Positions 1 to 64,000 of a stretch of DNA of 64,000 bases are shown here, piece after piece; the stretch's first letter is position 1, and the number at the start of each line of letters is the position of its first letter. The notes beneath the pieces are model-generated. The model saw nothing but the letters and a program-made list of their open reading frames with translations, ran no database searches and was not told the origin of the DNA. Where the stretch lies: assembly GCA_949287655.1 (NCBI GenBank), contig CASEHD010000015.1:1-64000 (forward strand), read 5' to 3'. A program made the position numbers and the translations under genes. Source of the stretch: an uncultured Christensenella sp. (lineage in GTDB: Bacteria > Bacillota > Clostridia > Christensenellales > UBA3700).

Positions 1-18
1 TATCTCTCAAATTAAAAG

Positions 19-49
19 GAATGAGTCCTGTACAATACAGAACTCACTC
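19..49 (-). terminator. Terminator after the DUF1508 gene
   Basis: Two 14-nt arms (19–32 and 36–49) pair across a 3-nt loop with a few G-U pairs. On the minus strand the hairpin is followed by CTTTTAATTT, a loose T tract. It lies about 80 bases past the stop codon of the minus-strand gene at 129–1262. Confidence 0.6.
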
Positions 50-128
50 AAATACAATTTAATTAATTCTTTGTCCAACTTTTGGGGTTCACCTCATTTC
101 CGAGAGCTTTTATTCTTAACGTTTCGCC

Positions 129-1262
129 TTATTTGGTCTCAGTCGTATCGATCGTGGTGTCCTCGATGAAGTTCGCGCTGTTGGCGAATTTCTTGACAGA
201 TTCGATAGCGGATTCAGCCGCCGCTCTGGACTTGTAACCTTCGCCTACGCCGTACATCGTGCCGTCGACCTTGAAGATCTTGTAACGGAAGGTGCCGTTC
301 TTTTCTTCGTCTATTGCATAGGTGCCGTTGTTGATCGTGTTGCGGAAGCCGTCGACCTGCTTTGTCTTGGGTTTGATCTTGTAGTTTTCGCTTTCGTACA
401 GGATCTGACCGTTGTTGGCTTTAAGCTGGAATTTGTAAGGACGGATAGCGTTCTTGTTGTCCTTGATTATAACGTACTTGCCGTTGCTCGGTTCCGGAGC
501 TTCGCCGAAGAGCAGGGTAATATTGTTCTTGTCGCTTGCGGAGGAAGCTGATGCCGCAACGGGCGCCGCTACGGGCTCTGCCTTGGCAGCCGCGGGTTTT
601 CTGACAGGGGGCTGTCTCTTAACCGCGGGCGCAGGTTTTTTGACGGGAGGCTTAACGACCTTCTTGGGTTCTTCCGCAGGCTTTTCTTCGACTACGGGAG
701 CAGCTTCTACGGGTTTTTCTTCGACGACGGGCGCGGGTTCAACGGGTTTTTCCTCGACGACGGGCGCCTTTTCGACGGGCTTTTCTTCGACTATCGGTGC
801 AGCCTCTGCGGGTTTCTCCTCTGCGACGGGCGCGGGTTCTGCGGGTTTTTCCTCTTCAACCGGAGCCGCTTCTGCGACGGGAGTAGCCTCCGCCGGAGTT
901 TCTTCGGCTTTTTCAACCGTCTCGGTAGCTTCGGAATCGGTGCTCGCTTCGCTCAAAGCGACTTCTTCGGGTTCGCTTGCCGTATCTACAACGTCGGGAA
1001 CGACGCTGGGCTTAACTGGCTCTACGGGCTCGGACGGGCGGTCGGGTTTAGACGCGTCGTCGCCGACCGTAAGAACTATATCGGCTTTTTTCTTAGCTTT
1101 CTTATTACTGCTTTTTGAAATGATAACGATGAGGATGATGCAGACGATGACGATTGCCAGGGTGATTGCAAGGATCATCCACATAGTGAGACCGCCAACG
1201 ACGTTCTGGGTCAGGAAAGACATAAAGTCTGCCGCGGCGATCGTATTGATGAGATTATTCAT
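129..1262 (-). CDS. Membrane-anchored DUF1508 (YegP-type) protein with Pro/Glu/Ala repeats
   Basis: A 377-residue protein of unknown function. One transmembrane segment lies at about residues 26–49, followed by a basic KKAKKK patch, which suggests a cytoplasmic C-terminus. Residues about 130–200 carry five to six 11-residue repeats of the type EEKPVEPAPVV, then a Lys/Pro-rich linker. The C-terminal ~100 residues match the DUF1508 fold: KYVIIKDNKNAIRPYKFQLK, an NGQILYESE motif and YKSRAAAESAIESVKK. DUF1508 is usually a small stand-alone tandem domain, so fusion to a membrane anchor through a repeat linker is less common. The start is supported by a strong SD on the minus strand (GGGAGAAGG, complement of 1270–1278). 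Family assignment is confident; function is unknown. Confidence 0.85.
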   Translation of the reverse strand: MNNLINTIAAADFMSFLTQNVVGGLTMWMILAITLAIVIVCIILIVIISKSSNKKAKKKADIVLTVGDDASKPDRPSEPVEPVKPSVVPDVVDTASEPEEVALSEASTDSEATETVEKAEETPAEATPVAEAAPVEEEKPAEPAPVAEEKPAEAAPIVEEKPVEKAPVVEEKPVEPAPVVEEKPVEAAPVVEEKPAEEPKKVVKPPVKKPAPAVKRQPPVRKPAAAKAEPVAAPVAASASSASDKNNITLLFGEAPEPSNGKYVIIKDNKNAIRPYKFQLKANNGQILYESENYKIKPKTKQVDGFRNTINNGTYAIDEEKNGTFRYKIFKVDGTMYGVGEGYKSRAAAESAIESVKKFANSANFIEDTTIDTTETK

Positions 1263-1452
1263 ATATGTACCTTCTCCCTTTTTTGGTATATTATAAATAT
1301 ATCACAGTATCGCGCGCTTGTAAAGACAAAAAGTTTAAAATTTTGTGTTTGAATATATATTTTTTAAGTCTCCGATCTACAAATTACGAGCTTTTATGAG
1401 TAAAAAAGTTGTAAAATGAACGGACAGACAAGACAAATTTTTTCAAAACTTA

Positions 1453-1481
1453 TTGCAAGTTGAGTTAAATCGGTATATCAT
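1453..1481 (+). promoter_or_regulatory. Sigma-A-type promoter for sua5-ywlE
   Basis: TTGCAA at 1453–1458, a 17-bp spacer and TATCAT at 1476–1481. Predicted start of transcription is near 1488, about 25 bases before the start codon. Confidence 0.6.
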
Positions 1482-1512
1482 AAATTAAGCAGCAGCAAAA
1501 GAGGAGGGTCGT

Positions 1513-2499
1513 ATGCGGACGCTTGTTCTGAAAGGTAAAGAGGCGATAAAAAAAGGCGCAGAGCTTATAGCTTTGGGCGAAGTCGTCGCGTTTCCTACAG
1601 AGACGGTCTACGGACTGGGCGCGGACGCGTTCAACGAAGAGGCGGTAAAAAAGATATTCGCCGCAAAGGGCAGACCTTCGGACAATCCTCTTATCGTGCA
1701 TATCGCGGACATCTCCGGTCTGGAAAAGCTGACGGAGGAGGTCTCAGAAGGGGCGAAGGCGGTCATGTCGGCATTTATGCCGGGGCCGATAACGGTGATA
1801 ATGAAAAGAAGCAAAAAGGTGCCCCTCAGTGTGACGGCAGGTCTCGAAACGGTCGGGATAAGGATGCCTTCGCATCCTGTAGCAAGAGAATTCATAAAGG
1901 CGTGCGGCACCCCGATCGCGGCGCCGAGCGCGAACAGATCGACGCATATCAGCCCGACAAGCGCTGAACACGTATTTGAGGATATGGACGGCAGAGTGCC
2001 GCTGATAATTGACGGAGGAGACTGCGAAGTCGGCATAGAATCGACGATAATAGATATGTCGACCGGCGTGCCGACGATTTTGAGACCCGGCGCGATAACC
2101 GCGGAAATGCTGGCAAAGATATTGGGAGCGGTAAAGACTTTCAGTGGCAAAGTAGTGGTCGCGAAGGCTCCCGGAATGAAATACAAACACTACGCGCCGT
2201 CCTGCGAAACGGTCGTCGCGACAGACGTCGACAGCGCCGCACAAGCTTACGACGATGCGGCGGAAAAAGGTCTTGTACCGGTGATAATCGCGAGAAGCTC
2301 CACGGCGGCAAAGCTGGGAGGGAGAACGCATATCGACGTCGGGGATACGGACGCCGATGTCTGCCGCAACATCTACGCGGCGCTCCACAGGGCGGAAAAG
2401 ATAGCAGGGTTCATTATCTGTGAACATTTCGGGGAAAAAGGCGTATGCGGCTCCGTTATGAACAGGGTGATGAAATCGGCGGGAGGTAAGACGGTATGA
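1513..2499 (+). CDS. sua5: Threonylcarbamoyl-AMP synthase (Sua5/YwlC)
   Basis: Makes threonylcarbamoyl-AMP from threonine, bicarbonate and ATP, the first step in t6A modification of ANN-decoding tRNAs. At 328 residues it is the two-domain Sua5 form: an N-terminal YrdC-like domain (about 1–200) with FPTETVYGLGADA, KGRPSDNPLIVHI and SANRSTHISPTSAEHV, then a C-terminal Sua5 domain beginning near the linker PGMKYKHYAP. The start codon follows a very strong SD (GAGGAGGG) with good spacing. The stop overlaps the next start by 4 bases (ATGA), so the two genes should be translationally coupled. The order sua5–ywlE–rpiB matches the Bacillus ywl cluster. Confidence 0.95.
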   Translation: MRTLVLKGKEAIKKGAELIALGEVVAFPTETVYGLGADAFNEEAVKKIFAAKGRPSDNPLIVHIADISGLEKLTEEVSEGAKAVMSAFMPGPITVIMKRSKKVPLSVTAGLETVGIRMPSHPVAREFIKACGTPIAAPSANRSTHISPTSAEHVFEDMDGRVPLIIDGGDCEVGIESTIIDMSTGVPTILRPGAITAEMLAKILGAVKTFSGKVVVAKAPGMKYKHYAPSCETVVATDVDSAAQAYDDAAEKGLVPVIIARSSTAAKLGGRTHIDVGDTDADVCRNIYAALHRAEKIAGFIICEHFGEKGVCGSVMNRVMKSAGGKTV

Positions 2500-2948
2500 A
2501 GATATTGTTCGTATGCACGGGAAACACCTGCCGGTCGCCGCTCGCTCAGGCGATAACTCAGAAGGCTCTCGACAACGAAAAAATAGAAGCGGAGTGCGAA
2601 AGCGCCGGACTTTTTTGCGGTTACGGAGAAGAAGTATCCGAAAATTCGCGTAAGATAATTCAGGAAAGGGGAATATTTTATACGCACCAGTCCAGACCCG
2701 TGACCCAGCCCCTTCTGGATTCGAGCGACCTGGTCATATGCATGACTTCCTCGCACAAAGCAGCGCTCGCGCCTTACGTGCCGGCAGAAAAGCTGTTCGA
2801 GGCAAAAGACCTTACGGGAGAGGAGATAGACGACCCGTACGGCAAAGATATTGAAGCTTACAGAACGTGCGCGGCGAAGCTGGACAAGCTGGCAAACGCC
2901 GTCGTCGAAAGGGTGAAAAATAGCGGATCGGGCGATAAAAACGCTTAA
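2496..2948 (+). CDS. ywlE: Low-molecular-weight protein phosphatase, YwlE-type (likely protein arginine phosphatase)
   Basis: A 150-residue member of the LMW-PTP family. The active-site loop is CTGNTCRS at residues 7–14 (nucleophile Cys7, Arg13) and the general acid is in DDPYG. Tyrosine-specific members usually carry Ile at position 11; here it is Thr11, the residue that distinguishes Bacillus YwlE, a protein arginine phosphatase. I infer that this enzyme removes phosphate from arginine (the McsB mark), but no mcsB is in the window. It overlaps sua5 by 4 bases. A hairpin with a short T tract follows the stop. Confidence 0.85.
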   Translation: MKILFVCTGNTCRSPLAQAITQKALDNEKIEAECESAGLFCGYGEEVSENSRKIIQERGIFYTHQSRPVTQPLLDSSDLVICMTSSHKAALAPYVPAEKLFEAKDLTGEEIDDPYGKDIEAYRTCAAKLDKLANAVVERVKNSGSGDKNA

Positions 2949-2956
2949 AACGGTGC

Positions 2957-2980
2957 AAAACGCGCCCGGGCAGCGTTTTT
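2957..2980 (+). terminator. Short terminator after ywlE
   Basis: A 7-bp stem AAAACGC/GCGTTTT around a 9-nt loop, followed directly by a T5 run. It is weak, but sits just after the stop and ahead of a new promoter. Confidence 0.5.
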
Positions 2981-3007
2981 GAGCAGGCTTTTTAAAAAAA
3001 TCCGTTC

Positions 3008-3036
3008 TTTACAACAGAAAAGAACTGTGATAGAAT
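3008..3036 (+). promoter_or_regulatory. Promoter of the rpiB–V-ATPase operon, with a structured leader
   Basis: TTTACA at 3008–3013, a 17-bp spacer and TAGAAT at 3031–3036. Transcription would start near 3043, leaving a leader of about 100 nt before rpiB. The leader contains an imperfect hairpin at 3060–3093 (outer arms ATATGC/GCATAT, inner ACTTT/AAAGT). I do not recognise a known riboswitch in it. Confidence 0.65.
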
Positions 3037-3141
3037 AAATACGATCGGGCAACAAACGAATATGCCGGACTTTTAAAGTCGGAAAGAGCATATAAAACAG
3101 GTCACATAAATGTCCGTCCGAAAAAACGAGAGGTAAGATAT

Positions 3142-3591
3142 ATGAAAATCGCGATAGGTTGCGACCACGGCGGGATAACTCTCAAACCCGCGGTGATAGG
3201 GGTCCTCGAAAGCAGAGGAATAGAGGTCGAGGATTTCGGTTGTTACGACGAAAACAGCGTGGATTATCCCGACTATGCGCTTAAAGTTGCAGAAGCCGTT
3301 TCGCGCGGCGAGTGCGACAAGGGCATAGTCCTTTGCGGGACCGGCATAGGTATTTCGATAGCCGCGAACAAGGTCAAGGGGATAAGGGCGGGCGTCGCGC
3401 ACGACGAATTCACCGCAGAGATGATCTCCGCGCACAACAACGCGAACGTACTCGCGATGGGCGGCAGGATAATTTCTCCCGAAAAGGCGGCGAAGATGAC
3501 CGCGATATGGCTGGACACCCCTTTCCAGGGTGGCAGGCACGCAAACAGAGTCGCAAAGATCGCGGCGATAGAAGACAAATATTTCAAATAA
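3142..3591 (+). CDS. rpiB: Ribose-5-phosphate isomerase B
   Basis: Interconverts ribose 5-phosphate and ribulose 5-phosphate in the pentose phosphate pathway. At 149 residues it has the usual RpiB length. Visible signatures are GCDHGGITLK near the N-terminus, the catalytic-cysteine stretch VLCGTGIGISIAANK and AHNNANVLAMGGR. The start follows the SD GAGAGGTAAG. The gap to the first V-ATPase gene is only 8 bases, so it is probably the first gene of that operon. Some RpiB relatives isomerise allose 6-phosphate or galactose 6-phosphate; neighbours give no reason to prefer those. Confidence 0.93.
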   Translation: MKIAIGCDHGGITLKPAVIGVLESRGIEVEDFGCYDENSVDYPDYALKVAEAVSRGECDKGIVLCGTGIGISIAANKVKGIRAGVAHDEFTAEMISAHNNANVLAMGGRIISPEKAAKMTAIWLDTPFQGGRHANRVAKIAAIEDKYFK

Positions 3592-3599
3592 GGTGAAAA

Positions 3600-3912
3600 A
3601 TGGTCCGGGAAGTAATCGACAGCATCGTGCAGGCTGAAAATCAAGCCGAAATAATCGTCAAAGAGGCTAACGCAGCCGCGAAAGAAGCGGTCGTAAAGGC
3701 AAACTCCGACGCGGAAGAGACGATCACCGCAGCTAAGGAAAAGGCTAAGGAAGCCGCGAAGAAAAACCTTGAAAAGGCAGCGAAAAAAGCCGGCGAAAAC
3801 TATGAGGCGGCAATCGCGGAAAACGACAAGAACATTGAGGCGCTGACCAAAAAGGCGCAGAAGAACCTCGACAAGGCGGCTGATGTCGTCATCGGGAGGC
3901 TGAAAGAGAAAT

Positions 3913-3926
<14 letters not shown>
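3600..3926 (+). CDS. ntpF: V-type ATPase peripheral-stalk subunit (G/H type)
   Basis: A 108-residue, almost entirely helical protein rich in Ala, Lys and Glu, predicted to form a coiled coil throughout (for example KEANAAAKEAVVKANSDAEE). This composition and its position as first gene of the V-ATPase cluster match the peripheral-stalk subunit called NtpF in Enterococcus hirae and G or H elsewhere. It would pair with subunit E to form the stator. Sequence alone is low-complexity, so the assignment rests mainly on context. It overlaps the subunit I gene by 14 bases. Confidence 0.8.
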
Positions 3927-6377
<2,451 letters not shown>

Positions 6378-6384
6378 TCGGCGT

Positions 6385-6966
6385 ATGAACGGCAAGCAGG
6401 CAATAATCGACAAGATCATAGGCGACGCGAACGCAAGAGCCGCACAGATCGCGGAAGAAGCCAAAGCGAAGACGGGCGCTATCGCGGAAAAGGCTGAAAA
6501 AGCCGCCGCGGATATCATAGCGGAAGGCGAGGCGAAGAAAAAAGCCGCTTTCGACATCGTGGTTGCAAATTCCGCGGTAGTTGCGAATCTTGACTGCAAG
6601 AAGGCGCTTCTGACCGCAAAGACAAACCTTATCGGCGGGGCTTTCGACCGCGCCGCGGAGACTTTGCGCGCGGATAAGAAAAAGTACCGCGACCTGGTAA
6701 GCAAAATGATCGCGTCCGCCGCCGAAGACGGAGACAAAGTGCGCGTAAGCGAGCTCGATAAGGACGTCCTCGATAAGGCGTTCATAGAGTCGGTCGCGAA
6801 AAAGTGCAGGATAAAACTCACTCCCGACAAGGAATACGCTCAGATAAAGGGCGGCGTGATACTCGTCGGCAAAAACTACGACAAGAACCTGTCGCTCGAC
6901 CTTGAATTGCAGACCCTCCGCGAAGAGTGCGAAGGCGAGGTCGCGAAAGTTCTGTTCGGGGAGTAA
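6385..6966 (+). CDS. ntpE: V-type ATPase subunit E (peripheral stalk)
   Basis: A 193-residue protein with an Ala/Lys/Glu-rich helical N-terminal half (about 1–80, coiled coil) and a mixed globular C-terminal half ending in LREECEGEVAKVLFGE, the usual layout of subunit E. It should pair with the small coiled-coil stalk subunit and attach to the A3B3 head. The gene starts 8 bases after ntpK and ends 6 bases before ntpC. Assignment is from family features plus operon position. Confidence 0.9.
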   Translation: MNGKQAIIDKIIGDANARAAQIAEEAKAKTGAIAEKAEKAAADIIAEGEAKKKAAFDIVVANSAVVANLDCKKALLTAKTNLIGGAFDRAAETLRADKKKYRDLVSKMIASAAEDGDKVRVSELDKDVLDKAFIESVAKKCRIKLTPDKEYAQIKGGVILVGKNYDKNLSLDLELQTLREECEGEVAKVLFGE

Positions 6967-6972
6967 CAGCGT

Positions 6973-7968
6973 ATGGCAAACCAATCGCCCGTATATTCCA
7001 ACGCTCGCGTAAGGGTTATGGAGAACACCTTTCTCAATCAGGAGAAATTCAACAGACTCGTTTACAGCGAAAGCGTGGACGAGGCCATTAGGGTGCTTCT
7101 GGAATCTAATTACGGCGGCGGTACCATTGCCGAAAACGGGGATTACGAAAGGATACTGCGCGCGGAAGAGGATAAGGTCAGCGCGTTTATGGCTGAGTCG
7201 ATGCCGGCAGACTGCGGCATGGAAAGCTTCCTTATGAAACAGGACTACCACAACGCCAAGGCGCTGACGAAAGCCAAATATATGCGCTTGGAGGACGCCG
7301 ATTTTATGCTCGCGCCCGAAGGAACCGTCGGAATATCGCTGCTCAAAGAGTGCGTCAACGCGGACACCTATACCGGGCTGCCCGCGCTTATGGCAAAGGC
7401 TGTGAGCGATATAGACCTCGCCCGCGCAAACGGAGACAAGAGTCCCAGGACGATAGACGTCACGCTGGACAAAGCGTGTTACGCGGACATTCTCAGGGTA
7501 GCTAAGGCGGGAAAGCAGAAGACGGTGATAAGTTACTGGACCGCATGCGTCGACTTTGCGAACATAACGACGTTTATCCGCTCCCGCAAAGAGGGCGAAG
7601 AGCTCAGGAATTTCCGCAAAGCGTTCATTGAGGGCGGAGAGATACCCCTTTCGACTTACGAATCCGTATACGACGGCAGCGACGAAGCGGTCGCGGAAAA
7701 GTTCAGATACACGTCGTACGGCAAGATAGTCTACGAGGCGTTTTCAGGCGAAGAGAACGCTATGGTCGCTTTCGAGAGGGCGCAGGACAACTACCTTCTC
7801 GACATATTCAAAAGAGACCGCACCGATATCTTCTCGATAAGTCCGCTCGCGGGGTTTTTCGTCGCAAAAAAACAGGAAATCAAGGTCGTGAGAATGATCC
7901 TTATGTGCGTTAAGAATCACGTCGACACGACGCAAATAAAAGCAAGATTGAGGGATTATTATGCGTGA
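6973..7968 (+). CDS. ntpC: V-type ATPase subunit C (central-stalk cap, d-subunit equivalent)
   Basis: A 331-residue, largely helical protein, the normal length for subunit C, which caps the rotor ring and holds the central shaft (D and F). Typical segments are the N-terminal YSNARVRVMENTFLNQEKFN and a C-terminal EIKVVRMILMCVKN followed by KARLRDYYA. It overlaps the subunit F gene by 8 bases, with the F start upstream of the C stop. Nothing unusual was noted. Confidence 0.92.
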   Translation: MANQSPVYSNARVRVMENTFLNQEKFNRLVYSESVDEAIRVLLESNYGGGTIAENGDYERILRAEEDKVSAFMAESMPADCGMESFLMKQDYHNAKALTKAKYMRLEDADFMLAPEGTVGISLLKECVNADTYTGLPALMAKAVSDIDLARANGDKSPRTIDVTLDKACYADILRVAKAGKQKTVISYWTACVDFANITTFIRSRKEGEELRNFRKAFIEGGEIPLSTYESVYDGSDEAVAEKFRYTSYGKIVYEAFSGEENAMVAFERAQDNYLLDIFKRDRTDIFSISPLAGFFVAKKQEIKVVRMILMCVKNHVDTTQIKARLRDYYA

Positions 7969-8287
7969 GGGTAAAATAGCCGTAATCGGAGACAGAGATC
8001 TGATACTCGCGTTCAAGGCTATCGGCATGGAGGTGTTCGCCGCCACAGATACCGAACAGTGCGAAAATCTGATAAAGAAACTGGCGAAAACTCACGCGGT
8101 CATATTTATCACCGAAGACTACGCGAAGGCGTGCGAGCACGTGACAGAAAGATATAAGAGCACCGCATATCCCGCTATCGTGCCCATTCCGTCGGGCTCC
8201 GGCAGCACCGGTTACGGTATGGAAAACATTAAAAAAGATGTCGAAAAGGCAGTCGGCACGGATATATTGTTTAATAAGGAAGACTGA
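7961..8287 (+). CDS. ntpG: V-type ATPase subunit F (central shaft; NtpG of E. hirae)
   Basis: A 108-residue Rossmann-like protein with the family start [20 protein letters not shown], the middle [12 protein letters not shown] and the late [10 protein letters not shown]. It binds subunit D in the rotating central shaft. The gene overlaps ntpC by 8 bases and ends 2 bases before ntpA. E. hirae calls this subunit NtpG, which should not be confused with the G-type stalk at the start of this operon. Confidence 0.93.
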
Positions 8288-8289
8288 TT

Positions 8290-10050
8290 ATGCAAGAAAC
8301 AGGAAAGATCGTTAAGGTCGCAGGACCTCTGATAGTCGCGGAAGGACTGAAAAACTGCAAGATGTTCGACGTCGTCAGAGTCAGCGATAAGAATCTGATC
8401 GGCGAGATCATCGAACTGAGAGGGGACAGAGCGTCCATTCAGGTCTACGAGGAGACGGGCGGTCTGGGCACTGGCGAGGACGTCGTGTCCACCAACGAAC
8501 CGCTTTCGGTAGAACTCGGTCCCGGTATCATCGAGGGTATTTACGACGGTATTCAAAGACCTCTGAACAAACTCGTCGAAGCTACGGGCGACCGTATCGC
8601 AAGGGGCGTCAGTATGTCCGCGCTCGACAGAGAAAAGAAATGGAAATTCGTTCCCAAGGTGGCAAAAGGAGACAAGGTCGCCGCGGGAGACATTATAGGT
8701 ACGGTGCAGGAAAACAAGGTCGTCGAACACCGCATCATGGTGCCGTTCGGCGTTGAAGGCACCGTATCCAAAATTCAGGAAGGGGAATTCACGATCGACG
8801 ATGTCGTCTGCGTTGTAAAGACGGATAAAGGCGACAAAAAGCTTACTATGACCCAGAAATGGCCGGTCAGAAAGGGCAGACCCTATAAGACGAAAATGTC
8901 GCCCGTGACCCCGCTCGTAACAGGTCAGAGAGTAATAGATACCTTCTTTCCGGTCGCAAAGGGCGGCGCGGCTTGTATCCCCGGACCTTTCGGCAGCGGC
9001 AAAACGGTCGTTCAGCATCAGCTCGCCAAGTGGGCGGACGCGGATATAATCGTATACGTCGGCTGCGGCGAACGCGGCAACGAGATGACGGACGTTCTCA
9101 ACGAATTCCCTGAACTCGTCGACCCGACCACGGGCGAGCCGCTTATGAAGCGCACCGTGCTTATCGCAAACACCTCGGATATGCCTGTCGCGGCGCGCGA
9201 AGCGTCTATCTATACGGGCATCACCATTGCGGAATATTTCCGCGATATGGGCTATAACGTGGCTATAATGGCGGACTCGTCGTCGCGCTGGGCGGAAGCG
9301 CTCCGCGAGATGTCGGGACGTCTCGAAGAAATGCCGGGCGAAGAAGGTTACCCCGCTTACCTTTCTTCCCGTCTTGCCGAATATTACGAAAGAGCGGGCA
9401 TTGTCAAGACCCTCGGCTCTGACGACAGAACGGGCTCGATCACCGCGATATCGGCGGTATCGCCCCCGGGCGGCGACCTTTCGGAACCCGTCTCTCAGGC
9501 GACGCTGCGTATAGTCAAGGTCTTCTGGGGGCTCAGCGCTTCGCTGGCGTACAGAAGGCATTTTCCGGCGATCGACTGGATCCAGTCCTATTCGCTTTAC
9601 GGCGACAGCATGGGCGAATGGTATAAGGAAAACGTAGACCCGGAGTGGGAAGAAAATCGCGCGAAGGCGCTCAGAATATTGCAGGAAGAGGCGCAGCTCG
9701 AAGAGATAGTCAGACTGGTCGGTATGGACGCGCTGTCTTACAGCGACCGCCTTACGATGGAGACCGCAAAGTCTCTGCGCGAGGACTACCTGCACCAGGA
9801 CGCGTTCCACGAGGTAGACACTTACGCAAGTCTGAAAAAACAGTTTATGATGTTGAAGCTGATACTCGAATGCGACAAATACAGCCGCGAGGCGCTCGCG
9901 AAAGACGCGGACCTCGACGACATACTCAAAATCGGCGCGCGCGAGATGATAGGCAGAGTAAAATATATCCCTGAATCCGAACTTGTCAGGATAGAGCAGG
10001 TCGGCAAACAGATGAGACAGCAGCTTAGCTCGCTGTCCTCGCAGGAATAA
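8290..10050 (+). CDS. ntpA: V-type ATPase catalytic subunit A
   Basis: The 586-residue catalytic subunit that hydrolyses or makes ATP. The P-loop [11 protein letters not shown] and the following PEDGE-like region are present, together with the A-subunit-specific bulge domain (about residues 110–200) and the signatures [15 protein letters not shown] and [21 protein letters not shown]. The length is normal for bacterial A subunits, with no intein. It starts 2 bases after the F gene and 10 bases before ntpB. With ntpB it forms the A3B3 head. Confidence 0.98.
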
Positions 10051-10060
10051 GGGGGAGAAT

Positions 10061-11455
10061 ATGCTTAAAGAATATAAATCAATAAAAGAAATAGTCGGAC
10101 CGCTGATGTTGGTCAGCGGCGTAGAGGGCGTCAAGTACGACGAACTCGTCGAAATAAGCGGACAGGACGGCAGCGTCCGCCGCGGAAAGGTGCTCGAAGT
10201 CAACGGCGACAACGCGCTCGTTCAGCTGTTCGAAGGCTCGCAGGGTATACAGATGTCCACTTCGAAGGCGAGATTCCTCGGCAGAAGCCTTGAATTGGGC
10301 GTTTCCGAATATATGCTGGGCAGAGTTTTCGACGGGCTCGGCAATCCCAAGGACGGCGGAGCCGCGATAATTCCCGAAAAGAGGATAAGCATAAACGGTC
10401 AGCCGATAAACCCCGCCGCGCGCGATTACCCGGACGAATTCATACAGACGGGCGTTTCCGCGATCGACGGGCTCAACACTCTCGTAAGAGGTCAGAAACT
10501 GCCGGTGTTCTCTGCTTCCGGTCTGCCGCATGCTCAGCTTGCGGCGCAGATCGCGAGACAGGCGAAAGTCCTCGGCAAAGACAGCAAATTCGCGGTCGTG
10601 TTCGCAGCTATCGGCATTACCTACGAAGAAGCCGAATACTTTATGCAGGATTTCAGGCGAACCGGCGCTATCGAAAGAGCGGTAATGTTCGTCAACCTCG
10701 CCAACGACCCGGCAGTAGAGAGAATAGCGACACCCAGAATGGCGCTTACCGCGGCGGAATATCTCGCGTTCGAAAAGGACATGCACGTGCTCGTCATAAT
10801 GACGGATATCACCAACTACTGCGAAGCGCTCAGAGAGGTATCCGCAGCGCGTAAAGAGGTTCCCGGAAGACGCGGTTACCCGGGTTATCTGTACACCGAC
10901 CTCGCAACGATATACGAGAGAGCGGGCAGGATAAAAGGAAAAAACGGAAGCATCACGCAGATCCCCATTCTGACGATGCCGGAGGACGACAAGACCCACC
11001 CGATCCCCGACCTTACCGGATACATCACCGAGGGGCAGATAATCCTTTCGAGAGAACTTTACAAGAAGGGTATCAACCCGCCGATAGACGTTCTGCCGTC
11101 GCTTTCGCGTCTGAAAAACAAGGGCATCGGTAAGAATAAGACCAGAGAGGATCACCCCGACTCTATGAACCAGCTGTTCGCGGCGTACGCTCAGGGCAAG
11201 GAAGCGAAAGAGCTTTCCGCGATCCTCGGAGACGCGGCTCTTACCCCGGTAGACCGCAAATACGCGGAATTCGCGGAAGCGTTTGAGGAAAGATACGTCA
11301 ACCAGGGATTTAACGAGAACAGGTCGATAGAAGAGACCCTGCAAATAGGCTGGGAACTTCTGACGATATTGCCCAGAACGGAGATGAAGCGTATTTCAGA
11401 CAAGTACCTCGAACAGTATTACGATAAGATCAAGAAACCCGAAGCGGAAGAATAA
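10061..11455 (+). CDS. ntpB: V-type ATPase regulatory subunit B
   Basis: The 464-residue non-catalytic subunit of the A3B3 head. It has the family start [19 protein letters not shown], lacks a true P-loop ([18 protein letters not shown] replaces it), and carries the ATP-synthase alpha/beta signature near [20 protein letters not shown]. The start codon follows an SD of the type GGGGGAG. The gene is followed within 2 bases by ntpD. Confidence 0.98.
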
Positions 11456-11457
11456 TC

Positions 11458-12093
11458 ATGGCAGAGAGACTTAAAGTAAATCCGACAAGAATGGAGCTGA
11501 GAAGGCTTAAGGGCAGGCTTAAAACAGCTGTCCGCGGTCATAAACTGCTTAAAGACAAGTCGGACGAAATGATAAGACGGTTTATGGAATACGCAAAGCA
11601 GAACAAGGCTTTGAGAGAGCAGGTTGAAGAAGAACTTTCGGACGCGCTCAAAAGCTTTGTTCTCGCAAAGGCGGTCAGCGACGAATACGCGATACAGGAA
11701 GCCGTCGTGATGCCGTCGTCGCAGATAACGCTTGAAGCGCATACCAAAAACGTTATGAGCGTCGTCGTGCCGCAGTTTGAGCTGAAAAAGACGCAGGGAG
11801 CGGATAAATACCCCTATTCTTACGGCTCGGTGACCGCAGAACTCGATGACTCGATCGCCATTCTTACGGAACTCATGCAGAAGCTCGTCAAGCTGGCAGA
11901 GGTAGAAAAAACATGCAATATGCTCGCGGACGAGATAGAGAAGAACCGCAGAAGGGTCAACGCGCTCGAATACGTAATGATACCTCAGACGGAAGAGACG
12001 ATCCGCTATATCACGATGAAACTCGACGAGAACGAAAGAGGCAACACCGTGAGACTTATGAAGATAAAGTCGATATTAGCGGATAAGAAGTAA
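11458..12093 (+). CDS. ntpD: V-type ATPase subunit D (central shaft)
   Basis: A 211-residue protein with the characteristic start VNPTRMELRRLKGRLKTAVRG and a late VNALEYVMIPQTEETIRYI, forming the long coiled-coil rotor shaft. It is the last gene of the operon: a clear terminator follows 30 bases after the stop. The order of the whole cluster (stalk–I–K–E–C–F–A–B–D) is the same as in the E. hirae ntp operon, minus its extra ntpH and ntpJ genes. Confidence 0.95.
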   Translation: MAERLKVNPTRMELRRLKGRLKTAVRGHKLLKDKSDEMIRRFMEYAKQNKALREQVEEELSDALKSFVLAKAVSDEYAIQEAVVMPSSQITLEAHTKNVMSVVVPQFELKKTQGADKYPYSYGSVTAELDDSIAILTELMQKLVKLAEVEKTCNMLADEIEKNRRRVNALEYVMIPQTEETIRYITMKLDENERGNTVRLMKIKSILADKK

Positions 12094-12120
12094 GAGACAA
12101 CATATCATAATCAAGCGCTA

Positions 12121-12149
12121 AAGCCGGCAAAAACGCCGGTTTTTCTTTT
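12121..12149 (+). terminator. Terminator of the V-ATPase operon
   Basis: Stem CCGGC/GCCGG (12124–12128 and 12135–12139), extended by G-U and A-U pairs, a 6-nt loop, then TTTTTCTTTT. A classic intrinsic terminator 30 bases after ntpD. Confidence 0.9.
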
Positions 12150-12318
12150 GATTTATCAATGCATAAATATCATTTAATAAACACAGGTAGCTGAATTTTA
12201 TTATACGCGCGTATATCGGTATCGAAAATAAAAGAGAGAACTACTTGGCAAAATTCAAAAGCTTTGTCATAACCGCCGCATAAGGCAAATATGCTTTATT
12301 GTACCTGACGGAGGGATT

Positions 12319-13023
12319 ATGACAAAAAAGATTACTGTAATTTTATGTGTTCTTGTTTGTTGTCTTATTGCGTTCGCCGCCTGCGGCGAGAAAAAGACGA
12401 CTGAAGAGATTCTGAGCGACAGCGTAAGTAGCCGCCAGTCAGCTTGCTTTGCCGGCAGCGACGAAAATTTCGACGTGACTCTGACCACGCTTGCTCAGGA
12501 AGAGGCGTTTATCGCCGACGGCAAAGTCGGCAACGTAGTCACCCGCACTACGCTTTCCGTAAAGCCGAAAGCTGCGGTCGATAAGGAGATGAGCTATTCT
12601 TTGCAGTCCGAAAGCGGAAAGAAGGAGGGCGCGCTCTCCAAAAACGTGCTGGGAAGCGCTTATATTGCAGAGATAGAGGGACTTTCCGATCTCGGCGTGC
12701 CGACGACAGTCGTGATAACGGTGGGAAGCGGCGACGAAACGACCGAATATACGGTGACGCTTACAGACAGAATGGCAGACGTGATAGACGCGGACGAAGC
12801 GGTCATGACGGCGTACGGATATTACAAACAGCAGATCGACGCAGAAATGGCTTCTGAGGACGGCTGGCAGAGGGAGATATTCGTCAGATTCGTCAACGAC
12901 AGGAAGGACAGCGAAAGCAAATATTACTGGTACGTCGCTTTCGTAGCCGACCGCAACGACGATATGACCGTGCTTATCGACCCCGCGACCAAAGAGATCG
13001 TAAACGGCAGGGTGAGACCGTAA
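12319..13023 (+). CDS. Putative lipoprotein of unknown function
   Basis: A 234-residue predicted lipoprotein. The N-terminus has a short basic start and a hydrophobic stretch ending in the lipobox-like FAAC, with Cys at about residue 21. The mature part is hydrophilic with no family I recognise; the last ~60 residues (WQREIFVRFVNDRKD, YYWYVAFVADRND, VLIDPATKEIVNGRV) vaguely resemble PepSY-like beta-alpha units, which I would not claim. The start is supported by the SD GGAGGG. It appears monocistronic, between the V-ATPase terminator and a convergent GH3 gene. Confidence 0.8.
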   Translation: MTKKITVILCVLVCCLIAFAACGEKKTTEEILSDSVSSRQSACFAGSDENFDVTLTTLAQEEAFIADGKVGNVVTRTTLSVKPKAAVDKEMSYSLQSESGKKEGALSKNVLGSAYIAEIEGLSDLGVPTTVVITVGSGDETTEYTVTLTDRMADVIDADEAVMTAYGYYKQQIDAEMASEDGWQREIFVRFVNDRKDSESKYYWYVAFVADRNDDMTVLIDPATKEIVNGRVRP

Positions 13024-13149
13024 AGCCGTATAAGCGGAAAGCTTTGTCGATGCGGATAAAAATTAAATCGTCCGCAATCCGGAGAGAATCCGCATAAGCC
13101 CGAAGCTCTTTATAAGCCCGCAAGAGCGCGGGAAAGACGGCTTAAAAGT

Positions 13150-13185
13150 AAAAAACGACCGTCGCATATTCTGCGGCGGCCGTTT
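13150..13185 (-). terminator. Terminator of the GH3 gene
   Basis: Two 14-nt arms around a TATTC loop, with one mismatch and one G-U pair, followed on the minus strand by a T6 run at 13155–13150. It ends the minus-strand glycosidase gene, and may also serve the convergent lipoprotein gene. Confidence 0.8.
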
Positions 13186-13197
13186 CTATTCAATATA

Positions 13198-15798
13198 TTA
13201 TTTGTTTTGCAGTTTCGCCTTTTCTTTTTCGGACTTCGCTTTCTCTTTTTCCTGTTTTATCTTTTCTTTTTCTTCGAGAGCAATTCGTTTTTCTTCGTCT
13301 TTTTGCTGTTGAGCGAGCAGTTTTTCCTGTTCTTTCTGCTGTTTTTTCAGCTCCTTGCGGCGTGCGTTTGCTTCGTCTTTTTTGTTGATATTATATATTG
13401 AGCCGAAAAGCCCGCCTATCATTTTGAACAAACCGCGCAGTCTGTGCCTGTTGCCCCAAAGGAGCATTCCGTCGATAAGCCGGCTGTCGATAAGACCGCT
13501 GGAAATGCCGGTAAGTCCTCTGAGAGGCATCGCCTTCATACCCTGGGTCAACATTATCATCGTCGTCATGTCTGCGTCGGGAACCTGAGATTTAATAAGT
13601 CCGGGTGCGATTTTTATGATTATTTTGCCGATAAGACAGCAAGAGAAATCGCCGATCGTGGTATTGTAATCGAACTCTCCGCGTTTGGGCGCAACGTTTG
13701 GAGGTATGATTTTGTCGTAAAGATTGTGGAACTGACTGTCGTCTATCGTTTCCGAATTCGCAATATCGTAATATTGCGGGCATATCGTCGCATAGTCGGG
13801 TATGGGCTGAACGTCCTTAAAATCTACGTCCACCGCGCCTTCCAGCCTGATATCGCGCGACGATGAGCCGATAAGCACTGAATATTTGCCTTTCGGCGCG
13901 TACCACTTGCCCGTTGCGGTGTTGAAGAACGCAAAAGAGCGCATGTTGAGCGGGAGCGTTACCGTCGTGCTTTCGCTCGCTTTCAGGAACACCTTTTTAA
14001 AGCCCTTCAACTCTTTGTGCGCCTTGAATACGACTGGCGATTTGTCGGAGATATACAGCTGACATACCTCCGCGCCGTCGCGGTCGCCGGTATTTGTGAC
14101 CTTAAAGCTGACTTCGCTTTGCGAGCATTTCAGGTCGGAATATTCGAAAGTCGTATATGAAAGACCGTAGCCGAACGGGAACGCGACCTCTTTTTTCGCC
14201 GCGTCGTAATAGCGGTAGCCGACGAAAATGCTTTCCCTGTATTCGACGTTGATCGGACCCATCGGGAAGTACTTTGACGCTATAGAGTCGTTCTCTGCGA
14301 GCGGATAAGTTTCAGCCAGCTTGCCGCTCGGGTTGACTTTGCCGAAGATCACGTTGTATATCGCTTCGCCGCCGGCTTCGCCTGAAAGGTAAGCGTTTAT
14401 CAGCGTGTTCGTGTTTTTCAGCCACGGCATAAGCACGGGCGAGCCGCCGCAGAGTACGAATACGACGTCTTTCCCCAGACCTTTCAGCGCGCTTACGAGC
14501 TTGTCGTGCGCCGCGGGAAGAGACATATGAGTGCGGTCGTAGCCTTCGCTTTCGTAGTTGTCGGTAAGTCCGATGAAGCAGACTATCGTGCCGTCAAAAT
14601 TCTTAGCCTTGTTTATCGCTTCGGCATACAGTTTTTCGTCGTGGCCGTTGCCTTTGAGCGAATAGCCGTCCGCATAGTCGAATTTCTTGCCCTGCGCAGT
14701 CAGACAGTCGGTAAAAGACACGAGCTTGTACGGATTTATCCTGCTGCTTCCGGAGCCCTGGTAGCGGCTGTGCTTAGCCAGCGCGCCGATGACCAGAATG
14801 TCGTCTTCTTCGTTTGCAGGCAGCAGGTTTTCGTCGTTCTTAAGCAGTATTATGCTTTCTTCTGCAACGCGTCTTGCAAGTTTGTGCGCGCTTTCGTAAT
14901 CGGCTTTGAACCCGTCCTTTCTGGCTCCTTCGCATTTGTAAAGAAGCTTTAATATGCGTTCTACGACAATGTCGAGGGCTCTTTCGTCCAAAGCGCCTTT
15001 TTTAACCGCTTCGACGATAAGGGAGTCGTTCTTGCCGCCGCTCGCGGGCATTTCGAGGTCCATTCCGGCGCGTATTCCTTCTACGCGGTCGTTGGTTGCG
15101 TTCCAATCGCTGACGACGAGACCGTCAAAGCCCCACTCCTTTCTCAGAACGCCGTCCAGAAGCTTTGCGTTGTCGGACGCGTAGACGCCGTTTATCTTGT
15201 TGTAAGACGCCATCACGGTGAACGGCTGTTTTTTTACGCAGGTTTCGAACGCCGGAAGATATATCTCTCTCAGCGCGCGCTCGTCTACGACGCTGTTTAT
15301 CGTCATTCTGAGGTGTTCGTTATTGTTTGCGCAAAAATGTTTGAGAGACGTGCCGACGCTGTTTTGCTGTACGCCTTCGATATACGCGGCGCCCAGTTTG
15401 CCGGCGAGATAGGGATCTTCTGAAAAATATTCGAAATTTCTTCCGCAGAGGGGCGAACGCTTTATATTTACGCCGGGCCCCAGCAGGATGTCGACTTTCT
15501 GATCGAGGCACTGTTTGCCGAGAGCGTCGCCGACTTCTTTCGCGAGGTCTTCGTTCCAAGTTGCGGCAAGAGAGACCGCAGGGGGGAAAGCCGTCGCGGG
15601 GAAAGAACTCTTCATTCCGACGTTATTGTCGTCTTCGTTCTCTTTTCGGAGCCCGTGGGGACCGTCGGACATGACGAAACTGCCGATATTAAGTCTTTGG
15701 ATCGGTTTTGTCGTCCAGAAATCTTTGCCCGAACAAAGAGACGCCTTTTCTTCTAGCGTCATTTCCGCTATGAGTTCTTTGATTTTCTTTTCGTCCAT
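13198..15798 (-). CDS. Glycoside hydrolase family 3 beta-glucosidase-like enzyme, cytoplasmic, with charged tail
   Basis: An 866-residue GH3 enzyme that should release terminal beta-linked sugars. The N-terminal TIM barrel contains MSDGPHGLR, LLGPGVNIKRSPLCGRNFEY and the nucleophile motif GLVVSDWNAT (Asp). A second alpha/beta domain and a fibronectin-III-like domain (to about residue 640) follow. An extra ~200-residue C-terminal region of unknown role ends in a roughly 60-residue Lys/Glu/Gln coiled coil (KEQEKLLAQQQKDEEKR). No signal peptide is present, so it likely acts on imported oligosaccharides. The SD is weak (AAGG, about 17 bases from the ATG). Substrate cannot be told from sequence. 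Confidence 0.9.
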   Translation of the reverse strand: MDEKKIKELIAEMTLEEKASLCSGKDFWTTKPIQRLNIGSFVMSDGPHGLRKENEDDNNVGMKSSFPATAFPPAVSLAATWNEDLAKEVGDALGKQCLDQKVDILLGPGVNIKRSPLCGRNFEYFSEDPYLAGKLGAAYIEGVQQNSVGTSLKHFCANNNEHLRMTINSVVDERALREIYLPAFETCVKKQPFTVMASYNKINGVYASDNAKLLDGVLRKEWGFDGLVVSDWNATNDRVEGIRAGMDLEMPASGGKNDSLIVEAVKKGALDERALDIVVERILKLLYKCEGARKDGFKADYESAHKLARRVAEESIILLKNDENLLPANEEDDILVIGALAKHSRYQGSGSSRINPYKLVSFTDCLTAQGKKFDYADGYSLKGNGHDEKLYAEAINKAKNFDGTIVCFIGLTDNYESEGYDRTHMSLPAAHDKLVSALKGLGKDVVFVLCGGSPVLMPWLKNTNTLINAYLSGEAGGEAIYNVIFGKVNPSGKLAETYPLAENDSIASKYFPMGPINVEYRESIFVGYRYYDAAKKEVAFPFGYGLSYTTFEYSDLKCSQSEVSFKVTNTGDRDGAEVCQLYISDKSPVVFKAHKELKGFKKVFLKASESTTVTLPLNMRSFAFFNTATGKWYAPKGKYSVLIGSSSRDIRLEGAVDVDFKDVQPIPDYATICPQYYDIANSETIDDSQFHNLYDKIIPPNVAPKRGEFDYNTTIGDFSCCLIGKIIIKIAPGLIKSQVPDADMTTMIMLTQGMKAMPLRGLTGISSGLIDSRLIDGMLLWGNRHRLRGLFKMIGGLFGSIYNINKKDEANARRKELKKQQKEQEKLLAQQQKDEEKRIALEEKEKIKQEKEKAKSEKEKAKLQNK

Positions 15799-15840
15799 AA
15801 AAAAAACCGGTTTTACCTTATTTATTTTATTATTATAAAT

Positions 15841-15869
15841 ATAATATCATTTTTTAACTCTTGTTGCAA
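15841..15869 (-). promoter_or_regulatory. Promoter of the GH3 gene
   Basis: On the minus strand, TTGCAA (15869–15864), a 17-bp spacer and TATTAT (15846–15841). The start codon is about 40 bases downstream. Confidence 0.6.
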
Positions 15870-16005
15870 CATTTATGTTGTATATCTTTTCACAATCTTA
15901 TCGAGCAGAAACATACGTTTTGTCCGAAAACATACGCTCGTCAGCTCTGCCGGTAAGAACTTGTCAAGTTTTTGTTTTAAATGGTCAAAATCGGGGTGTT
16001 TTCGT

Positions 16006-16035
16006 TTGACTTTATTCGCTGAAAAGTTCTAAAAT
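16006..16035 (+). promoter_or_regulatory. Promoter of guaB
   Basis: TTGACT at 16006–16011 and TAAAAT at 16030–16035 with an 18-bp spacer; AAGGAG lies just before the guaB start codon. I saw no purine riboswitch in the leader. Confidence 0.55.
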
Positions 16036-16061
16036 TATAAAAAGCGACAAGGAGATTTTAA

Positions 16062-17516
<1,455 letters not shown>

Positions 17517-17525
17517 TAAAACGGT

Positions 17526-17579
17526 GACGATATAAAGAGCTTGACTATCTATAAATGATGGCGATATAAAAAGCTTGAC
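17526..17579. repeat. Short imperfect tandem repeat after guaB
   Basis: GACGATATAAAGAGCTTGAC at 17526–17545 recurs as GGCGATATAAAAAGCTTGAC at 17560–17579 (18 of 20 identical, period 34). The bases between also resemble each other (TATCTATA and GATCGATA), so this looks like a small decayed duplication. No function is evident. Confidence 0.6.
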
Positions 17580-17616
17580 GATCGATAGTTTAAAATATTT
17601 AAAAACCTAATAAATA

Positions 17617-17646
17617 AAATGCGCTCCGATCGGAGCGCATTTTTTA
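17617..17646 (+). terminator. Terminator of guaB
   Basis: A perfect 28-bp palindrome built on GCGCTCCG/CGGAGCGC, flanked by A4 and followed by T6. Because A and T tracts lie on both sides it could work in both directions. Confidence 0.92.
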
Positions 17647-17754
17647 GATGTATCTGATCTTAAATGCGTTAATTTATTACGTGAGTATGTGCAGATAAGT
17701 TATTGTCGAATTATAGTAAAACGACATTAAGATAACGCTGTGAAGATCGCAGAT

Positions 17755-18034
17755 ATACCAGCCCAGAATAATACGAACCAGCCCTGAGGCGAGCCTTTTA
17801 TGCGTTTTTTAGCGATTCTCACTTGAAAAATATTATAATATTATCTGCGTTCGCCTCGCTGAAACACACACTAAAAATCATCGCCTAAGGGTGCATGCAG
17901 TTTTAAGCCGGCAAATTTTTGTTGATACAAGGCAAATGCCGCAGGTAATATCAGACATCTTATCAAGGCATTTAACGCAGTAGCTACGAAAATTTGCCGC
18001 TTTAAACCAGGTTCGTATTCTTCTGGTCTGGTAT
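17755..18034. mobile_element. MITE-like element, copy 1
   Basis: A 280-bp non-coding element with terminal inverted repeats of about 25 bp beginning ATACCAGCCCAG; the right end matches the left with two mismatches. Inside is a second, imperfect inverted repeat pairing GCCGGCAAATTTTTGT with ACGAAAATTTGCCGC. The same element appears in inverted orientation at 19594–19862; copy 1 carries about 10 extra bases (near 17880–17890). No ORF of useful size is present, so it would depend on a transposase elsewhere. Both ends read TA-CCAG…CTGG-TA, which fits a TA target of the IS630/Tc1 type, but a target duplication cannot be separated from the repeat itself. Confidence 0.8.
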
Positions 18035-19068
18035 CGTCTGGTTTTCGACAATTAAATTTTTACGCGTGCTGTATCCGGGGCAAGAGGATATATGATTGTT
18101 TTTTATGTCGGAATTGACAGAGAGCGGTTAATGCGAGTAATTTTTTACATCTGTCAAGTAGATTTATAAGCGATAAAACATTAATAATAATTAATAATAC
18201 TAAAAATTGAGATGAGGATTTTTTCAGGTAACAGTTTATTTTATCTTGACGCGCCGCACTGTATATTCGGCAAGTTGCGGACTTTTACGCTGTGTTGTGA
18301 CTTTAAAATAATTGATACTAATTATTAATAATTAATAATACTTATACAAGTTTATGATAGGTCGGTCGTTTTATACTCGTACTTTTTTGAAACATGTCTG
18401 TCGTTTTGCCTGACATGGTTTGTTTAAAGTAAATGTAGAGAAGTTGCTGTAAGTTTATTGAGAGTGTGCGCGGTAAATTCGATAGGATCGTGTTTTGCGA
18501 CGGGATTGCGAGTTGATTATCTCGTCTTGGATTGTTGGGGAGGAAAACATTAATTAGAATCGTCGTTATTAAGAAAATGAGCTTGCCGAGAAGAGAGACC
18601 GTCAGGTCGGGTGAAATTAAGCGTAAGACCGTATTTATCTTTATGCAACAACACTATCGTTGACCGGATCTGGTCGGGATAATTTTAAAGTTTTGAATTG
18701 ATGTTTTATTCGCTTATTAAAAGGTTCATTTTTCAGTCTTTATATTCATTCGTTTAAATTGCGTTTGCCGCGTCTATCTATGCGCTTATTTTATTTATAT
18801 TTGTATCTTTTTGTTTTTACGGCATTATTCCGGCAATTCGCCGTTATTATCTATTGCTATAAAGTCTTGCTTTTGCAGGAATCGTTTAATTATCGCGTTT
18901 GAAGCGTGAGCGGAAATATCGTTGTAACGGTTTTCCGGTTTTTTACGGACAGTCGCATAAATCATCTTGTCGGATTGTCTGAAAACCCGCTTTGATAAGA
19001 CCTTTTTCGCTTTAAGTTTCCCGGCAAAAACTTAACGATAAATATATAAATATGTTTTCAAATTTTAC
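18035..19068. other. AT-rich stretch without genes
   Basis: About 1 kb with no open frame of 60 codons on either strand. It contains an exact 16-bp repeat, AATAATTAATAATACT, at 18186–18201 and 18327–18342, and several T-rich runs. A segment around 19010–19040 weakly resembles the inner arm of the nearby MITE-like element. I see no tRNA or recognisable structured RNA. It reads like decayed or inserted DNA between guaB and the DUF7662 gene. Confidence 0.7.
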
Positions 19069-19097
19069 TTGTAATTACTGTAAAATAATGTTATAAT
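19069..19097 (+). promoter_or_regulatory. Promoter of the DUF7662 gene
   Basis: TTGTAA at 19069–19074, a 17-bp spacer and a consensus TATAAT at 19092–19097. The predicted start is near 19104, about 38 bases before the start codon, which has the SD GGAGGA. Confidence 0.75.
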
Positions 19098-19141
19098 GGT
19101 AACCGTTAGAAAAGCAAGAAAAGATACATTCGGAGGAAGCT

Positions 19142-19534
19142 ATGGCTATTACCGTTGAAGAACTCTCCATGCAGGTGCAGGCTCTCGAAGCCAGACTTGA
19201 AAAGATCGAAGCGCTGCTTGAAAAATCCGCGCCCGTTCAGAAAGCGCCCAGAGAGAAAGAAGAAGTTTATAATGTCGGAGTTAAAGGGAAGTACAGATTT
19301 TTGGCGGACTTCTTGCACAATCACGGCGGAGACAGTATAACCATGACTTTCAAACAAATAGAAGATCTTATCGGACAGCCTTTGCCGTCGTCCGCTTACA
19401 ATCACCGCGCTTATTGGTCGAACACCGATACGCACTCTATCTCAAAGGTGTGGATGCAGGCGGGTTATATGACGACTTACGTCAATCTTCTCAGCCGCAA
19501 GGTAGTGTTTGAAAAAAAGCGCAAATTCGACTGA
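19142..19534 (+). CDS. DUF7662-like small protein with coiled-coil N-terminus
   Basis: A 130-residue protein of unknown function. Residues 1–35 form a short coiled coil (EELSMQVQALEARLEKIEAL). Residues about 50–128 match a widespread small domain (DUF7662-like) by its spaced motifs: KYRFLADFL, TFKQIEDLIGQPLPSSA, HRAYWSN, WMQAGY and KVVFEKK. In other genomes this domain occurs alone or beside nuclease and restriction-like genes; that is family background and not evidence of function here. The gene has its own promoter, SD and terminator and lies between two inverted copies of a MITE-like element in otherwise gene-free DNA, so it may be accessory. Confidence 0.8.
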   Translation: MAITVEELSMQVQALEARLEKIEALLEKSAPVQKAPREKEEVYNVGVKGKYRFLADFLHNHGGDSITMTFKQIEDLIGQPLPSSAYNHRAYWSNTDTHSISKVWMQAGYMTTYVNLLSRKVVFEKKRKFD

Positions 19535-19570
19535 TATTTACCGGATATATTTTGTTTGAATATAAAAATG

Positions 19571-19593
19571 CGACCCTTACAGGTCGTTTTTTT
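19571..19593 (+). terminator. Terminator of the DUF7662 gene
   Basis: Stem CGACC/GGTCG (19571–19575 and 19582–19586) and a T7 tract ending at 19593. The next base is the first base of MITE-like copy 2, so the element abuts the tail of this terminator. Confidence 0.8.
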
Positions 19594-19862
19594 ATACCAG
19601 CCCAGAATAATACGAACCTGGTTTAAAGCGGCAAATTTTCGTAGCTACTGCGTTAAATGCCTTGATAATATGTCTAATATTACCTGCGGCATTTGCCTTG
19701 TATCGACAAAAATTTGCCGGCTTAAAACTGCATGCACCGATTTTTAGTGTGTGTTTCAGCGAGGCGAACGCAGATAATATTATAATATTTTCAAGTGAGA
19801 ATCGCTAAAAAATGCATAAAAGGCGCGCCTCAGGGCTGGTTCGTATTATTCTGGGCTGGTAT
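19594..19862. mobile_element. MITE-like element, copy 2 (inverted relative to copy 1)
   Basis: A 269-bp element whose outer 25 bases are perfect inverted repeats (ATACCAGCCCAG… and its complement at 19838–19862). Read as the reverse complement it matches 17755–18034 nearly throughout, with only scattered substitutions and the roughly 10-bp difference noted for copy 1. The inner inverted repeat (GCGGCAAATTTTCGT with ACAAAAATTTGCCGG) would allow a long cruciform or RNA hairpin. No coding potential. Perfect ends suggest this is the younger copy. Confidence 0.85.
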
Positions 19863-19984
19863 GCGAGATAATTTTCTTGCGCCGACTGAATCTTTTTTTA
19901 AATCCGCAATGCCGGTAAAATGCGCCGGTATAGCAATTATCCGCGTAACGCTTCTCGTCGCTGCCTTATAGAGATATGACATTT

Positions 19985-20120
19985 ATCCCTGATCCTGATA
20001 ACGCGAACAGACATTAAGGCGTTCCCGTTACGCGTTTTAACTATGTATACATGAAAACATTATGATATTAATTGCGTTTGCTTTGCTAAAACAACCATTA
20101 AAATTTATTTCTCGGAGCGC
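19985..20120. mobile_element. Decayed relic of the same MITE-like element
   Basis: The segment 20027–20100 aligns by eye to copy 1 at about 17799–17874: for instance ATTGCGTTTGCTTTGCTAAA against CTGCGTTCGCCTCGCTGAAA, in the same direction as copy 1, at roughly three quarters identity. The match fades outwards: 19985–20026 is a plausible but poor match to the left terminal repeat, and beyond 20115 it is lost. It appears to be an old, eroded insertion with no right end. Confidence 0.5.
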
Positions 20121-20223
20121 GGGCATATGCGCGTCTTGTCGTTCAGTAAAAGCCGCTAAAATGAGTTTGAATTTTTATTTATATATCTTTATAAATTATG
20201 TTTCGGTCTGTGCGAGAGGGCGT

Positions 20224-20970
20224 TTACTCGACTTCGCCGATATGCGCGACTGTCACGACGGGCAGCGCAAGGCGTCCGTTTTCAGAGTGTTTTTTAAAGA
20301 GTTGCGATAATTTTTCCGCATAAATTTTTCCGCGTTCGCTTTCGCGTAAAGGCGCGTAGGAAGACGAAAAACAACGATCGATAAAAGTTGACTCGTCGGC
20401 AAAGACGCACTCGGACGAAAAACTGAATGAAGAGTAATTTACAAAGAAACCGCTGACTCCGTTTTCCGGTTTTGATCCGCCTGCAAAACCTTTGAAATGC
20501 GGGCAGCACTCCGCATTTATACTTTCCAGTTCCTTCACGGAGCCGGCGTTTGTAACGTATGAGTTCCATACAAGCGCGGCGACCGGCTTTTGCTTGCTTA
20601 TGCGTTTGCATTCGGCGGCGAATTTTTTGCGGTCGAACCAATGAAAGGACTGCGCCGCGGTTATCAAGTCGACGCTTTTATCCGGAAGAGAGGTGTTTTC
20701 TGCGCTCGCCTGTACGAATACGCATTTATCAAAGCCGGAAAGAAATCTTTTCGCTTCGCTTTGCATGTCTTCGTTGGGTTCTACACAAAAAACCTTGCTT
20801 CCGCGTTTAAGCAAAAGATTTGAAAATATCCCGGTACCGGAGCCTATGTCCGCAACAACTGAATCGGGCGAAATATAGTCGCGGTACAAAAGGTCGATGA
20901 GTTCGTCGGGATAGGACGGGCGGGAAGAGGCGTATGATTTTGCTTTTCCTGTAAATTTTTCTTCGTTCAT
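20224..20970 (-). CDS. Class I SAM-dependent methyltransferase, target unknown
   Basis: A 248-residue protein of the small-molecule methyltransferase superfamily (Methyltransf_11 type). Motif I is VVADIGSGTGIFSNLLL, the acidic end of strand 2 is VFCVEPNED, and the post-motif region has LITAAQSFHWFD. The closing C-terminal third is Ser/Phe-rich and not informative. No substrate can be named. There is no clear SD before the chosen ATG; a TATAAC box lies 11 bases upstream, but with no good -35. It follows glyS on the same strand past a terminator. Confidence 0.88.
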   Translation of the reverse strand: MNEEKFTGKAKSYASSRPSYPDELIDLLYRDYISPDSVVADIGSGTGIFSNLLLKRGSKVFCVEPNEDMQSEAKRFLSGFDKCVFVQASAENTSLPDKSVDLITAAQSFHWFDRKKFAAECKRISKQKPVAALVWNSYVTNAGSVKELESINAECCPHFKGFAGGSKPENGVSGFFVNYSSFSFSSECVFADESTFIDRCFSSSYAPLRESERGKIYAEKLSQLFKKHSENGRLALPVVTVAHIGEVE

Positions 20971-20994
20971 TAAGTCTGTCGGTTATAGCGTCGG

Positions 20995-21022
20995 TTGAAA
21001 AATACGCGCCGTTTCCGGCGCG
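20995..21022 (-). terminator. Terminator of glyS
   Basis: Stem CGCGCC/GGCGCG (21005–21010 and 21017–21022) with a short loop, followed on the minus strand by ATTTTTC. It sits about 10 bases past the glyS stop. Confidence 0.85.
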
Positions 21023-21031
21023 CATCGTTTT

Positions 21032-22384
21032 TTAGTATTCGAGATTTTTCGCGAGGTAGCTGTCGAGGTCGTCGATATTGATCCTGACCTGAGCCATGCT
21101 GTCGCGTTCTCTTACGGTGACGGTGTTGTTTTCAAGCGTCTCGAAGTCGACGGTAACGCAGTACGGGGTGCCGATCTCGTCCTGACGGCGGTATCTCTTG
21201 CCGATGCTGCCCGCTTCGTCATAGGTAGCGGAGAACTTTTTGCACAGCGCGCGGTAGATCTCTTCCGACTTTTCGCCCAGCGCCTTTTTCTGAAGCGGAA
21301 GGACGGCGACTTTGTAAGGAGCGAGCGCGTGGTGCAGGTGAAGGACTACGCGGGTCTCGCCGTCGACGATCTCTTCGTCGTAAGCGTTGCACAGGAACGC
21401 GAGCACCATTCTGTCCGCGCCGAGCGACGGCTCGATGACGTACGGGATATATTTTTCGCCTGTGACGGGGTCGGTATATTCGAGGTTTTTACCGCTGACC
21501 TTGATATGCTGTTTGAGGTCGTAATCGGTACGGTCCGCGACGCCCCAAAGTTCGCCCCAGCCGAACGGGAATTTGAATTCGAAGTCCGTGGTCGCGTTGG
21601 AGTAGAAGCACAGCTCTTCTTTGTCGTGGTCGCGCAGTTTGAGTTTGTTTTCGTCCATGCCGAGGTCGAGAAGCCATTTTTTACAAAAGTCTTTCCAATA
21701 CGCGAACCATTCGAGGTCGGTGCCGGGCTTGCAGAAGAATTCCAGTTCCATCTGCTCGAACTCGCGGGTACGGAAAGTGAAGTTGCCGGGAGTAATCTCG
21801 TTGCGGAAGCTTTTCCCGATCTGACCTATGCCGAACGGGACTTTCATACGCGCAGATCTCTGAACGTTCAGAAAGTTTACGAAGATACCTTGCGCGGTCT
21901 CAGGTCTCAGATAGACGGTGTTCGCGCTGTCTTCGGTCACGCCCTGGAAGGTTTTGAACATAAGGTTGAACTGTCTTATGCCGGTGAAATCGCTTTTGCC
22001 GCATACGGGGCAGGGGATCTTGTTGTCGACGATGTACTTCTCAAGCTGTTCGTTGGTCCAGCCCGCGATGCTGTCTTCGATGCCCTTGCGCTTCATATAG
22101 TCTTCTACGAGGCAGTCCATAAGTGGATCGCTGAAACCGCCCAGGTGACCGCTTGCCACCCATACGTTGGGATTCATCAGGATTGCGCAGTCGAGCCCGG
22201 TGTTGAGCGGATTTTCCTGGATGAATTTCTTCCACCACGCACGTTTTACGTTGTTTTTGAGTTCGACGCCGAGGGGACCGTAATCCCAGGTGTTCGCGAG
22301 TCCGCCGTATATCTCGCTTCCCGCGAAAATGAAGCCTCTGCTTTTGCAAAGAGCGACGAGTTTGTCCATTGTGAGTTCTGCCAT
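21032..22384 (-). CDS. glyS: Glycyl-tRNA synthetase, single-chain (alpha2) type
   Basis: Charges tRNA-Gly. At 450 residues this is the archaeal/eukaryal-like class II dimeric form and not the alpha2-beta2 GlyQS form. The class II core contains [40 protein letters not shown] (motif 2) and [17 protein letters not shown] (motif 3); a zinc-knuckle-like CPVCGKS is inserted at about residues 120–125. The C-terminal anticodon-binding domain begins near [12 protein letters not shown] perfect-consensus promoter lies about 50 bases upstream; no T-box element was found in the short leader. Confidence 0.97.
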
Positions 22385-22390
22385 AAAAAA

Positions 22391-22415
22391 CTCCTACCGG
22401 CGGATTTTACCGCCG
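22391..22415 (-). promoter_or_regulatory. Hairpin adjoining the glyS ribosome-binding site
   Basis: On the minus strand, CGGCGG–TAAAAT–CCGCCG (22415–22398) forms a 6-bp GC stem that ends one base before the SD TAGGAG (22396–22391). It could stabilise the transcript's 5' part or modulate initiation. It has no T-box motif. Confidence 0.45.
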
Positions 22416-22435
22416 TTGATAATATTAACATATAG

Positions 22436-22464
22436 ATTATAAGAATTTTATTTAACTTTGTCAA
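22436..22464 (-). promoter_or_regulatory. Consensus promoter of glyS
   Basis: On the minus strand, TTGACA (22464–22459), a 17-bp spacer and TATAAT (22441–22436). Both hexamers match the sigma-A consensus exactly. Confidence 0.85.
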
Positions 22465-22549
22465 ACGATGGTAACGTTTTTGCCTCATTTTGCGTATTGT
22501 GAAGTAGCGGGATGAGATAAGCCCCGTTGACAATAAGGGAGGAACGAAC

Positions 22550-22729
22550 ATGAACAATTTTAACGAATGCGGAATGTCCGGCGGCTGCGATTGCCTTTGG
22601 ATAATCCTTCTGTTGCTTTGCTGCGGCGGCAACGGCTTCAAGAGTTGCGGCTCCGGTTGCTGCAACATTATTCCTATCCTTGTGGCGCTCAGCTGCTGCG
22701 GATACGGCGACGGTTGCGGCTGCAAGTAA
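22550..22729 (+). CDS. 59-residue cysteine-rich hydrophobic miniprotein
   Basis: A short gene of 59 codons with a very strong SD (AAGGGAGG) and a good terminator 33 bases past the stop. The product has 12 cysteines, mostly as CC or CxC pairs, separated by two hydrophobic stretches (WIILLLL and IIPILVAL) and Gly-rich turns. Sequence of the start: MNNFNECGMSGGCDC. Similar Cys/Gly-rich miniproteins are scattered in Clostridia, often unnamed; I do not know a function. Metal binding or a membrane or spore-coat role are both possible. Confidence 0.75.
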   Translation: MNNFNECGMSGGCDCLWIILLLLCCGGNGFKSCGSGCCNIIPILVALSCCGYGDGCGCK

Positions 22730-22762
22730 ACCGTAATACATACTGCAAAAAGCAAGGAACGG

Positions 22763-22791
22763 AGTCGGCGGTAAGCGCCGACTTTGTTTTT
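22763..22791 (+). terminator. Terminator of the Cys-rich miniprotein gene
   Basis: An 8-bp stem AGTCGGCG/CGCCGACT around GTAAG, then TTGTTTTT. Supports a short monocistronic transcript. Confidence 0.9.
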
Positions 22792-23218
22792 ATGCCCGAT
22801 AACAGTGATCGGCAAACAGCGGAGAAGAGACGAGTCTGTCTCGGCGGTTGCAAAAAAAGTTTTGTTACCGACGGCTAAAGTAACGCGGTCGGGAAAAGCA
22901 ATCGGATATCGCCTGCAATGAAAGCAGATGAAAAAGAAGTGGAAAGGGTAAAAACCTAACGGATCGATAAAAATTTAAAATGTCGGAAAAGGTCGAAAAC
23001 CGAATACGTGTCACAAAAAATCCGAAAAAGGAGCGAACGATATCTTAAAATCCGAAAAGACTCGGAAGCTTTTACGCTTTTGCAAAAGACGTGGCGTTCA
23101 AATTGTTTCAGGCTTTTGTCGCGGTAAACGTACTCCGGAATATTTATAGTATCTGTCGGGAGTTTTTCATTTTTTTGAATCGTATTGCCGACCGGGCGGC
23201 GGCAGTCCGGTCGTTTAA
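22792..23218. other. Intergenic stretch with nothing recognised
   Basis: About 430 bases between the miniprotein terminator and the next promoter. No supported ORF, tRNA or known RNA was seen. Small frames present lack SD sequences. Confidence 0.6.
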
Positions 23219-23247
23219 TTGACATTGCGACTCAAAAGGTTTATCAT
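23219..23247 (+). promoter_or_regulatory. Promoter placing transcription start at the ATG of the next gene
   Basis: TTGACA at 23219–23224, a 17-bp spacer and TATCAT at 23242–23247. The ATG of the downstream gene is at 23255, 7 bases after the -10 box, so the predicted transcript has no leader or only one or two bases. Confidence 0.7.
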
Positions 23248-23254
23248 TATCAGT

Positions 23255-23581
23255 ATGAAAAAGTACAATTTCGTGACCTGGTGGCTCGATCTTCCGATAA
23301 AGCCGCTTCCTTACAGGATATGGAAAACGGTTGCGACCCCGGTGACGTTTATACTCTGGGTCGTGTTTGTCGCCGTTTATACCGACTACTACTGGCAGTT
23401 TTCGCTTTATGCGGTGCTCCCGGTCGCTGCGGTTGATTTTATATGGGACGGTATACAATACTGTTTTTACAAGAAAGGAAAGCTTAAGCCGAGAGAGGCA
23501 AGGTCGGGATACGGTAAAGATACAGAGAGCTTAAATGCTCCCGCCGAAAACGACGGCGCGACAGACGGTAATGCGCAATAA
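23255..23581 (+). CDS. Small membrane protein of unknown function, probably from a leaderless mRNA
   Basis: A 108-residue protein beginning MKKYNFVTWWLDLPIKPLPY, with two hydrophobic segments (ATPVTFILWVVFVAVYTDYY and FSLYAVLPVAAVDFIW) and a polar, acidic C-terminus. No family recognised. An upstream in-frame TTG at 23219 would extend it by 12 residues, but that TTG is part of the -35 hexamer. There is no SD before the ATG at 23255; the promoter position explains this if the mRNA is leaderless. Followed by a hairpin and then a clear terminator. Confidence 0.7.
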   Translation: MKKYNFVTWWLDLPIKPLPYRIWKTVATPVTFILWVVFVAVYTDYYWQFSLYAVLPVAAVDFIWDGIQYCFYKKGKLKPREARSGYGKDTESLNAPAENDGATDGNAQ

Positions 23582-23587
23582 CCGCGT

Positions 23588-23656
23588 CTGCTTGTAAATT
23601 CAAGCAGGATAATTTAAAATTTACGGGTCCTTCGCGACCCGTTTTATTTATTTTTC
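23588..23656 (+). terminator. Two hairpins ending the small membrane protein transcript
   Basis: A perfect 7-bp hairpin CTGCTTG/CAAGCAG (23588–23607) just after the stop, then ACGGGTC/GACCCGT (23623–23642) followed by a T-rich tail. The second is the likely terminator. Confidence 0.75.
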
Positions 23657-23887
23657 GGATCGTTTTATTTGTTGCCGTCTTTCTTCGGTGAGCGTTAAAT
23701 GAGCGGCAAAATGTTGCGCGCCGCCGCGCCGCGGGTTGACGTAAAATACCGCATTTTCGTCCGACGGGAAAGTGCGGCAGAGTATAGAGATAACGGTTGA
23801 GAGGAGTTTCTGTTTGCCCGTAAATTAAGAGACGCCGCATTTTTTGCGGATACGCATTTTTTTCAGCCGTTTGGAATAGAGTATTTT

Positions 23888-24352
23888 ATGCGTACGGTCA
23901 AAATGTTGTGGGCGGTCTGCGCTTCGGTCGGGATAACGCTGGCGTTTGCCTTTCCGTCTGCGCTGGCAGTAGATACGGGGGAGTGGTACTCCTCTTTGAA
24001 GATCCCGTCTTTTGCGATAGACGACAGGTATCAGACTTTTGCGTGGGCAATCGTCTATATAGCCGATGTCGCGGCGCTTTCGTCTCTCTTTTTCAAAGGA
24101 GTGAAAGGACCCGGGTTGTATCTGCCGATAGCGGCGGGCGGTCTCAATTTGTTCTGGTGCTGTGCGTTTTTCAGGTTTGAAAGCGTTGCGGCGGGCGCGG
24201 TCGTCGCCGGGATAATACTTATATGGACGGCGCTTAGCGCCGTGTTTAATTTTAAAAAGGATAAATTCGCTTTCTCTGTGTTTTGTCTGAAAATTGTCTG
24301 GTCCGCATACGTGTTCGCGGTCGCCGTCGCCGTTTTTTGTTACTCTTTGTGA
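23888..24352 (+). CDS. TspO/MBR family membrane protein
   Basis: A 154-residue, five-helix membrane protein of the TspO/MBR (peripheral benzodiazepine receptor) family. Tell-tale regions are WYSSLKIPSF in the first loop, FAWAIVYIADVAAL and LNLFWCCAFFRF in the middle, and LIWTAL near helix 4. Family members bind tetrapyrroles and respond to stress or light in some bacteria; the physiological role here is unknown. The usual signature tryptophans and prolines are only partly kept, so it is a divergent member. SD is weak. No obvious operon partner. Confidence 0.75.
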   Translation: MRTVKMLWAVCASVGITLAFAFPSALAVDTGEWYSSLKIPSFAIDDRYQTFAWAIVYIADVAALSSLFFKGVKGPGLYLPIAAGGLNLFWCCAFFRFESVAAGAVVAGIILIWTALSAVFNFKKDKFAFSVFCLKIVWSAYVFAVAVAVFCYSL

Positions 24353-24423
24353 CGGTTTTTGTCGATTTATCCGCGCGCGAGAGACAGCGCGCGCATTGAA
24401 AATTATTTTATATTTTTATTTAG

Positions 24424-24452
24424 TTGTAAAAAAGCGCCGCTTTTGGTATAAT
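24424..24452 (+). promoter_or_regulatory. Promoter of the ECF S-component–coaX operon
   Basis: TTGTAA at 24424–24429, a 17-bp spacer and TATAAT at 24447–24452. The leader of about 98 nt contains a small hairpin (TTGCTT/AAGCAA) but no riboswitch that I recognise. Confidence 0.7.
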
Positions 24453-24556
24453 TAGCGTGAACAACGACAGGCTTTTCGCCGTTGTATGCTCGCGTATCAA
24501 TTAAATTTACCTTTAAGGATGGGTATTGCTTTTAAGCAAACTCAAGCGTGGTAGTT

Positions 24557-25282
24557 ATGAAAAAATCGCACAGAATAGCTCTTCTGGCATTCGAATTGGC
24601 TCTTATAGTCATATTCAGCCTTATGCCGATAAACCTCGGCGCGGCGTCGCTGGCGCTGACGTTGCTGCCGGTGTTGGTAATAGCTCTGACTCAGGATTTC
24701 AAGACGGCGGTCTTGGGCGGACTGATAATGGGAGTGACGTCACTTATCGGCGCGTTCACGGTCGGAGCGGCAAGTCTTACGGCTCCGCTTTTCAGAAACC
24801 CTCTGGTTTCGGTGCTTCCCAGAATGTGCGTTCCCGCGGCGGCGTGGGCGGTGAACAGAGGACTTTACGCCCTTGCTTGTAAAATAAGGGAAAAACGTGC
24901 TGAAAAACGCGCAAATACCGCGGACGAGACCACGCAGTCCGGGGACGGTTCTTCTCTTGCGGGGGACAACCCGGGCGTTGAAGAGACTTTAAGGAAAAAA
25001 GCGGCGACGGATTTCAGAATAAAAACGAACGCGGTGAAAAAGCCGCTCGCGATAGTTATAGACGGCGTTTCCAGCGCGCTCGGCGTATGCGCGAACACGG
25101 CGTTGGTGCTGGGTATGATATGGCTTCTTTACAATGGCAAGACGGTCGGCGACAGCGCGATAACTCCGGAATTTATGATGGGGCTGGTATCTCTCAATTT
25201 CGTTATCGAAATAATCGTGATGACGGCGCTTACGCCCCCGATAGTCTACGCAATAAGAAAACAGCAGGAGAAGAACAGCTGA
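24557..25282 (+). CDS. ECF transporter S component, probably for pantothenate, with an internal hydrophilic insert
   Basis: A 241-residue membrane protein of the ECF substrate-binding (S) type with about six helices. Evidence includes the N-terminal helix IALLAFELALIVIFSLMPI, the LPRMCVPAAAWAV segment, and ANTALVLGMIWLLYNG with MGLVSLNFVIEIIVMTALTPP at the end. Between helices 4 and 5 (about residues 105–160) is a hydrophilic, charged insert that is unusual in this family. The next gene, coaX, starts 1 base later; S components beside coaX are commonly pantothenate transporters (PanT), so I infer that substrate. A GTG three codons upstream is an alternative start. Energising subunits are not in the window. 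Confidence 0.75.
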   Translation: MKKSHRIALLAFELALIVIFSLMPINLGAASLALTLLPVLVIALTQDFKTAVLGGLIMGVTSLIGAFTVGAASLTAPLFRNPLVSVLPRMCVPAAAWAVNRGLYALACKIREKRAEKRANTADETTQSGDGSSLAGDNPGVEETLRKKAATDFRIKTNAVKKPLAIVIDGVSSALGVCANTALVLGMIWLLYNGKTVGDSAITPEFMMGLVSLNFVIEIIVMTALTPPIVYAIRKQQEKNS

Positions 25283-25283
25283 T

Positions 25284-26060
25284 ATGTTACTGGTGATCGA
25301 CGTTGGAAATACCAACATAAAACTGGGAATATACAAAGGCGACAAACTGTGTCAGTCGTGGCGTCTTTCGGTCAAAGTGCCGCGCACGGCGGACGAGCTG
25401 GGCATTGAGATCAGCAATATGTTCAAGGTCGGCGGCGTAGATATGAAAGACATAACCGGCGTTATAATGTCGTCGGTTTGCCCGCCGCTCAACTATACGG
25501 TCGAGCATGCCTGCCGCTACTACATCGGCAAAAAGCCGATGACGGTCGGAGCCGGGATAAAGACCGGTCTCAACGTGAAATATACCAACCCTCAGGAGGT
25601 CGGCGCGGACAGAATTGTCAACAGCGTCGCGGCGTATAAGCTTTACGGCGGACCGTGCATAGTCGTCGATTTCGGCACCGCGACCACGTTCAACCTGATA
25701 TCGGAGAAAGGCGAATTCATGGGCGGCTGCATATGCCCCGGCATAAAGAGCAGTCTTGAATCGCTGGTCAGCAACACCGCGAAACTGACAAAGGTAGAGC
25801 TGACTAAACCGCAGAGCATAGTCGGAAAGAGTACTGACGCGAACCTGCAGGCGGGCATTATTTACGGCTTTACCGGGCTTGTCAAATACATCGTCGAAGG
25901 GTTCAGAAAGCAGCCGGGTTTTGAGAACGCTAAGGTCGTCGCGACCGGCGGACTCAGCCAGCTTGTAATGGGCGTCGAAGAGGAAGATATACTTGACATC
26001 GTAGACAGATCGTTGACCCTGAAAGGTCTCAAGATAATCTACGACATGAATAAAAAATAA
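25284..26060 (+). CDS. coaX: Type III pantothenate kinase
   Basis: Phosphorylates pantothenate, the first step of CoA synthesis. At 258 residues it has the ASKHA-fold signatures: LLVIDVGNTNIKLGIY (phosphate-1), EVGADRIVNSVAAYKLYG, CIVVDFGTATTFNLI and the late VVATGGLSQL. The start lies 1 base after the ECF S component and its SD (AGGAG) is inside that gene, so uptake and phosphorylation of the vitamin are likely co-expressed. Confidence 0.97.
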   Translation: MLLVIDVGNTNIKLGIYKGDKLCQSWRLSVKVPRTADELGIEISNMFKVGGVDMKDITGVIMSSVCPPLNYTVEHACRYYIGKKPMTVGAGIKTGLNVKYTNPQEVGADRIVNSVAAYKLYGGPCIVVDFGTATTFNLISEKGEFMGGCICPGIKSSLESLVSNTAKLTKVELTKPQSIVGKSTDANLQAGIIYGFTGLVKYIVEGFRKQPGFENAKVVATGGLSQLVMGVEEEDILDIVDRSLTLKGLKIIYDMNKK

Positions 26061-26138
26061 ACGGCATTTACTGATAAAAATGCGTTTAACGAACACGGAT
26101 AAATAAATTTTGCCTTACGGCACAAAGGAGAACAATAT

Positions 26139-27410
26139 ATGAAAAAAGTCGGTGTGGCAATACTCGGAATGGGTGTTGTTGGCGGAGGTACCGCTCAGAT
26201 CCTTATCGAAAGAAAGAAACAGATAGAGGAAGAGTACGGCGTCGAAGTCGAAGTCGTCGCTTGCCTCGACAAGGATACCAGCAAGGGCGCGAGATACGGT
26301 CTCGACGCAAGCTATTTTGCGGCGGATATCGACGAGATCTGCGCCAACAACAACGTGGATATCGTCGTCGAATGTATGGGCGGAACCGAGCCTGCCAAGA
26401 CTTTCCTTACGAAAGCGCTGGCTGCGGGCAAGAGCATCGTTACTTCAAATAAGGAGATGTTCAGCAAGAGCTGGCCGGAACTCGAAAAAGTCGCGGCTAA
26501 GACGGGCGCGGGTCTTTATTATGAGGCTACGACCGGCGGCGGTATGCCGATAATCAGAATGATGACGCAGGCTATGCAGGCGAACACGATACTTGAGATA
26601 AAGGCGATAATCAATGGCACGACCAACTATATCCTTTCCAAGATGGCTCAGGAAGGCGCGGATTATGCGGAAGTTCTGAAAGACGCGCAGGCGCTCGGTT
26701 ATGCAGAGGCAAATCCGGTCGCGGACGTCGAAGGCTACGATTCCAGCTATAAGCTGAGCATACTTTCTTCGCTCGCGTTCAACAAGAGACTTCCGGTCGA
26801 ACTCATAGAAAGGGAAGGCATTACCAAGATAACAAAAGAGGACATCTCTATCGCCAAGGATATGGGCTTCGTTATCAAACTGCTCGCGATTGCAAAGCAG
26901 AGAGACGGCAAGATAGAGGCGAGAGTAAACCCTGTGTTCCTCAGCAAGGATCACCCGCTCGCTAACGTCAACGATTCTTTCAACGCGGTATTCCTCGTCG
27001 GCGACAACGTGGGCGACATCATGCTGTACGGCAGAGGCGCGGGCGCGCTTCCGACGGGCAGCGCGATCGTCAGCGACATCGTGTTCTGCGCGAGACAGGA
27101 CAAGCATGCGCGTTACGGAGAGATGAACAACGTTATGACCTCAAAGGATATCGACGAAGATTATCCCAGCGAATATTATATCAGACTTGACGTGCACGAC
27201 GTCGCGGGCGTTATCGCGGACGTTGCCGCCGTGTTCAAGAAATACAAGGTCTCCATCAGTCAGATGAGACAGGACGACAGAAAAGAGATAATCCCGATCG
27301 TGTTCGTCACTCACGAAGTAAAGAAAAAGGCGATGATGCAGGCTATCGAAGAGATCAGCCGTCTTTCAAACGTCATCGGCGTAAGAAACGTTATAAAGGT
27401 TGAAAGATAA
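26139..27410 (+). CDS. hom: Homoserine dehydrogenase with ACT domain
   Basis: Reduces aspartate semialdehyde to homoserine, the branch towards threonine and methionine. The 423-residue protein has an N-terminal NAD(P)-binding domain (VAILGMGVVGGGTAQIL), a catalytic domain with YEATTGGGMPIIR, INGTTNYILSKM and ANPVADVEGYD, and a C-terminal ACT domain (about 345–423, RLDVHDVAGVIADVAAVFKK) expected to bind threonine for feedback. SD AAGGAG. The stop overlaps the next start by 1 base. The threonine synthase gene thrC lies 34 kb away in this window. Confidence 0.97.
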   Translation: MKKVGVAILGMGVVGGGTAQILIERKKQIEEEYGVEVEVVACLDKDTSKGARYGLDASYFAADIDEICANNNVDIVVECMGGTEPAKTFLTKALAAGKSIVTSNKEMFSKSWPELEKVAAKTGAGLYYEATTGGGMPIIRMMTQAMQANTILEIKAIINGTTNYILSKMAQEGADYAEVLKDAQALGYAEANPVADVEGYDSSYKLSILSSLAFNKRLPVELIEREGITKITKEDISIAKDMGFVIKLLAIAKQRDGKIEARVNPVFLSKDHPLANVNDSFNAVFLVGDNVGDIMLYGRGAGALPTGSAIVSDIVFCARQDKHARYGEMNNVMTSKDIDEDYPSEYYIRLDVHDVAGVIADVAAVFKKYKVSISQMRQDDRKEIIPIVFVTHEVKKKAMMQAIEEISRLSNVIGVRNVIKVER

Positions 27411-27862
27411 TGCTTGACAAAGAGGGCGTCGCGCTGCTTTCCAAACTCTGTAATATGACGGAAGGCGAAAAATACGGTGTGTTCGACTGGACCGATCTGT
27501 TCGAGGGCGGTCCGGACGACGCGCGCAAAGAAGTGTGGCGTTCCCTCGTTCAGCAAGGCTGCGTGAACGTCAAGTACAGCGACGAACAAGAGGTCTGCTT
27601 TGCGGTGACGCTGAAAGGCAGGAATATCAACGAAGAGCTTGCCACGATGCAGGTTGTCGGAGACGAAAATCAGGCAGTCGTACGCACCGACGCGGCGGGA
27701 CGACCGGTCATGGTCGTCAAAGACGATTCGTTCTTCGAGAACATGAGGAAAAAGATGCACAGCCGTTCCATCGGATTTATCTGGGGGGTTATAGGCGGCG
27801 TGGCGGGCGGTATCATAGGCGGCGCGATAGTCGCGCTTATAATGCACTTTGCGATACATTAA
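27410..27862 (+). CDS. Putative membrane-tethered winged-helix protein (a)
   Basis: A 150-residue protein with no family I can name. The first ~75 residues look like a winged-helix fold (LLSKLCNMTEGEKYGVFDW, then a wing-like EVCFAVTLKGRNI), followed by a polar linker and one C-terminal transmembrane helix with GxxxG-like spacing (GVIGGVAGGIIGGAIVALIM). It overlaps hom by one base and is followed 45 bases later by a second protein of the same design. DNA binding is an inference from predicted topology only. Confidence 0.7.
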   Translation: MLDKEGVALLSKLCNMTEGEKYGVFDWTDLFEGGPDDARKEVWRSLVQQGCVNVKYSDEQEVCFAVTLKGRNINEELATMQVVGDENQAVVRTDAAGRPVMVVKDDSFFENMRKKMHSRSIGFIWGVIGGVAGGIIGGAIVALIMHFAIH

Positions 27863-27907
27863 GGGCTTTAACCGACACGGATACCAAAATTTCTGGGAGA
27901 AAAAGTT

Positions 27908-28270
27908 ATGCTCAGCAAGAAACAGAAACTGTTAATGAAAGTCATCTATTCGCATGCTATCCGCAAGGAAGGCGTGTGTCTGATACGCCCGATAGATCTG
28001 CTCAAAGAGATACCTTTGAGCAGCGATTTCAGGCGCGACGAGCTGGAATCCAATCTCAAAGCGCTCGTTACCGAAGACTTCTTTGAGATGATTACGACGG
28101 ACAAAAAAGGGGAAGAATACTATTGCTTCACGCTGCATCAGAACGGATACGCTTTTTCAAGGCAGATCGCCGCGGAAAAAAGAGCTATCGTCTTCAAGCT
28201 GATACTTACCGTCTGCGGCGTGATACTCAGCTTTACGCTTATGCGTATACTTACGGCGATCGCGGGTTAA
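27908..28270 (+). CDS. Putative membrane-tethered winged-helix protein (b)
   Basis: A 120-residue protein with a helix-rich start (KKQKLLMKVIYSHAIRKEG), a segment LESNLKALVTEDFFEM that resembles a winged-helix recognition region, a beta-type wing (GEEYYCFTLHQNGYAFS) and a C-terminal membrane helix (FKLILTVCGVILSFTLM). The order of parts matches the gene just upstream, so the two may be distant paralogues. The uvrB ATG follows the stop codon directly. SD GGGAGAA is present. Confidence 0.7.
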   Translation: MLSKKQKLLMKVIYSHAIRKEGVCLIRPIDLLKEIPLSSDFRRDELESNLKALVTEDFFEMITTDKKGEEYYCFTLHQNGYAFSRQIAAEKRAIVFKLILTVCGVILSFTLMRILTAIAG

Positions 28271-30283
28271 ATGTTTGAACTACACAGTAAATTTCAGCCT
28301 TGCGGGGATCAACCGCAGGCAATAGACAAACTGGTCGAAGGCATAAACGACGGTTTGAGAACTCAAGTCTTGCTGGGCGTTACGGGCAGCGGCAAGACTT
28401 TTACTATGGCAAACGTGATAAAGCGGCTCAACCGCCCCGCGCTGGTCATTGCACACAACAAAACTCTCGCGGCGCAGCTGTGCAACGAGTTCAGGGAGTT
28501 TTTCCCCAACAACAGAGTAGAGTATTTCGTTTCTTATTACGATTATTATCAGCCCGAAGCTTATATCCCCCGCACGGATACATATATCGAAAAAGACCTT
28601 TCGATAAACGACGAGATAGACAAGCTCCGTCACTCGGCGACGGGCGCGCTGTGTGAAAGCAGAGACGTCATCGTCGTCGCATCGGTTTCGTGCATATACG
28701 GTCTGGGCGCGCCTCTCGAGTATTACAGTATGGCGATATCGCTGCGTCCCGGAATGACGATAGACAGAGACGATCTTATAGACAGACTGGTCGAGATACA
28801 GTATAAAAGGAGCGATATCGAATTCGAACGCGCGACTTTCAGAGTTCGCGGCGATGTCGTCGAGGTGTTCCCGGTCGACAGTTCGGAGATCGCTGTCAGA
28901 ATAGAATTCTGGGGCGACGAGATAGAGAGGATAGTCCAGTTCGACCCTCTTACCGCAAAGCCGATAAACGAGCTTAAACACATAAACCTTTTCCCTGCGA
29001 CTCACTACGTCGTGCAGAAGGAGAAGAGAGAGGAGAGTTTAAGGCAGATATCCCTGGACATGATCGAGTGCGTTGAGGATTTCAAGAAGAAAAACAAGCT
29101 TCTCGAAGCGCAGCGACTGCAGGAAAGGGTGAGCTATGACGTTGAGATGATAAGGGAGATGGGCTATTGCAGCGGCATTGAGAATTACTCCCGCTATTTC
29201 GACGGCAGACAGCCAGGGCAGCCGCCGTATACGCTTCTCGACTTCTTCCCCAAGGATTTTGTGCTGTTCGTCGACGAAAGCCACATGACCCTGCCGCAGA
29301 TACGCGCGATGTACAACGGCGACCGTTCCAGGAAGGTCAACCTGGTCGAATACGGTTTCAGACTGCCGTCCGCATACGACAACAGACCGCTTACCTTTCA
29401 GGAGTTTGACGAAAGGGTGGGACAGATGATATGCGTGTCCGCAACCCCCGCGCCGTATGAGCTGGGAGAGGCGGGGCAGGTCGTAGAGCAGCTTATAAGA
29501 CCCACCGGGCTTCTCGATCCCGAGGTCGAGATAAGACCGATAGAGGGGCAGATAGACGACCTCGTTTCGGAAATAAACAGGAACGTAGAGAAAAAAGGCA
29601 GAATTCTTGTCACGACGCTGACCAAAAAGATGGCGGAAAGTCTTACCGAATATCTTACCGAACACCATATAAAAGTCAGGTACATGCACAGCGACGTAGA
29701 CACGCTCGAACGTATCGAGATCGTCACGGGCTTGAGAAAAGGGGATTTCGACGTATTGGTCGGCATCAACCTTTTGAGAGAGGGTCTCGACCTTCCGGAA
29801 GTAAGACTGGTAGCAATACTGGACGCGGATAAGGAAGGCTTTTTGAGAAGCGAGACCGCGCTTATCCAGACGATAGGAAGAGCGGCGAGAAACAGCGAAG
29901 CCAAGGTAATAATGTATGCCGACAACATTACAGGAAGCATGAGGCGCGCGATAGACGAGACCAACCGCCGCCGCGAAAAACAGCAGGCGTACAACAAAGA
30001 GCACGGGATAACGCCGCGCACGATAGTAAAGGAGATAAGCAATACGCTGGAAATAACCAAGAAGCTCGAAGAAAAGGAAAAAGTTTCGACGGCGGATCTT
30101 TACAAAGAACTCGAAAGACTTAATTCCGCTATGAAGATAGCCGCGAACAACCTCGACTTCGAACTGGCGATAAAGTATCGCGAGCAGATAACCGCGATCA
30201 AGGACAGAATAGAAAAAGCGGATAAGGAAAAAGCTAAGACCGCGGGCGCCGCGGGCAAGGGCTCAGGCAGAAAGAGGAAGTAA
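28271..30283 (+). CDS. uvrB: Excinuclease ABC subunit B
   Basis: The damage-verifying helicase-like subunit of nucleotide excision repair. The 670-residue protein has the P-loop [16 protein letters not shown], the beta-hairpin region [20 protein letters not shown], the helicase motifs [11 protein letters not shown] and [16 protein letters not shown], and a C-terminal UVR domain ([20 protein letters not shown]) for UvrA and UvrC contact. Only 1 base separates it from uvrA. It has no own SD-separated gap from the upstream gene, so it may be read from the hom transcript. Confidence 0.98.
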
Positions 30284-30284
30284 G

Positions 30285-33104
30285 ATGAGAGAAGACATTT
30301 TCGTAAAAGGCGCAAGGGTGCACAACCTTAAAAATATCGACGTGACGATACCCAGAAACAAGCTTGTGGTATTTACGGGACTAAGCGGTTCCGGTAAATC
30401 GTCGCTTGCGTTCGACACGATTTTCGCGGAAGGACAGAGAAGGTATATGGAAAGCCTGTCTTCGTACGCGAGGCAATTTCTGGGGCAGATGGACAAACCC
30501 GACGTCGACCGGATAGACGGACTTTCGCCGGCGATATCCATAGATCAGAAGACGACGTCCAATAATCCGCGTTCGACGGTCGGAACTGTCACCGAGATAT
30601 ACGACTATTTAAGGTTGCTTTACGCCAGAATAGGCGAGGTGCATTGCCCCAAGTGCGGGAAAAAGATAGAGCAGCAGTCCGTCGATCAGATAGCGGACAG
30701 GGTGATGACCGCGCCGGCAGGAGCCAAGATGCGCGTTATCGCGCCCGTCGTAAGAGGAAGAAAGGGTGAGTTTTCAAAGCAGCTCGAACAGTACAAAAAG
30801 AGCGGATATATGCGCGTCATCGTCGACGGCAGCGACTATACGCTGGACGAAGATATCAACCTCGAAAAAAACATAAAGCACGAGATAGGCGTCGTCGTGG
30901 ACAGACTGGTGATGAAAGAGGACATCTCGCGCCGTCTTACCGACAGCCTCGAAGCCGCGCTGAAGCTTGCGGACGGACTTGTAGAGGTCGAAACGGATGG
31001 CAAAAAAACGTTGTATTCGACGCTTTACGCGTGCCCCGACTGCGATATAAGCATAGAGGAGCTGACTCCCAGGCTGTTCAGCTTCAATTCGCCGTTCGGC
31101 GCGTGCCCTAAATGTTCGGGACTCGGATTCACTTCGAGGATAGACCCGCTCAAGATAATCAAACCCGACAAATCGGTCAACGAAGGCGCGCTGGACGCGT
31201 CGGGCTGGTATATCATGGATTCTTGCAAGGTAAACCGTCAGGCGTTGGTTTCGCTGGCGAAAAAGTACGGTTTCAGTCTGGACGCTCCGTATAAGGATCT
31301 TCCCGACAAGATAAAGGATATCCTGCTTTACGGCGACGGGTCGGACATCGAGGTCACATACGACAGCGCGACGTTCCACGGCGTATTCAAGAGGAAATTC
31401 GAGGGCGTTGTAAATAACCTGCAAAGAAGGTATAACGAAACGTCGTCCGTCAACGTAAAAGCCGACCTTGAAAGATATATGACACAGGTGCCGTGCGACG
31501 TATGCCACGGAAAGAGGCTCAAAAAAGAGGCTCTCGCGGTCACGGTCGGCGGCATGAATATCGCTGATCTCTGCGACCTTTCGATAGATAAGTGTCTTGA
31601 ATTTTTCGCGGGGCTCAAGCTTTCGCAGAAGGAAGCGACGATAGCCGCGCAGATACTCAAAGAGATAAACGCAAGGCTCGGTTTCCTGAAAAACGTGGGG
31701 CTGGGGTATCTTACGCTTTCACGCGCAGCGGGCACACTTTCGGGCGGCGAAGCGCAGAGAATAAGACTGGCGACCCAGATAGGCAGCGGACTTATGGGCG
31801 TCCTGTATATCCTCGACGAGCCCAGCATAGGCTTGCATCAGAGGGATAACTCAAAGCTTCTCGACACTCTTACGAGACTGCGCGACCTGGGCAACACCCT
31901 TATCGTCGTAGAGCACGACGAAGAGACGATGGAAAAGGCGGACTATATCGTCGATATCGGTCCGGGCGCGGGCGTGCACGGCGGCGAAGTCGTCGTATGC
32001 GGCGCTCCCGACGAGGTGAAGGCGTGCGAAAAGTCGATAACGGGCGCGTACCTTGCGGGCAGAGAGAAGATAGAGGTTCCCGCAGTAAGAAGCGCGGGCA
32101 ACGGCAAGAGCGTCGTGATACGCGGCGCGAGAAAGAACAACTTAAAGGGCATTACCGTAAGTATCCCTCTCGGTAAATTCGTCGCGGTGACCGGCGTGTC
32201 GGGCAGCGGCAAAAGCAGTCTTATCAACGAGATACTTTACCCGGTGCTCGCGGCTAAACTGAACGGCGCGAGAGAGGAGTATTCGGAATGCGACGGCATA
32301 GACGGCATTGAAAACCTCGACAAGGTGATACAGATAGACCAGAGTCCGATAGGAAGAACGCCGCGCTCCAATCCGGCTACTTACACCGGCGTTTTCACGA
32401 ATATAAGAGAGCTTTTCGCAAAGACTCCGGAAGCGCAGGCGAGAGGTTACAAGTCCGGGCGTTTCAGTTTCAACGTGAGCGGCGGCAGATGCGAAAACTG
32501 TCAGGGCGACGGTATCATCAAGATTGAGATGCACTTTTTGTCAGACGTTTACGTGCCATGCGAGGTCTGCGGAGGCAAGAGATACAACCGCGAAACGTTG
32601 CAGGTCAAATACAAGGGCAAGAGCATTTACGACGTGCTGGAGATGACGGTCGGCGAAGCGTGCGAGTTCTTCAGAAACATACCGCAGATATACAATAAGA
32701 TAAAGACTCTGGACGACGTGGGACTTGCTTATATAAAACTCGGTCAGCCCGCGACGACGCTTTCGGGCGGCGAGGCGCAGAGAGTAAAACTGGCGACTGA
32801 GCTTTCAAAGCGCAGTACGGGCAAGACTATCTATATCCTTGACGAGCCTACGACGGGTCTGCACAGCGCGGACGTCAAGAAACTCATCGCGATATTGCAG
32901 CGCTTTGTTGAAAACGGCAACACGGTCGTCGTGATCGAGCATAATCTCGACGTGATAAAGGTCGCGGATCACATAATCGACCTGGGACCTGAGGGCGGCG
33001 ACGGCGGCGGCACGGTCATCGCGGAAGGTACGCCCGAAGAGGTCGCGAACAATCCCGTAAGCTTTACCGGGCAGTATCTGAGGTCAAAGCTGGGAATGAA
33101 ATAA
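30285..33104 (+). CDS. uvrA: Excinuclease ABC subunit A
   Basis: The DNA-damage sensor of nucleotide excision repair, 939 residues and full length. Two ABC ATPase modules are visible: the first with [18 protein letters not shown] and [17 protein letters not shown], the second with [18 protein letters not shown] and [17 protein letters not shown]. Zinc-binding clusters are [22 protein letters not shown]…CPKCSG and CENCQGDG…CEVCGG. The uvrB–uvrA order is common in Firmicutes; no uvrC is in the window. No clear terminator directly follows; a separate promoter starts 30 bases on. Confidence 0.98.
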
Positions 33105-33134
33105 ACGGGAATACCGCGAGGCTGTGAAAAAAGA

Positions 33135-33163
33135 TTGACATATTGCGGACTGGCGGTTATAAT
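33135..33163 (+). promoter_or_regulatory. Consensus promoter of the orphan RNA after uvrA
   Basis: TTGACA at 33135–33140, a 17-bp spacer and TATAAT at 33158–33163, an exact sigma-A consensus. Predicted start near 33170. Confidence 0.85.
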
Positions 33164-33169
33164 ATGGAC

Positions 33170-33283
33170 ACAGTGTTGAGAACAAACCTGATTCCGGCAC
33201 CGCCACGGCAGCGGCAGCAAGGCTGAACAGGCAGCCCGAAACAGACACTTAAAGGTCACCGATACCGGTGACCTTGTTTTTTT
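33170..33283 (+). ncRNA. Candidate small non-coding RNA, about 114 nt
   Basis: A stand-alone unit with a perfect promoter and a strong terminator and no gene downstream on this strand. The body can fold as nested stems: AGTGT (33172–33176) with ACACT (33245–33249), CCTG (33187–33190) with CAGG (33228–33231), and CCGC (33200–33203) with GCGG (33211–33214). I compared it by eye with SRP RNA, 6S, tmRNA and common riboswitches and found no match. A 20-codon ORF (33164–33226, start MDTVLRTN) overlaps it, but its ATG abuts the -10 box upstream of the expected start of transcription and has no SD, so coding is unlikely. Confidence 0.6.
33252..33283 (+). terminator. Terminator of the orphan RNA
   Basis: A perfect 10-bp stem AAGGTCACCG/CGGTGACCTT with a 4-nt loop and a T7 tract at 33277–33283. 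Confidence 0.92.
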
Positions 33284-33367
33284 GTGTTTCCGAAAATTAT
33301 TGTATTTCAGATAAAACTCTTAAATTTAAAAGTATATTGCGAGGTTAAGAGGCACGTTTTACGTCGT

Positions 33368-33748
33368 TTAAAGCACGTTTTTCCATTTGTAGGAGAGAAG
33401 GTTGCGTGAGTTTTCAGCCATCGCGATCAGCACTTCGCAACGCGTTATCGAATCGTCGTACATTTTTGCGATCTGCGAGCCTTTGAGTTCGCCTATCTCT
33501 TTTGCGATGTCTTTTATATCGGTGTTCGGGCACGCGAATTCGAGAAGGTCGCGTTCTTTGCGCCAGTCGCGCTCAACGTGCTCCGTCTTTTCGTAGGCGC
33601 CCTCATAATCGCCGCTTAAAAGAAGGTTTTGTATCTCCTCGCAGTCGGCGCAAAGGTCATTGAAAGCGTTGTTTATAAAGATCTGTTCGCCCACTCCCAG
33701 AGAGACTATCGTGACAAGCAGCAATGCGGAAAGCACTATCTTATACAT
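33368..33748 (-). CDS. DUF4363 family protein
   Basis: A 126-residue protein with an N-terminal signal-anchor helix (YKIVLSALLLVTIVSLGVG) and a helical extracytoplasmic part rich in Glu and Arg (EKTEHVERDWRKERDLLEFA). This pattern and length fit DUF4363, a small family found in Clostridia and Bacilli. It overlaps the upstream DUF421 gene by 8 bases on the same strand; the two families commonly occur together, so they probably act as a pair at the membrane. Function unknown. Confidence 0.82.
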   Translation of the reverse strand: MYKIVLSALLLVTIVSLGVGEQIFINNAFNDLCADCEEIQNLLLSGDYEGAYEKTEHVERDWRKERDLLEFACPNTDIKDIAKEIGELKGSQIAKMYDDSITRCEVLIAMAENSRNLLSYKWKNVL

Positions 33749-34421
33749 CGAAAAGCTCCTTTGCGCTTCCCGTTTCGCAGGCGCCGTTTATAGGCTGAAG
33801 ATAAAAATCCCCGTCCTTTTCCGCGGTCAGAAGAAGCACGTCTTTTGTCCTTAAATTTTTCTTTTTCAGCAGGGCGGCCACGTTTTGTTCGTTTGCGCCC
33901 GACTTCAATATATTCGCGCTCATCGTCTTTCCTTCGCAAATTATCATGAACGGCAGCTTTGTCTGAGGCTGACCGTTCTGCTCTTTCTTGACTATCGAAA
34001 TGTCGCCGTTTGTCTCCGCTATTGCGTATTGCACCTCGGCGGGAGAGAAACACCCGTTGCCGCGCAGCGCTTCCATAAGATCGCTTATCGTCATGTCCAG
34101 GCGGGATATCGCCTTGTAGTCTATTCCATGCGGGGTCATCACGACGACGGGCTTGCCGTTGACGAGGTTGCGTATCTTAATCGAGTGTTTGACCGCTTTC
34201 GTGAATACGAATTCTATGATAAACAGCGTGAATATCGGCACTAAGCCGTACAGCACGGGCACCTGTGTGTCCGACATCGGAATGCAGGCGAGCTCCGCGA
34301 CGATAAGCGTTATCGCGAACTCGAAAGGTTGCAGTTCGCCCAGCTGTTTTTTGCCCATCAGCCGCATGGCTATCAGCAGAAAGACGTATATGATTATCGC
34401 GCGTGTGAATACGGTAAGCAT
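33741..34421 (-). CDS. DUF421 (YetF/YcaP-type) membrane protein
   Basis: A 226-residue protein with three N-terminal helices (FTRAIIIYVFLLIAMRLMGK, LIVAELACIPM, LVPIFTLFIIEFVF) and a cytosolic alpha/beta domain (LVNGKPVVVMTPHGIDYKAI; MTISDLMEALRGNGCFSPAE). The motif MGKKQLGELQPFEFAITLIV is characteristic of DUF421. Members are linked to the cell envelope and, in Bacilli, to spore properties, with no defined reaction. It is the first gene of a two-gene minus-strand unit with the DUF4363 gene and is divergent from the folT locus. Confidence 0.9.
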   Translation of the reverse strand: MLTVFTRAIIIYVFLLIAMRLMGKKQLGELQPFEFAITLIVAELACIPMSDTQVPVLYGLVPIFTLFIIEFVFTKAVKHSIKIRNLVNGKPVVVMTPHGIDYKAISRLDMTISDLMEALRGNGCFSPAEVQYAIAETNGDISIVKKEQNGQPQTKLPFMIICEGKTMSANILKSGANEQNVAALLKKKNLRTKDVLLLTAEKDGDFYLQPINGACETGSAKELFDV

Positions 34422-34513
34422 ATCTTTAGTCTGCGTTTAAAGCGTGAATTTATGCCTTGCGGGAAAGACGCGTGATAAAAACGGATAAATTTTATATATC
34501 GTGCGCTAAAAGG

Positions 34514-34542
34514 ATGACTTTATCCGCGGCAGGTGCTATAAT
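34514..34542 (+). promoter_or_regulatory. Promoter of the THF riboswitch–folT transcript
   Basis: ATGACT at 34514–34519, a 17-bp spacer and TATAAT at 34537–34542. Predicted start near 34549, at the 5' edge of the riboswitch. The -35 box is weak. Confidence 0.6.
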
Positions 34543-34546
34543 CTTT

Positions 34547-34645
34547 ACAGCAGAGTAAGCATAACGCGTTAAGTGTTGAAGGATGGGATGTCGCCTTCAA
34601 ACGAAAAGCCTCTCGCGGCTTGCGGTGTTGTGTTGCGTCCGCTGT
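34547..34645 (+). promoter_or_regulatory. Tetrahydrofolate (THF, class I) riboswitch
   Basis: Closely matches the known THF aptamer in order and conserved blocks: AGAGTA near the 5' side, CGCGTTAAGTG, GGATGGGATGTCGCC, CGAAAAGC, GCTTGCGGTG and GCGTCCGCT at the 3' side. P1 is formed by ACAGC (34547–34551) and GCTGT (34641–34645). THF riboswitches in Firmicutes normally control folT or folate synthesis genes, in line with the folT remnant downstream. A downstream stretch CTCTGCTGT (34680–34688) is complementary to the whole 5' arm ACAGCAGAG, a possible alternative pairing close to the SD at 34700–34706. Confidence 0.9.
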
Positions 34646-34714
34646 AAAATATTATACCAGTAAAATTTTATTGCAACGGCTCTGCTGTATCACTATTTTA
34701 AGGAGGACTGCGCT

Positions 34715-35418
34715 ATGAGAAGCAGGACACAGAAAATAGCTGATATGGCAATTTTTATCAGTCGTTCGGCACTTATCTCGGCAGGATAAGTCTTGTTTAT
34801 CTTTTTTGTTATCTTTCGGGATTCATACTGGGACCGTGGCAAGGGTTTGCAGCCGCGTTTATTGCCGATCTTATCCCGGGAGTCTTTTTTCCGACCGGAC
34901 CTTATTCGGTTATGATATCGGTCAGCAACGGCATGATGGCGCTTATCGCCGGATGTTACGGCAGGTACACTAACCTCAAGGTGATATATAAACTTCTCGC
35001 GACCGTCGCGACCTCGTTCGTCTTATGTACGCTGACGCTTACCGTAATAGGAGAGGTCAACAGCGTGCTGATAATCCCTGTCGGAGAATATCAGGCGGCG
35101 AGTCTTTACAGCTTATATCCGTACACTCTCGCCAAAGTGATAATCGGCGAAGGATTGGGCGTAAAGGAGCCGTATTTCCAGATGGTGCTGGCTAAGGCAA
35201 TACAGCAACCGCTGTGGATAGTCTTGAATTCAATCGTCACTTACGTGATATACGTAAGGCTGCAGCCGATACTTACGCGCGGCGGCTACGTGGCTGCGGA
35301 AGAGCGCAAGAACGCGCAGGGCAACTGCCGTTCCCATTATGACGGCGTAGTGATTGCAGGCATGCCGGCGGCGGGGAATCAGCCTTCACGCTACGACGGC
35401 GTGGTGTTTGGAAAATAA
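34715..35418 (+). pseudogene. folT: folT, folate ECF transporter S component, disrupted near the 5' end
   Basis: The ATG at 34715 with SD AAGGAGG starts a frame (MRSRTQKIADMAIF) that ends at TAA 34787–34789. The real transporter sequence continues in another frame: from about 34744 onward it reads FGTYLGRISLVYLF, FILGPWQGFAAAFIADLIPG, VFFPTGPYSVMISVSNGMM, as in FolT. The lesion therefore lies between about 34744 and 34786, and around ten residues of helix 1 seem missing as well, so a small deletion is likely. The open part (34912–35418 as an intact frame) ends with two similar motifs, SHYDGVV and SRYDGVV. Sequencing error is the alternative explanation. Confidence 0.75.
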
Positions 35419-35486
35419 GACGTAGGGAAAGTTGTTTTTTTGCGCTGAAAAAATGCGGACTTTACGCATAAAGTCGATATGATACA

Positions 35487-35516
35487 GGTCTCCTGTCAGG
35501 TTCGGAGACCTTTTTT
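35487..35516 (+). terminator. Terminator of the folT transcript
   Basis: Stem GGTCTCC/GGAGACC (35487–35493 and 35504–35510) followed by T6. It overlaps the last codons of the convergent flippase gene. Confidence 0.85.
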
Positions 35517-37016
35517 CGTTCTCTTTTTTTCGGCAAGAAAAGAGAGGTCGCTTTTACTTATCGCGCCGCTGAAAAAGAGGTAGGCGGCGTAAGCGGGAAT
35601 AAGGACGGCGAGGACGGCAGCGACTGCGGCTGCGTCGCCGGCAAGGCTTGAAATAAGCGAGCATAGCGGCGACAGAGAGAGCGCGGCTACCGCGCTGAAC
35701 GCGTATGCGAAAAGCACGTGCATAAGCTGCTTTTTATCAGGGCTGACGTGCTTTTTCAGATTGTAAAGATTTATTGCGAGCGTCACCGAGTGCGACAGGA
35801 TAAGCGCGAGAAAATACGCATAGACGCCGATAAACCAGACCGTCGAAAATAAAGTCGCGATCAATACCGCGAGACCCGCCATGTGGCTGGCGAAAGTCAG
35901 GGTCTCTTTTCCCAGAGAGTTGAGCGCGGAAGCGCAAAGACCGTTCGCGCCCATCGGCAATATCGCCGCAGAAGCGACGCAGATGTAAAGCCCGACTGCG
36001 TTGTCATCGTATAGCAGTCTTCCGAGAGCAACTCCGGAAGCCGCGAAAAGAGCAAAGAAAAAGCCGCTTACGAGGCAGGAATATTTTATCGAGAGAGACA
36101 GCGCAAAGCCTATTTTTTCCCGTCCGTTTTTAGCGTTGAGAGAGGCGAATTCAGGGATCACAACGACGGCGAGAGAGCCGGTTATCGCGGCGGGAGCGAA
36201 CAATAAAGGCATCACCATGCCGGTTGCCCGTCCGAGTTCCGCCGTCGCTTCTCCTGTCGTGAGTCCCGCCGCTTTGCACAATAAGACGGGAAGGGAGAGC
36301 GATACCAGCGTGGAAATAAGGCTTCCGCTCAGTCTTGTCGCGGTAAGCGGCGCAGAGCTTTTTACGACGTCTTCAAACCCCTGCGGCTTTCTGATTTTTC
36401 CGCCGCATATAAAATATAGGACGATAAGCATAAGCGCAACCGTCACGTCGCTCGCGACCATAGCGTAGGCGTACGCCTGCGTATAGTTTATGAAAGTAAG
36501 CGTGCCGGACAGAAGTATCACCGAAAAAAGTATCTTTGTAACCTCGTCGGTAAGCTCCGTTGCCGCGTAAACTCCGTAATTCTTGTTGCCCCAGAACCAG
36601 CCCCTGAAACACGAATACAGCGCCGCCGTTGAGAGAAGGGGGAGCATAATATAGAATATCGGCACGCATCTTTCGTCGCTGAAAAGAAGGTCTGCAAGGG
36701 GCGGAAACGCGATAAATACCGCAGAAGCCGCCAGCGCGAAAGCGGCTGAAAGAGTAAGCGCCGCGAACAGCGCGGAATCGCTTTTAGCGCGGCTTCCCAG
36801 CGCGGCGTTTTCCGCGACAGTACGCGAAAGGGTCACGGGTATGCCGCTCGAACTCACGCAGGCGAGAGTCGCGACAACGGACATGGCTAGTTGATATACG
36901 CCCAGTATCTCCGCGCCCAGAGTACGCGAAAGATAGATCTTGAATACAAAAGAAAGCAGCCTCGTGACGACCGCCGCAGCCGTTACAAGCGCGAAAGATG
37001 CGAATATTTTTTTCAT
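35496..37016 (-). CDS. SpoVB-like polysaccharide/lipid flippase (MVF/MOP superfamily)
   Basis: A 506-residue protein with about 14 predicted membrane helices. It belongs to the oligosaccharide flippase group that includes Bacillus SpoVB and YtgP: signatures include TRLLSFVFKIYLSRTLGAE, YQLAMSVVATLACVSSSGIPV and ATRLSGSLISTLVSLSLPVL. Such proteins move lipid-linked cell-wall or polysaccharide precursors across the membrane; SpoVB acts in spore cortex formation. The precise substrate here is not deducible. Its 3' end overlaps the folT terminator. No SD stands out next to the ATG. Confidence 0.85.
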   Translation of the reverse strand: MKKIFASFALVTAAAVVTRLLSFVFKIYLSRTLGAEILGVYQLAMSVVATLACVSSSGIPVTLSRTVAENAALGSRAKSDSALFAALTLSAAFALAASAVFIAFPPLADLLFSDERCVPIFYIMLPLLSTAALYSCFRGWFWGNKNYGVYAATELTDEVTKILFSVILLSGTLTFINYTQAYAYAMVASDVTVALMLIVLYFICGGKIRKPQGFEDVVKSSAPLTATRLSGSLISTLVSLSLPVLLCKAAGLTTGEATAELGRATGMVMPLLFAPAAITGSLAVVVIPEFASLNAKNGREKIGFALSLSIKYSCLVSGFFFALFAASGVALGRLLYDDNAVGLYICVASAAILPMGANGLCASALNSLGKETLTFASHMAGLAVLIATLFSTVWFIGVYAYFLALILSHSVTLAINLYNLKKHVSPDKKQLMHVLFAYAFSAVAALSLSPLCSLISSLAGDAAAVAAVLAVLIPAYAAYLFFSGAISKSDLSFLAEKKRTKKGLRT

Positions 37017-37078
37017 ACTATATGATATTACGCGGCATTTCGCAATATTTTATTAAAGGGAAAAACGAGGAGGTAATT

Positions 37079-37369
37079 ATGAAAACGGTATTGTATACGG
37101 TAAAAGATGGCGACAGCCTCGCCTCTGTCGCGGAAAAATTCCATACGTCTTGCGCGGAGATAATCGAGAGAAACCGTTTAAGCGGCGAACCTTTTGAAGG
37201 AATGAAACTCATAGTCGAAGAGAGGGAGGCGTTCGGCTACACGGTGCGCCCGTTCGAAACGGTCGAAAGCATAGCGGCGAAATTCGGGAAGAGCGTTGAA
37301 GATCTGAAGAAGCTGAACGGCGCTTCCGCAGTTTTTGTCGGGCAGCGCATACTGGTGCCGTCCGACTGA
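37079..37369 (+). CDS. Double LysM domain protein without signal peptide
   Basis: A 96-residue protein made of two LysM peptidoglycan-binding units: YTVKDGDSLASVAEKFHTSC (about residues 6–47) and YTVRPFETVESIAAKFGKSV (about 53–95). The start follows the SD AGGAGGT; a longer frame upstream has no such support. With no signal peptide it is either cytoplasmic, a spore-coat type protein or released in the mother cell, as seen for LysM coat proteins of spore formers. The gene is divergent from the SpoVB-like flippase, which makes a spore role attractive but unproven. Confidence 0.88.
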   Translation: MKTVLYTVKDGDSLASVAEKFHTSCAEIIERNRLSGEPFEGMKLIVEEREAFGYTVRPFETVESIAAKFGKSVEDLKKLNGASAVFVGQRILVPSD

Positions 37370-37385
37370 CAAGTCCTGATAAAAC

Positions 37386-37417
37386 AGGCGTTTTCGCGCA
37401 GACGCCTTTTTATTTTC
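37386..37417 (+). terminator. Terminator of the LysM gene
   Basis: Stem AGGCGT/ACGCCT with a loop of about 10 nt and a T-rich tail, starting 17 bases after the stop. Confidence 0.75.
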
Positions 37418-37495
37418 TTACGGCAAAAAAGACGAATGCCGGCAAACCGCTAAAATAAGGCGGGGGAAAAACAAAAACGTCTGTATAATACGGGG

Positions 37496-37529
37496 CAAAA
37501 ATAAAGACGGGAGCTTTCGCGCCCGTCTT
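37496..37529 (-). terminator. Terminator of the 1279-residue protein gene
   Basis: Stem AAGACGGG/CCCGTCTT (37504–37511 and 37522–37529). On the minus strand it is followed by TATTTTT; on the plus strand a T6 run also follows, so it may act both ways. Confidence 0.85.
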
Positions 37530-37549
37530 CTTTTTTAAGTTAAAGGATA

Positions 37550-40500
37550 TTACTTCGAGTATTTATCCTTCTTGTTCTTGGTCTGCTGAGAAATTGTCTG
37601 TTTCTTGCCGCCTTTGACGAGCTTCTTGCTCTTCTTGGCGAACTTTCTGTACAGCACTACCACGACCGCGACTATAATCAGCGCGCCGAGCACGCCGGAG
37701 GATATCCACAGCCACAGGTAATCGGCGGTATTATTGTTCGTATCGGTAGTATCGCCCTCTTCGACTTCTTCTTCCGCGTCCGCGTCGTCCTGAGTATAGA
37801 CTATGCGGTAGTTGTTCGCGACGAGTTCGTCGGCGATAAGAGATTCGTCGATAGTGTCTTCGGTTTCGCCTTCAACGGGTTTTCTTTCGATGAACTCGTC
37901 TTCGGTTATCTCGTCGACGGTGAAGTTGTCGAAGAACGCGTAGCCCTTAACGAAATTCTCTTCTTCGTCAAATCCGAGAGAGAGGGTCAGGGTAGCGGAC
38001 GGGGTGACGTCTGCTTCCGTCTTGACGTAGAAGTTGTACTGAGTCCATGCGCCGATCGTTTCGGTGCCGTCTTCTGCGTAAGTCGAAGTGTTGACCTTAC
38101 GCTTGACGTCGTTATCCTCGGTGCGGGTCTCCTTGCCGAATACGTAGGTCAGGTTGTTGAGTTTGAGCGAAATAGTAGCGGTGTCGTCCTTTTCGAGTCC
38201 GTAGGTCAGCGCCCAGACGCTTATTCTGTAATAAGTGTCTCCCTTAAGCGTGATCGTCGAAGACGAAGAGTACTTGTAAGCGTTCGCGTTCTTGTTGTAG
38301 ATGACGAGAACGTTGTCGCCGACGTTATTGGAGTCGGTGTTGTTGTAGATCGCGTTGACTACTGTCTCGTCAGCGCTGTCGTCCGGATCGAGGTCGAGCA
38401 GAGACCAGTCGCCTTCCTTGCGGTTGAATACGCCCGCGGTCAGGTCGTTGCCGTCGGAGCTGGAATCATCGCCGATCTTAGCTCCCGTCCAGTTGGACGG
38501 AGTGAACGCCGCGCTGTCGGAAGTCGTGTAGCTGTCGAACGAATCGGTGTTGAAAGATCTTTCGAACACGGTCTTGCCCATCGCTCCCGCATTAGTAGCG
38601 GACGCGACGAGAGAGTCGAAAGCCGTCTCAGACAGAGAGGTGTAGGTCGCCATCGTAAAGTATGCGGTCATTTGTTCGCCTGCGGAGCCGTCTTCGCTGC
38701 CGATATACAGTCCGAGGGTCGCGGAGACAGAAGTCGCGCTGGTGCTTACGAGGAAGGAGTACTGCTGCCAGTCGGTACCGACGTCAACCGCTCTTATCGG
38801 GGAGACGGTATAGTTCGCGCTCTTGGTGGTCGTGTCGAGCGAAACGGTAATGACAGAGTTTGCGTCCATCTTTGCCCATACCGAAACGATGTAGTAGGAA
38901 TCGGAGGACAGAGAGATCGTATTGGACTTGTAACCGAAATAACCGGTGTTGCCGCTGATAGCTAAAACGTTGGGGTAGTCGGTCGCGTTGACGCCCGTCA
39001 TGTTCATCGAAGAGTAGAACGTATCGGGATCGATCGAAAGACCGGCAGTTGTTTTCTGATCAGCGTTGTTGATGTCGACAATACCCGCGGTCACGTCGCC
39101 GTTTTTCAGAGAATCGGTGCTGCTTGCCGTCCAGTTGGTCGGAACGCCGAGCGCGCCGGTAAGGATTCCGCTTTCGTTATACACGTCGTCGCCGTACGTT
39201 TCGGTCGTCGACTTGACGTCGACATTGTTGAAATATCCGTTCGAAGAGACTTCCGCGCTGCCGCCGCTCGAGGAGAACGAGTAGGTTTTGAGCACGGTAG
39301 AGGTCGAAGCGGACGAATAATCGGAAGCCGAGACCTTTTCAACGTTGACGGTGGAAATGAACGCATAGCCCGTCGCGAAAGACGAGGAGTCGCTCGCGCT
39401 GCCGCTTCCCAGGCTTATATCGAAGCCGACTTTAACGGATTCGGCACCCGTCTGTACGAAGAATCTGATCTCTGTGTAATCGGCGTTGTTCGCGCTCTTG
39501 TAGTCCGCGAGGTTCTCGGTATTCAGAGTGGAGAAGGTCGAAAGGGTCGTCTTTGCTTCATCGTAATCCTTATCCGCGTCATAGCTGACGAGGGATACGT
39601 TGATACCGGTGGAGCTGTCGATATCCTTTGTCTTTACCCACAGCGCGAATACGTAATAGGAATTCGGGTTGAGGGTATAAGAACCGTCGCTGACCGTACC
39701 GTCCGCTTTTTCATAGATATTGGAGAGCTTGTATACGGTCGGCAGATAGTTGTTTATCGCAAGCACCGAGGTCGCGAGAGAAGTCGGGGTCTCGGGATTG
39801 TCGACGCCGGCGAAGCTGCCGGACTCCCAGTTTGCGGTATCTATGACCGCGAAGGAGCTTCTGTCTTCAATAGCGTTGTCGCCGTTGTCTTCGCCGAAGT
39901 TCGCGAGGTTGAGCAGAGAATCCGCGGTAAGTTCGCTTGCAAAGCTGTGCTTATATACCGTCGCGCTTTCGGAAGCCGCCGCGTATTCTTCGGCGGTGAC
40001 GGAAGTAAGGCTCATATCGTCGACGAAATAAATGCCCTGAACGTGAGTCGAAGTGTCGTCCGCGCCGCCTTCGCCCAGCCGGAATTCAAGGTAAACGTCC
40101 TGAGATCTGAACTGGTTTGATTCGACGAAAATGTCGATCTGCTTCCATTCGCCGGCTGTGTTGACGTTTTCAGCCTCGAAATAGACGGCCGGATCGGTCG
40201 TGCCGTCGGTAAGCATTATCGACATGCCTTTGGAAGAGTCTGAAATCACCGTTCTTACCCATATGCTGAGCTTGTAGTACTGTTCGCCGCCCAGGAATCT
40301 CGTAGCGACGGATGATCTGATACCGTAAGCCGTAGCCTTCTTGTTCTGCTGATAATATATCCTGCCGCTCGCTCCGGTATGAGTCGTCACGTCGACGGCG
40401 GTATTCGTTGCGCTGTCGGTGACGGTTGCCGTCTCGGCGGTCTTGAGAAGACCCTTGGTGACATAGTCGGAAGCGGAAGGAGCGTCGTCGCCGTTGCCCG

Positions 40501-41389
40501 TACCCTTGACCGCGGTGTACTTGCCGGGGGTGTACGGGGAAGAGGTAGCGGTCGTGTAATCAAAGTCCGCGTCGGCGAGCTTCATCGTATATTTGGATAC
40601 GCTCTCGCTCTTTACGATCTTATTGTAATCTGCCTGCGTCCATGCGGTCTCGCCTTCCTCGACGTCGGTCAGGTTGGTAAGAGTTACGCTGTCGAAGAAC
40701 GCCCAGCCTTTGGTCATCGAATTTTCCATCTTGGAACCCGTGCCCAGAGAGAGGACGACGGTTATCGTCTGAGAGGAGATATCGCTCGTTTCGATATAAA
40801 CGGTGTATTCTTTCCATGCGCCTTCGGTGTCGATAGCTTCAAAAGCCGCGTAAGCCGCGCCGTTCACATAGATATACGCGCCGCTCTTGCCCTCGTTGTA
40901 ATCGCTGGCGGATTTATCGATGCCGATGGTCTTGACCCATACGCTGAGTTTATAGTAAGAGGATTTGTCAAGCGTCACGCTTGCGGACGTGTACTTATAG
41001 ACGGTCGAAACCTTATTGTATATCATAAGGATATTGTCGTCGTCGCCCATCTTGCCGGGGTTGGCAGCGCCGCCGTAAGTCTTGCTGTTGCTGCGGTAGG
41101 TCTTGTCCTCGGTGCTGATGACGCCCGCGATCAGGTTGTCGCTGCCGGTAGGGGTCTTATAGCTGTCGCTGCTGCTCGTAGAACCCGCAGCGCCCGTCCA
41201 GTTGGAGGGAGTGAGCGGATAGCCGGTGCCGTCCGCGCCGCTGAAACTGCCGTTGGTGAAAAGTTCGGATTCCACTTCGGTATTATCGCCGGTCACCGTT
41301 TTGTCGTCGCAAGCAACGAACGCGGCAACGAGGACGACCAGAAGGATCACCGAAATCACTGTGAGCAAAATTTTCTTGTTCCTTTTCAT
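37550..41389 (-). CDS. Giant repeat surface protein: lipobox start, five carbohydrate-binding-like modules, C-terminal membrane helix
   Basis: A 1279-residue extracellular protein. The N-terminus has a basic start and a hydrophobic stretch ending AAFVAC, a lipobox-like site with Cys near residue 27. About five modules of roughly 200–240 residues follow, each with the order: TPSNWTGA-type start, LxAGV, NVLxIYNK, YYKLSVWVKT, Gx-W-x-Y-x-x-Y, TLxLSLG, GYAFFDxVT. This beta-rich pattern resembles jelly-roll, CBM-like folds. The last part is acidic, then has a membrane helix at about 1224–1247 and a Lys-rich tail. Anchoring at both ends would be unusual. SD AAAGGTGG. Monocistronic. A role in glycan binding is inferred. 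Confidence 0.8.
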   Translation of the reverse strand: MKRNKKILLTVISVILLVVLVAAFVACDDKTVTGDNTEVESELFTNGSFSGADGTGYPLTPSNWTGAAGSTSSSDSYKTPTGSDNLIAGVISTEDKTYRSNSKTYGGAANPGKMGDDDNILMIYNKVSTVYKYTSASVTLDKSSYYKLSVWVKTIGIDKSASDYNEGKSGAYIYVNGAAYAAFEAIDTEGAWKEYTVYIETSDISSQTITVVLSLGTGSKMENSMTKGWAFFDSVTLTNLTDVEEGETAWTQADYNKIVKSESVSKYTMKLADADFDYTTATSSPYTPGKYTAVKGTGNGDDAPSASDYVTKGLLKTAETATVTDSATNTAVDVTTHTGASGRIYYQQNKKATAYGIRSSVATRFLGGEQYYKLSIWVRTVISDSSKGMSIMLTDGTTDPAVYFEAENVNTAGEWKQIDIFVESNQFRSQDVYLEFRLGEGGADDTSTHVQGIYFVDDMSLTSVTAEEYAAASESATVYKHSFASELTADSLLNLANFGEDNGDNAIEDRSSFAVIDTANWESGSFAGVDNPETPTSLATSVLAINNYLPTVYKLSNIYEKADGTVSDGSYTLNPNSYYVFALWVKTKDIDSSTGINVSLVSYDADKDYDEAKTTLSTFSTLNTENLADYKSANNADYTEIRFFVQTGAESVKVGFDISLGSGSASDSSSFATGYAFISTVNVEKVSASDYSSASTSTVLKTYSFSSSGGSAEVSSNGYFNNVDVKSTTETYGDDVYNESGILTGALGVPTNWTASSTDSLKNGDVTAGIVDINNADQKTTAGLSIDPDTFYSSMNMTGVNATDYPNVLAISGNTGYFGYKSNTISLSSDSYYIVSVWAKMDANSVITVSLDTTTKSANYTVSPIRAVDVGTDWQQYSFLVSTSATSVSATLGLYIGSEDGSAGEQMTAYFTMATYTSLSETAFDSLVASATNAGAMGKTVFERSFNTDSFDSYTTSDSAAFTPSNWTGAKIGDDSSSDGNDLTAGVFNRKEGDWSLLDLDPDDSADETVVNAIYNNTDSNNVGDNVLVIYNKNANAYKYSSSSTITLKGDTYYRISVWALTYGLEKDDTATISLKLNNLTYVFGKETRTEDNDVKRKVNTSTYAEDGTETIGAWTQYNFYVKTEADVTPSATLTLSLGFDEEENFVKGYAFFDNFTVDEITEDEFIERKPVEGETEDTIDESLIADELVANNYRIVYTQDDADAEEEVEEGDTTDTNNNTADYLWLWISSGVLGALIIVAVVVVLYRKFAKKSKKLVKGGKKQTISQQTKNKKDKYSK

Positions 41390-41567
41390 TTAACCACCTT
41401 TGTGTTATTGATTTCCTATTATAAACAGGCGCGCGCCTGTTCAACTCTAATAATTATATAGTACGCGTAAGATAAAATCAAATAAAAACGGCTATATTTT
41501 ATTATAAACTTTCCGTGTATAAACTAAAAGCAAAGTAATATTAAAAGCAAATTAAAACGGCTTTGAG

Positions 41568-41596
41568 GATCGCGTGCCGCGGAAAGACGCGATCCG
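41568..41596. repeat. Perfect 9-bp hairpin downstream of the TauE/SafE genes
   Basis: GGATCGCGT and ACGCGATCC pair around an 11-nt loop. On the minus strand the T-rich sequence begins about 8 bases later, so this could be a loose terminator of the TauE/SafE pair. Confidence 0.45.
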
Positions 41597-41630
41597 CGCG
41601 CTCGCCGCGCGGGAAAACGGAAAAGAAGGG

Positions 41631-42068
41631 TCAATATCTTTCGCCGTCGGGGCGCGGGAAAAGAGGGTATTTGGAGAGTTTTCCGCCGATCGATGAGAAA
41701 AGCGCGCGCGTCCTCGAAAAAATCATCACGACCGCGAGGCATATCAGAAATACCGCAAAAGCTTTCGTAAGCGCGCTCTGCGGCGCGCGCTGCGCGAAAA
41801 ACGAAGTAAGCGCGCCCGTTACGGTCGCCGGGATCGCGACTAAAAGCGCTTTCTTTACGTCAAGAAGTTTGTTTTTCGCGTGGATAACGCAGGAGACGAT
41901 GCTCATCGGGATAAAGGATATAAGGTTTATCGCCGCCGCCTGTCTGCCGCCCACGTGCAGGAAAACGGTAAGAATGGGTATAAGAAGGGTTCCGCCGCCC
42001 AGTCCCATACCGCCTATGACCCCGCCCGCAATACCGGCGAGAATAAAGAGGATAACGCCGGCGTTCAT
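41631..42068 (-). CDS. Half-size TauE/SafE family permease (second half)
   Basis: A 145-residue protein with four predicted membrane helices. It starts with the repeat-type motif GIAGGVIGGMGLGGGTLLIP found in each half of TauE/SafE anion exporters. Full-length members have about 250 residues and two such halves. The start codon overlaps the stop of the upstream half gene (ATGA), a strong sign of coupled translation, so the two products probably form a heterodimer. Family members have been linked to sulfite, sulfonate or organosulfur export; substrate here unknown. Confidence 0.85.
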   Translation of the reverse strand: MNAGVILFILAGIAGGVIGGMGLGGGTLLIPILTVFLHVGGRQAAAINLISFIPMSIVSCVIHAKNKLLDVKKALLVAIPATVTGALTSFFAQRAPQSALTKAFAVFLICLAVVMIFSRTRALFSSIGGKLSKYPLFPRPDGERY

Positions 42069-42457
42069 GAGGCGAGCATCCTTATACCGGCGGCGAGCAT
42101 TATCCCGTAAAACACGAATTCGAGAAGAGTCGAAGATATTTTTTTCAGCAAAAAAGAGCCGATGACGCCGCCCGCTATGACTCCGCCGACGACGTAATAG
42201 CCGAAAGAAGGGTCGAAATTGCCGTTGAGAATATAGATCGCCGCGCTGACTGCGGAAAGCGGAAGTATCGCGGCGACCGCCGTCGCGTGCGCTTTTTTCT
42301 CTTCCAAGCCCTGAAGGACGGTGAACGCGGGGACCGCCAGCATGCCGCCGCCTCCTCCGAACGCGCCGTTCGCGACGCCGGTCAGAAGGGCAGCCATCAC
42401 CGTCGCGACGTTTGCCGCGGCTTTATGCGAAGCAAAAAATTCTTTTACGCTTTTCAT
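42065..42457 (-). CDS. Half-size TauE/SafE family permease (first half)
   Basis: A 130-residue protein with four predicted helices and the motif GVANGAFGGGGGMLAVPAF, the N-terminal-half signature of TauE/SafE permeases. It is followed without a gap by the second half gene. Both halves are complete with their own start and stop, so this looks like a stable split and not a frameshift. No SD is visible before the ATG; a TATAAA box lies 3 bases upstream, too close for a normal leader. Confidence 0.85.
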   Translation of the reverse strand: MKSVKEFFASHKAAANVATVMAALLTGVANGAFGGGGGMLAVPAFTVLQGLEEKKAHATAVAAILPLSAVSAAIYILNGNFDPSFGYYVVGGVIAGGVIGSFLLKKISSTLLEFVFYGIMLAAGIRMLAS

Positions 42458-42689
42458 AATTTTATAGTGCGCATAATCGCCGCAAATATTTGCAGATATG
42501 AAAATATGAGCTTATCGGCATACGACCGTATGAGCGCGCGTTGCACGGGGCGACCGACGTGTGAAGATATGAACGTATACCGATACGTATGCCGTTCGTT
42601 TTTACCGGCTTCTTTCAGTTTTTCCGATAAAGCGCATAAATTGCCCGGGAAAAGAATATCGTTTAAAGAGACGAATCGGGGGGAGATAT

Positions 42690-42968
42690 ATGCGGGAAAA
42701 CTGCGAACCGAGAGTTATTGAAGAAGCGAATTTCATAATTGAGAACAAGTCGACGCTGCGCGTCTGCGCCGCGGCGTTCGGCGTAGGAAAAAGCACGGTG
42801 CATACCGACGTGACGAAAAAGCTGAAAAGGATGGACGGCGCGCTTTACCTTGAAGTCAAAAAGGTGCTGGACGTCAATCTGGAGCAGAGGCATTTAAGGG
42901 GAGGAGACAGCACTAAAAGACTGTACAAGGAAAAGAAAAACCCGCGTTCAACAAACACGGGCAGGTAA
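42690..42968 (+). CDS. spoIIID: Stage III sporulation protein D, transcription factor
   Basis: A 92-residue DNA-binding protein matching SpoIIID, the mother-cell regulator that acts with sigma-E in spore formers. The helix-turn-helix is at about residues 20–45 (RVCAAAFGVGKSTVHTDVTK), followed by the conserved VKKVLDVNLEQRHLRGG and a basic tail that helps DNA binding. SD GGGGGGAG precedes the start. Its presence is the best single sign that the organism, or its ancestor, sporulates. It converges with the TtcA-like gene. Confidence 0.93.
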   Translation: MRENCEPRVIEEANFIIENKSTLRVCAAAFGVGKSTVHTDVTKKLKRMDGALYLEVKKVLDVNLEQRHLRGGDSTKRLYKEKKNPRSTNTGR

Positions 42969-42997
42969 ATTTATTCACATATAATGCGCGGCGAAAC

Positions 42998-43765
42998 TCA
43001 TTCTTCGCCGTCCTTTTTGCCGCCTTTGGGAGAGTAGTTCAGACTCTTGTCCCAAAGGTTGTTGCGCTCAGGGTTGAACAGCGCGGAAAGCATGAGTTTC
43101 TTGCTTCCCTCAAATCTTTCGTCCAGATCTTCGACCAGATCTTTCATATCTTCTCTGCGGGTATGTTTGTCCTCGGGGCAGGGATTATGCACTACCGGCA
43201 GGTCGTATCTGCGGCAAAGCCCCGCCAGGTATTTTTCTTCTGCATAGATAAACGGTCTTATAAGAGTTATTCCCGTTCTGTCCATATGGCTTACAGGCAT
43301 AAACGTCGAAAGTCTGCCTTCGTGGAGAAGACTTAAAAAGAAGGTGTCCAGTATGTCGTCGGCGTGGTGGGCGAGCGCCAGTTTGTTGCAGCCGTTCGCG
43401 ACGGCGACCGAATTCAGCGCGCCTCTGCGCATCTTGGAGCACAGGCTGCACGGCGATTTTTCCTTGCGTTCTTCAAATATTATCTGCGCTATCTGCGTAT
43501 GCTCGACGATAAGAGGCACGTTTACGCTTTCGCAGTAGTCCCTCAGTTTTTGTACTTCGGCGGGGTCGGTTTCTTTAAAGCCCAAGTCTATGTTCACCGC
43601 GAGGAGATCGAATTTTTCGGGCGCAAACCTTTTGTACGCTGCGAGTACCGCGAGGAGAGCCGAGCTGTCCTTTCCTCCGCTGACCCCGATCGCGATCTTG
43701 TCGCCGTCCGCTATCATTTTATAATCGTTTATCGCTTTTCTCGTTAAACTCAAAAGTCTTTGCAT
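42998..43765 (-). CDS. ttcA: TtcA-like tRNA thiolation enzyme (PP-loop ATPase)
   Basis: A 255-residue PP-loop ATPase of the TtcA group, which 2-thiolates cytidine 32 in some tRNAs using an iron-sulfur cluster. The PP-loop is IGVSGGKDSSALLAVL near residue 30. The cluster ligands are visible: PCSLCSKMRRGAL (two Cys) and a later VVHNPCPED (third Cys). This separates it from TilS. In Clostridia, relatives of this family are numerous and some may act on other tRNA positions, so the exact modification is uncertain. Monocistronic, convergent with spoIIID. Confidence 0.82.
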   Translation of the reverse strand: MQRLLSLTRKAINDYKMIADGDKIAIGVSGGKDSSALLAVLAAYKRFAPEKFDLLAVNIDLGFKETDPAEVQKLRDYCESVNVPLIVEHTQIAQIIFEERKEKSPCSLCSKMRRGALNSVAVANGCNKLALAHHADDILDTFFLSLLHEGRLSTFMPVSHMDRTGITLIRPFIYAEEKYLAGLCRRYDLPVVHNPCPEDKHTRREDMKDLVEDLDERFEGSKKLMLSALFNPERNNLWDKSLNYSPKGGKKDGEE

Positions 43766-43827
43766 AACTATATCTTAGAATAAAACGGCGGCAAATGCAA
43801 CAAAAAATAATATTGTGGGCATTATCG

Positions 43828-43856
43828 TTGACTTGACTTTGTATTTTATATATAAT
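43828..43856 (+). promoter_or_regulatory. Promoter of the COG2426 gene
   Basis: TTGACT at 43828–43833, a 17-bp spacer and TATAAT at 43851–43856. The expected start near 43863 leaves a leader of under 10 bases; the GAGG at 43861–43864 would only partly be in the mRNA. Confidence 0.7.
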
Positions 43857-43871
43857 AACAGAGGTACGACT

Positions 43872-44729
43872 ATGACAGACGCTATAATAACTTTTTTTGA
43901 AAACACTTTAAAGAACGATATACTTACCATTATCGTCATTGCGATGATCCCGATAATCGAGCTGAGGGGAAGCATTCCCGTAGGCGTCGCGATGGGAATG
44001 CCGCTGTGGGAATCCTACCTGTGGGCGTGGGTGGGATCGTCTCTCGTTTGCCCGGTGCTTCTTCTGATCCTGAGACCCGTGCTGGACTGGATGAAAAAGA
44101 CAAAGTGGTTCCGTTCTCTCGCTCTCGCGGTCGAGGGGAATTTTCGTTCCCGCGCAGACAAGGTCGTCAAGGGATCGGACAAAAACGATCCAAAGAAGAT
44201 GAAGAAAAAGATGCTGGGCGTCTACGCGTTCGTCGCGGTACCTCTTCCTCTCACGGGAGCATGGACGGGCAGTGCGATCGCCGCTTTTCTGGATATGCCG
44301 TTCTGGAAGGCGCTTGTCAGCGTACTTCTGGGCAACCTTACGGCAGGCGCGATAGTTACGACTCTTACCTATTTCTTCAAGGATTACGTAGACATAATAC
44401 TGACCGTGTTCCTGATAATAGTCGTCGTCGTCCTCGCGTTCTATATCGTAATGGTCGCGGTAAAAATGCATAAGAACAAAAAGCGCGAACGGGCAGAGAA
44501 AGAACTTGGCGAAGCAAAGGCGGCTGAAATCTCCGCAGACGGAGAGGTAACGGACGGAACTGTCGGAACGGTCGCCTCCGAAAGCGCAGGCGCGGCGGGA
44601 GAAGATACCGCCGACGGCGCGGATAACGCCGACGCCTCTGAAGATGAAGGTAAAGACGGCGAAAAAAGGCGGGAGTTGGCAGCCGAGCCCGGCAGAAAAG
44701 ACGAGGACAACGGCAAAGCGGAAAAATAA
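43872..44729 (+). CDS. COG2426 'small multidrug export' type membrane protein with acidic tail
   Basis: A 285-residue protein. The first ~200 residues match COG2426 membrane proteins: IPIIELRGSIPVGVAMGMPL, LWAWVGSSLVCPVLLLILRP, VAVPLPLTGAWTGSAIAAFL, with about four to five helices. The last ~75 residues are hydrophilic, rich in Ala, Glu, Asp and Gly, and look disordered. The multidrug label is historical; transport function is not established. A GTG start 57 bases upstream would run through the promoter, so the ATG at 43872 is preferred. Confidence 0.82.
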   Translation: MTDAIITFFENTLKNDILTIIVIAMIPIIELRGSIPVGVAMGMPLWESYLWAWVGSSLVCPVLLLILRPVLDWMKKTKWFRSLALAVEGNFRSRADKVVKGSDKNDPKKMKKKMLGVYAFVAVPLPLTGAWTGSAIAAFLDMPFWKALVSVLLGNLTAGAIVTTLTYFFKDYVDIILTVFLIIVVVVLAFYIVMVAVKMHKNKKRERAEKELGEAKAAEISADGEVTDGTVGTVASESAGAAGEDTADGADNADASEDEGKDGEKRRELAAEPGRKDEDNGKAEK

Positions 44730-44872
44730 GCGGACTCGCCGCTTGACAGACGTGCGTTGTCGCAGATATGGCGTCAGCGTCGTAAGACCGACGCGCGATA
44801 TGAAGATATTATAATGCGCTTTGCGGGGCGGTTGCGAAAATCCGGCGCTTTGACCTTGTACGGCACAATAAA

Positions 44873-44902
44873 AAACGGAGCGTTTGCCCCGTTTCTTTTT
44901 TT
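44873..44902 (+). terminator. Terminator between the COG2426 and degV genes
   Basis: Stem AAACGG/CCGTTT with a 10-nt loop and a T7 tract. On the minus strand the A5 before the stem gives a T tract too, so it can end both converging genes. The 140 bases before it hold nothing I recognise. Confidence 0.7.
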
Positions 44903-44927
44903 ATCGTCGATCACGAAAAATATGTGT

Positions 44928-45815
44928 TCAACGCAAGGTTTTATCCTTGCAAAGCAGTATTACCGCCAGCATGCCCGCGCCGACGTGAGAGCCGATGACC
45001 GAGCCGACGTCGAATATAACGGTATTCTCTGTGCCCAGTTCCTCTTTGACCATTTTTTCGAGGACGAGAGCGTCGTCGTAAGCGTCCGCATGTCCGATGC
45101 CGACCAGTTTCTGTTCGCTTGCGGGCAGCATGTTTTCTTTCGCCAGTCCGACGATCGTACGCATGGCGCGCTTTTTTGAGATCGCTTTCGATACCGGCAC
45201 GAGTTTTCCCTGCGGATCGATGTGAAGGATGGGTTTTATGTGCAATGTGGAGCCGATAAACGCTTCGGCTTTGCTCACCCTTCCCGTACGGCAGAGGTGA
45301 TTGATATCCTCGATGGTAAAGAAGCCCGCGGCCTTGTCTGCAAGATCGCTTACCAGTTTCACACATTCGTCATAGTCGGCGCCGTTGTCGCGGGCGCGCA
45401 GAGCGTAGTATGCGATAAGACCTTCTACAAAACACGCCGCTTTAGAATCTATCACGGTTATCCTGCGGTCGGGGAATTCCTCTTTGAGTTCTTTCGCGGC
45501 GGCGCATATCTGATCGAACGTACCGCTGAGCTGAGAAGAGAAGCCGACGTGAACGACGTCGTACCCCTTTTTCAGAATGGGGGTAAAAAATTCTTTTGCC
45601 GCGTATGCCGTGACCATCGCTGTCGTCGGCAGATCTTCTTTTGTCTTTGCGTTGCGGCACGCGTCGTAAAATTCTTTCGGGGAGAGTTTATTGCCGTCTC
45701 CGTCATAGTCCTTGCCGCATATGCTGTACGACATAGGTATTATCGCAAAATCCTTTTCTTCAAGAGAGGGCGGGTAATCGCTTGTCGCTTCGGTCGTGAT
45801 AAAATAGTTACTCAT
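44928..45815 (-). CDS. DegV family fatty-acid-binding protein
   Basis: A 295-residue protein of the DegV/FakB family. Seen: an N-terminal FITTEATSDYPPSLEEKDFA, TSQ-like AMVTAYAAKEFF, HVGFSSQLSGTFDQ, IDSKAACFVEGLIAYYA, and IEDINHLCRTGRVSKAEAFIG with HIKPILHIDPQGKLV. Members present fatty acids to a FakA kinase; the partner is not in the window. A longer frame to 45890 exists, but the ATG at 45815 begins with the family-typical strand and follows AAGGAAA. Confidence 0.9.
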   Translation of the reverse strand: MSNYFITTEATSDYPPSLEEKDFAIIPMSYSICGKDYDGDGNKLSPKEFYDACRNAKTKEDLPTTAMVTAYAAKEFFTPILKKGYDVVHVGFSSQLSGTFDQICAAAKELKEEFPDRRITVIDSKAACFVEGLIAYYALRARDNGADYDECVKLVSDLADKAAGFFTIEDINHLCRTGRVSKAEAFIGSTLHIKPILHIDPQGKLVPVSKAISKKRAMRTIVGLAKENMLPASEQKLVGIGHADAYDDALVLEKMVKEELGTENTVIFDVGSVIGSHVGAGMLAVILLCKDKTLR

Positions 45816-46079
45816 GTGACGTTTCCTTGTTGTTTTTTTGACAATTATACAAAATCCGTACAGTTTTGCACGGATAATATAATAATACATTAAGGATACG
45901 GATATGTCAAATATAATTTTAACCTATTGATATCAAACGGCAAAAGGGCGTATTTCAACATATCCGTATATGTTTCAGTTAAAGGCGGATTTTGCCGATA
46001 CAAGCGGTTTCAGAGAAACAATATGGACGTTTTATAAAATTATTGACAAAAAGTATATATATTTGTAAGCACATTTTAC
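45816..46079. other. AT-rich intergenic region
   Basis: Divergent region between degV and a lipoprotein gene. Contains a TTGACA at 46045–46050 without a good -10 partner and no supported ORF or RNA. Confidence 0.5.
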
Positions 46080-46108
46080 TTGATTTTTACAAAATAATAA
46101 GATAGAAT
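46080..46108 (+). promoter_or_regulatory. Promoter of the 335-residue lipoprotein gene
   Basis: TTGATT at 46080–46085, a 17-bp spacer and TAGAAT at 46103–46108; predicted start near 46115, about 50 bases before the ATG. Confidence 0.6.
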
Positions 46109-46165
46109 ATACATTGACCCGTGAAAGAACAAACACAAAGGGTAGTTATTATAAAGGAGAAGAAT

Positions 46166-47173
46166 ATGAAAAAGTTAACTGCTGTTATTGCAATTATGCT
46201 TGTCATCGCGTTCGCTGCCGCTATCTTCGTAGGCTGCGGAGACGATAAAGTTCCCGAAGACGCTGAATCCAGACCCCGTTACTCAGAAGGCTTCGGCGAT
46301 ACGTCCGGTCTTACCGCTACGACTCCGATCAGTTCGGATATGTCGGCGATCGAGATGCTCACCGCAGGCGTTGAGAACTACTACAACGCCGACTATATGG
46401 CTTCTTTGAGCGAAGGTTCCATCGATACGAAGGTCTTCGCTTTCACGATCGTTCAGTTCGTTCAGTCGATGACGATAAGAGACGGCAGCGCCGGCGGCGA
46501 CTACCGCCAGTTCAGCGACAACCAGTCCGGTACCAACAAGGACGATTCCTCGCTGCCTATCGATATATTCATCTGGGAAGAGACTTCTTATGAGAAGGCA
46601 GGCTCTGCAGAGACCGTAAAGTTCCACAACGGTGAAAAGAAAAATCTTGGCGCAGGTAAGGACACGGACGGCAAGTACACGATGTTCTTTGACGAAGGAA
46701 AGACCTTCAATGAGACCGCTACCTACGACAATATGGCTGATTACAAGAAGGATTACTCCGCAGATCCCACCAAGATCTGGATGTATGATCTGACCGGCAG
46801 CACCATCATCGAAGATCAGTGCACCGCTCCCGTTCAGAACGCTGACGGCGACTGGACTTTTACCATCGTCGGCGACCCCGATCTTTCCACCAAAGAATAT
46901 CAGGAACAGATGATGTATATGCTCAACGGACAGATCCCCGGCGACATGCTCAACTCCTTCGCGTTCACTACTATCAAACTCAACGTCACGATGAGCCCGA
47001 ACGGCTTTATCAAGAAAGTCGACATCCAGGAATCCTACGATATGGGGCTTAAGGTAGGCATCTTCAAGGCTACCGTAAGCATCGGTCTTAACTCCACGAG
47101 ATACTTCTCCTACAAGGAGACCGAGACCGGACTTACTCCGACCGACCTCGACGCTTATCTCGCAAGATTCTGA
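46166..47173 (+). CDS. Putative lipoprotein of unknown function
   Basis: A 335-residue predicted lipoprotein. The signal is MKKLTAVIAIMLVIAFAAAI followed by the lipobox-like FVGC, with Cys at residue 23. The mature part is acidic and rich in Thr, Asp and Tyr, without a family I recognise; a late segment (FAFTTIKLNVTMSPNGFIKK, ESYDMGLKVGIFKATVSIGL) suggests a beta-sandwich similar to LolA/LppX-like lipoprotein folds, which is only an impression. The ATG at 46166 follows AAGGAGA; 15 codons upstream in frame lack SD support. Monocistronic with promoter and terminator. Confidence 0.8.
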   Translation: MKKLTAVIAIMLVIAFAAAIFVGCGDDKVPEDAESRPRYSEGFGDTSGLTATTPISSDMSAIEMLTAGVENYYNADYMASLSEGSIDTKVFAFTIVQFVQSMTIRDGSAGGDYRQFSDNQSGTNKDDSSLPIDIFIWEETSYEKAGSAETVKFHNGEKKNLGAGKDTDGKYTMFFDEGKTFNETATYDNMADYKKDYSADPTKIWMYDLTGSTIIEDQCTAPVQNADGDWTFTIVGDPDLSTKEYQEQMMYMLNGQIPGDMLNSFAFTTIKLNVTMSPNGFIKKVDIQESYDMGLKVGIFKATVSIGLNSTRYFSYKETETGLTPTDLDAYLARF

Positions 47174-47192
47174 TAAAAGAAGATCAAAAAAC

Positions 47193-47222
47193 ATATCCGT
47201 CCGAAAGGGCGGATATTTTTTT
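47193..47222 (+). terminator. Terminator of the 335-residue lipoprotein gene
   Basis: Stem ATATCCG-TCC/GGG-CGGATAT around a GAAA loop, followed by T8. Strong intrinsic terminator. Confidence 0.92.
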
Positions 47223-47638
47223 ACTTAAAAGGTATTTAACTGAAAGAGAAGGTATGCGCTTTGAGTGCGGCGGAGTCGTTTCCGATACGATCAAGTATAT
47301 ACTACGGCGCGGCGACGGCAGGGCGCGCCGCGGAGAAACGCGAATTTGATTTAAGAGAGATAAGATTTAAAAACGCGCACGTCTGAAAAGGAAAATCAGA
47401 TGCCGCGTACGGCGCGGGAAACGCGGGCTTATTAACGCCGCCGAAAAGCGCGTAAATGCAGGGAGGCGAAAAGTTGCAGCAAGTCGTAAGGAACAGAGAC
47501 CGCCGGGCGTCGCGTTATCTTTATGGTAGAGGATAATATATTGACATATTTTCACCTTCTTTTCTGCGCGTAGCACGCGTAAGCCTGCGCGCGTGGAATA
47601 GTCATGTATGCGCGTGCGCGAAGATTTTTATAAAGTAC
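47223..47638. other. Intergenic region without recognised genes
   Basis: About 415 bases before the PAP2 operon. It includes alternating CG-rich runs (near 47570–47625: GCGCGTAGCACGCGTAAG and GCGCGTGCGCG) that can form several small hairpins. No supported ORF; the small minus-strand frame at 47367–47576 lacks an SD and any family likeness. Confidence 0.5.
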
Positions 47639-47667
47639 TTGATTATATGCGTAAAAGATTATATAAT
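47639..47667 (+). promoter_or_regulatory. Promoter of the PAP2–PAP2–AMP ligase–FGGY kinase operon
   Basis: TTGATT at 47639–47644, a 17-bp spacer and TATAAT at 47662–47667; start of transcription near 47674. It lies inside the longest frame of the first gene, which argues for the downstream GTG start. Confidence 0.75.
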
Positions 47668-47703
47668 ATTATAGGGCGCGCTTTTTGCATCCGAGGTGAA
47701 TTT

Positions 47704-48606
47704 GTGGAAAAAGACGGCAGATTTTCAAGAAAGATATTCTGGACAGTCAACGCGATCGCTTTTGCGTTCTTTATCGCGCTGATGGCAGTCGCGACGAAAT
47801 ACGACCTTCGGATAAATCACGCGCTGTCTGACGGAGACAGTTTTTTTGCCGATCTTTTCGCCATAGTCGGGGAGCTTCCCGCGTACGCAGTGGTGCCCGT
47901 GGGCGGCGTTATGGTCTTTTTCAACGCCGGTCTTTTCAGCGAAAAGTATCAACGCGTACTCATCCGCGCAGTAGGCTGTCTCGCCGTTTTCGGCGGCTGG
48001 TTCTTCTTTTTCTATGCGGGGACAAAGCTTACCGACGTTCCGCACCTTCTCGGTTTTTCCTTGGTCGGAGCGGCGGGTATAGGCGCGCTTTCGCTGTGGG
48101 TCGGTTCTTTGGTAAGAAGAGAGAGGATGGAAAAGCTGTTTAAATACGGCGTATTTCTGATCGTGTTCACTCTCGTTACGCTGGCGGTGATACAGATAAG
48201 CAAAAACGTATTCTGCCGTATGAGATACCGCGATATGCTGAAAGAAGGCAATTTCGACGGTTTTACGCCGTGGTATAAAATAAACGTCGGCAGGGAAAAT
48301 CCCAATCCCGATTATCATTATACGTCTTTTCCGTCGGGGCATACTTCGAGCGCCGCTCACGTATTCGTGCTGTGCGTGCTCTGCGACCTTTACCCCGCGT
48401 TGAACAATAAGCGGGTAAGGGCGGTAATGAACGCCTGCTGTTTCGCGTTCGTCGCCGTGGTCGGAATAGCGCGAATAGTCGACGACGCGCATTTTCTTTC
48501 CGACGTGCTCGTCGGCGGTTATATCACATATCTGATATACGTTCTTTGCCGCTACCTGTTTTTCGGCAAAGGCAAATACAATTTCAGGATAACTGAAAAA
48601 ACATAA
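47704..48606 (+). CDS. PAP2 family membrane phosphatase (first of two)
   Basis: A 300-residue membrane protein with about six helices and the PAP2 acid-phosphatase motifs: SFPSGHTSSAAH (central motif with His) and RIVDDAHFLSD (Arg-x5-His-x3-Asp). The first motif reads K-x6-R-Y (KNVFCRMRY) where most PAP2 enzymes have K-x6-R-P. Such enzymes dephosphorylate lipid phosphates, for example undecaprenyl or phosphatidyl species, on the outer membrane face. A GTG start at 47704 with SD GAGGTGA is chosen, because the longer frame begins upstream of the promoter. First gene of a four-gene operon. Confidence 0.85.
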   Translation: MEKDGRFSRKIFWTVNAIAFAFFIALMAVATKYDLRINHALSDGDSFFADLFAIVGELPAYAVVPVGGVMVFFNAGLFSEKYQRVLIRAVGCLAVFGGWFFFFYAGTKLTDVPHLLGFSLVGAAGIGALSLWVGSLVRRERMEKLFKYGVFLIVFTLVTLAVIQISKNVFCRMRYRDMLKEGNFDGFTPWYKINVGRENPNPDYHYTSFPSGHTSSAAHVFVLCVLCDLYPALNNKRVRAVMNACCFAFVAVVGIARIVDDAHFLSDVLVGGYITYLIYVLCRYLFFGKGKYNFRITEKT

Positions 48607-48621
48607 AGGAAGGGGAGAACC

Positions 48622-49497
48622 TTGAACAGTAGAAAGATTTATGTATGGTCATCGTTAGTGCTGGGGGCGCTGCTGGTGTTGCTTGCGGTCGGCACCCTGT
48701 TCGATCAGAAAGTTTCGGAGATATTGTATTTCCGCGACAATGCGTTCGGCAAGATATACGAGGCGATAGGCAAGATGCCGGCGTTCGTAATCGCGACTTT
48801 CGCGTGCTTTACCCTGGGAGAGGGAGCGAACAAGACAGAAAAGAAACAGGTCAAACGCTTTTTTTTCTATATATGCGGATATCTCGCGGGGATACTTGCG
48901 TTCATGGATCTCGGAGAGATGATCACGGGCAGCACGAAGATAGCTCTCGCGATAGGGGCGGCGCTTTCGATACCGCTTTCTCTGATCGCGTATCAAACGA
49001 TGAAAAACGTGAACAAAGAGGAATTCGCGGCGTTGAAAAAGTGGGCGCTGGTAGCGCTGTTCGCCGTCGCCGTGACGGGCGTCGCGGTGTTCGCTCTTAA
49101 AACAGTATGGGGAAGGGCGCGTTATGTGGACACGCAGAGGGGCGACGCGGTATTCTCTCCCTGGTATAAACTCGTGCGCGTGGACGGCGATTCTTTCCCG
49201 TCCGGTCACTCGGCTTTCGGCGGCACGCTTTTCCTTCTGCTCCCGCTTTGCGGCATATCCGCTAAGTTCAAGGGGAGGGAAAAAGAGATATTCGCCGTTG
49301 CGACGGTATTCGTCGCGGTAGTCATGATTGCCCGCGTCTCCGACGGGCACCACTATCTTTCCGACGTAACGGTAGGACTCGGCGTCGCCTTCGTCGTCGA
49401 ACTTGCGGTGATGATCATCGCTTACGGAAAGAAGATGGATAAAATGCAGTTCAACGTCGACAACAAACTCGAAAGGTTGCTAAATGCAGTATTCTGA
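48622..49497 (+). CDS. PAP2 family membrane phosphatase (second of two)
   Basis: A 291-residue paralogue of the previous gene, starting with TTG (SD GGAAGGGGAG just upstream). Motifs: KTVWGRARY (again K-x6-R-Y), SFPSGHSAFGG and RVSDGHHYLSD. About six helices. The two proteins share order of motifs and the same altered first motif, so they likely arose by duplication and may form a pair or act on related lipids. Its 3' end overlaps the ligase gene by 14 bases, with the ligase start inside. Confidence 0.85.
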   Translation: MNSRKIYVWSSLVLGALLVLLAVGTLFDQKVSEILYFRDNAFGKIYEAIGKMPAFVIATFACFTLGEGANKTEKKQVKRFFFYICGYLAGILAFMDLGEMITGSTKIALAIGAALSIPLSLIAYQTMKNVNKEEFAALKKWALVALFAVAVTGVAVFALKTVWGRARYVDTQRGDAVFSPWYKLVRVDGDSFPSGHSAFGGTLFLLLPLCGISAKFKGREKEIFAVATVFVAVVMIARVSDGHHYLSDVTVGLGVAFVVELAVMIIAYGKKMDKMQFNVDNKLERLLNAVF

Positions 49498-51133
49498 TAA
49501 ATCCATGTACAGGCATTTCGCGGATAACACCGCGCATCTGCCGGGTACAAACAAGTGCATATCTTATTACGGCAGAACGCTTTCGCGGCGCGAGTTTTTC
49601 GAGCACTGCGATATCCTGGCGGATTATCTGCGCGGCGTAGGCGCGGGCAAGGGCAGGAACGTCGTTCTGTGCTTACCCAACGTGCCCGACGCGATCGTTG
49701 CGTTTTATGCTATAAACAAGACTGGCGCGGTGGTCAACGCGGTGCATCCGCTGGTGACGGGACAGGCGCTCAGCGGGTTTATCAAGGATATGAACGCTTG
49801 CGCGGCGGTGGTTTTCGAGGAGTTCTGTCCGAAGTACGCCGATAGTTTTAAGGACGTGGACGTACCCGTGATAACGGCGAGCGCGGCGGACTATCTTCCG
49901 GCGGCGTTGAAACCGTTTTACAAACTGGCGAACGCGGACAAGAGAAAAGCTCTTTCAGGCAAAAACGTCGTAAGATTCGAGGATATAATAAAGGGAAAGG
50001 CCGCTTGCAAAAAGACGGGCGAGCCTTATCCGGAAATAAAAGGCGCGGACATCGCGGTGTATATGCACAGCGGAGGAACGACCGGGGATTCAAAGACGGT
50101 TATGCTGGACAACTCCGCGTTCAACTGCTTAGCCGAAAACGCACTCGCTCTGATCGGGGGGAAGCCGGTCGACGACCGCGACGGCATGCTGATGGTGCTG
50201 CCGATATTCCACACCTTCGGGTTGGGGATATGCATGCATACGACGATATGCGCGGGCGGTCAGGTCGTGCTTATGCCCAAGTTCGACCCGAAGCGCGCCT
50301 GCAAGCTGCTGAAGAGTACGTCGGCGACCTTTATTTCGGGAGTGCCCAACATGTTCGCGAAGATGCTGGATTCAGGGCTTTTCAAAGGAAAGTACGTAAA
50401 GAGGTTGAAGCATTGTTACTGCGGCGGCGACAAGCTGAGCAACAGCGTCAAGGAGAGATTTTACGAGGCGACGAAAGCTGCGGGGAATCCGATACGCTTA
50501 AACGAAGGCTACGGGCTTACCGAGGCGGGCATATGCTGCGTCAATACGCCCGAAAACTACCGCGAGGGATCTATCGGTAAACCGTTTAAGAACACGCGGT
50601 TCGGGATATTCGACGATGAGGACAAGCCTCTTCCTTGCGATACCGTCGGCAATCTGTGCATCAGTTCAAATACGATGATGACGGGGTACTACGGCGACGA
50701 AGAGGCGACGAAAAACGCGTTCTTCTTCGAAGGCGGCGTCAAATGGGTGCGCACGGGCGATATCGGCAGGATCGACAAGGACGGTTTCGTCTATTTCGTC
50801 GACCGCAAAAAGAGAGTGATCAAGATCGCGGGCAACAACGTGTTCCCGCAGGAAATAGAAAACGTGGTAAACAGAACGGAGGGCGTAAAACGCAGCTGCG
50901 TCGTCGCTATGCCGAGCAACGGAAAGCCCGCGGTGAAACTCATCGTCCAGCCTGCCGAAGGCGCGGACGAAAAAGACCTTGAAAAGAGGATCGTCGCGGA
51001 GATAAAAGCACAACTGCTCAAATACGCGCTTCCGAAAGTCGTGGAGTTCCGCGACAAACTGCCGCTTACGCAGATAGGCAAGGTAGACTACCGCAAACTC
51101 GAAGAAGAAGGAGGACAAAATGCCCAAGACTGA
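49484..51133 (+). CDS. Class I adenylate-forming ligase (acyl-CoA synthetase-like)
   Basis: A 549-residue ANL-superfamily enzyme that activates a carboxylate as acyl-AMP, then usually passes it to CoA. Motifs: MHSGGTTGDSKTVML (P-loop-like), LNEGYGLTEAGICC, VRTGDIGRIDKDGFVYFVDR and the C-terminal lysine motif PLTQIGKVDYRKLE. The closest general type is long- or medium-chain acyl-CoA synthetase; the acid is not predictable. It overlaps the genes on both sides by 14 bases, so it belongs firmly to the PAP2–kinase operon. Confidence 0.88.
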   Translation: MQYSDKSMYRHFADNTAHLPGTNKCISYYGRTLSRREFFEHCDILADYLRGVGAGKGRNVVLCLPNVPDAIVAFYAINKTGAVVNAVHPLVTGQALSGFIKDMNACAAVVFEEFCPKYADSFKDVDVPVITASAADYLPAALKPFYKLANADKRKALSGKNVVRFEDIIKGKAACKKTGEPYPEIKGADIAVYMHSGGTTGDSKTVMLDNSAFNCLAENALALIGGKPVDDRDGMLMVLPIFHTFGLGICMHTTICAGGQVVLMPKFDPKRACKLLKSTSATFISGVPNMFAKMLDSGLFKGKYVKRLKHCYCGGDKLSNSVKERFYEATKAAGNPIRLNEGYGLTEAGICCVNTPENYREGSIGKPFKNTRFGIFDDEDKPLPCDTVGNLCISSNTMMTGYYGDEEATKNAFFFEGGVKWVRTGDIGRIDKDGFVYFVDRKKRVIKIAGNNVFPQEIENVVNRTEGVKRSCVVAMPSNGKPAVKLIVQPAEGADEKDLEKRIVAEIKAQLLKYALPKVVEFRDKLPLTQIGKVDYRKLEEEGGQNAQD

Positions 51134-52679
51134 TCCGCTTATTCTGGTTTTCGACGTGGGTACTCAAAGTACGCGCGCGCTCCTTTTCGATCTGAACGGG
51201 AATCTCGTCGGCAAGACCAAGCACGACGAGCCGCCTTACATTTCGCAGAACGACAACAGAGCGGAAAAAAATCCGCTCGAATGTTGGCAAGGCATCTGTA
51301 CTGTCTCGAAATCGCTGAAAAAAGAGGTTGGCAACAGGTGGGACGATATCGTCGGCGTTTGCGCTACGAGCATAAGAAATTCTCTGTTCTTTTTGGATAA
51401 AGACGGCAATCCGACCAGAAACGCGATACTCTGGATGGATAAACGCGAGGTGAATTGCCCTGAGCCGATGCCCCTTCTGAACAGATGTCTTTACGCGATA
51501 GTAGGCATGGGCGAGACCGCCAAGGTCTCAAGGCGCACCAGCTACACCAACTGGGTCAGAGTGAATCAGCCCGACGTGTGGGCGCGTACGGCAAAGGTAG
51601 TAATGCCCACCGCCTGGTACAACTTCAAGTTTACCGGCAGGTTGGCTGACAGCAGAGCGGGTCAGGCTGCAAAGTTCCCTTACGACTACAAAAAGCGCGA
51701 CTGGATGAGTAAACGCGCGCTGAATTACCCCGTGTTCGGCTGCCCGGTCGAAAAGATGTGCGAGCTGGTCGATCCCGGCGAAACGATCGGATATATAACA
51801 AAAAAATGCAGCGACGAAACAGGGATCAAAGAAGGTCTGCCGTTTATCGCGACAGGCGCGGACAAGGCGTGCGAAACGGTCGGCAACGGCTGCCTTTCCA
51901 AAGAGGTCGCTTCTGTAAGCCTCGGCACCGCCGCTTCGGTAGAGATAACTACGGACAAGTACGTAGAGCCGGAAACGTTTATGCCCGCATACACCGCGGT
52001 CGCGAACGGGAAATTCAATCCGGAGATACAGATATTCAGAGGTTTCTGGATGGTCTCGTGGTTCAGGGATCAGTTCGCGCTGAACGAAAAGATAGAGGCT
52101 GAAAAACTGGGCGTATCCGCAGAAAGGCTGCTTGACGAGAAGCTGGAATCGGTGCCTCTCGGCTGCAACGGGCTGATTCTTCAGCCGTACTGGGGACCCG
52201 GTCTCAAGACCCCGCAGGCGAAGGGTATAATGATAGGCTTTTCGGATATTCACACCCGTCTGCACGTGTACAGGGCGATAATAGAAGGTCTCGGCTACGC
52301 GCTTTTCGACGGACTTGAGAACCTTCAGAGACGTTCGAGAAATAAAATCACTAAGATAGCGGTTGCGGGCGGCGGATCGCAAAGCGATATAATCTGCAAA
52401 ATAACCGCGGATATAATGGGCAGGGAAGTGTACCGCGTGCAGACTTACGAGACGAGCGGACTCGGCTGCTCTATTGTCGCGTTCAGCGCGCTTAAATACT
52501 ATAAGTCGATAGAAGAAGCGGTTTCTAAGATGGTCAGGGTAAAAGATACCTTCAAACCCGTAGAAGAAAACCACGCGAAATACATGCAGTTCTACTACAG
52601 GGTGTATAAGAAGATATACGAACGCAATCTCCCGATCTACAACGAACTTTACAAGATGATGGAAAAAGACCGCCTGTAA
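51120..52679 (+). CDS. FGGY family carbohydrate kinase
   Basis: A 519-residue sugar kinase of the FGGY family: phosphate-binding start VFDVGTQSTRALLFDLNGN, GVCATSIRNSLFFLDKDGN, ILWMDKRE, ATGADKACETVGNGCL and the C-terminal KIAVAGGGSQSDIICKITAD. It is more xylulokinase-like than glycerol-kinase-like, but the substrate cannot be named, and FGGY members act on many polyols and pentoses. It is the last gene of the operon; a terminator follows after 140 bases. The pairing with two lipid phosphatases and an acyl-activating enzyme is unusual. Confidence 0.9.
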   Translation: MPKTDPLILVFDVGTQSTRALLFDLNGNLVGKTKHDEPPYISQNDNRAEKNPLECWQGICTVSKSLKKEVGNRWDDIVGVCATSIRNSLFFLDKDGNPTRNAILWMDKREVNCPEPMPLLNRCLYAIVGMGETAKVSRRTSYTNWVRVNQPDVWARTAKVVMPTAWYNFKFTGRLADSRAGQAAKFPYDYKKRDWMSKRALNYPVFGCPVEKMCELVDPGETIGYITKKCSDETGIKEGLPFIATGADKACETVGNGCLSKEVASVSLGTAASVEITTDKYVEPETFMPAYTAVANGKFNPEIQIFRGFWMVSWFRDQFALNEKIEAEKLGVSAERLLDEKLESVPLGCNGLILQPYWGPGLKTPQAKGIMIGFSDIHTRLHVYRAIIEGLGYALFDGLENLQRRSRNKITKIAVAGGGSQSDIICKITADIMGREVYRVQTYETSGLGCSIVAFSALKYYKSIEEAVSKMVRVKDTFKPVEENHAKYMQFYYRVYKKIYERNLPIYNELYKMMEKDRL

Positions 52680-52819
52680 AGCCGCGTTGAGCATAAACGG
52701 ACGCCCGGACAGGAGATAATACGAACGGCATTCGGGCGACCAGCGCGGAGGGAGCGGCACTTGTCGCTTTTAAGCCGAACGGTATACCGGTCCGGTATCA
52801 TTTAGAACAGGTAACAAAA

Positions 52820-52856
52820 AGGCAACTGCGAATTGATTTCGCAGCCGCCTTTTTTT
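52820..52856 (+). terminator. Terminator of the PAP2/ligase/kinase operon
   Basis: A two-part stem: AGGC/GCCT outside and CTGCGAA/TTCGCAG inside, then T7. The convergent spoVG gene ends 34 bases later. Confidence 0.88.
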
Positions 52857-52890
52857 GAGGTGTTGTATTATAAAAGTGAGAATTGTTTTT

Positions 52891-53172
52891 TTACTCTTCT
52901 TTGCTAGCTCTTTCCGTTACCGCTTTTTCGTAAGCGGCGAGGACTGCGCGATTGATGACGTCGCGCGTTTCAGTGTTCAGCGGATGCGCAATATCCTTAT
53001 ATTCGCCGTCGGGAGTCTTACGGCTGGGCATCGCGATGAAGAGGCCCGGCTTTCCGTCGATTATCTTTATGTCGTGAATAACGAAACAGTCGTCGAACAC
53101 GACTGAAGCAGCGGCTTTAAGCCTGTCGTTTCCTTTGGAAACGAGCCTTATCTTGACTTCTGTGATCTTCAT
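52891..53172 (-). CDS. spoVG: SpoVG, RNA/DNA-binding regulator
   Basis: A 93-residue protein with the SpoVG core: MKITEVKIRLVSKGNDRLKA, ASVVFDDCFVIHDIKIIDG, GLFIAMPSRKTPDGEYKDIA and HPLNTETRDVINRAVLAAYE. SpoVG binds nucleic acids and affects sporulation, septation and virulence in Firmicutes. The ATG at 53172 (SD GGGG) is the family start; six extra codons upstream are possible but unlikely. Confidence 0.96.
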   Translation of the reverse strand: MKITEVKIRLVSKGNDRLKAAASVVFDDCFVIHDIKIIDGKPGLFIAMPSRKTPDGEYKDIAHPLNTETRDVINRAVLAAYEKAVTERASKEE

Positions 53173-53362
53173 AAATTTCCCCTGATTCAAATTTGCAATA
53201 TAAATATATCATAATATTCGTCAAAAAACAAGGTTTTTAATTAAAAAAACCTTAAAACATTTTTCGTTTTAGATTCGGGGAGAATAATCGTACACAAAGA
53301 AGCGATATGCACGAAAAAACCCGGAGTACGGTTTTGAAAAAGATAAAGAGGCGCGCCGTTGC

Positions 53363-53392
53363 ATGACAATTTTGCGGCGGCGGGCATATAAT
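53363..53392 (+). promoter_or_regulatory. Promoter placing transcription start at the murC ATG
   Basis: ATGACA at 53363–53368, an 18-bp spacer and a consensus TATAAT at 53387–53392. The murC ATG begins at 53398, 5 bases after the -10 box, where transcription would start. No SD is present. Confidence 0.65.
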
Positions 53393-53397
53393 GTTGT

Positions 53398-54759
53398 ATG
53401 CTCGATCTTACAGATTTTCACAACGTTCATTTTATCGGAGTCGGCGGCGTAAGCATGAAGGCACTCGCGCTGCTGTGCGCGCGGTGCGGGCTTAACGTGA
53501 CCGGCTCTGACAAAGCGTACTCGCCGGCATTGGACGCACTGTGCCAAAACGGAGTATACGCATACTGCGGCAGCGATCCCGCCGTCGTGGAAGGCGCCGA
53601 TCTCGTCGTATATACCGCCTGCATACCGGAAAGCGACGCAGAACTCGCGAAGGCGAGGGAGAAACGCAAGACGGTAATGGAAAGAAAGGCTTTTCTTGCG
53701 CTGGTCGAAAGACTGTGCAAGCGTACGGTTGCGGTCGCAGGTACGCACGGCAAGACGACCGCGACGGCTATGCTGTCCGCGATAATGAGCGGGCAGGGCG
53801 TGAAGTTCATAGGTCACGTCGGCGGAGATTTGCCGGGAGGAGAGATAAGCCTTACCGACAGCGGAAGGGACGTGTTTCTTACCGAAGCGTGCGAATATAA
53901 AAGAAGTTTTCTTTCTCTTTCGCCCGATATAGCCGTGATTCTCAACATGAAATTCGATCATCCGGACTGCTACCGCAATATGGACGAACTAAAAGACGCG
54001 TTCAGGCGTTTTGCAGACAACGTAAAAGAGGGCGGTCTGCTTGTCGTGGACCACGGCATAAAGGACGAGTTTTCTCCGCGAGGGGTGAGGAAGGTCACGT
54101 TCGGTTTTTGCGCGGACTGCGACTACCGCGCGGACGACGTGACGTATAAGGACGGCATATACTCGTTTTCGCTTTATCGGTATTCGCGCTGCGTCGGCAG
54201 ATATACGACTCACGTCTACGGCAAGCACAACATACTGAACGCGCTTGCAGCGCTCGCAGCAGCGGACGGGCTGGGTCTGGACATAGTTTACGCGGCTAAT
54301 TCTCTTTCCGCGTTTTCGGGCGTAAGCCGCCGTTTTGAATGTAAAGGCATGCTGGAAAACGGCGCGAGGGTGATACTCGACTACGCCCACCACCCTGATG
54401 AGATAGCCGCCGCGATCGACACCGCGAGGGTAATGACGAGGGGAGAGATAACCGCGTTTTTTGAGCCGCATACGTTCAGCCGTACGAAGTCTCTTATCGA
54501 CGATTTTGCGGACAGTTTTTACTGGGCGGACGAGGTTGTTATCCTGCCCACGTATGCGGCGAGAGAAAGCGGGATCGAAGGCGGCAGCGCTTACGATCTT
54601 TATCTGAAATTAAAGAAGAAAAAGGACGCCTGTCTGTATATGGAAGGGTACGAAGCCGCCGCGGACTATATAAAGACCCGCCTTTCGGGAAGGGGTATAG
54701 CGCTTTTGCTGGGAGCGGGAAAGATAGCTGATATTGCCGATATGCTTTTTAAGCGATAA
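53398..54759 (+). CDS. murC: UDP-N-acetylmuramate–L-alanine ligase
   Basis: Adds L-alanine to UDP-MurNAc in peptidoglycan synthesis. The 453-residue protein has the Mur ligase layout: an N-terminal UDP-binding Rossmann domain (NVHFIGVGGVSMKALALLCA), a central ATPase domain with VAVAGTHGKTTATAM and NMKFDHPDCYRN, and a C-terminal domain with DYAHHPDEIAAAI and FEPHTFSRTKSL. All key residues seem intact. The mRNA is predicted to be leaderless, as the -10 box is only 5 bases from the ATG and no SD is visible. Unlike in many bacteria, no other mur or fts gene is adjacent. Confidence 0.96.
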   Translation: MLDLTDFHNVHFIGVGGVSMKALALLCARCGLNVTGSDKAYSPALDALCQNGVYAYCGSDPAVVEGADLVVYTACIPESDAELAKAREKRKTVMERKAFLALVERLCKRTVAVAGTHGKTTATAMLSAIMSGQGVKFIGHVGGDLPGGEISLTDSGRDVFLTEACEYKRSFLSLSPDIAVILNMKFDHPDCYRNMDELKDAFRRFADNVKEGGLLVVDHGIKDEFSPRGVRKVTFGFCADCDYRADDVTYKDGIYSFSLYRYSRCVGRYTTHVYGKHNILNALAALAAADGLGLDIVYAANSLSAFSGVSRRFECKGMLENGARVILDYAHHPDEIAAAIDTARVMTRGEITAFFEPHTFSRTKSLIDDFADSFYWADEVVILPTYAARESGIEGGSAYDLYLKLKKKKDACLYMEGYEAAADYIKTRLSGRGIALLLGAGKIADIADMLFKR

Positions 54760-54811
54760 TTAACACGGGCAGGTAAATTTTTTAAATTTGATCTTTCTGA
54801 AAAGCAAAGAA

Positions 54812-54834
54812 AAAACCGCGCTTATCGCGGTTTT
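54812..54834 (+). terminator. Bidirectional terminator between murC and the dehydrogenase gene
   Basis: A perfect 9-bp stem AAAACCGCG/CGCGGTTTT with a CTTAT loop. Its A and T arms give tracts for both strands and both genes converge on it. Confidence 0.82.
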
Positions 54835-54859
54835 CGTCATTTTATCAAGGGGTGCGTTT

Positions 54860-55828
54860 TCAGCACTTTACGATCGTTTTGAGCGCGTGTGGCGGCTCCT
54901 TCGCGAGCTTTGAAAAGACCTCCGGCGTTTCGGATATATCGACTATCCTTTCGACAAGCTTGTCTACTTTTACGACCTCTGTCGCTATCATGTTTATGCC
55001 CGTTTCTATCTCTCCGTCGCCGTTGTTCAGTCCGAAGATCTCAAGCCCTTTCGTGAATACGGGCGCGAGGTCGGCAGATATCTCCTCAGTCTTCTTGTCG
55101 AGACCGGCGAGGCACATTTTGCCGCCCTCTCTCATACAGGAGAGCAGATCTTCCGTGCTGGGGTAGGCGTCGAGGTCGAGGACCATATAGTCGCACATCT
55201 TGCCGGAAGTTATCTCCTTGACTTTCTGGAACACGTTTTCCTCGTTGGGATTAACCGTGTAGTAAATGCCCAGATCCTGCGCGAGGTCGAGAAGCTCCTG
55301 TTTCTTGTCGATTATGACAGGGATAGCCTGGTAATATATCGAAAGCTGCCCGACGATATAATTGAGAGAAGAACAGCCGTTGAGCAGGATATACTGCGTC
55401 TTGCCGACGTCGAGTTTTTCGATTATCTTTTCAGCGAGAGCGACGTCTTCGATGAATACGACGGATTCGTCGGTGATCCCCTCAGGGATCGCGTAGACTT
55501 CCGCAAGGGGGCAGATCACGTAATCGGCGAGATATCCGTTCTTATCCACGCCGCTGACCTGAAAAGAACCGCCCGACTTTCTGTAAGGCGACAGCATAAC
55601 GCGCTGACCCGTTTTCAGGGTAAAATCAGAACTCTCGCTGACCAGCCCCATGGCTATTCTGGACGGCATAATCGGGTAAAAATTGGACTTTCCTTTGAAA
55701 GCGGACAGGTCGGACGAGGTTATCGAAGCGCGCGCGATACGTATCTTTACGCAGTCGTGCGGTACGTCCTTTTCCTCGTTGACGACGACTTCCAGCTTGC
55801 CCGGCTCAGTTAAAACCAAGGATTTCAT
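54860..55828 (-). CDS. Medium-chain dehydrogenase/reductase-like protein, no zinc ligands seen
   Basis: A 322-residue member of the MDR superfamily by layout: a GroES-like N-terminal domain (LVLTEPGKLEVVVNEEKDVP, IARASITSSDLSAFKGKS) and a Rossmann half (NGCSSLNYIVGQLSIYYQAI, IDKKQELLDLAQDLGI, MREGGKMCLAGL). The catalytic zinc Cys and His of alcohol dehydrogenases are not in their usual place: IARASITSSDLSAF replaces the typical C-G-x-x-x-x-D-x-H. It could be a quinone-reductase-like or non-enzymatic member. The ATG at 55828 follows GAGGG; the longer frame has no SD. Confidence 0.7.
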   Translation of the reverse strand: MKSLVLTEPGKLEVVVNEEKDVPHDCVKIRIARASITSSDLSAFKGKSNFYPIMPSRIAMGLVSESSDFTLKTGQRVMLSPYRKSGGSFQVSGVDKNGYLADYVICPLAEVYAIPEGITDESVVFIEDVALAEKIIEKLDVGKTQYILLNGCSSLNYIVGQLSIYYQAIPVIIDKKQELLDLAQDLGIYYTVNPNEENVFQKVKEITSGKMCDYMVLDLDAYPSTEDLLSCMREGGKMCLAGLDKKTEEISADLAPVFTKGLEIFGLNNGDGEIETGINMIATEVVKVDKLVERIVDISETPEVFSKLAKEPPHALKTIVKC

Positions 55829-55967
55829 ATAAATTCCCTCACACTTTAAGTGGTTTTTATCATAGCACAAATTTTTGCGGATTGCAAGGGCAAAAGAGGG
55901 GCGGCGTGGGCTTTATGCGGTAATTTAAGGTAAATTTTTCAAACCGCAAAAAAACCGCTGATAACGC

Positions 55968-55996
55968 TTGACTTGCAAAAAATAAATATGTATAAT
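55968..55996 (+). promoter_or_regulatory. Promoter of rpmE
   Basis: TTGACT at 55968–55973, a 17-bp spacer and TATAAT at 55991–55996; start near 56003. SD GAGGTGAAG lies before the rpmE ATG. Confidence 0.85.
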
Positions 55997-56031
55997 CGTA
56001 TGTGCGTAAAAGAAACAGTGAGGTGAAGAAC

Positions 56032-56235
56032 ATGAAAGAGAGCATTCAACCCAAATATCACGACGTTGTCATCCAGTGCACGTGCGGCGAGACTTTTGTT
56101 TGCGGTACCACTAAGGACGTCGACGTCATCAAAGTAGACGTTTGCAACAAGTGCCATCCTTTCTATACCGGTAAGCAAAAGCTTGTGGATACCGGCGGTA
56201 GAGTAGATAAGTTCAAGAAACGTTACGGTCTGTAA
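56032..56235 (+). CDS. rpmE: Ribosomal protein L31, zinc-binding type
   Basis: The 67-residue L31 protein of the large ribosomal subunit. The zinc-type signature is present: CTCGETF and [13 protein letters not shown]. This marks it as the zinc-containing form, distinct from the zinc-free paralogue used under zinc limitation. Start at 56032 by SD; ten extra codons upstream are not supported. A strong terminator follows, so DUF1385–prmC–prfA need read-through or their own start. Confidence 0.97.
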
Positions 56236-56247
56236 GCGGATAATAAT

Positions 56248-56280
56248 GGTGCGGGAACTTATCCCGCGCCATATTTTTTT
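56248..56280 (+). terminator. Terminator of rpmE
   Basis: A 9-bp stem GGTGCGGGA/TCCCGCGCC with one wobble pair, ACTTA-type loop and T8 tail. Confidence 0.92.
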
Positions 56281-56293
56281 ACGGAGGCAATAG

Positions 56294-57679
56294 ATGAGAA
56301 AGAAAAGCGTCTCGATAGGCGGACAAGCGGTGATAGAAGGCGTCATGATGCGCGGCAAGCGCAGTATGGCGACTGCCGTGCGCGACGAAAACGGCAATAT
56401 CGTCGTTGAAAGCCGGTATATTAAACCCGCGGAAGAAAAGAATTTCCTTTTCCGCGCCCCCTTTCTGAGAGGCATTTTCAGTTTCTTCGGCACGATGGTG
56501 TCGGGCGTCCGCACTCTTATGCGTTCGGGCGAGGTGTTCGACGGGGAGGCGGAGCCATCGAAAGCGGAAAAATGGTTTGCGAAAACCTTTAAAGTCGACG
56601 TTTTCAGCGTTATTATGGCGATCTCTGTCGTCATCGGCATAGCGCTTTCCGTCGGCTTGTTTTTCTTTTTGCCGCAGCTGATTACGTCGGGTATAATAGC
56701 CCTTTTCAAGATAGACGCGCAGGCTAACGTCGGCATGCAGATAGGAATGAATTTCCTCGAAGGCTTTATCCGCATGCTGATATTCGTCGGCTATATCGCG
56801 CTGACTTCCGCGATGAAGGACATAAAGCGCGTGTATATGTACCACGGCGCGGAGCATAAAACGATAAGCTGTTACGAACACGACCTTGAGCTCACGGTAG
56901 AGAACGCGCAGAAGATGACGACCGTGCACGACAGATGCGGCACGACGTTTATGTTCATAACGATGGTCGTGAGCGTGCTTATATTCTCGCTTACCGGCTG
57001 GAGCGATCGTCTGTGGGTAAGGTTTCTGATAAGACTTGCGCTTATCCCGGTCGTTTCCGGCGTAAGCTACGAGGTCCTCAAATTCCTCGCGAAATTCGAT
57101 AATCCGCTTGTCAGAGCGCTCAAAGCCCCCGGACTTCTTCTTCAGAAGCTTACGACCCGTCAGCCCGAAGACAGTATGGTCGAGGTTGCGATAGTCGCGT
57201 TCAAGACCGTTCTCGCGATGGATGATGATCCGAGTATCCCGGAGCAGATATTCGACACCAAGCTTTTGAAACGAAAGGTCGAAGAGCAGCTCGTTCAGGC
57301 GGGCGTAACGCAGGAAAGGGCGAAAGAGATAATCTGCACCGGCATGGGAGTGCCAAAGGAAGAATACGCGAACGTCAGCCATATCAAACATTCGCGCGCG
57401 CAGCTTATGCTCGGCGTCGCGAAAGGCGAGATGACGGACGATGAGCTCGCAAGCAAAGCCGTTGAGCTGAATATCAAAGCCGAGGAAGCGAGAAAGGCGA
57501 ACGAAAAGGCTCTTAAAGAGAGAGAAGAGTTTGAGGAAAAAGCTTCCGGCAAAGAGAATAAGGAGAAAAACGGCGCTGAGGCAGACGGCAACGCGCCGCA
57601 AAGCCTGTCCGGCGAAGATAAAAAAGAAGATAAAGAAGCGGACAAAGACGCGGATACGGACGGAGATACAGACAAGTGA
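56294..57679 (+). CDS. yqhQ: DUF1385 (YqhQ-type) membrane protein with charged C-terminal extension
   Basis: A 461-residue protein. Residues 1 to about 300 match DUF1385: SIGGQAVIEGVMMRGKRSMA, YMYHGAEHKTISCYEHDLEL, VHDRCGTTFMFITMVVS and LRALKAPGLLLQKLTTRQPE, with about four membrane helices. The remaining ~160 residues are extra: a helical segment, then a Glu/Lys/Asp-rich low-complexity tail ([20 protein letters not shown] at the end). Members often sit next to prmC and prfA in Clostridia; function unknown. The stop overlaps the prmC start by 4 bases. SD ACGGAGG. Confidence 0.92.
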   Translation: MRKKSVSIGGQAVIEGVMMRGKRSMATAVRDENGNIVVESRYIKPAEEKNFLFRAPFLRGIFSFFGTMVSGVRTLMRSGEVFDGEAEPSKAEKWFAKTFKVDVFSVIMAISVVIGIALSVGLFFFLPQLITSGIIALFKIDAQANVGMQIGMNFLEGFIRMLIFVGYIALTSAMKDIKRVYMYHGAEHKTISCYEHDLELTVENAQKMTTVHDRCGTTFMFITMVVSVLIFSLTGWSDRLWVRFLIRLALIPVVSGVSYEVLKFLAKFDNPLVRALKAPGLLLQKLTTRQPEDSMVEVAIVAFKTVLAMDDDPSIPEQIFDTKLLKRKVEEQLVQAGVTQERAKEIICTGMGVPKEEYANVSHIKHSRAQLMLGVAKGEMTDDELASKAVELNIKAEEARKANEKALKEREEFEEKASGKENKEKNGAEADGNAPQSLSGEDKKEDKEADKDADTDGDTDK

Positions 57680-58497
57680 TGCCGTTAAAACGCGCGCTCG
57701 CGCTTATTGCGGACATTATAAAAGATACCGACGCTGACGGCAGCGAACCCGACTGGATCGCCTGCGAAGCGCTTAAATGCGGCAGAGCGTCGTTGGCGCT
57801 GAAAAGGGAAATTGCAGACGAAGAGTTCGCGGAAATGGAGAGGATAGCGAAAAAGCGCGCTGAGGGCATGCCGCTTGCTCAGGCGCTGGGTTATACCGAA
57901 TTTCTCGGACTTAAAATAAACGTGAATCAGGATGTGCTTTGCCCGAGACCGGAAACGGAACTTCTCGCGGAGCAGGGTATAGAATTTTTAAAAGGAAAGA
58001 AGAATGCGCGCGCGCTCGATCTTTGCACTGGCAGCGGCTGCATAGCGATAGCGCTCGCCCGGTTTACGAAAGCAAAAATCGTTGCGAGCGATATTTCCGG
58101 AAAGGCGCTTTCGACAGCGCGCAAGAACGCGGAAGAGAACGGAGCGGATATAAAGTTCGCGCAATCCGACCTCTTTGAGAACATCAAAGGAACGTTCGAT
58201 CTCATTATATCCAATCCGCCTTATATCCCGACTGCGGATATCGAAGGACTGGACAGAGAGGTAAAGGATCATGAACCCAGGCTCGCTCTCGACGGAGGAG
58301 ATGACGGACTGGATATATACAGGAAGATCGCTGCGCAAGCCGGAAATCATCTTGAAGAAGGCGGCTGTCTTCTGCTCGAATGCGGAATGAGTCAGGCGCG
58401 TAAGATAACGGAAATGCTCGCGGGATACGACTGCGGGATAATAAACGATCTGCAAGGGATAGAAAGAATTGTAAAGGCGGTAAAGACAAGTGTTTGA
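57676..58497 (+). CDS. prmC: Release factor glutamine methyltransferase
   Basis: Methylates the Gln of the GGQ motif in peptide release factors. The 273-residue protein has the helical N-terminal domain, [18 protein letters not shown] motif [16 protein letters not shown] and the catalytic NPPY ([16 protein letters not shown]). It overlaps the genes on both sides (4 and 8 bases), and the substrate RF1 is encoded next, so the pair is translated together. Confidence 0.96.
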
Positions 58498-59557
58498 AAA
58501 GCTGGAAGGCATGAAAAAAAGGTTTGACGAACTCACGGCGAAGATCTCAGATCCCGCCGTGCTCGCCGATACCGCTGCCTGGCAGAAACTGGTCAAAGAG
58601 AGGTCTGCCCTCGAAGAGCCGGTAAGCCTTTACGACGAATACGCCGCCAACGAAGCGACGATAGCGGAGTGCCGGGAGATAATAGACGACGGCTCAGATA
58701 AAGAGATGGCCGCCCTCGCGAAAGAGGAACTCGGCGCGGCGGTAAAAAAGAGGGAAGAACTCACCGAAAACCTTAAAATCGCCCTTCTGCCCAAAGACCC
58801 CGACGACGACAAAAACGTCATCATAGAGATAAGAGCGGGCGCGGGCGGCGACGAAGCCGGACTTTTCGGCGCGGAACTGGTCAGAATGTACGAACGTTTC
58901 GCGGAGCGCTGCCGCTGGAAGGTCAAGGAGATAGACGTAAACGCCAACGACCTGGGCGGAATAAAAGAAGCCGTGTTTATGATAACGGGTCACGGCGCGT
59001 ACAGCAGGCTGAAATATGAAAGCGGGGTTCACCGCGTCCAGAGAGTGCCCGAAACCGAATCGCAAGGCAGAATACACACGTCTACGGTCACGGTCGCGGT
59101 GCTTCCGGAAGCCGAGGACGTCGAGGTCGAGATATTTGAAAAAGACCTCAAGATAGACGCTTACCGCGCGGGCGGCGCCGGCGGACAATATGTCAACAAG
59201 ACGGAGTCCGCGATAAGAATAACCCACCTGCCGACCGGTATAGTCGTTACCTGTCAGGACGAAAAGTCGCAGGGAAAGAATAAGGAAAGCGCGATGAAAG
59301 TGCTTAAATCCCGCGTTTACGACTATTACCGCACACAGCAGGAAAAGGAGTATGCATCCAGCCGAAAGATGCTTGTCGGCACCGGCGACCGCTCCGAAAG
59401 GATAAGGACGTACAACTTCCCTCAGGGCAGGGTGACCGACCACAGGATAGGGCTGACGCTTTATTCGCTGGACGCATTCCTGGACGGAGACCTGTTCGAG
59501 ATGCTTGACGCGCTCGCACTCGCAAACAGGAACGAATTGCTTTCTTCCGGCGAATAA
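58490..59557 (+). CDS. prfA: Peptide chain release factor 1
   Basis: Ends translation at UAA and UAG. The 355-residue protein has the GGQ motif in [19 protein letters not shown] and the PxT-type recognition region ([20 protein letters not shown], where PET follows RVP as in RF1 proteins). Length is normal; no frameshift (that feature is of prfB). It overlaps prmC by 8 bases and is the last gene of this group. Confidence 0.97.
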
Positions 59558-59619
59558 GCAGGGGAAAGAACTTAAAACAGATAATGATTTCAGATCAGAC
59601 CGGATCAGAGGAGAAAGAG

Positions 59620-61011
59620 ATGATTAAGTATAACAAAGACAAGAATTTATTGATCGAGAGCAATTGGCGCCCCTTCCTGCAGGATGTGGAGCAGCCCAAT
59701 CTTTTCCGCGACCTTTTCGACTACGACAGCGTACCCAAAGTCGCGTTCAATTTCAGACAGACGCCGATAGATATGCCCGAAGAGATCTGGATCACAGACA
59801 CGACATTCCGTGACGGGCAGCAGTCCACTTCACCGTTTACGGTAGATCAGATAGTGAATATTTATAAGCTTCTGCATAAACTCGGCGGTAAAAAGGGACT
59901 GGTAAGACAAAGCGAGTTTTTCCTGTACTCTGAAAAGGACAGAGCGGCGGTCAGAAAGTGTATGGAACTGGGCTACGAATTTCCCGAAGTCACCAGCTGG
60001 ATCCGCGCGAACGAAAAAGACTTTGAGCTCGTCAAGGAGATGGGTATAAAGGAAACGGGCATTCTGGTAAGCTGCTCGGACTATCACATCTTCAAGAAGA
60101 TGAACATGACCCGCAAACAGGCTGCCGAAAAGTACCTGAATATCGTCAAAATGGCGCTTGACAAGGGCATTACGCCGCGCTGTCATTTCGAGGATATCAC
60201 CAGGGCGGACTTCTACGGCTTCGTCGCCCCCTTCGCTTACGAACTGATGAAACTGCGTAAGGAAAGCGGCATGGACATCAAGATAAGAGCGTGCGATACT
60301 CTCGGCTACGGTCTGTCTTATCCGGGCGTCACGCTTCCGAGGAGCGTTCCCGGTATAATAAGCGGTCTCAAATATTACGCTGAAGTACCCGGCGAACTTC
60401 TCGAATGGCACGGTCACAACGATTTTTACAAGGTCGTCACCAACGCGACCACCGCGTGGCTGTACGGCTGCTCTTCCGTCAACTGCTCGCTGCTCGGCAT
60501 AGGCGAGAGAACGGGCAACTGCCCTCTTGAAGCGATGATGATAGAATACGCTTCTCTGAAGGGCACGGACGACGGTATTGATTTTCGGGCGATAACAGAG
60601 ATAGCCAAGTATTTTGAGGACGAACTCGGTTACATAATCCCGCCGCAGACTCCGTTCGTAGGAAAGTCGTTCAATACGACCAGAGCGGGCGTTCATGCGG
60701 ACGGTCTGCTCAAAGACGAAGAGATATACAATATATTCAATACGGAAAAGCTGCTCGGAAAACCGCCGCTCGTTTCCGTCGACGCGCACAGCGGCCTTGC
60801 AGGAATTGCGTACTGGATGAACGGTTTTTACGCGCTTCCGGAAGGGCACAAGGTCGACAAACGCGACGATATCGTCGTCAGAGTCAAAGAGGTCATCGAC
60901 AAACAGTACGAGGACGGCAGAACGACCTATATGGGCGACGACGAACTGGACGCGATCATTCAGTCGCTGTCTCCGGACCTGCATAAAAAGCTGGTCGTAA
61001 AGACGTATTGA
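59620..61011 (+). CDS. HMG-like lyase family synthase: Re-citrate synthase / isopropylmalate synthase relative
   Basis: A 463-residue enzyme of the LeuA/homocitrate/Re-citrate synthase family, which condenses acetyl-CoA with a 2-oxo acid. Motifs: EIWITDTTFRDGQQS (metal-binding Asp and Arg), RCHFEDITRADFYG, WHGHNDFYKVVTNATTAWLYG and NCSLLGIGERTGNCPLEAMM. The unusual N-terminus (SNWRPFLQDVEQPNLFRDLF) and absence of a LeuA regulatory domain fit the clostridial group that includes Re-citrate synthase of C. kluyveri, so oxaloacetate is a plausible substrate. No leuB, leuC or leuD is nearby. Start chosen at 59620 (SD GAGGAG). Confidence 0.85.
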   Translation: MIKYNKDKNLLIESNWRPFLQDVEQPNLFRDLFDYDSVPKVAFNFRQTPIDMPEEIWITDTTFRDGQQSTSPFTVDQIVNIYKLLHKLGGKKGLVRQSEFFLYSEKDRAAVRKCMELGYEFPEVTSWIRANEKDFELVKEMGIKETGILVSCSDYHIFKKMNMTRKQAAEKYLNIVKMALDKGITPRCHFEDITRADFYGFVAPFAYELMKLRKESGMDIKIRACDTLGYGLSYPGVTLPRSVPGIISGLKYYAEVPGELLEWHGHNDFYKVVTNATTAWLYGCSSVNCSLLGIGERTGNCPLEAMMIEYASLKGTDDGIDFRAITEIAKYFEDELGYIIPPQTPFVGKSFNTTRAGVHADGLLKDEEIYNIFNTEKLLGKPPLVSVDAHSGLAGIAYWMNGFYALPEGHKVDKRDDIVVRVKEVIDKQYEDGRTTYMGDDELDAIIQSLSPDLHKKLVVKTY

Positions 61012-61042
61012 AGGATATAAGGTATATTTTTCGTAAAAGCTA

Positions 61043-61071
61043 TTGAAATCCGCCTCTGTTTAGTCTAAAAT
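61043..61071 (+). promoter_or_regulatory. Promoter of the mini P-loop gene and thrC
   Basis: TTGAAA at 61043–61048, a 17-bp spacer and TAAAAT at 61066–61071. SD GGAGG lies 9 bases before the ATG at 61101. Confidence 0.65.
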
Positions 61072-61100
61072 ATAAGTATAAACAAAACGGAGGTCACAAC

Positions 61101-61514
61101 ATGGTAAATCTCATTTGCGGAAATAAAGGCTCCGGCAAGACAAGCCGCATTATCGAAAAGGCTAACGCGGACGTTAAGTCTGCCAAAGGCGACTGCATTT
61201 TCGTCAACGATACCGACAGGTATATGTACGACGTCGACAGGAATATCAAACTCATCGACATCACCGAATATCCGGTAAGCGGAGAGGACGCGCTTCTTGC
61301 GTTCGTCTGCGGATTGGCGGCGAGCAGAAGCGACCTTACCAACCTTTACATAGACGGCGCTTCCAGGATCGCGGGTTACGGACCCGATAAAATGCAGAAG
61401 TTTTACGAAGAGCTCGGCAGGCTCGCCGATAAACTTGCGATATCCGTGACCGTTACGGTAAGCGCCACCGCAGAGGAATTACCCGATTTTCTTTTGAAAT
61501 ACAAGATCATCTGA
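61101..61514 (+). CDS. Small P-loop NTPase-like protein of unknown function
   Basis: A 137-residue protein with a clear Walker A, LICGNKGSGKTSRIIE, at residues 4–19, and a possible Walker B at LTNLYIDGAS. It ends with a beta strand and helix (SVTVTVSATAEELPDFLLKY) and lacks the later parts of RecA- or kinase-type folds. Short proteins like this occur in Clostridia and are sometimes labelled PilT-like or twitching motility, a label I would not trust. It lies 8 bases before thrC and likely shares its transcript. Confidence 0.75.
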   Translation: MVNLICGNKGSGKTSRIIEKANADVKSAKGDCIFVNDTDRYMYDVDRNIKLIDITEYPVSGEDALLAFVCGLAASRSDLTNLYIDGASRIAGYGPDKMQKFYEELGRLADKLAISVTVTVSATAEELPDFLLKYKII

Positions 61515-61522
61515 GGTTAAAA

Positions 61523-63019
61523 ATGAATTATATCAGCACTCGCGATAAAAGCGAGAAATGCAGCGGCGCCGAGGCTATCGTAAGAGGTCTCGCGCCCGAC
61601 GGCGGACTTTACGTCCCCGAAAGCCTTCCGAGGCTGAGTAAAGAAGATTTTATAAATTTGGCGAAAGAGGACTATCCGACCAGAGCGGCGCGCGTCCTCT
61701 CGCTTTTGCTCAGCGATTATTCTTTCGACGAACTCCTTGATTATACGAATAAGGCGTATTCGCGTTTTTACGGAGACGATCCGTGTCCTCTCGTAAATAT
61801 AGACGAGGGAGTTTATGTCCTCGAACTGTGGCACGGTCCGACCTGCGCGTTCAAGGATATGGCGCTCACAATGCTCCCGCACCTTCTCGGCGCGGCGCGT
61901 AAAAAGGTGGGCGAAAAGGATAAGACCCTTATCATGGTCGCGACTTCGGGCGATACCGGCAAGGCGGCGCTCGAAGGATTCAAGGATGTTGACGGCACGA
62001 ATATCATCGTTTTCTATCCGTCCAAGGGCGTTTCGGATATGCAGAAGTTGCAGATGAAGACGCAGACGGGCGAAAACGTTTGCGTATGCGCGATAGAGGG
62101 CAACTTCGACGATACTCAGAACGCGGTCAAGAATATCTTTGCGGATAAGGCGATAAACGAAGAGATCCGCGCCTGCGGCTTCAAGCTGTCGTCTGCGAAC
62201 TCGATCAACTGGGGCAGACTTGCGCCGCAGATCGCTTACTATATCTCGTCATACTGCGACCTCATCGAGTCGGGCAAGATAGAGTACGGCGACAAGGTGA
62301 ATTTCTGCGTGCCCAGCGGCAACTTCGGCAATATCCTCGCCGCGTATTACGCTATGCTTATGGGCGTCGGCGTAAACAGACTTATCTGCGCTTCCAATGT
62401 CAACCACGTGCTGACCGATTTCTTTAAAACGGGCGTTTACGATATCAACAGAGAGTTCCACAAGACGATCTCTCCGTCGATGGATATCCTTATATCTTCC
62501 AATCTTGAAAGGTTGCTTTTCGAGGTAAGCGGAAGAGACGATAAGCTTACCGCAGAGCGTATGAAAGCGCTGAAAACCGCAGGAAAATACAGCGTGAGCG
62601 AAAAAGAGCTCGCTGCGCTTAAAGCGCTGTTCTCGGTCGGTTATGCCGACGACGAAGAGACAAAGGATACGATAGCTTTCGCTATGGAGGAGTACGGATA
62701 CCTTATGGATACGCACACTGCGGTCGCGTACGACGTTTATTGCGATTATGCGGACGAGACGGGAGACAGGACGCCGACGGTAGTCGTTTCCACCGCCAAC
62801 GCGTATAAGTTCCCCGCAGACGTCTACGAAGCGGTCAGCGGAACGAGGATAGACGACGCGTTTGAAGCTACCCAAAAGCTGAACGAGGAAACGGGCGAGG
62901 AGATCCCTGAACCTCTCAGCGGTCTCAAAGAAAGACCCGTACGTTTCGAAGAGGTCATCGACCGCAGCGAGATCGCGAAAAAGGTCGTCGACTACTGCAA
63001 GCAGGCTGCGAACAAATAA
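61523..63019 (+). CDS. thrC: Threonine synthase
   Basis: Converts O-phosphohomoserine to threonine with pyridoxal phosphate. This is the long (498-residue) class, with the N-terminal YISTRDKSEKCSGAEAIVRG, the PLP-lysine motif HGPTCAFKDMALTMLPHLL, TSGDTGKAALEGF, and SANSINWGRLAPQIAYY. With hom elsewhere in the window it supports threonine synthesis. No homoserine kinase gene (thrB) is nearby. SD GAGG. Confidence 0.96.
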   Translation: MNYISTRDKSEKCSGAEAIVRGLAPDGGLYVPESLPRLSKEDFINLAKEDYPTRAARVLSLLLSDYSFDELLDYTNKAYSRFYGDDPCPLVNIDEGVYVLELWHGPTCAFKDMALTMLPHLLGAARKKVGEKDKTLIMVATSGDTGKAALEGFKDVDGTNIIVFYPSKGVSDMQKLQMKTQTGENVCVCAIEGNFDDTQNAVKNIFADKAINEEIRACGFKLSSANSINWGRLAPQIAYYISSYCDLIESGKIEYGDKVNFCVPSGNFGNILAAYYAMLMGVGVNRLICASNVNHVLTDFFKTGVYDINREFHKTISPSMDILISSNLERLLFEVSGRDDKLTAERMKALKTAGKYSVSEKELAALKALFSVGYADDEETKDTIAFAMEEYGYLMDTHTAVAYDVYCDYADETGDRTPTVVVSTANAYKFPADVYEAVSGTRIDDAFEATQKLNEETGEEIPEPLSGLKERPVRFEEVIDRSEIAKKVVDYCKQAANK

Positions 63020-63088
63020 TCTCGCCGCGAGGTCCGTATTACAACCGGCAGCGGAAAAAACAAAAACGACAATGCGTTTCAAAAATCA

Positions 63089-63113
63089 ATCCGACCTTCG
63101 GGTCGGATATTTT
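63089..63113 (+). terminator. Terminator of thrC
   Basis: A perfect 8-bp stem ATCCGACC/GGTCGGAT capped by a TTCG tetraloop and followed by ATTTTT. Confidence 0.92.
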
Positions 63114-63244
63114 TGTATAAAATCACATGATGGTATTGAAGTCCCGGGATTATGATGGTATAATATAAATATTGATTAAAATATTTTTAAATATGACAGA
63201 CACTGGTCATTTAAATATATAAAATCAAATTGTAAACATTGAAT
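63114..63244. other. AT-rich intergenic region
   Basis: About 130 bases between the thrC terminator and two minus-strand hairpins. No ORF, promoter pair or RNA that I can support. Confidence 0.4.
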
Positions 63245-63264
63245 AAAAAAAGCCGCCTTGCGGC
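63245..63264 (-). terminator. Second minus-strand terminator-like hairpin
   Basis: GCCGC/GCGGC with a 3-nt loop; on the minus strand followed by T7 (63251–63245). It lies about 150 bases beyond the first terminator of the flavoprotein gene, so it could be a back-up or end a separate short minus-strand RNA. Confidence 0.55.
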
Positions 63265-63395
63265 AGCTACCCGAAAAGGGCTGTTAGTGTAACATTTATT
63301 TTAACTCACAGTGTAATTTTAAATGTTTATAAAAACTGTACGGCAAGCCATCTCAATCGTTTTCTTGTTTTATAAACGCATAGTTTTGCGGCAGT

Positions 63396-63430
63396 AAAAA
63401 ACGCGACTCAATCAAGAGTCGCGCTTTTTT
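63396..63430 (-). terminator. Terminator of the A-type flavoprotein gene
   Basis: A perfect 8-bp stem CGCGACTC/GAGTCGCG with a 6-nt loop, A6 on one side and T6 on the other, so active on either strand. It is 44 bases past the flavoprotein stop. Confidence 0.88.
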
Positions 63431-63473
63431 ATGTTGTGGTGAATAAAAGTGTAAGTCGAAAGATCGGTTTTGC

Positions 63474-64000
63474 TTATTTGATTGCGGATGCGAGCTGTCT
63501 GCCGTATTCTTTCGCCGCGTCGAGGTCTGCGTCGGTCGGGACAAAGCAGACTTTGAGACCTTCGCCGACGACGGCGGTCTTAAGTCCGGTAAGTCTTGCG
63601 ATAAGGTTGGGGACGGCTTCGCCGCTCCAGCCGAAAGAGCCGAATACCGCGACGGGCTTTTTGCGGCAGTTGATCGCGTCGACGCCTGCGAGCAGATCCC
63701 ATACGGGCGGTACCGCGTCGGCGTTGAGGGTCGGGGAACCGACTGCGAACGCGTCGGCGGAGTTCATCTTTGCGCGCATATCCGCGATGTCGTTTTCGAT
63801 AAGGTTATAGGTCTCGCAATCCGCGTCCGGGATAACTTCCTTTACGCCGTCCGCGATCGCTTTTGCAAGCTTTGCGGTGCAACCGTATGCGGAACAGTAG
63901 AAGACAGGTACCGTCTTAACAGCGTTTTTAGTCGCTTTGCTCCAAGTGCGGTAGCTGTCAAGCACGTAGGGGAGCTGTCCGTCTTTTGTCAGCACAGGTC
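63474..64000 (-). CDS. A-type flavoprotein (FprA-like), C-terminal part only
   Basis: The gene runs off the right edge, so only the last ~175 residues are seen. They hold the end of the di-iron (metallo-beta-lactamase-like) domain, with GPVLTKDG and YRTWSKAT, then a complete flavodoxin domain: FYCSAYGCTAKLAKAIADG (FMN phosphate loop), AVGSPTLNADAVPPVWDLL and AVFGSFGWSGEAVPNLIARL. FprA-type proteins reduce O2 or NO in anaerobes. The frame is open to the window end; a GTG at 63995 is an internal codon and not the start. Confidence 0.88.
   Translation of the reverse strand, partial: PVLTKDGQLPYVLDSYRTWSKATKNAVKTVPVFYCSAYGCTAKLAKAIADGVKEVIPDADCETYNLIENDIADMRAKMNSADAFAVGSPTLNADAVPPVWDLLAGVDAINCRKKPVAVFGSFGWSGEAVPNLIARLTGLKTAVVGEGLKVCFVPTDADLDAAKEYGRQLASAIK

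Follow-up and report, generated by a model that had tools for sequence, protein, structure and literature searches.

A probable MITE family with AT target duplications and a conserved two-stem-loop fold in Christensenellaceae-type Clostridia

Introduction

Short non-autonomous DNA transposons (MITEs) are a well-known kind of element. Correia elements of Neisseria are MITEs with a strong stem-loop structure and a TA target duplication. MITEAba12 resides together with its parent ISAba12 and makes 9-bp duplications (PMC6382973), and QMITE2 of Coxiella has terminal inverted repeats (TIRs) of 23-29 bp and target duplications of 7-9 bp (PMC10969869). Among insertion sequences, IS30 duplicates 2 bp, leaves a spacer of 2 bp where its ends are joined, and uses its own ends as targets (PMC9333248).

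Here we analyze two inverted repeats flanking an accessory gene in a 64,000-nucleotide stretch of DNA from an uncultured Christensenella sp. (the window). We conclude, with a probability of about 0.9, that both are copies of a MITE family of Christensenellaceae-type Clostridia that is mobilized in trans; the latter part is inferred, since no transposase with the ends of the MITE was found. The family is real and apparently new: the literature we searched, with partial coverage, held no description of it.

Results

A sequence-only reading of the window had pointed to near-identical inverted copies at 17755-18034 and 19594-19862. Self-comparison of the window recovered them as three inverted arm pairs, 17890-18034 with 19594-19738 (97% identity), 17827-17879 with 19739-19791 (100%) and 17755-17829 with 19788-19862 (97%); overall, the two copies are 94% identical. 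The same reading had described 25-bp terminal repeats, perfect in copy 2 and with two mismatches in copy 1, together with an inner repeat, and we found both: the terminal repeats match at 100% in copy 2 and 92% in copy 1, and an inner inverted repeat of 27 nt (81%) is present in each copy. The window holds four TIRs against a chance expectation of 0.00. Inspection of the open reading frames of the window revealed no plausible gene within either copy, as had been claimed; a single spurious 63-codon frame (19556-19747) overlaps copy 2. The refined limits of the element leave the outermost AT on each side as the duplicated target. In the window, the element is a non-coding sequence of 265-276 bp with 23-bp TIRs, internal hairpins and the end sequences ACCAGACCAGAATAATACGAACC / GCCRGACCGGAATAATACGAACC. 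The features are as follows.

17757..18032, + strand: probable MITE copy 1, 276 bp, ACCAG...CTGGT; alignment with family members, 94% identical to copy 2
19596..19860, - strand: probable MITE copy 2, 265 bp, inverted relative to copy 1; alignment with family members
17755..17756, no strand: probable AT target duplication, left of copy 1; AT throughout the family and empty sites of other copies
18033..18034, no strand: probable AT target duplication, right of copy 1; same basis
19594..19595, no strand: probable AT target duplication, left of copy 2; same basis
19861..19862, no strand: probable AT target duplication, right of copy 2; same basis
17757..17779, + strand: TIR, left end of copy 1; repeat search and TIR pattern
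18010..18032, - strand: TIR, right end of copy 1, two mismatches; repeat search and TIR pattern
19596..19618, + strand: TIR of copy 2; repeat search and TIR pattern
19838..19860, - strand: TIR of copy 2; repeat search and TIR pattern
17781..17892, + strand: predicted left stem-loop of copy 1, conserved helices 2-4; compensatory changes between genera, coordinates from alignment A1
17900..18007, + strand: predicted right stem-loop of copy 1, helices 5-8, containing the inner repeat 17902-17928/17980-18006; repeat search and alignment A1 fold
19736..19836, - strand: predicted left stem-loop of copy 2; alignment A1 fold
19621..19728, - strand: predicted right stem-loop of copy 2, with the inner repeat 19622-19648/19700-19726; repeat search and alignment A1 fold
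19142..19534, + strand: accessory gene between the copies, outside the element, 130 aa, DUF7662 (PF24698, E 1.5e-18); ORF list, domain match and comparison with relatives

If these are MITEs, the genome should hold more of them. With copy 2 as the query (E<=0.001), we found about 40 full or partial copies in the genome that carries the window (G000; 1.94 Mb, 32 contigs), and a search of the same genome with the TIR pattern returned 53 ends, against 0 for a reversed control. Within the genus (g1), 8 of 13 genomes have matches. Judged by guaB, the closest genomes with a name are MAGs of uncultured Christensenellaceae and Clostridia. A family-level search beyond the genus yielded stray ends only, one of which, in G013 (genus g2 of the same family), proved to be part of a complete 321-bp element with the same TIR and a diverged interior. 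At the order level, elements of 277 bp turned up in genus g66, which belongs to another family; they share these ends, and their interiors are homologous, though diverged. The IMG/VR, plasmid and phage collections gave no match to the MITE. The element is thus short, bounded by TIRs, devoid of a transposase gene and dispersed in many copies, and together with the empty sites described below this upholds the MITE-like nature that had been proposed from the two copies.

Copies vary in length. Those assembled in G000 have internal deletions that differ from copy to copy and lie around the center of the palindrome. Long variants of 335 to ~560 bp occur in G002 (L199 3-481, L200, L201, L202), the longest with repeated internal modules of ~60 bp. 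The genomes are drafts (MAGs where named) and many copies lie at contig ends. The length variety in G000 is probably in part a survivor effect: copies whose internal deletions are unique assemble, and full-length ones break contigs. The MITE is a large interspersed repeat of this uncultured gut lineage, and with many contigs ending inside it, it likely breaks assemblies.

To read the target, we joined seven insertion sites of G000 across the MITE and searched for them in the genus. Three gave readable empty alleles, which we scored with several alternative cores between the left and right flanks. The site of the copy at C12:79031-79178 is empty in G002, with left+AT+right scoring best. That of C11:42645-42835 is also empty in G002, again with AT as the best core (GCCGCTT-AT-CGCGGCA versus GCCGCTT-GT-CGCGGCA), and that of C3:112217-112432 is empty in G007, G010 and others, AT being best against both G007 and G010. 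In the closest informative pairs, all three sites fit their empty alleles best, ungapped, as left+AT+right. For the two copies in the window, the flanks in the sister-species locus L069 are too diverged for an exact empty site. In L176 and L183, ~70 bp of unrelated extra sequence lies near the C3:112217 insertion site of G000.

The sequence-only reading had taken the ends as TA-CCAG...CTGG-TA and suggested a parent transposase of the IS630/Tc1 type. This would make TA the duplicated target and the flanking A and T a target preference, and the ends can indeed be read as A-TA-CCAG...CTGG-TA-T. Our own first reading of the empty sites was TA as well, and we dropped it after rescoring with multiple cores and in light of the ends in g66. 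With few empty sites, and species ~75-86% identical there, AT scores above TA in five site-relative pairs (L169, L182, L191, L171, L173), and TA slightly above AT in one (L180); more distant relatives are uninformative. Elements of g66 end in ATGCC...GGCAT, which is impossible as a TA duplication. Independently of the empty alleles, these ends place the base beside the conserved CC within the element and leave AT as the sole direct repeat. These comparisons make AT, rather than TA, the most probable duplicated target. The matching transposase is missing too: the IS630 domain DDE_3 is absent from all 13 genus genomes, including that of the window, while control genomes matched. We therefore set aside the proposed parent; an IS630/Tc1-type enzyme is unlikely.

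AT adjoins 136 of 142 distinct ends in g1 and all 23 ends in g66 plus g2. The flanks favor T at -3 (p 2e-26 and 1e-4), G at -5, G/C at -4 and C/T at -8. Related copies are among the ends counted, which leaves the counts only partly independent. This palindromic preference (pyrimidine -8, G -5, G/C -4, T -3, AT) is common to both genera and equal at both ends; the target is therefore a palindromic site of ~16 bp centered on AT.

We also looked for the mobilizing enzyme. A full-length transposon with the same ends, which the earlier reading had proposed to seek, did not turn up: searches at the genus, family and order level, and of the neighbors of one-sided copies, found no autonomous element, in draft genomes of a kind that often lose multi-copy elements. 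One-sided copies were considered as the ends of a full transposon and rejected, as the adjoining frames look like host genes and include no recognizable transposase. DDE_Tnp_1 matches are limited to an IS1182-like element in G000 and one match in G008. The only such match in G000 (L219, G000:C2:54423-55091) belongs to a transposase that we take, by recognition, to be IS1182-like; we rejected it as the parent, its best candidate end repeat (CAGACCGTAGACAAA/TTTGTCTACAGTCTG) being different from the TIR of the MITE.

One candidate is an IS30-like transposase, which would explain a 2-bp duplication, a palindromic target and insertion beside existing ends to give IR-2bp-IR junctions. The target of the IS30 family is symmetric, like that of the MITE. 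Consistent with such an enzyme, a head-to-tail GGT-AT-ACC junction lies beside an older copy at G000:C5:92965, and there are two more in G009. However, all these tandem junctions reach contig ends, the G009 pair share the same variant end, and some may be assembly products. Moreover, rve transposases are absent from G000 and from seven g66 genomes, and none with matching ends was found in other genomes: the rve matches in G002, G004, G005, G008, G011 and G012 are IS3/IS481-like and lack the TIR core, and we rejected them as parents. We regard an IS30-like enzyme as possible but doubtful.

With serine integrases, a 2-bp core remains on either side, and the inverted half-sites measure roughly 25 bp. 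A serine recombinase using AT as its crossover dinucleotide and the TIRs as attP half-sites would resemble the MITE in both respects. In G000:C5:137-1190 (L026 137-1190), a truncated MITE is fused to a reading-frame fragment and lies beside a remnant of a PF13408 recombinase zinc ribbon, near an apparent tmRNA 3' end. The remnant, next to the truncated copy at G000:C5:137-249, could be a trace of such an enzyme, but it adjoins the apparent tmRNA end and might have nothing to do with the MITE; a serine recombinase would also be unusual as the source of dozens of short, dispersed copies. We consider this improbable.

The TIR itself also occurs away from the MITE. Other genomes of the genus, as well as g5 and g66, have ACCAGACCAGAATAATACGAACC, 23 nt identical to the TIR, behind the ACCA with which tRNA-Leu genes or partial tRNA copies end; a reversed-pattern control gave 0 matches. 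After tRNA-Leu in g49 (family f24) and after tRNA-Val in g24 (family f19), there are close variants of the sequence. The tRNA-linked sequence forms a hairpin, usually with a T-run. In several genera and families, we observed this hairpin, ACCA-GACCRGAATAATACGAACC-loop-GGTTCGTATTATTTTTTGC and variants, directly 3' of tRNA-Leu or tRNA-Val genes or of partial tRNA 3' ends (L147 ~1490-1570, L148, L149, L150, L225, L232 and L234-L239). It has the appearance of a terminus of an integrative element that targets tRNAs. The 23-nt TIR equals the ACCA of the tRNA together with the first arm of the hairpin, and either sequence may derive from the other. Descent of the TIR from the tRNA-linked sequence, extended to the whole family, would give hairpin MITEs spread across the order, with TIRs that go back to a terminus of a tRNA-anchored integrative element. 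The enzyme moving them would not be of the IS630 type, for instance a serine recombinase or an undescribed transposase, and would depend on the folded two-stem-loop structure. We offer this as a speculative and rather unlikely scenario.

Copy 2 folds far more stably than its shuffles (z -9.9 and -8.2 on the two strands). Alignment A1 comprises 18 elements from three genera, with a mean column identity of 60%, and its consensus fold is a TIR stem carrying two stem-loops. Paired cells amount to 95%, versus 32-41% with the partners slid by 1-3 columns, and 29 of 66 pairs have changes on both sides. As judged from this alignment, the two-stem-loop layout is kept by compensatory changes between genera, in a contrast that is mostly one split, g1 versus g66/g2, so that a few events recur throughout the count. 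Template switching, too, can homogenize inverted repeats.

A stable fold with compensatory changes across genera could mean that a structured RNA, regulatory or terminator-like, preserves it. Such an RNA should favor one strand, but among 48 pairs predicted from both strands there are 20 G-U and 13 A-C cells, with no strand clearly favored. Because these counts are close, a constraint at the DNA level explains the fold as well as RNA does. Rfam covariance models gave no match at the gathering score and none near significance, and other species lack the element at the three positions tested. We accordingly ranked the RNA-element reading low; a structured RNA role seems unlikely.

We finally examined the locus. 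Copy 1 lies downstream of guaB, and copy 2 directly follows a T-run behind the DUF7662 gene. In L069, from a sister species, guaB, the DUF7662 gene and glyS have the same order and orientation without these insertions. The DUF7662 gene, present in the window and L069, was not detected between guaB and glyS in more distant relatives, in agreement with its description as accessory. Other MITE sequences occur in the same intergenic region at other distances: an intact left end in L067 and a degenerate copy in L068. An AT-rich repeat motif (ATTAATAATAATTAATAATACT) lies upstream of the DUF7662 gene at 18173-18349 of the window, and similar motifs are present in this intergenic region of L068 and L069.

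It had been suggested that the two copies could pair over their full length and allow inversion of the 1.56 kb between them. Pairing is possible in principle, as for any two inverted copies. There is no sign of inversion, since L069 keeps the gene order and orientation; by this comparison, the orientation in the assembly is apparently the ancestral one. A role as an invertible switch of the DUF7662 gene would fit two flanking copies of such high identity in opposite orientation; however, inverted pairs are expected from a 40-copy element, and with the arrangement in L069 a switch is very improbable.

Discussion

Our preferred reading remains that the two copies are MITEs. A transposase acting in trans, encoded by an element absent from or unassembled in these genomes, would recognize the 23-bp TIRs, cut at palindromic AT-centered sites and paste the element in with a 2-bp duplication. 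Copies would then decay, chiefly through loss of the palindrome center. Two independent insertions are the simplest account of the arms that flank the DUF7662 gene. A function in the cell is unnecessary to explain the copies; effects on transcript ends are possible. With an AT palindromic target, a conserved fold and ends common to several families, the mobilizing enzyme should be findable, and a transposon with the same ends would name it.

How does this family compare with known elements? The IS30 family (PMC9333248) shares the 2-bp duplication and end-to-end junctions with a 2-bp spacer, and differs in that neither an IS30-type transposase nor matching ends were found here. Like the BrickBuilt MITE of Porphyromonas gingivalis (PMC4596501), the longest G002 variants have internal repeated units, but sequence, host and ends differ, and the modules are longer and not a 23-nt minisatellite. 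MITEAba12 (PMC6382973) is likewise short, non-coding, bounded by TIRs, flanked by a target duplication, dispersed and present in related genomes; here, however, no parent was found and the duplication is 2 bp (AT). QMITE2 (PMC10969869) is of a similar size class, intergenic and very stably folded, whereas its target duplication and sequence differ, and in the present family the two-stem-loop layout appears to be kept by compensatory changes between genera. Correia elements, too, differ in target duplication and sequence from this AT-duplicating family.
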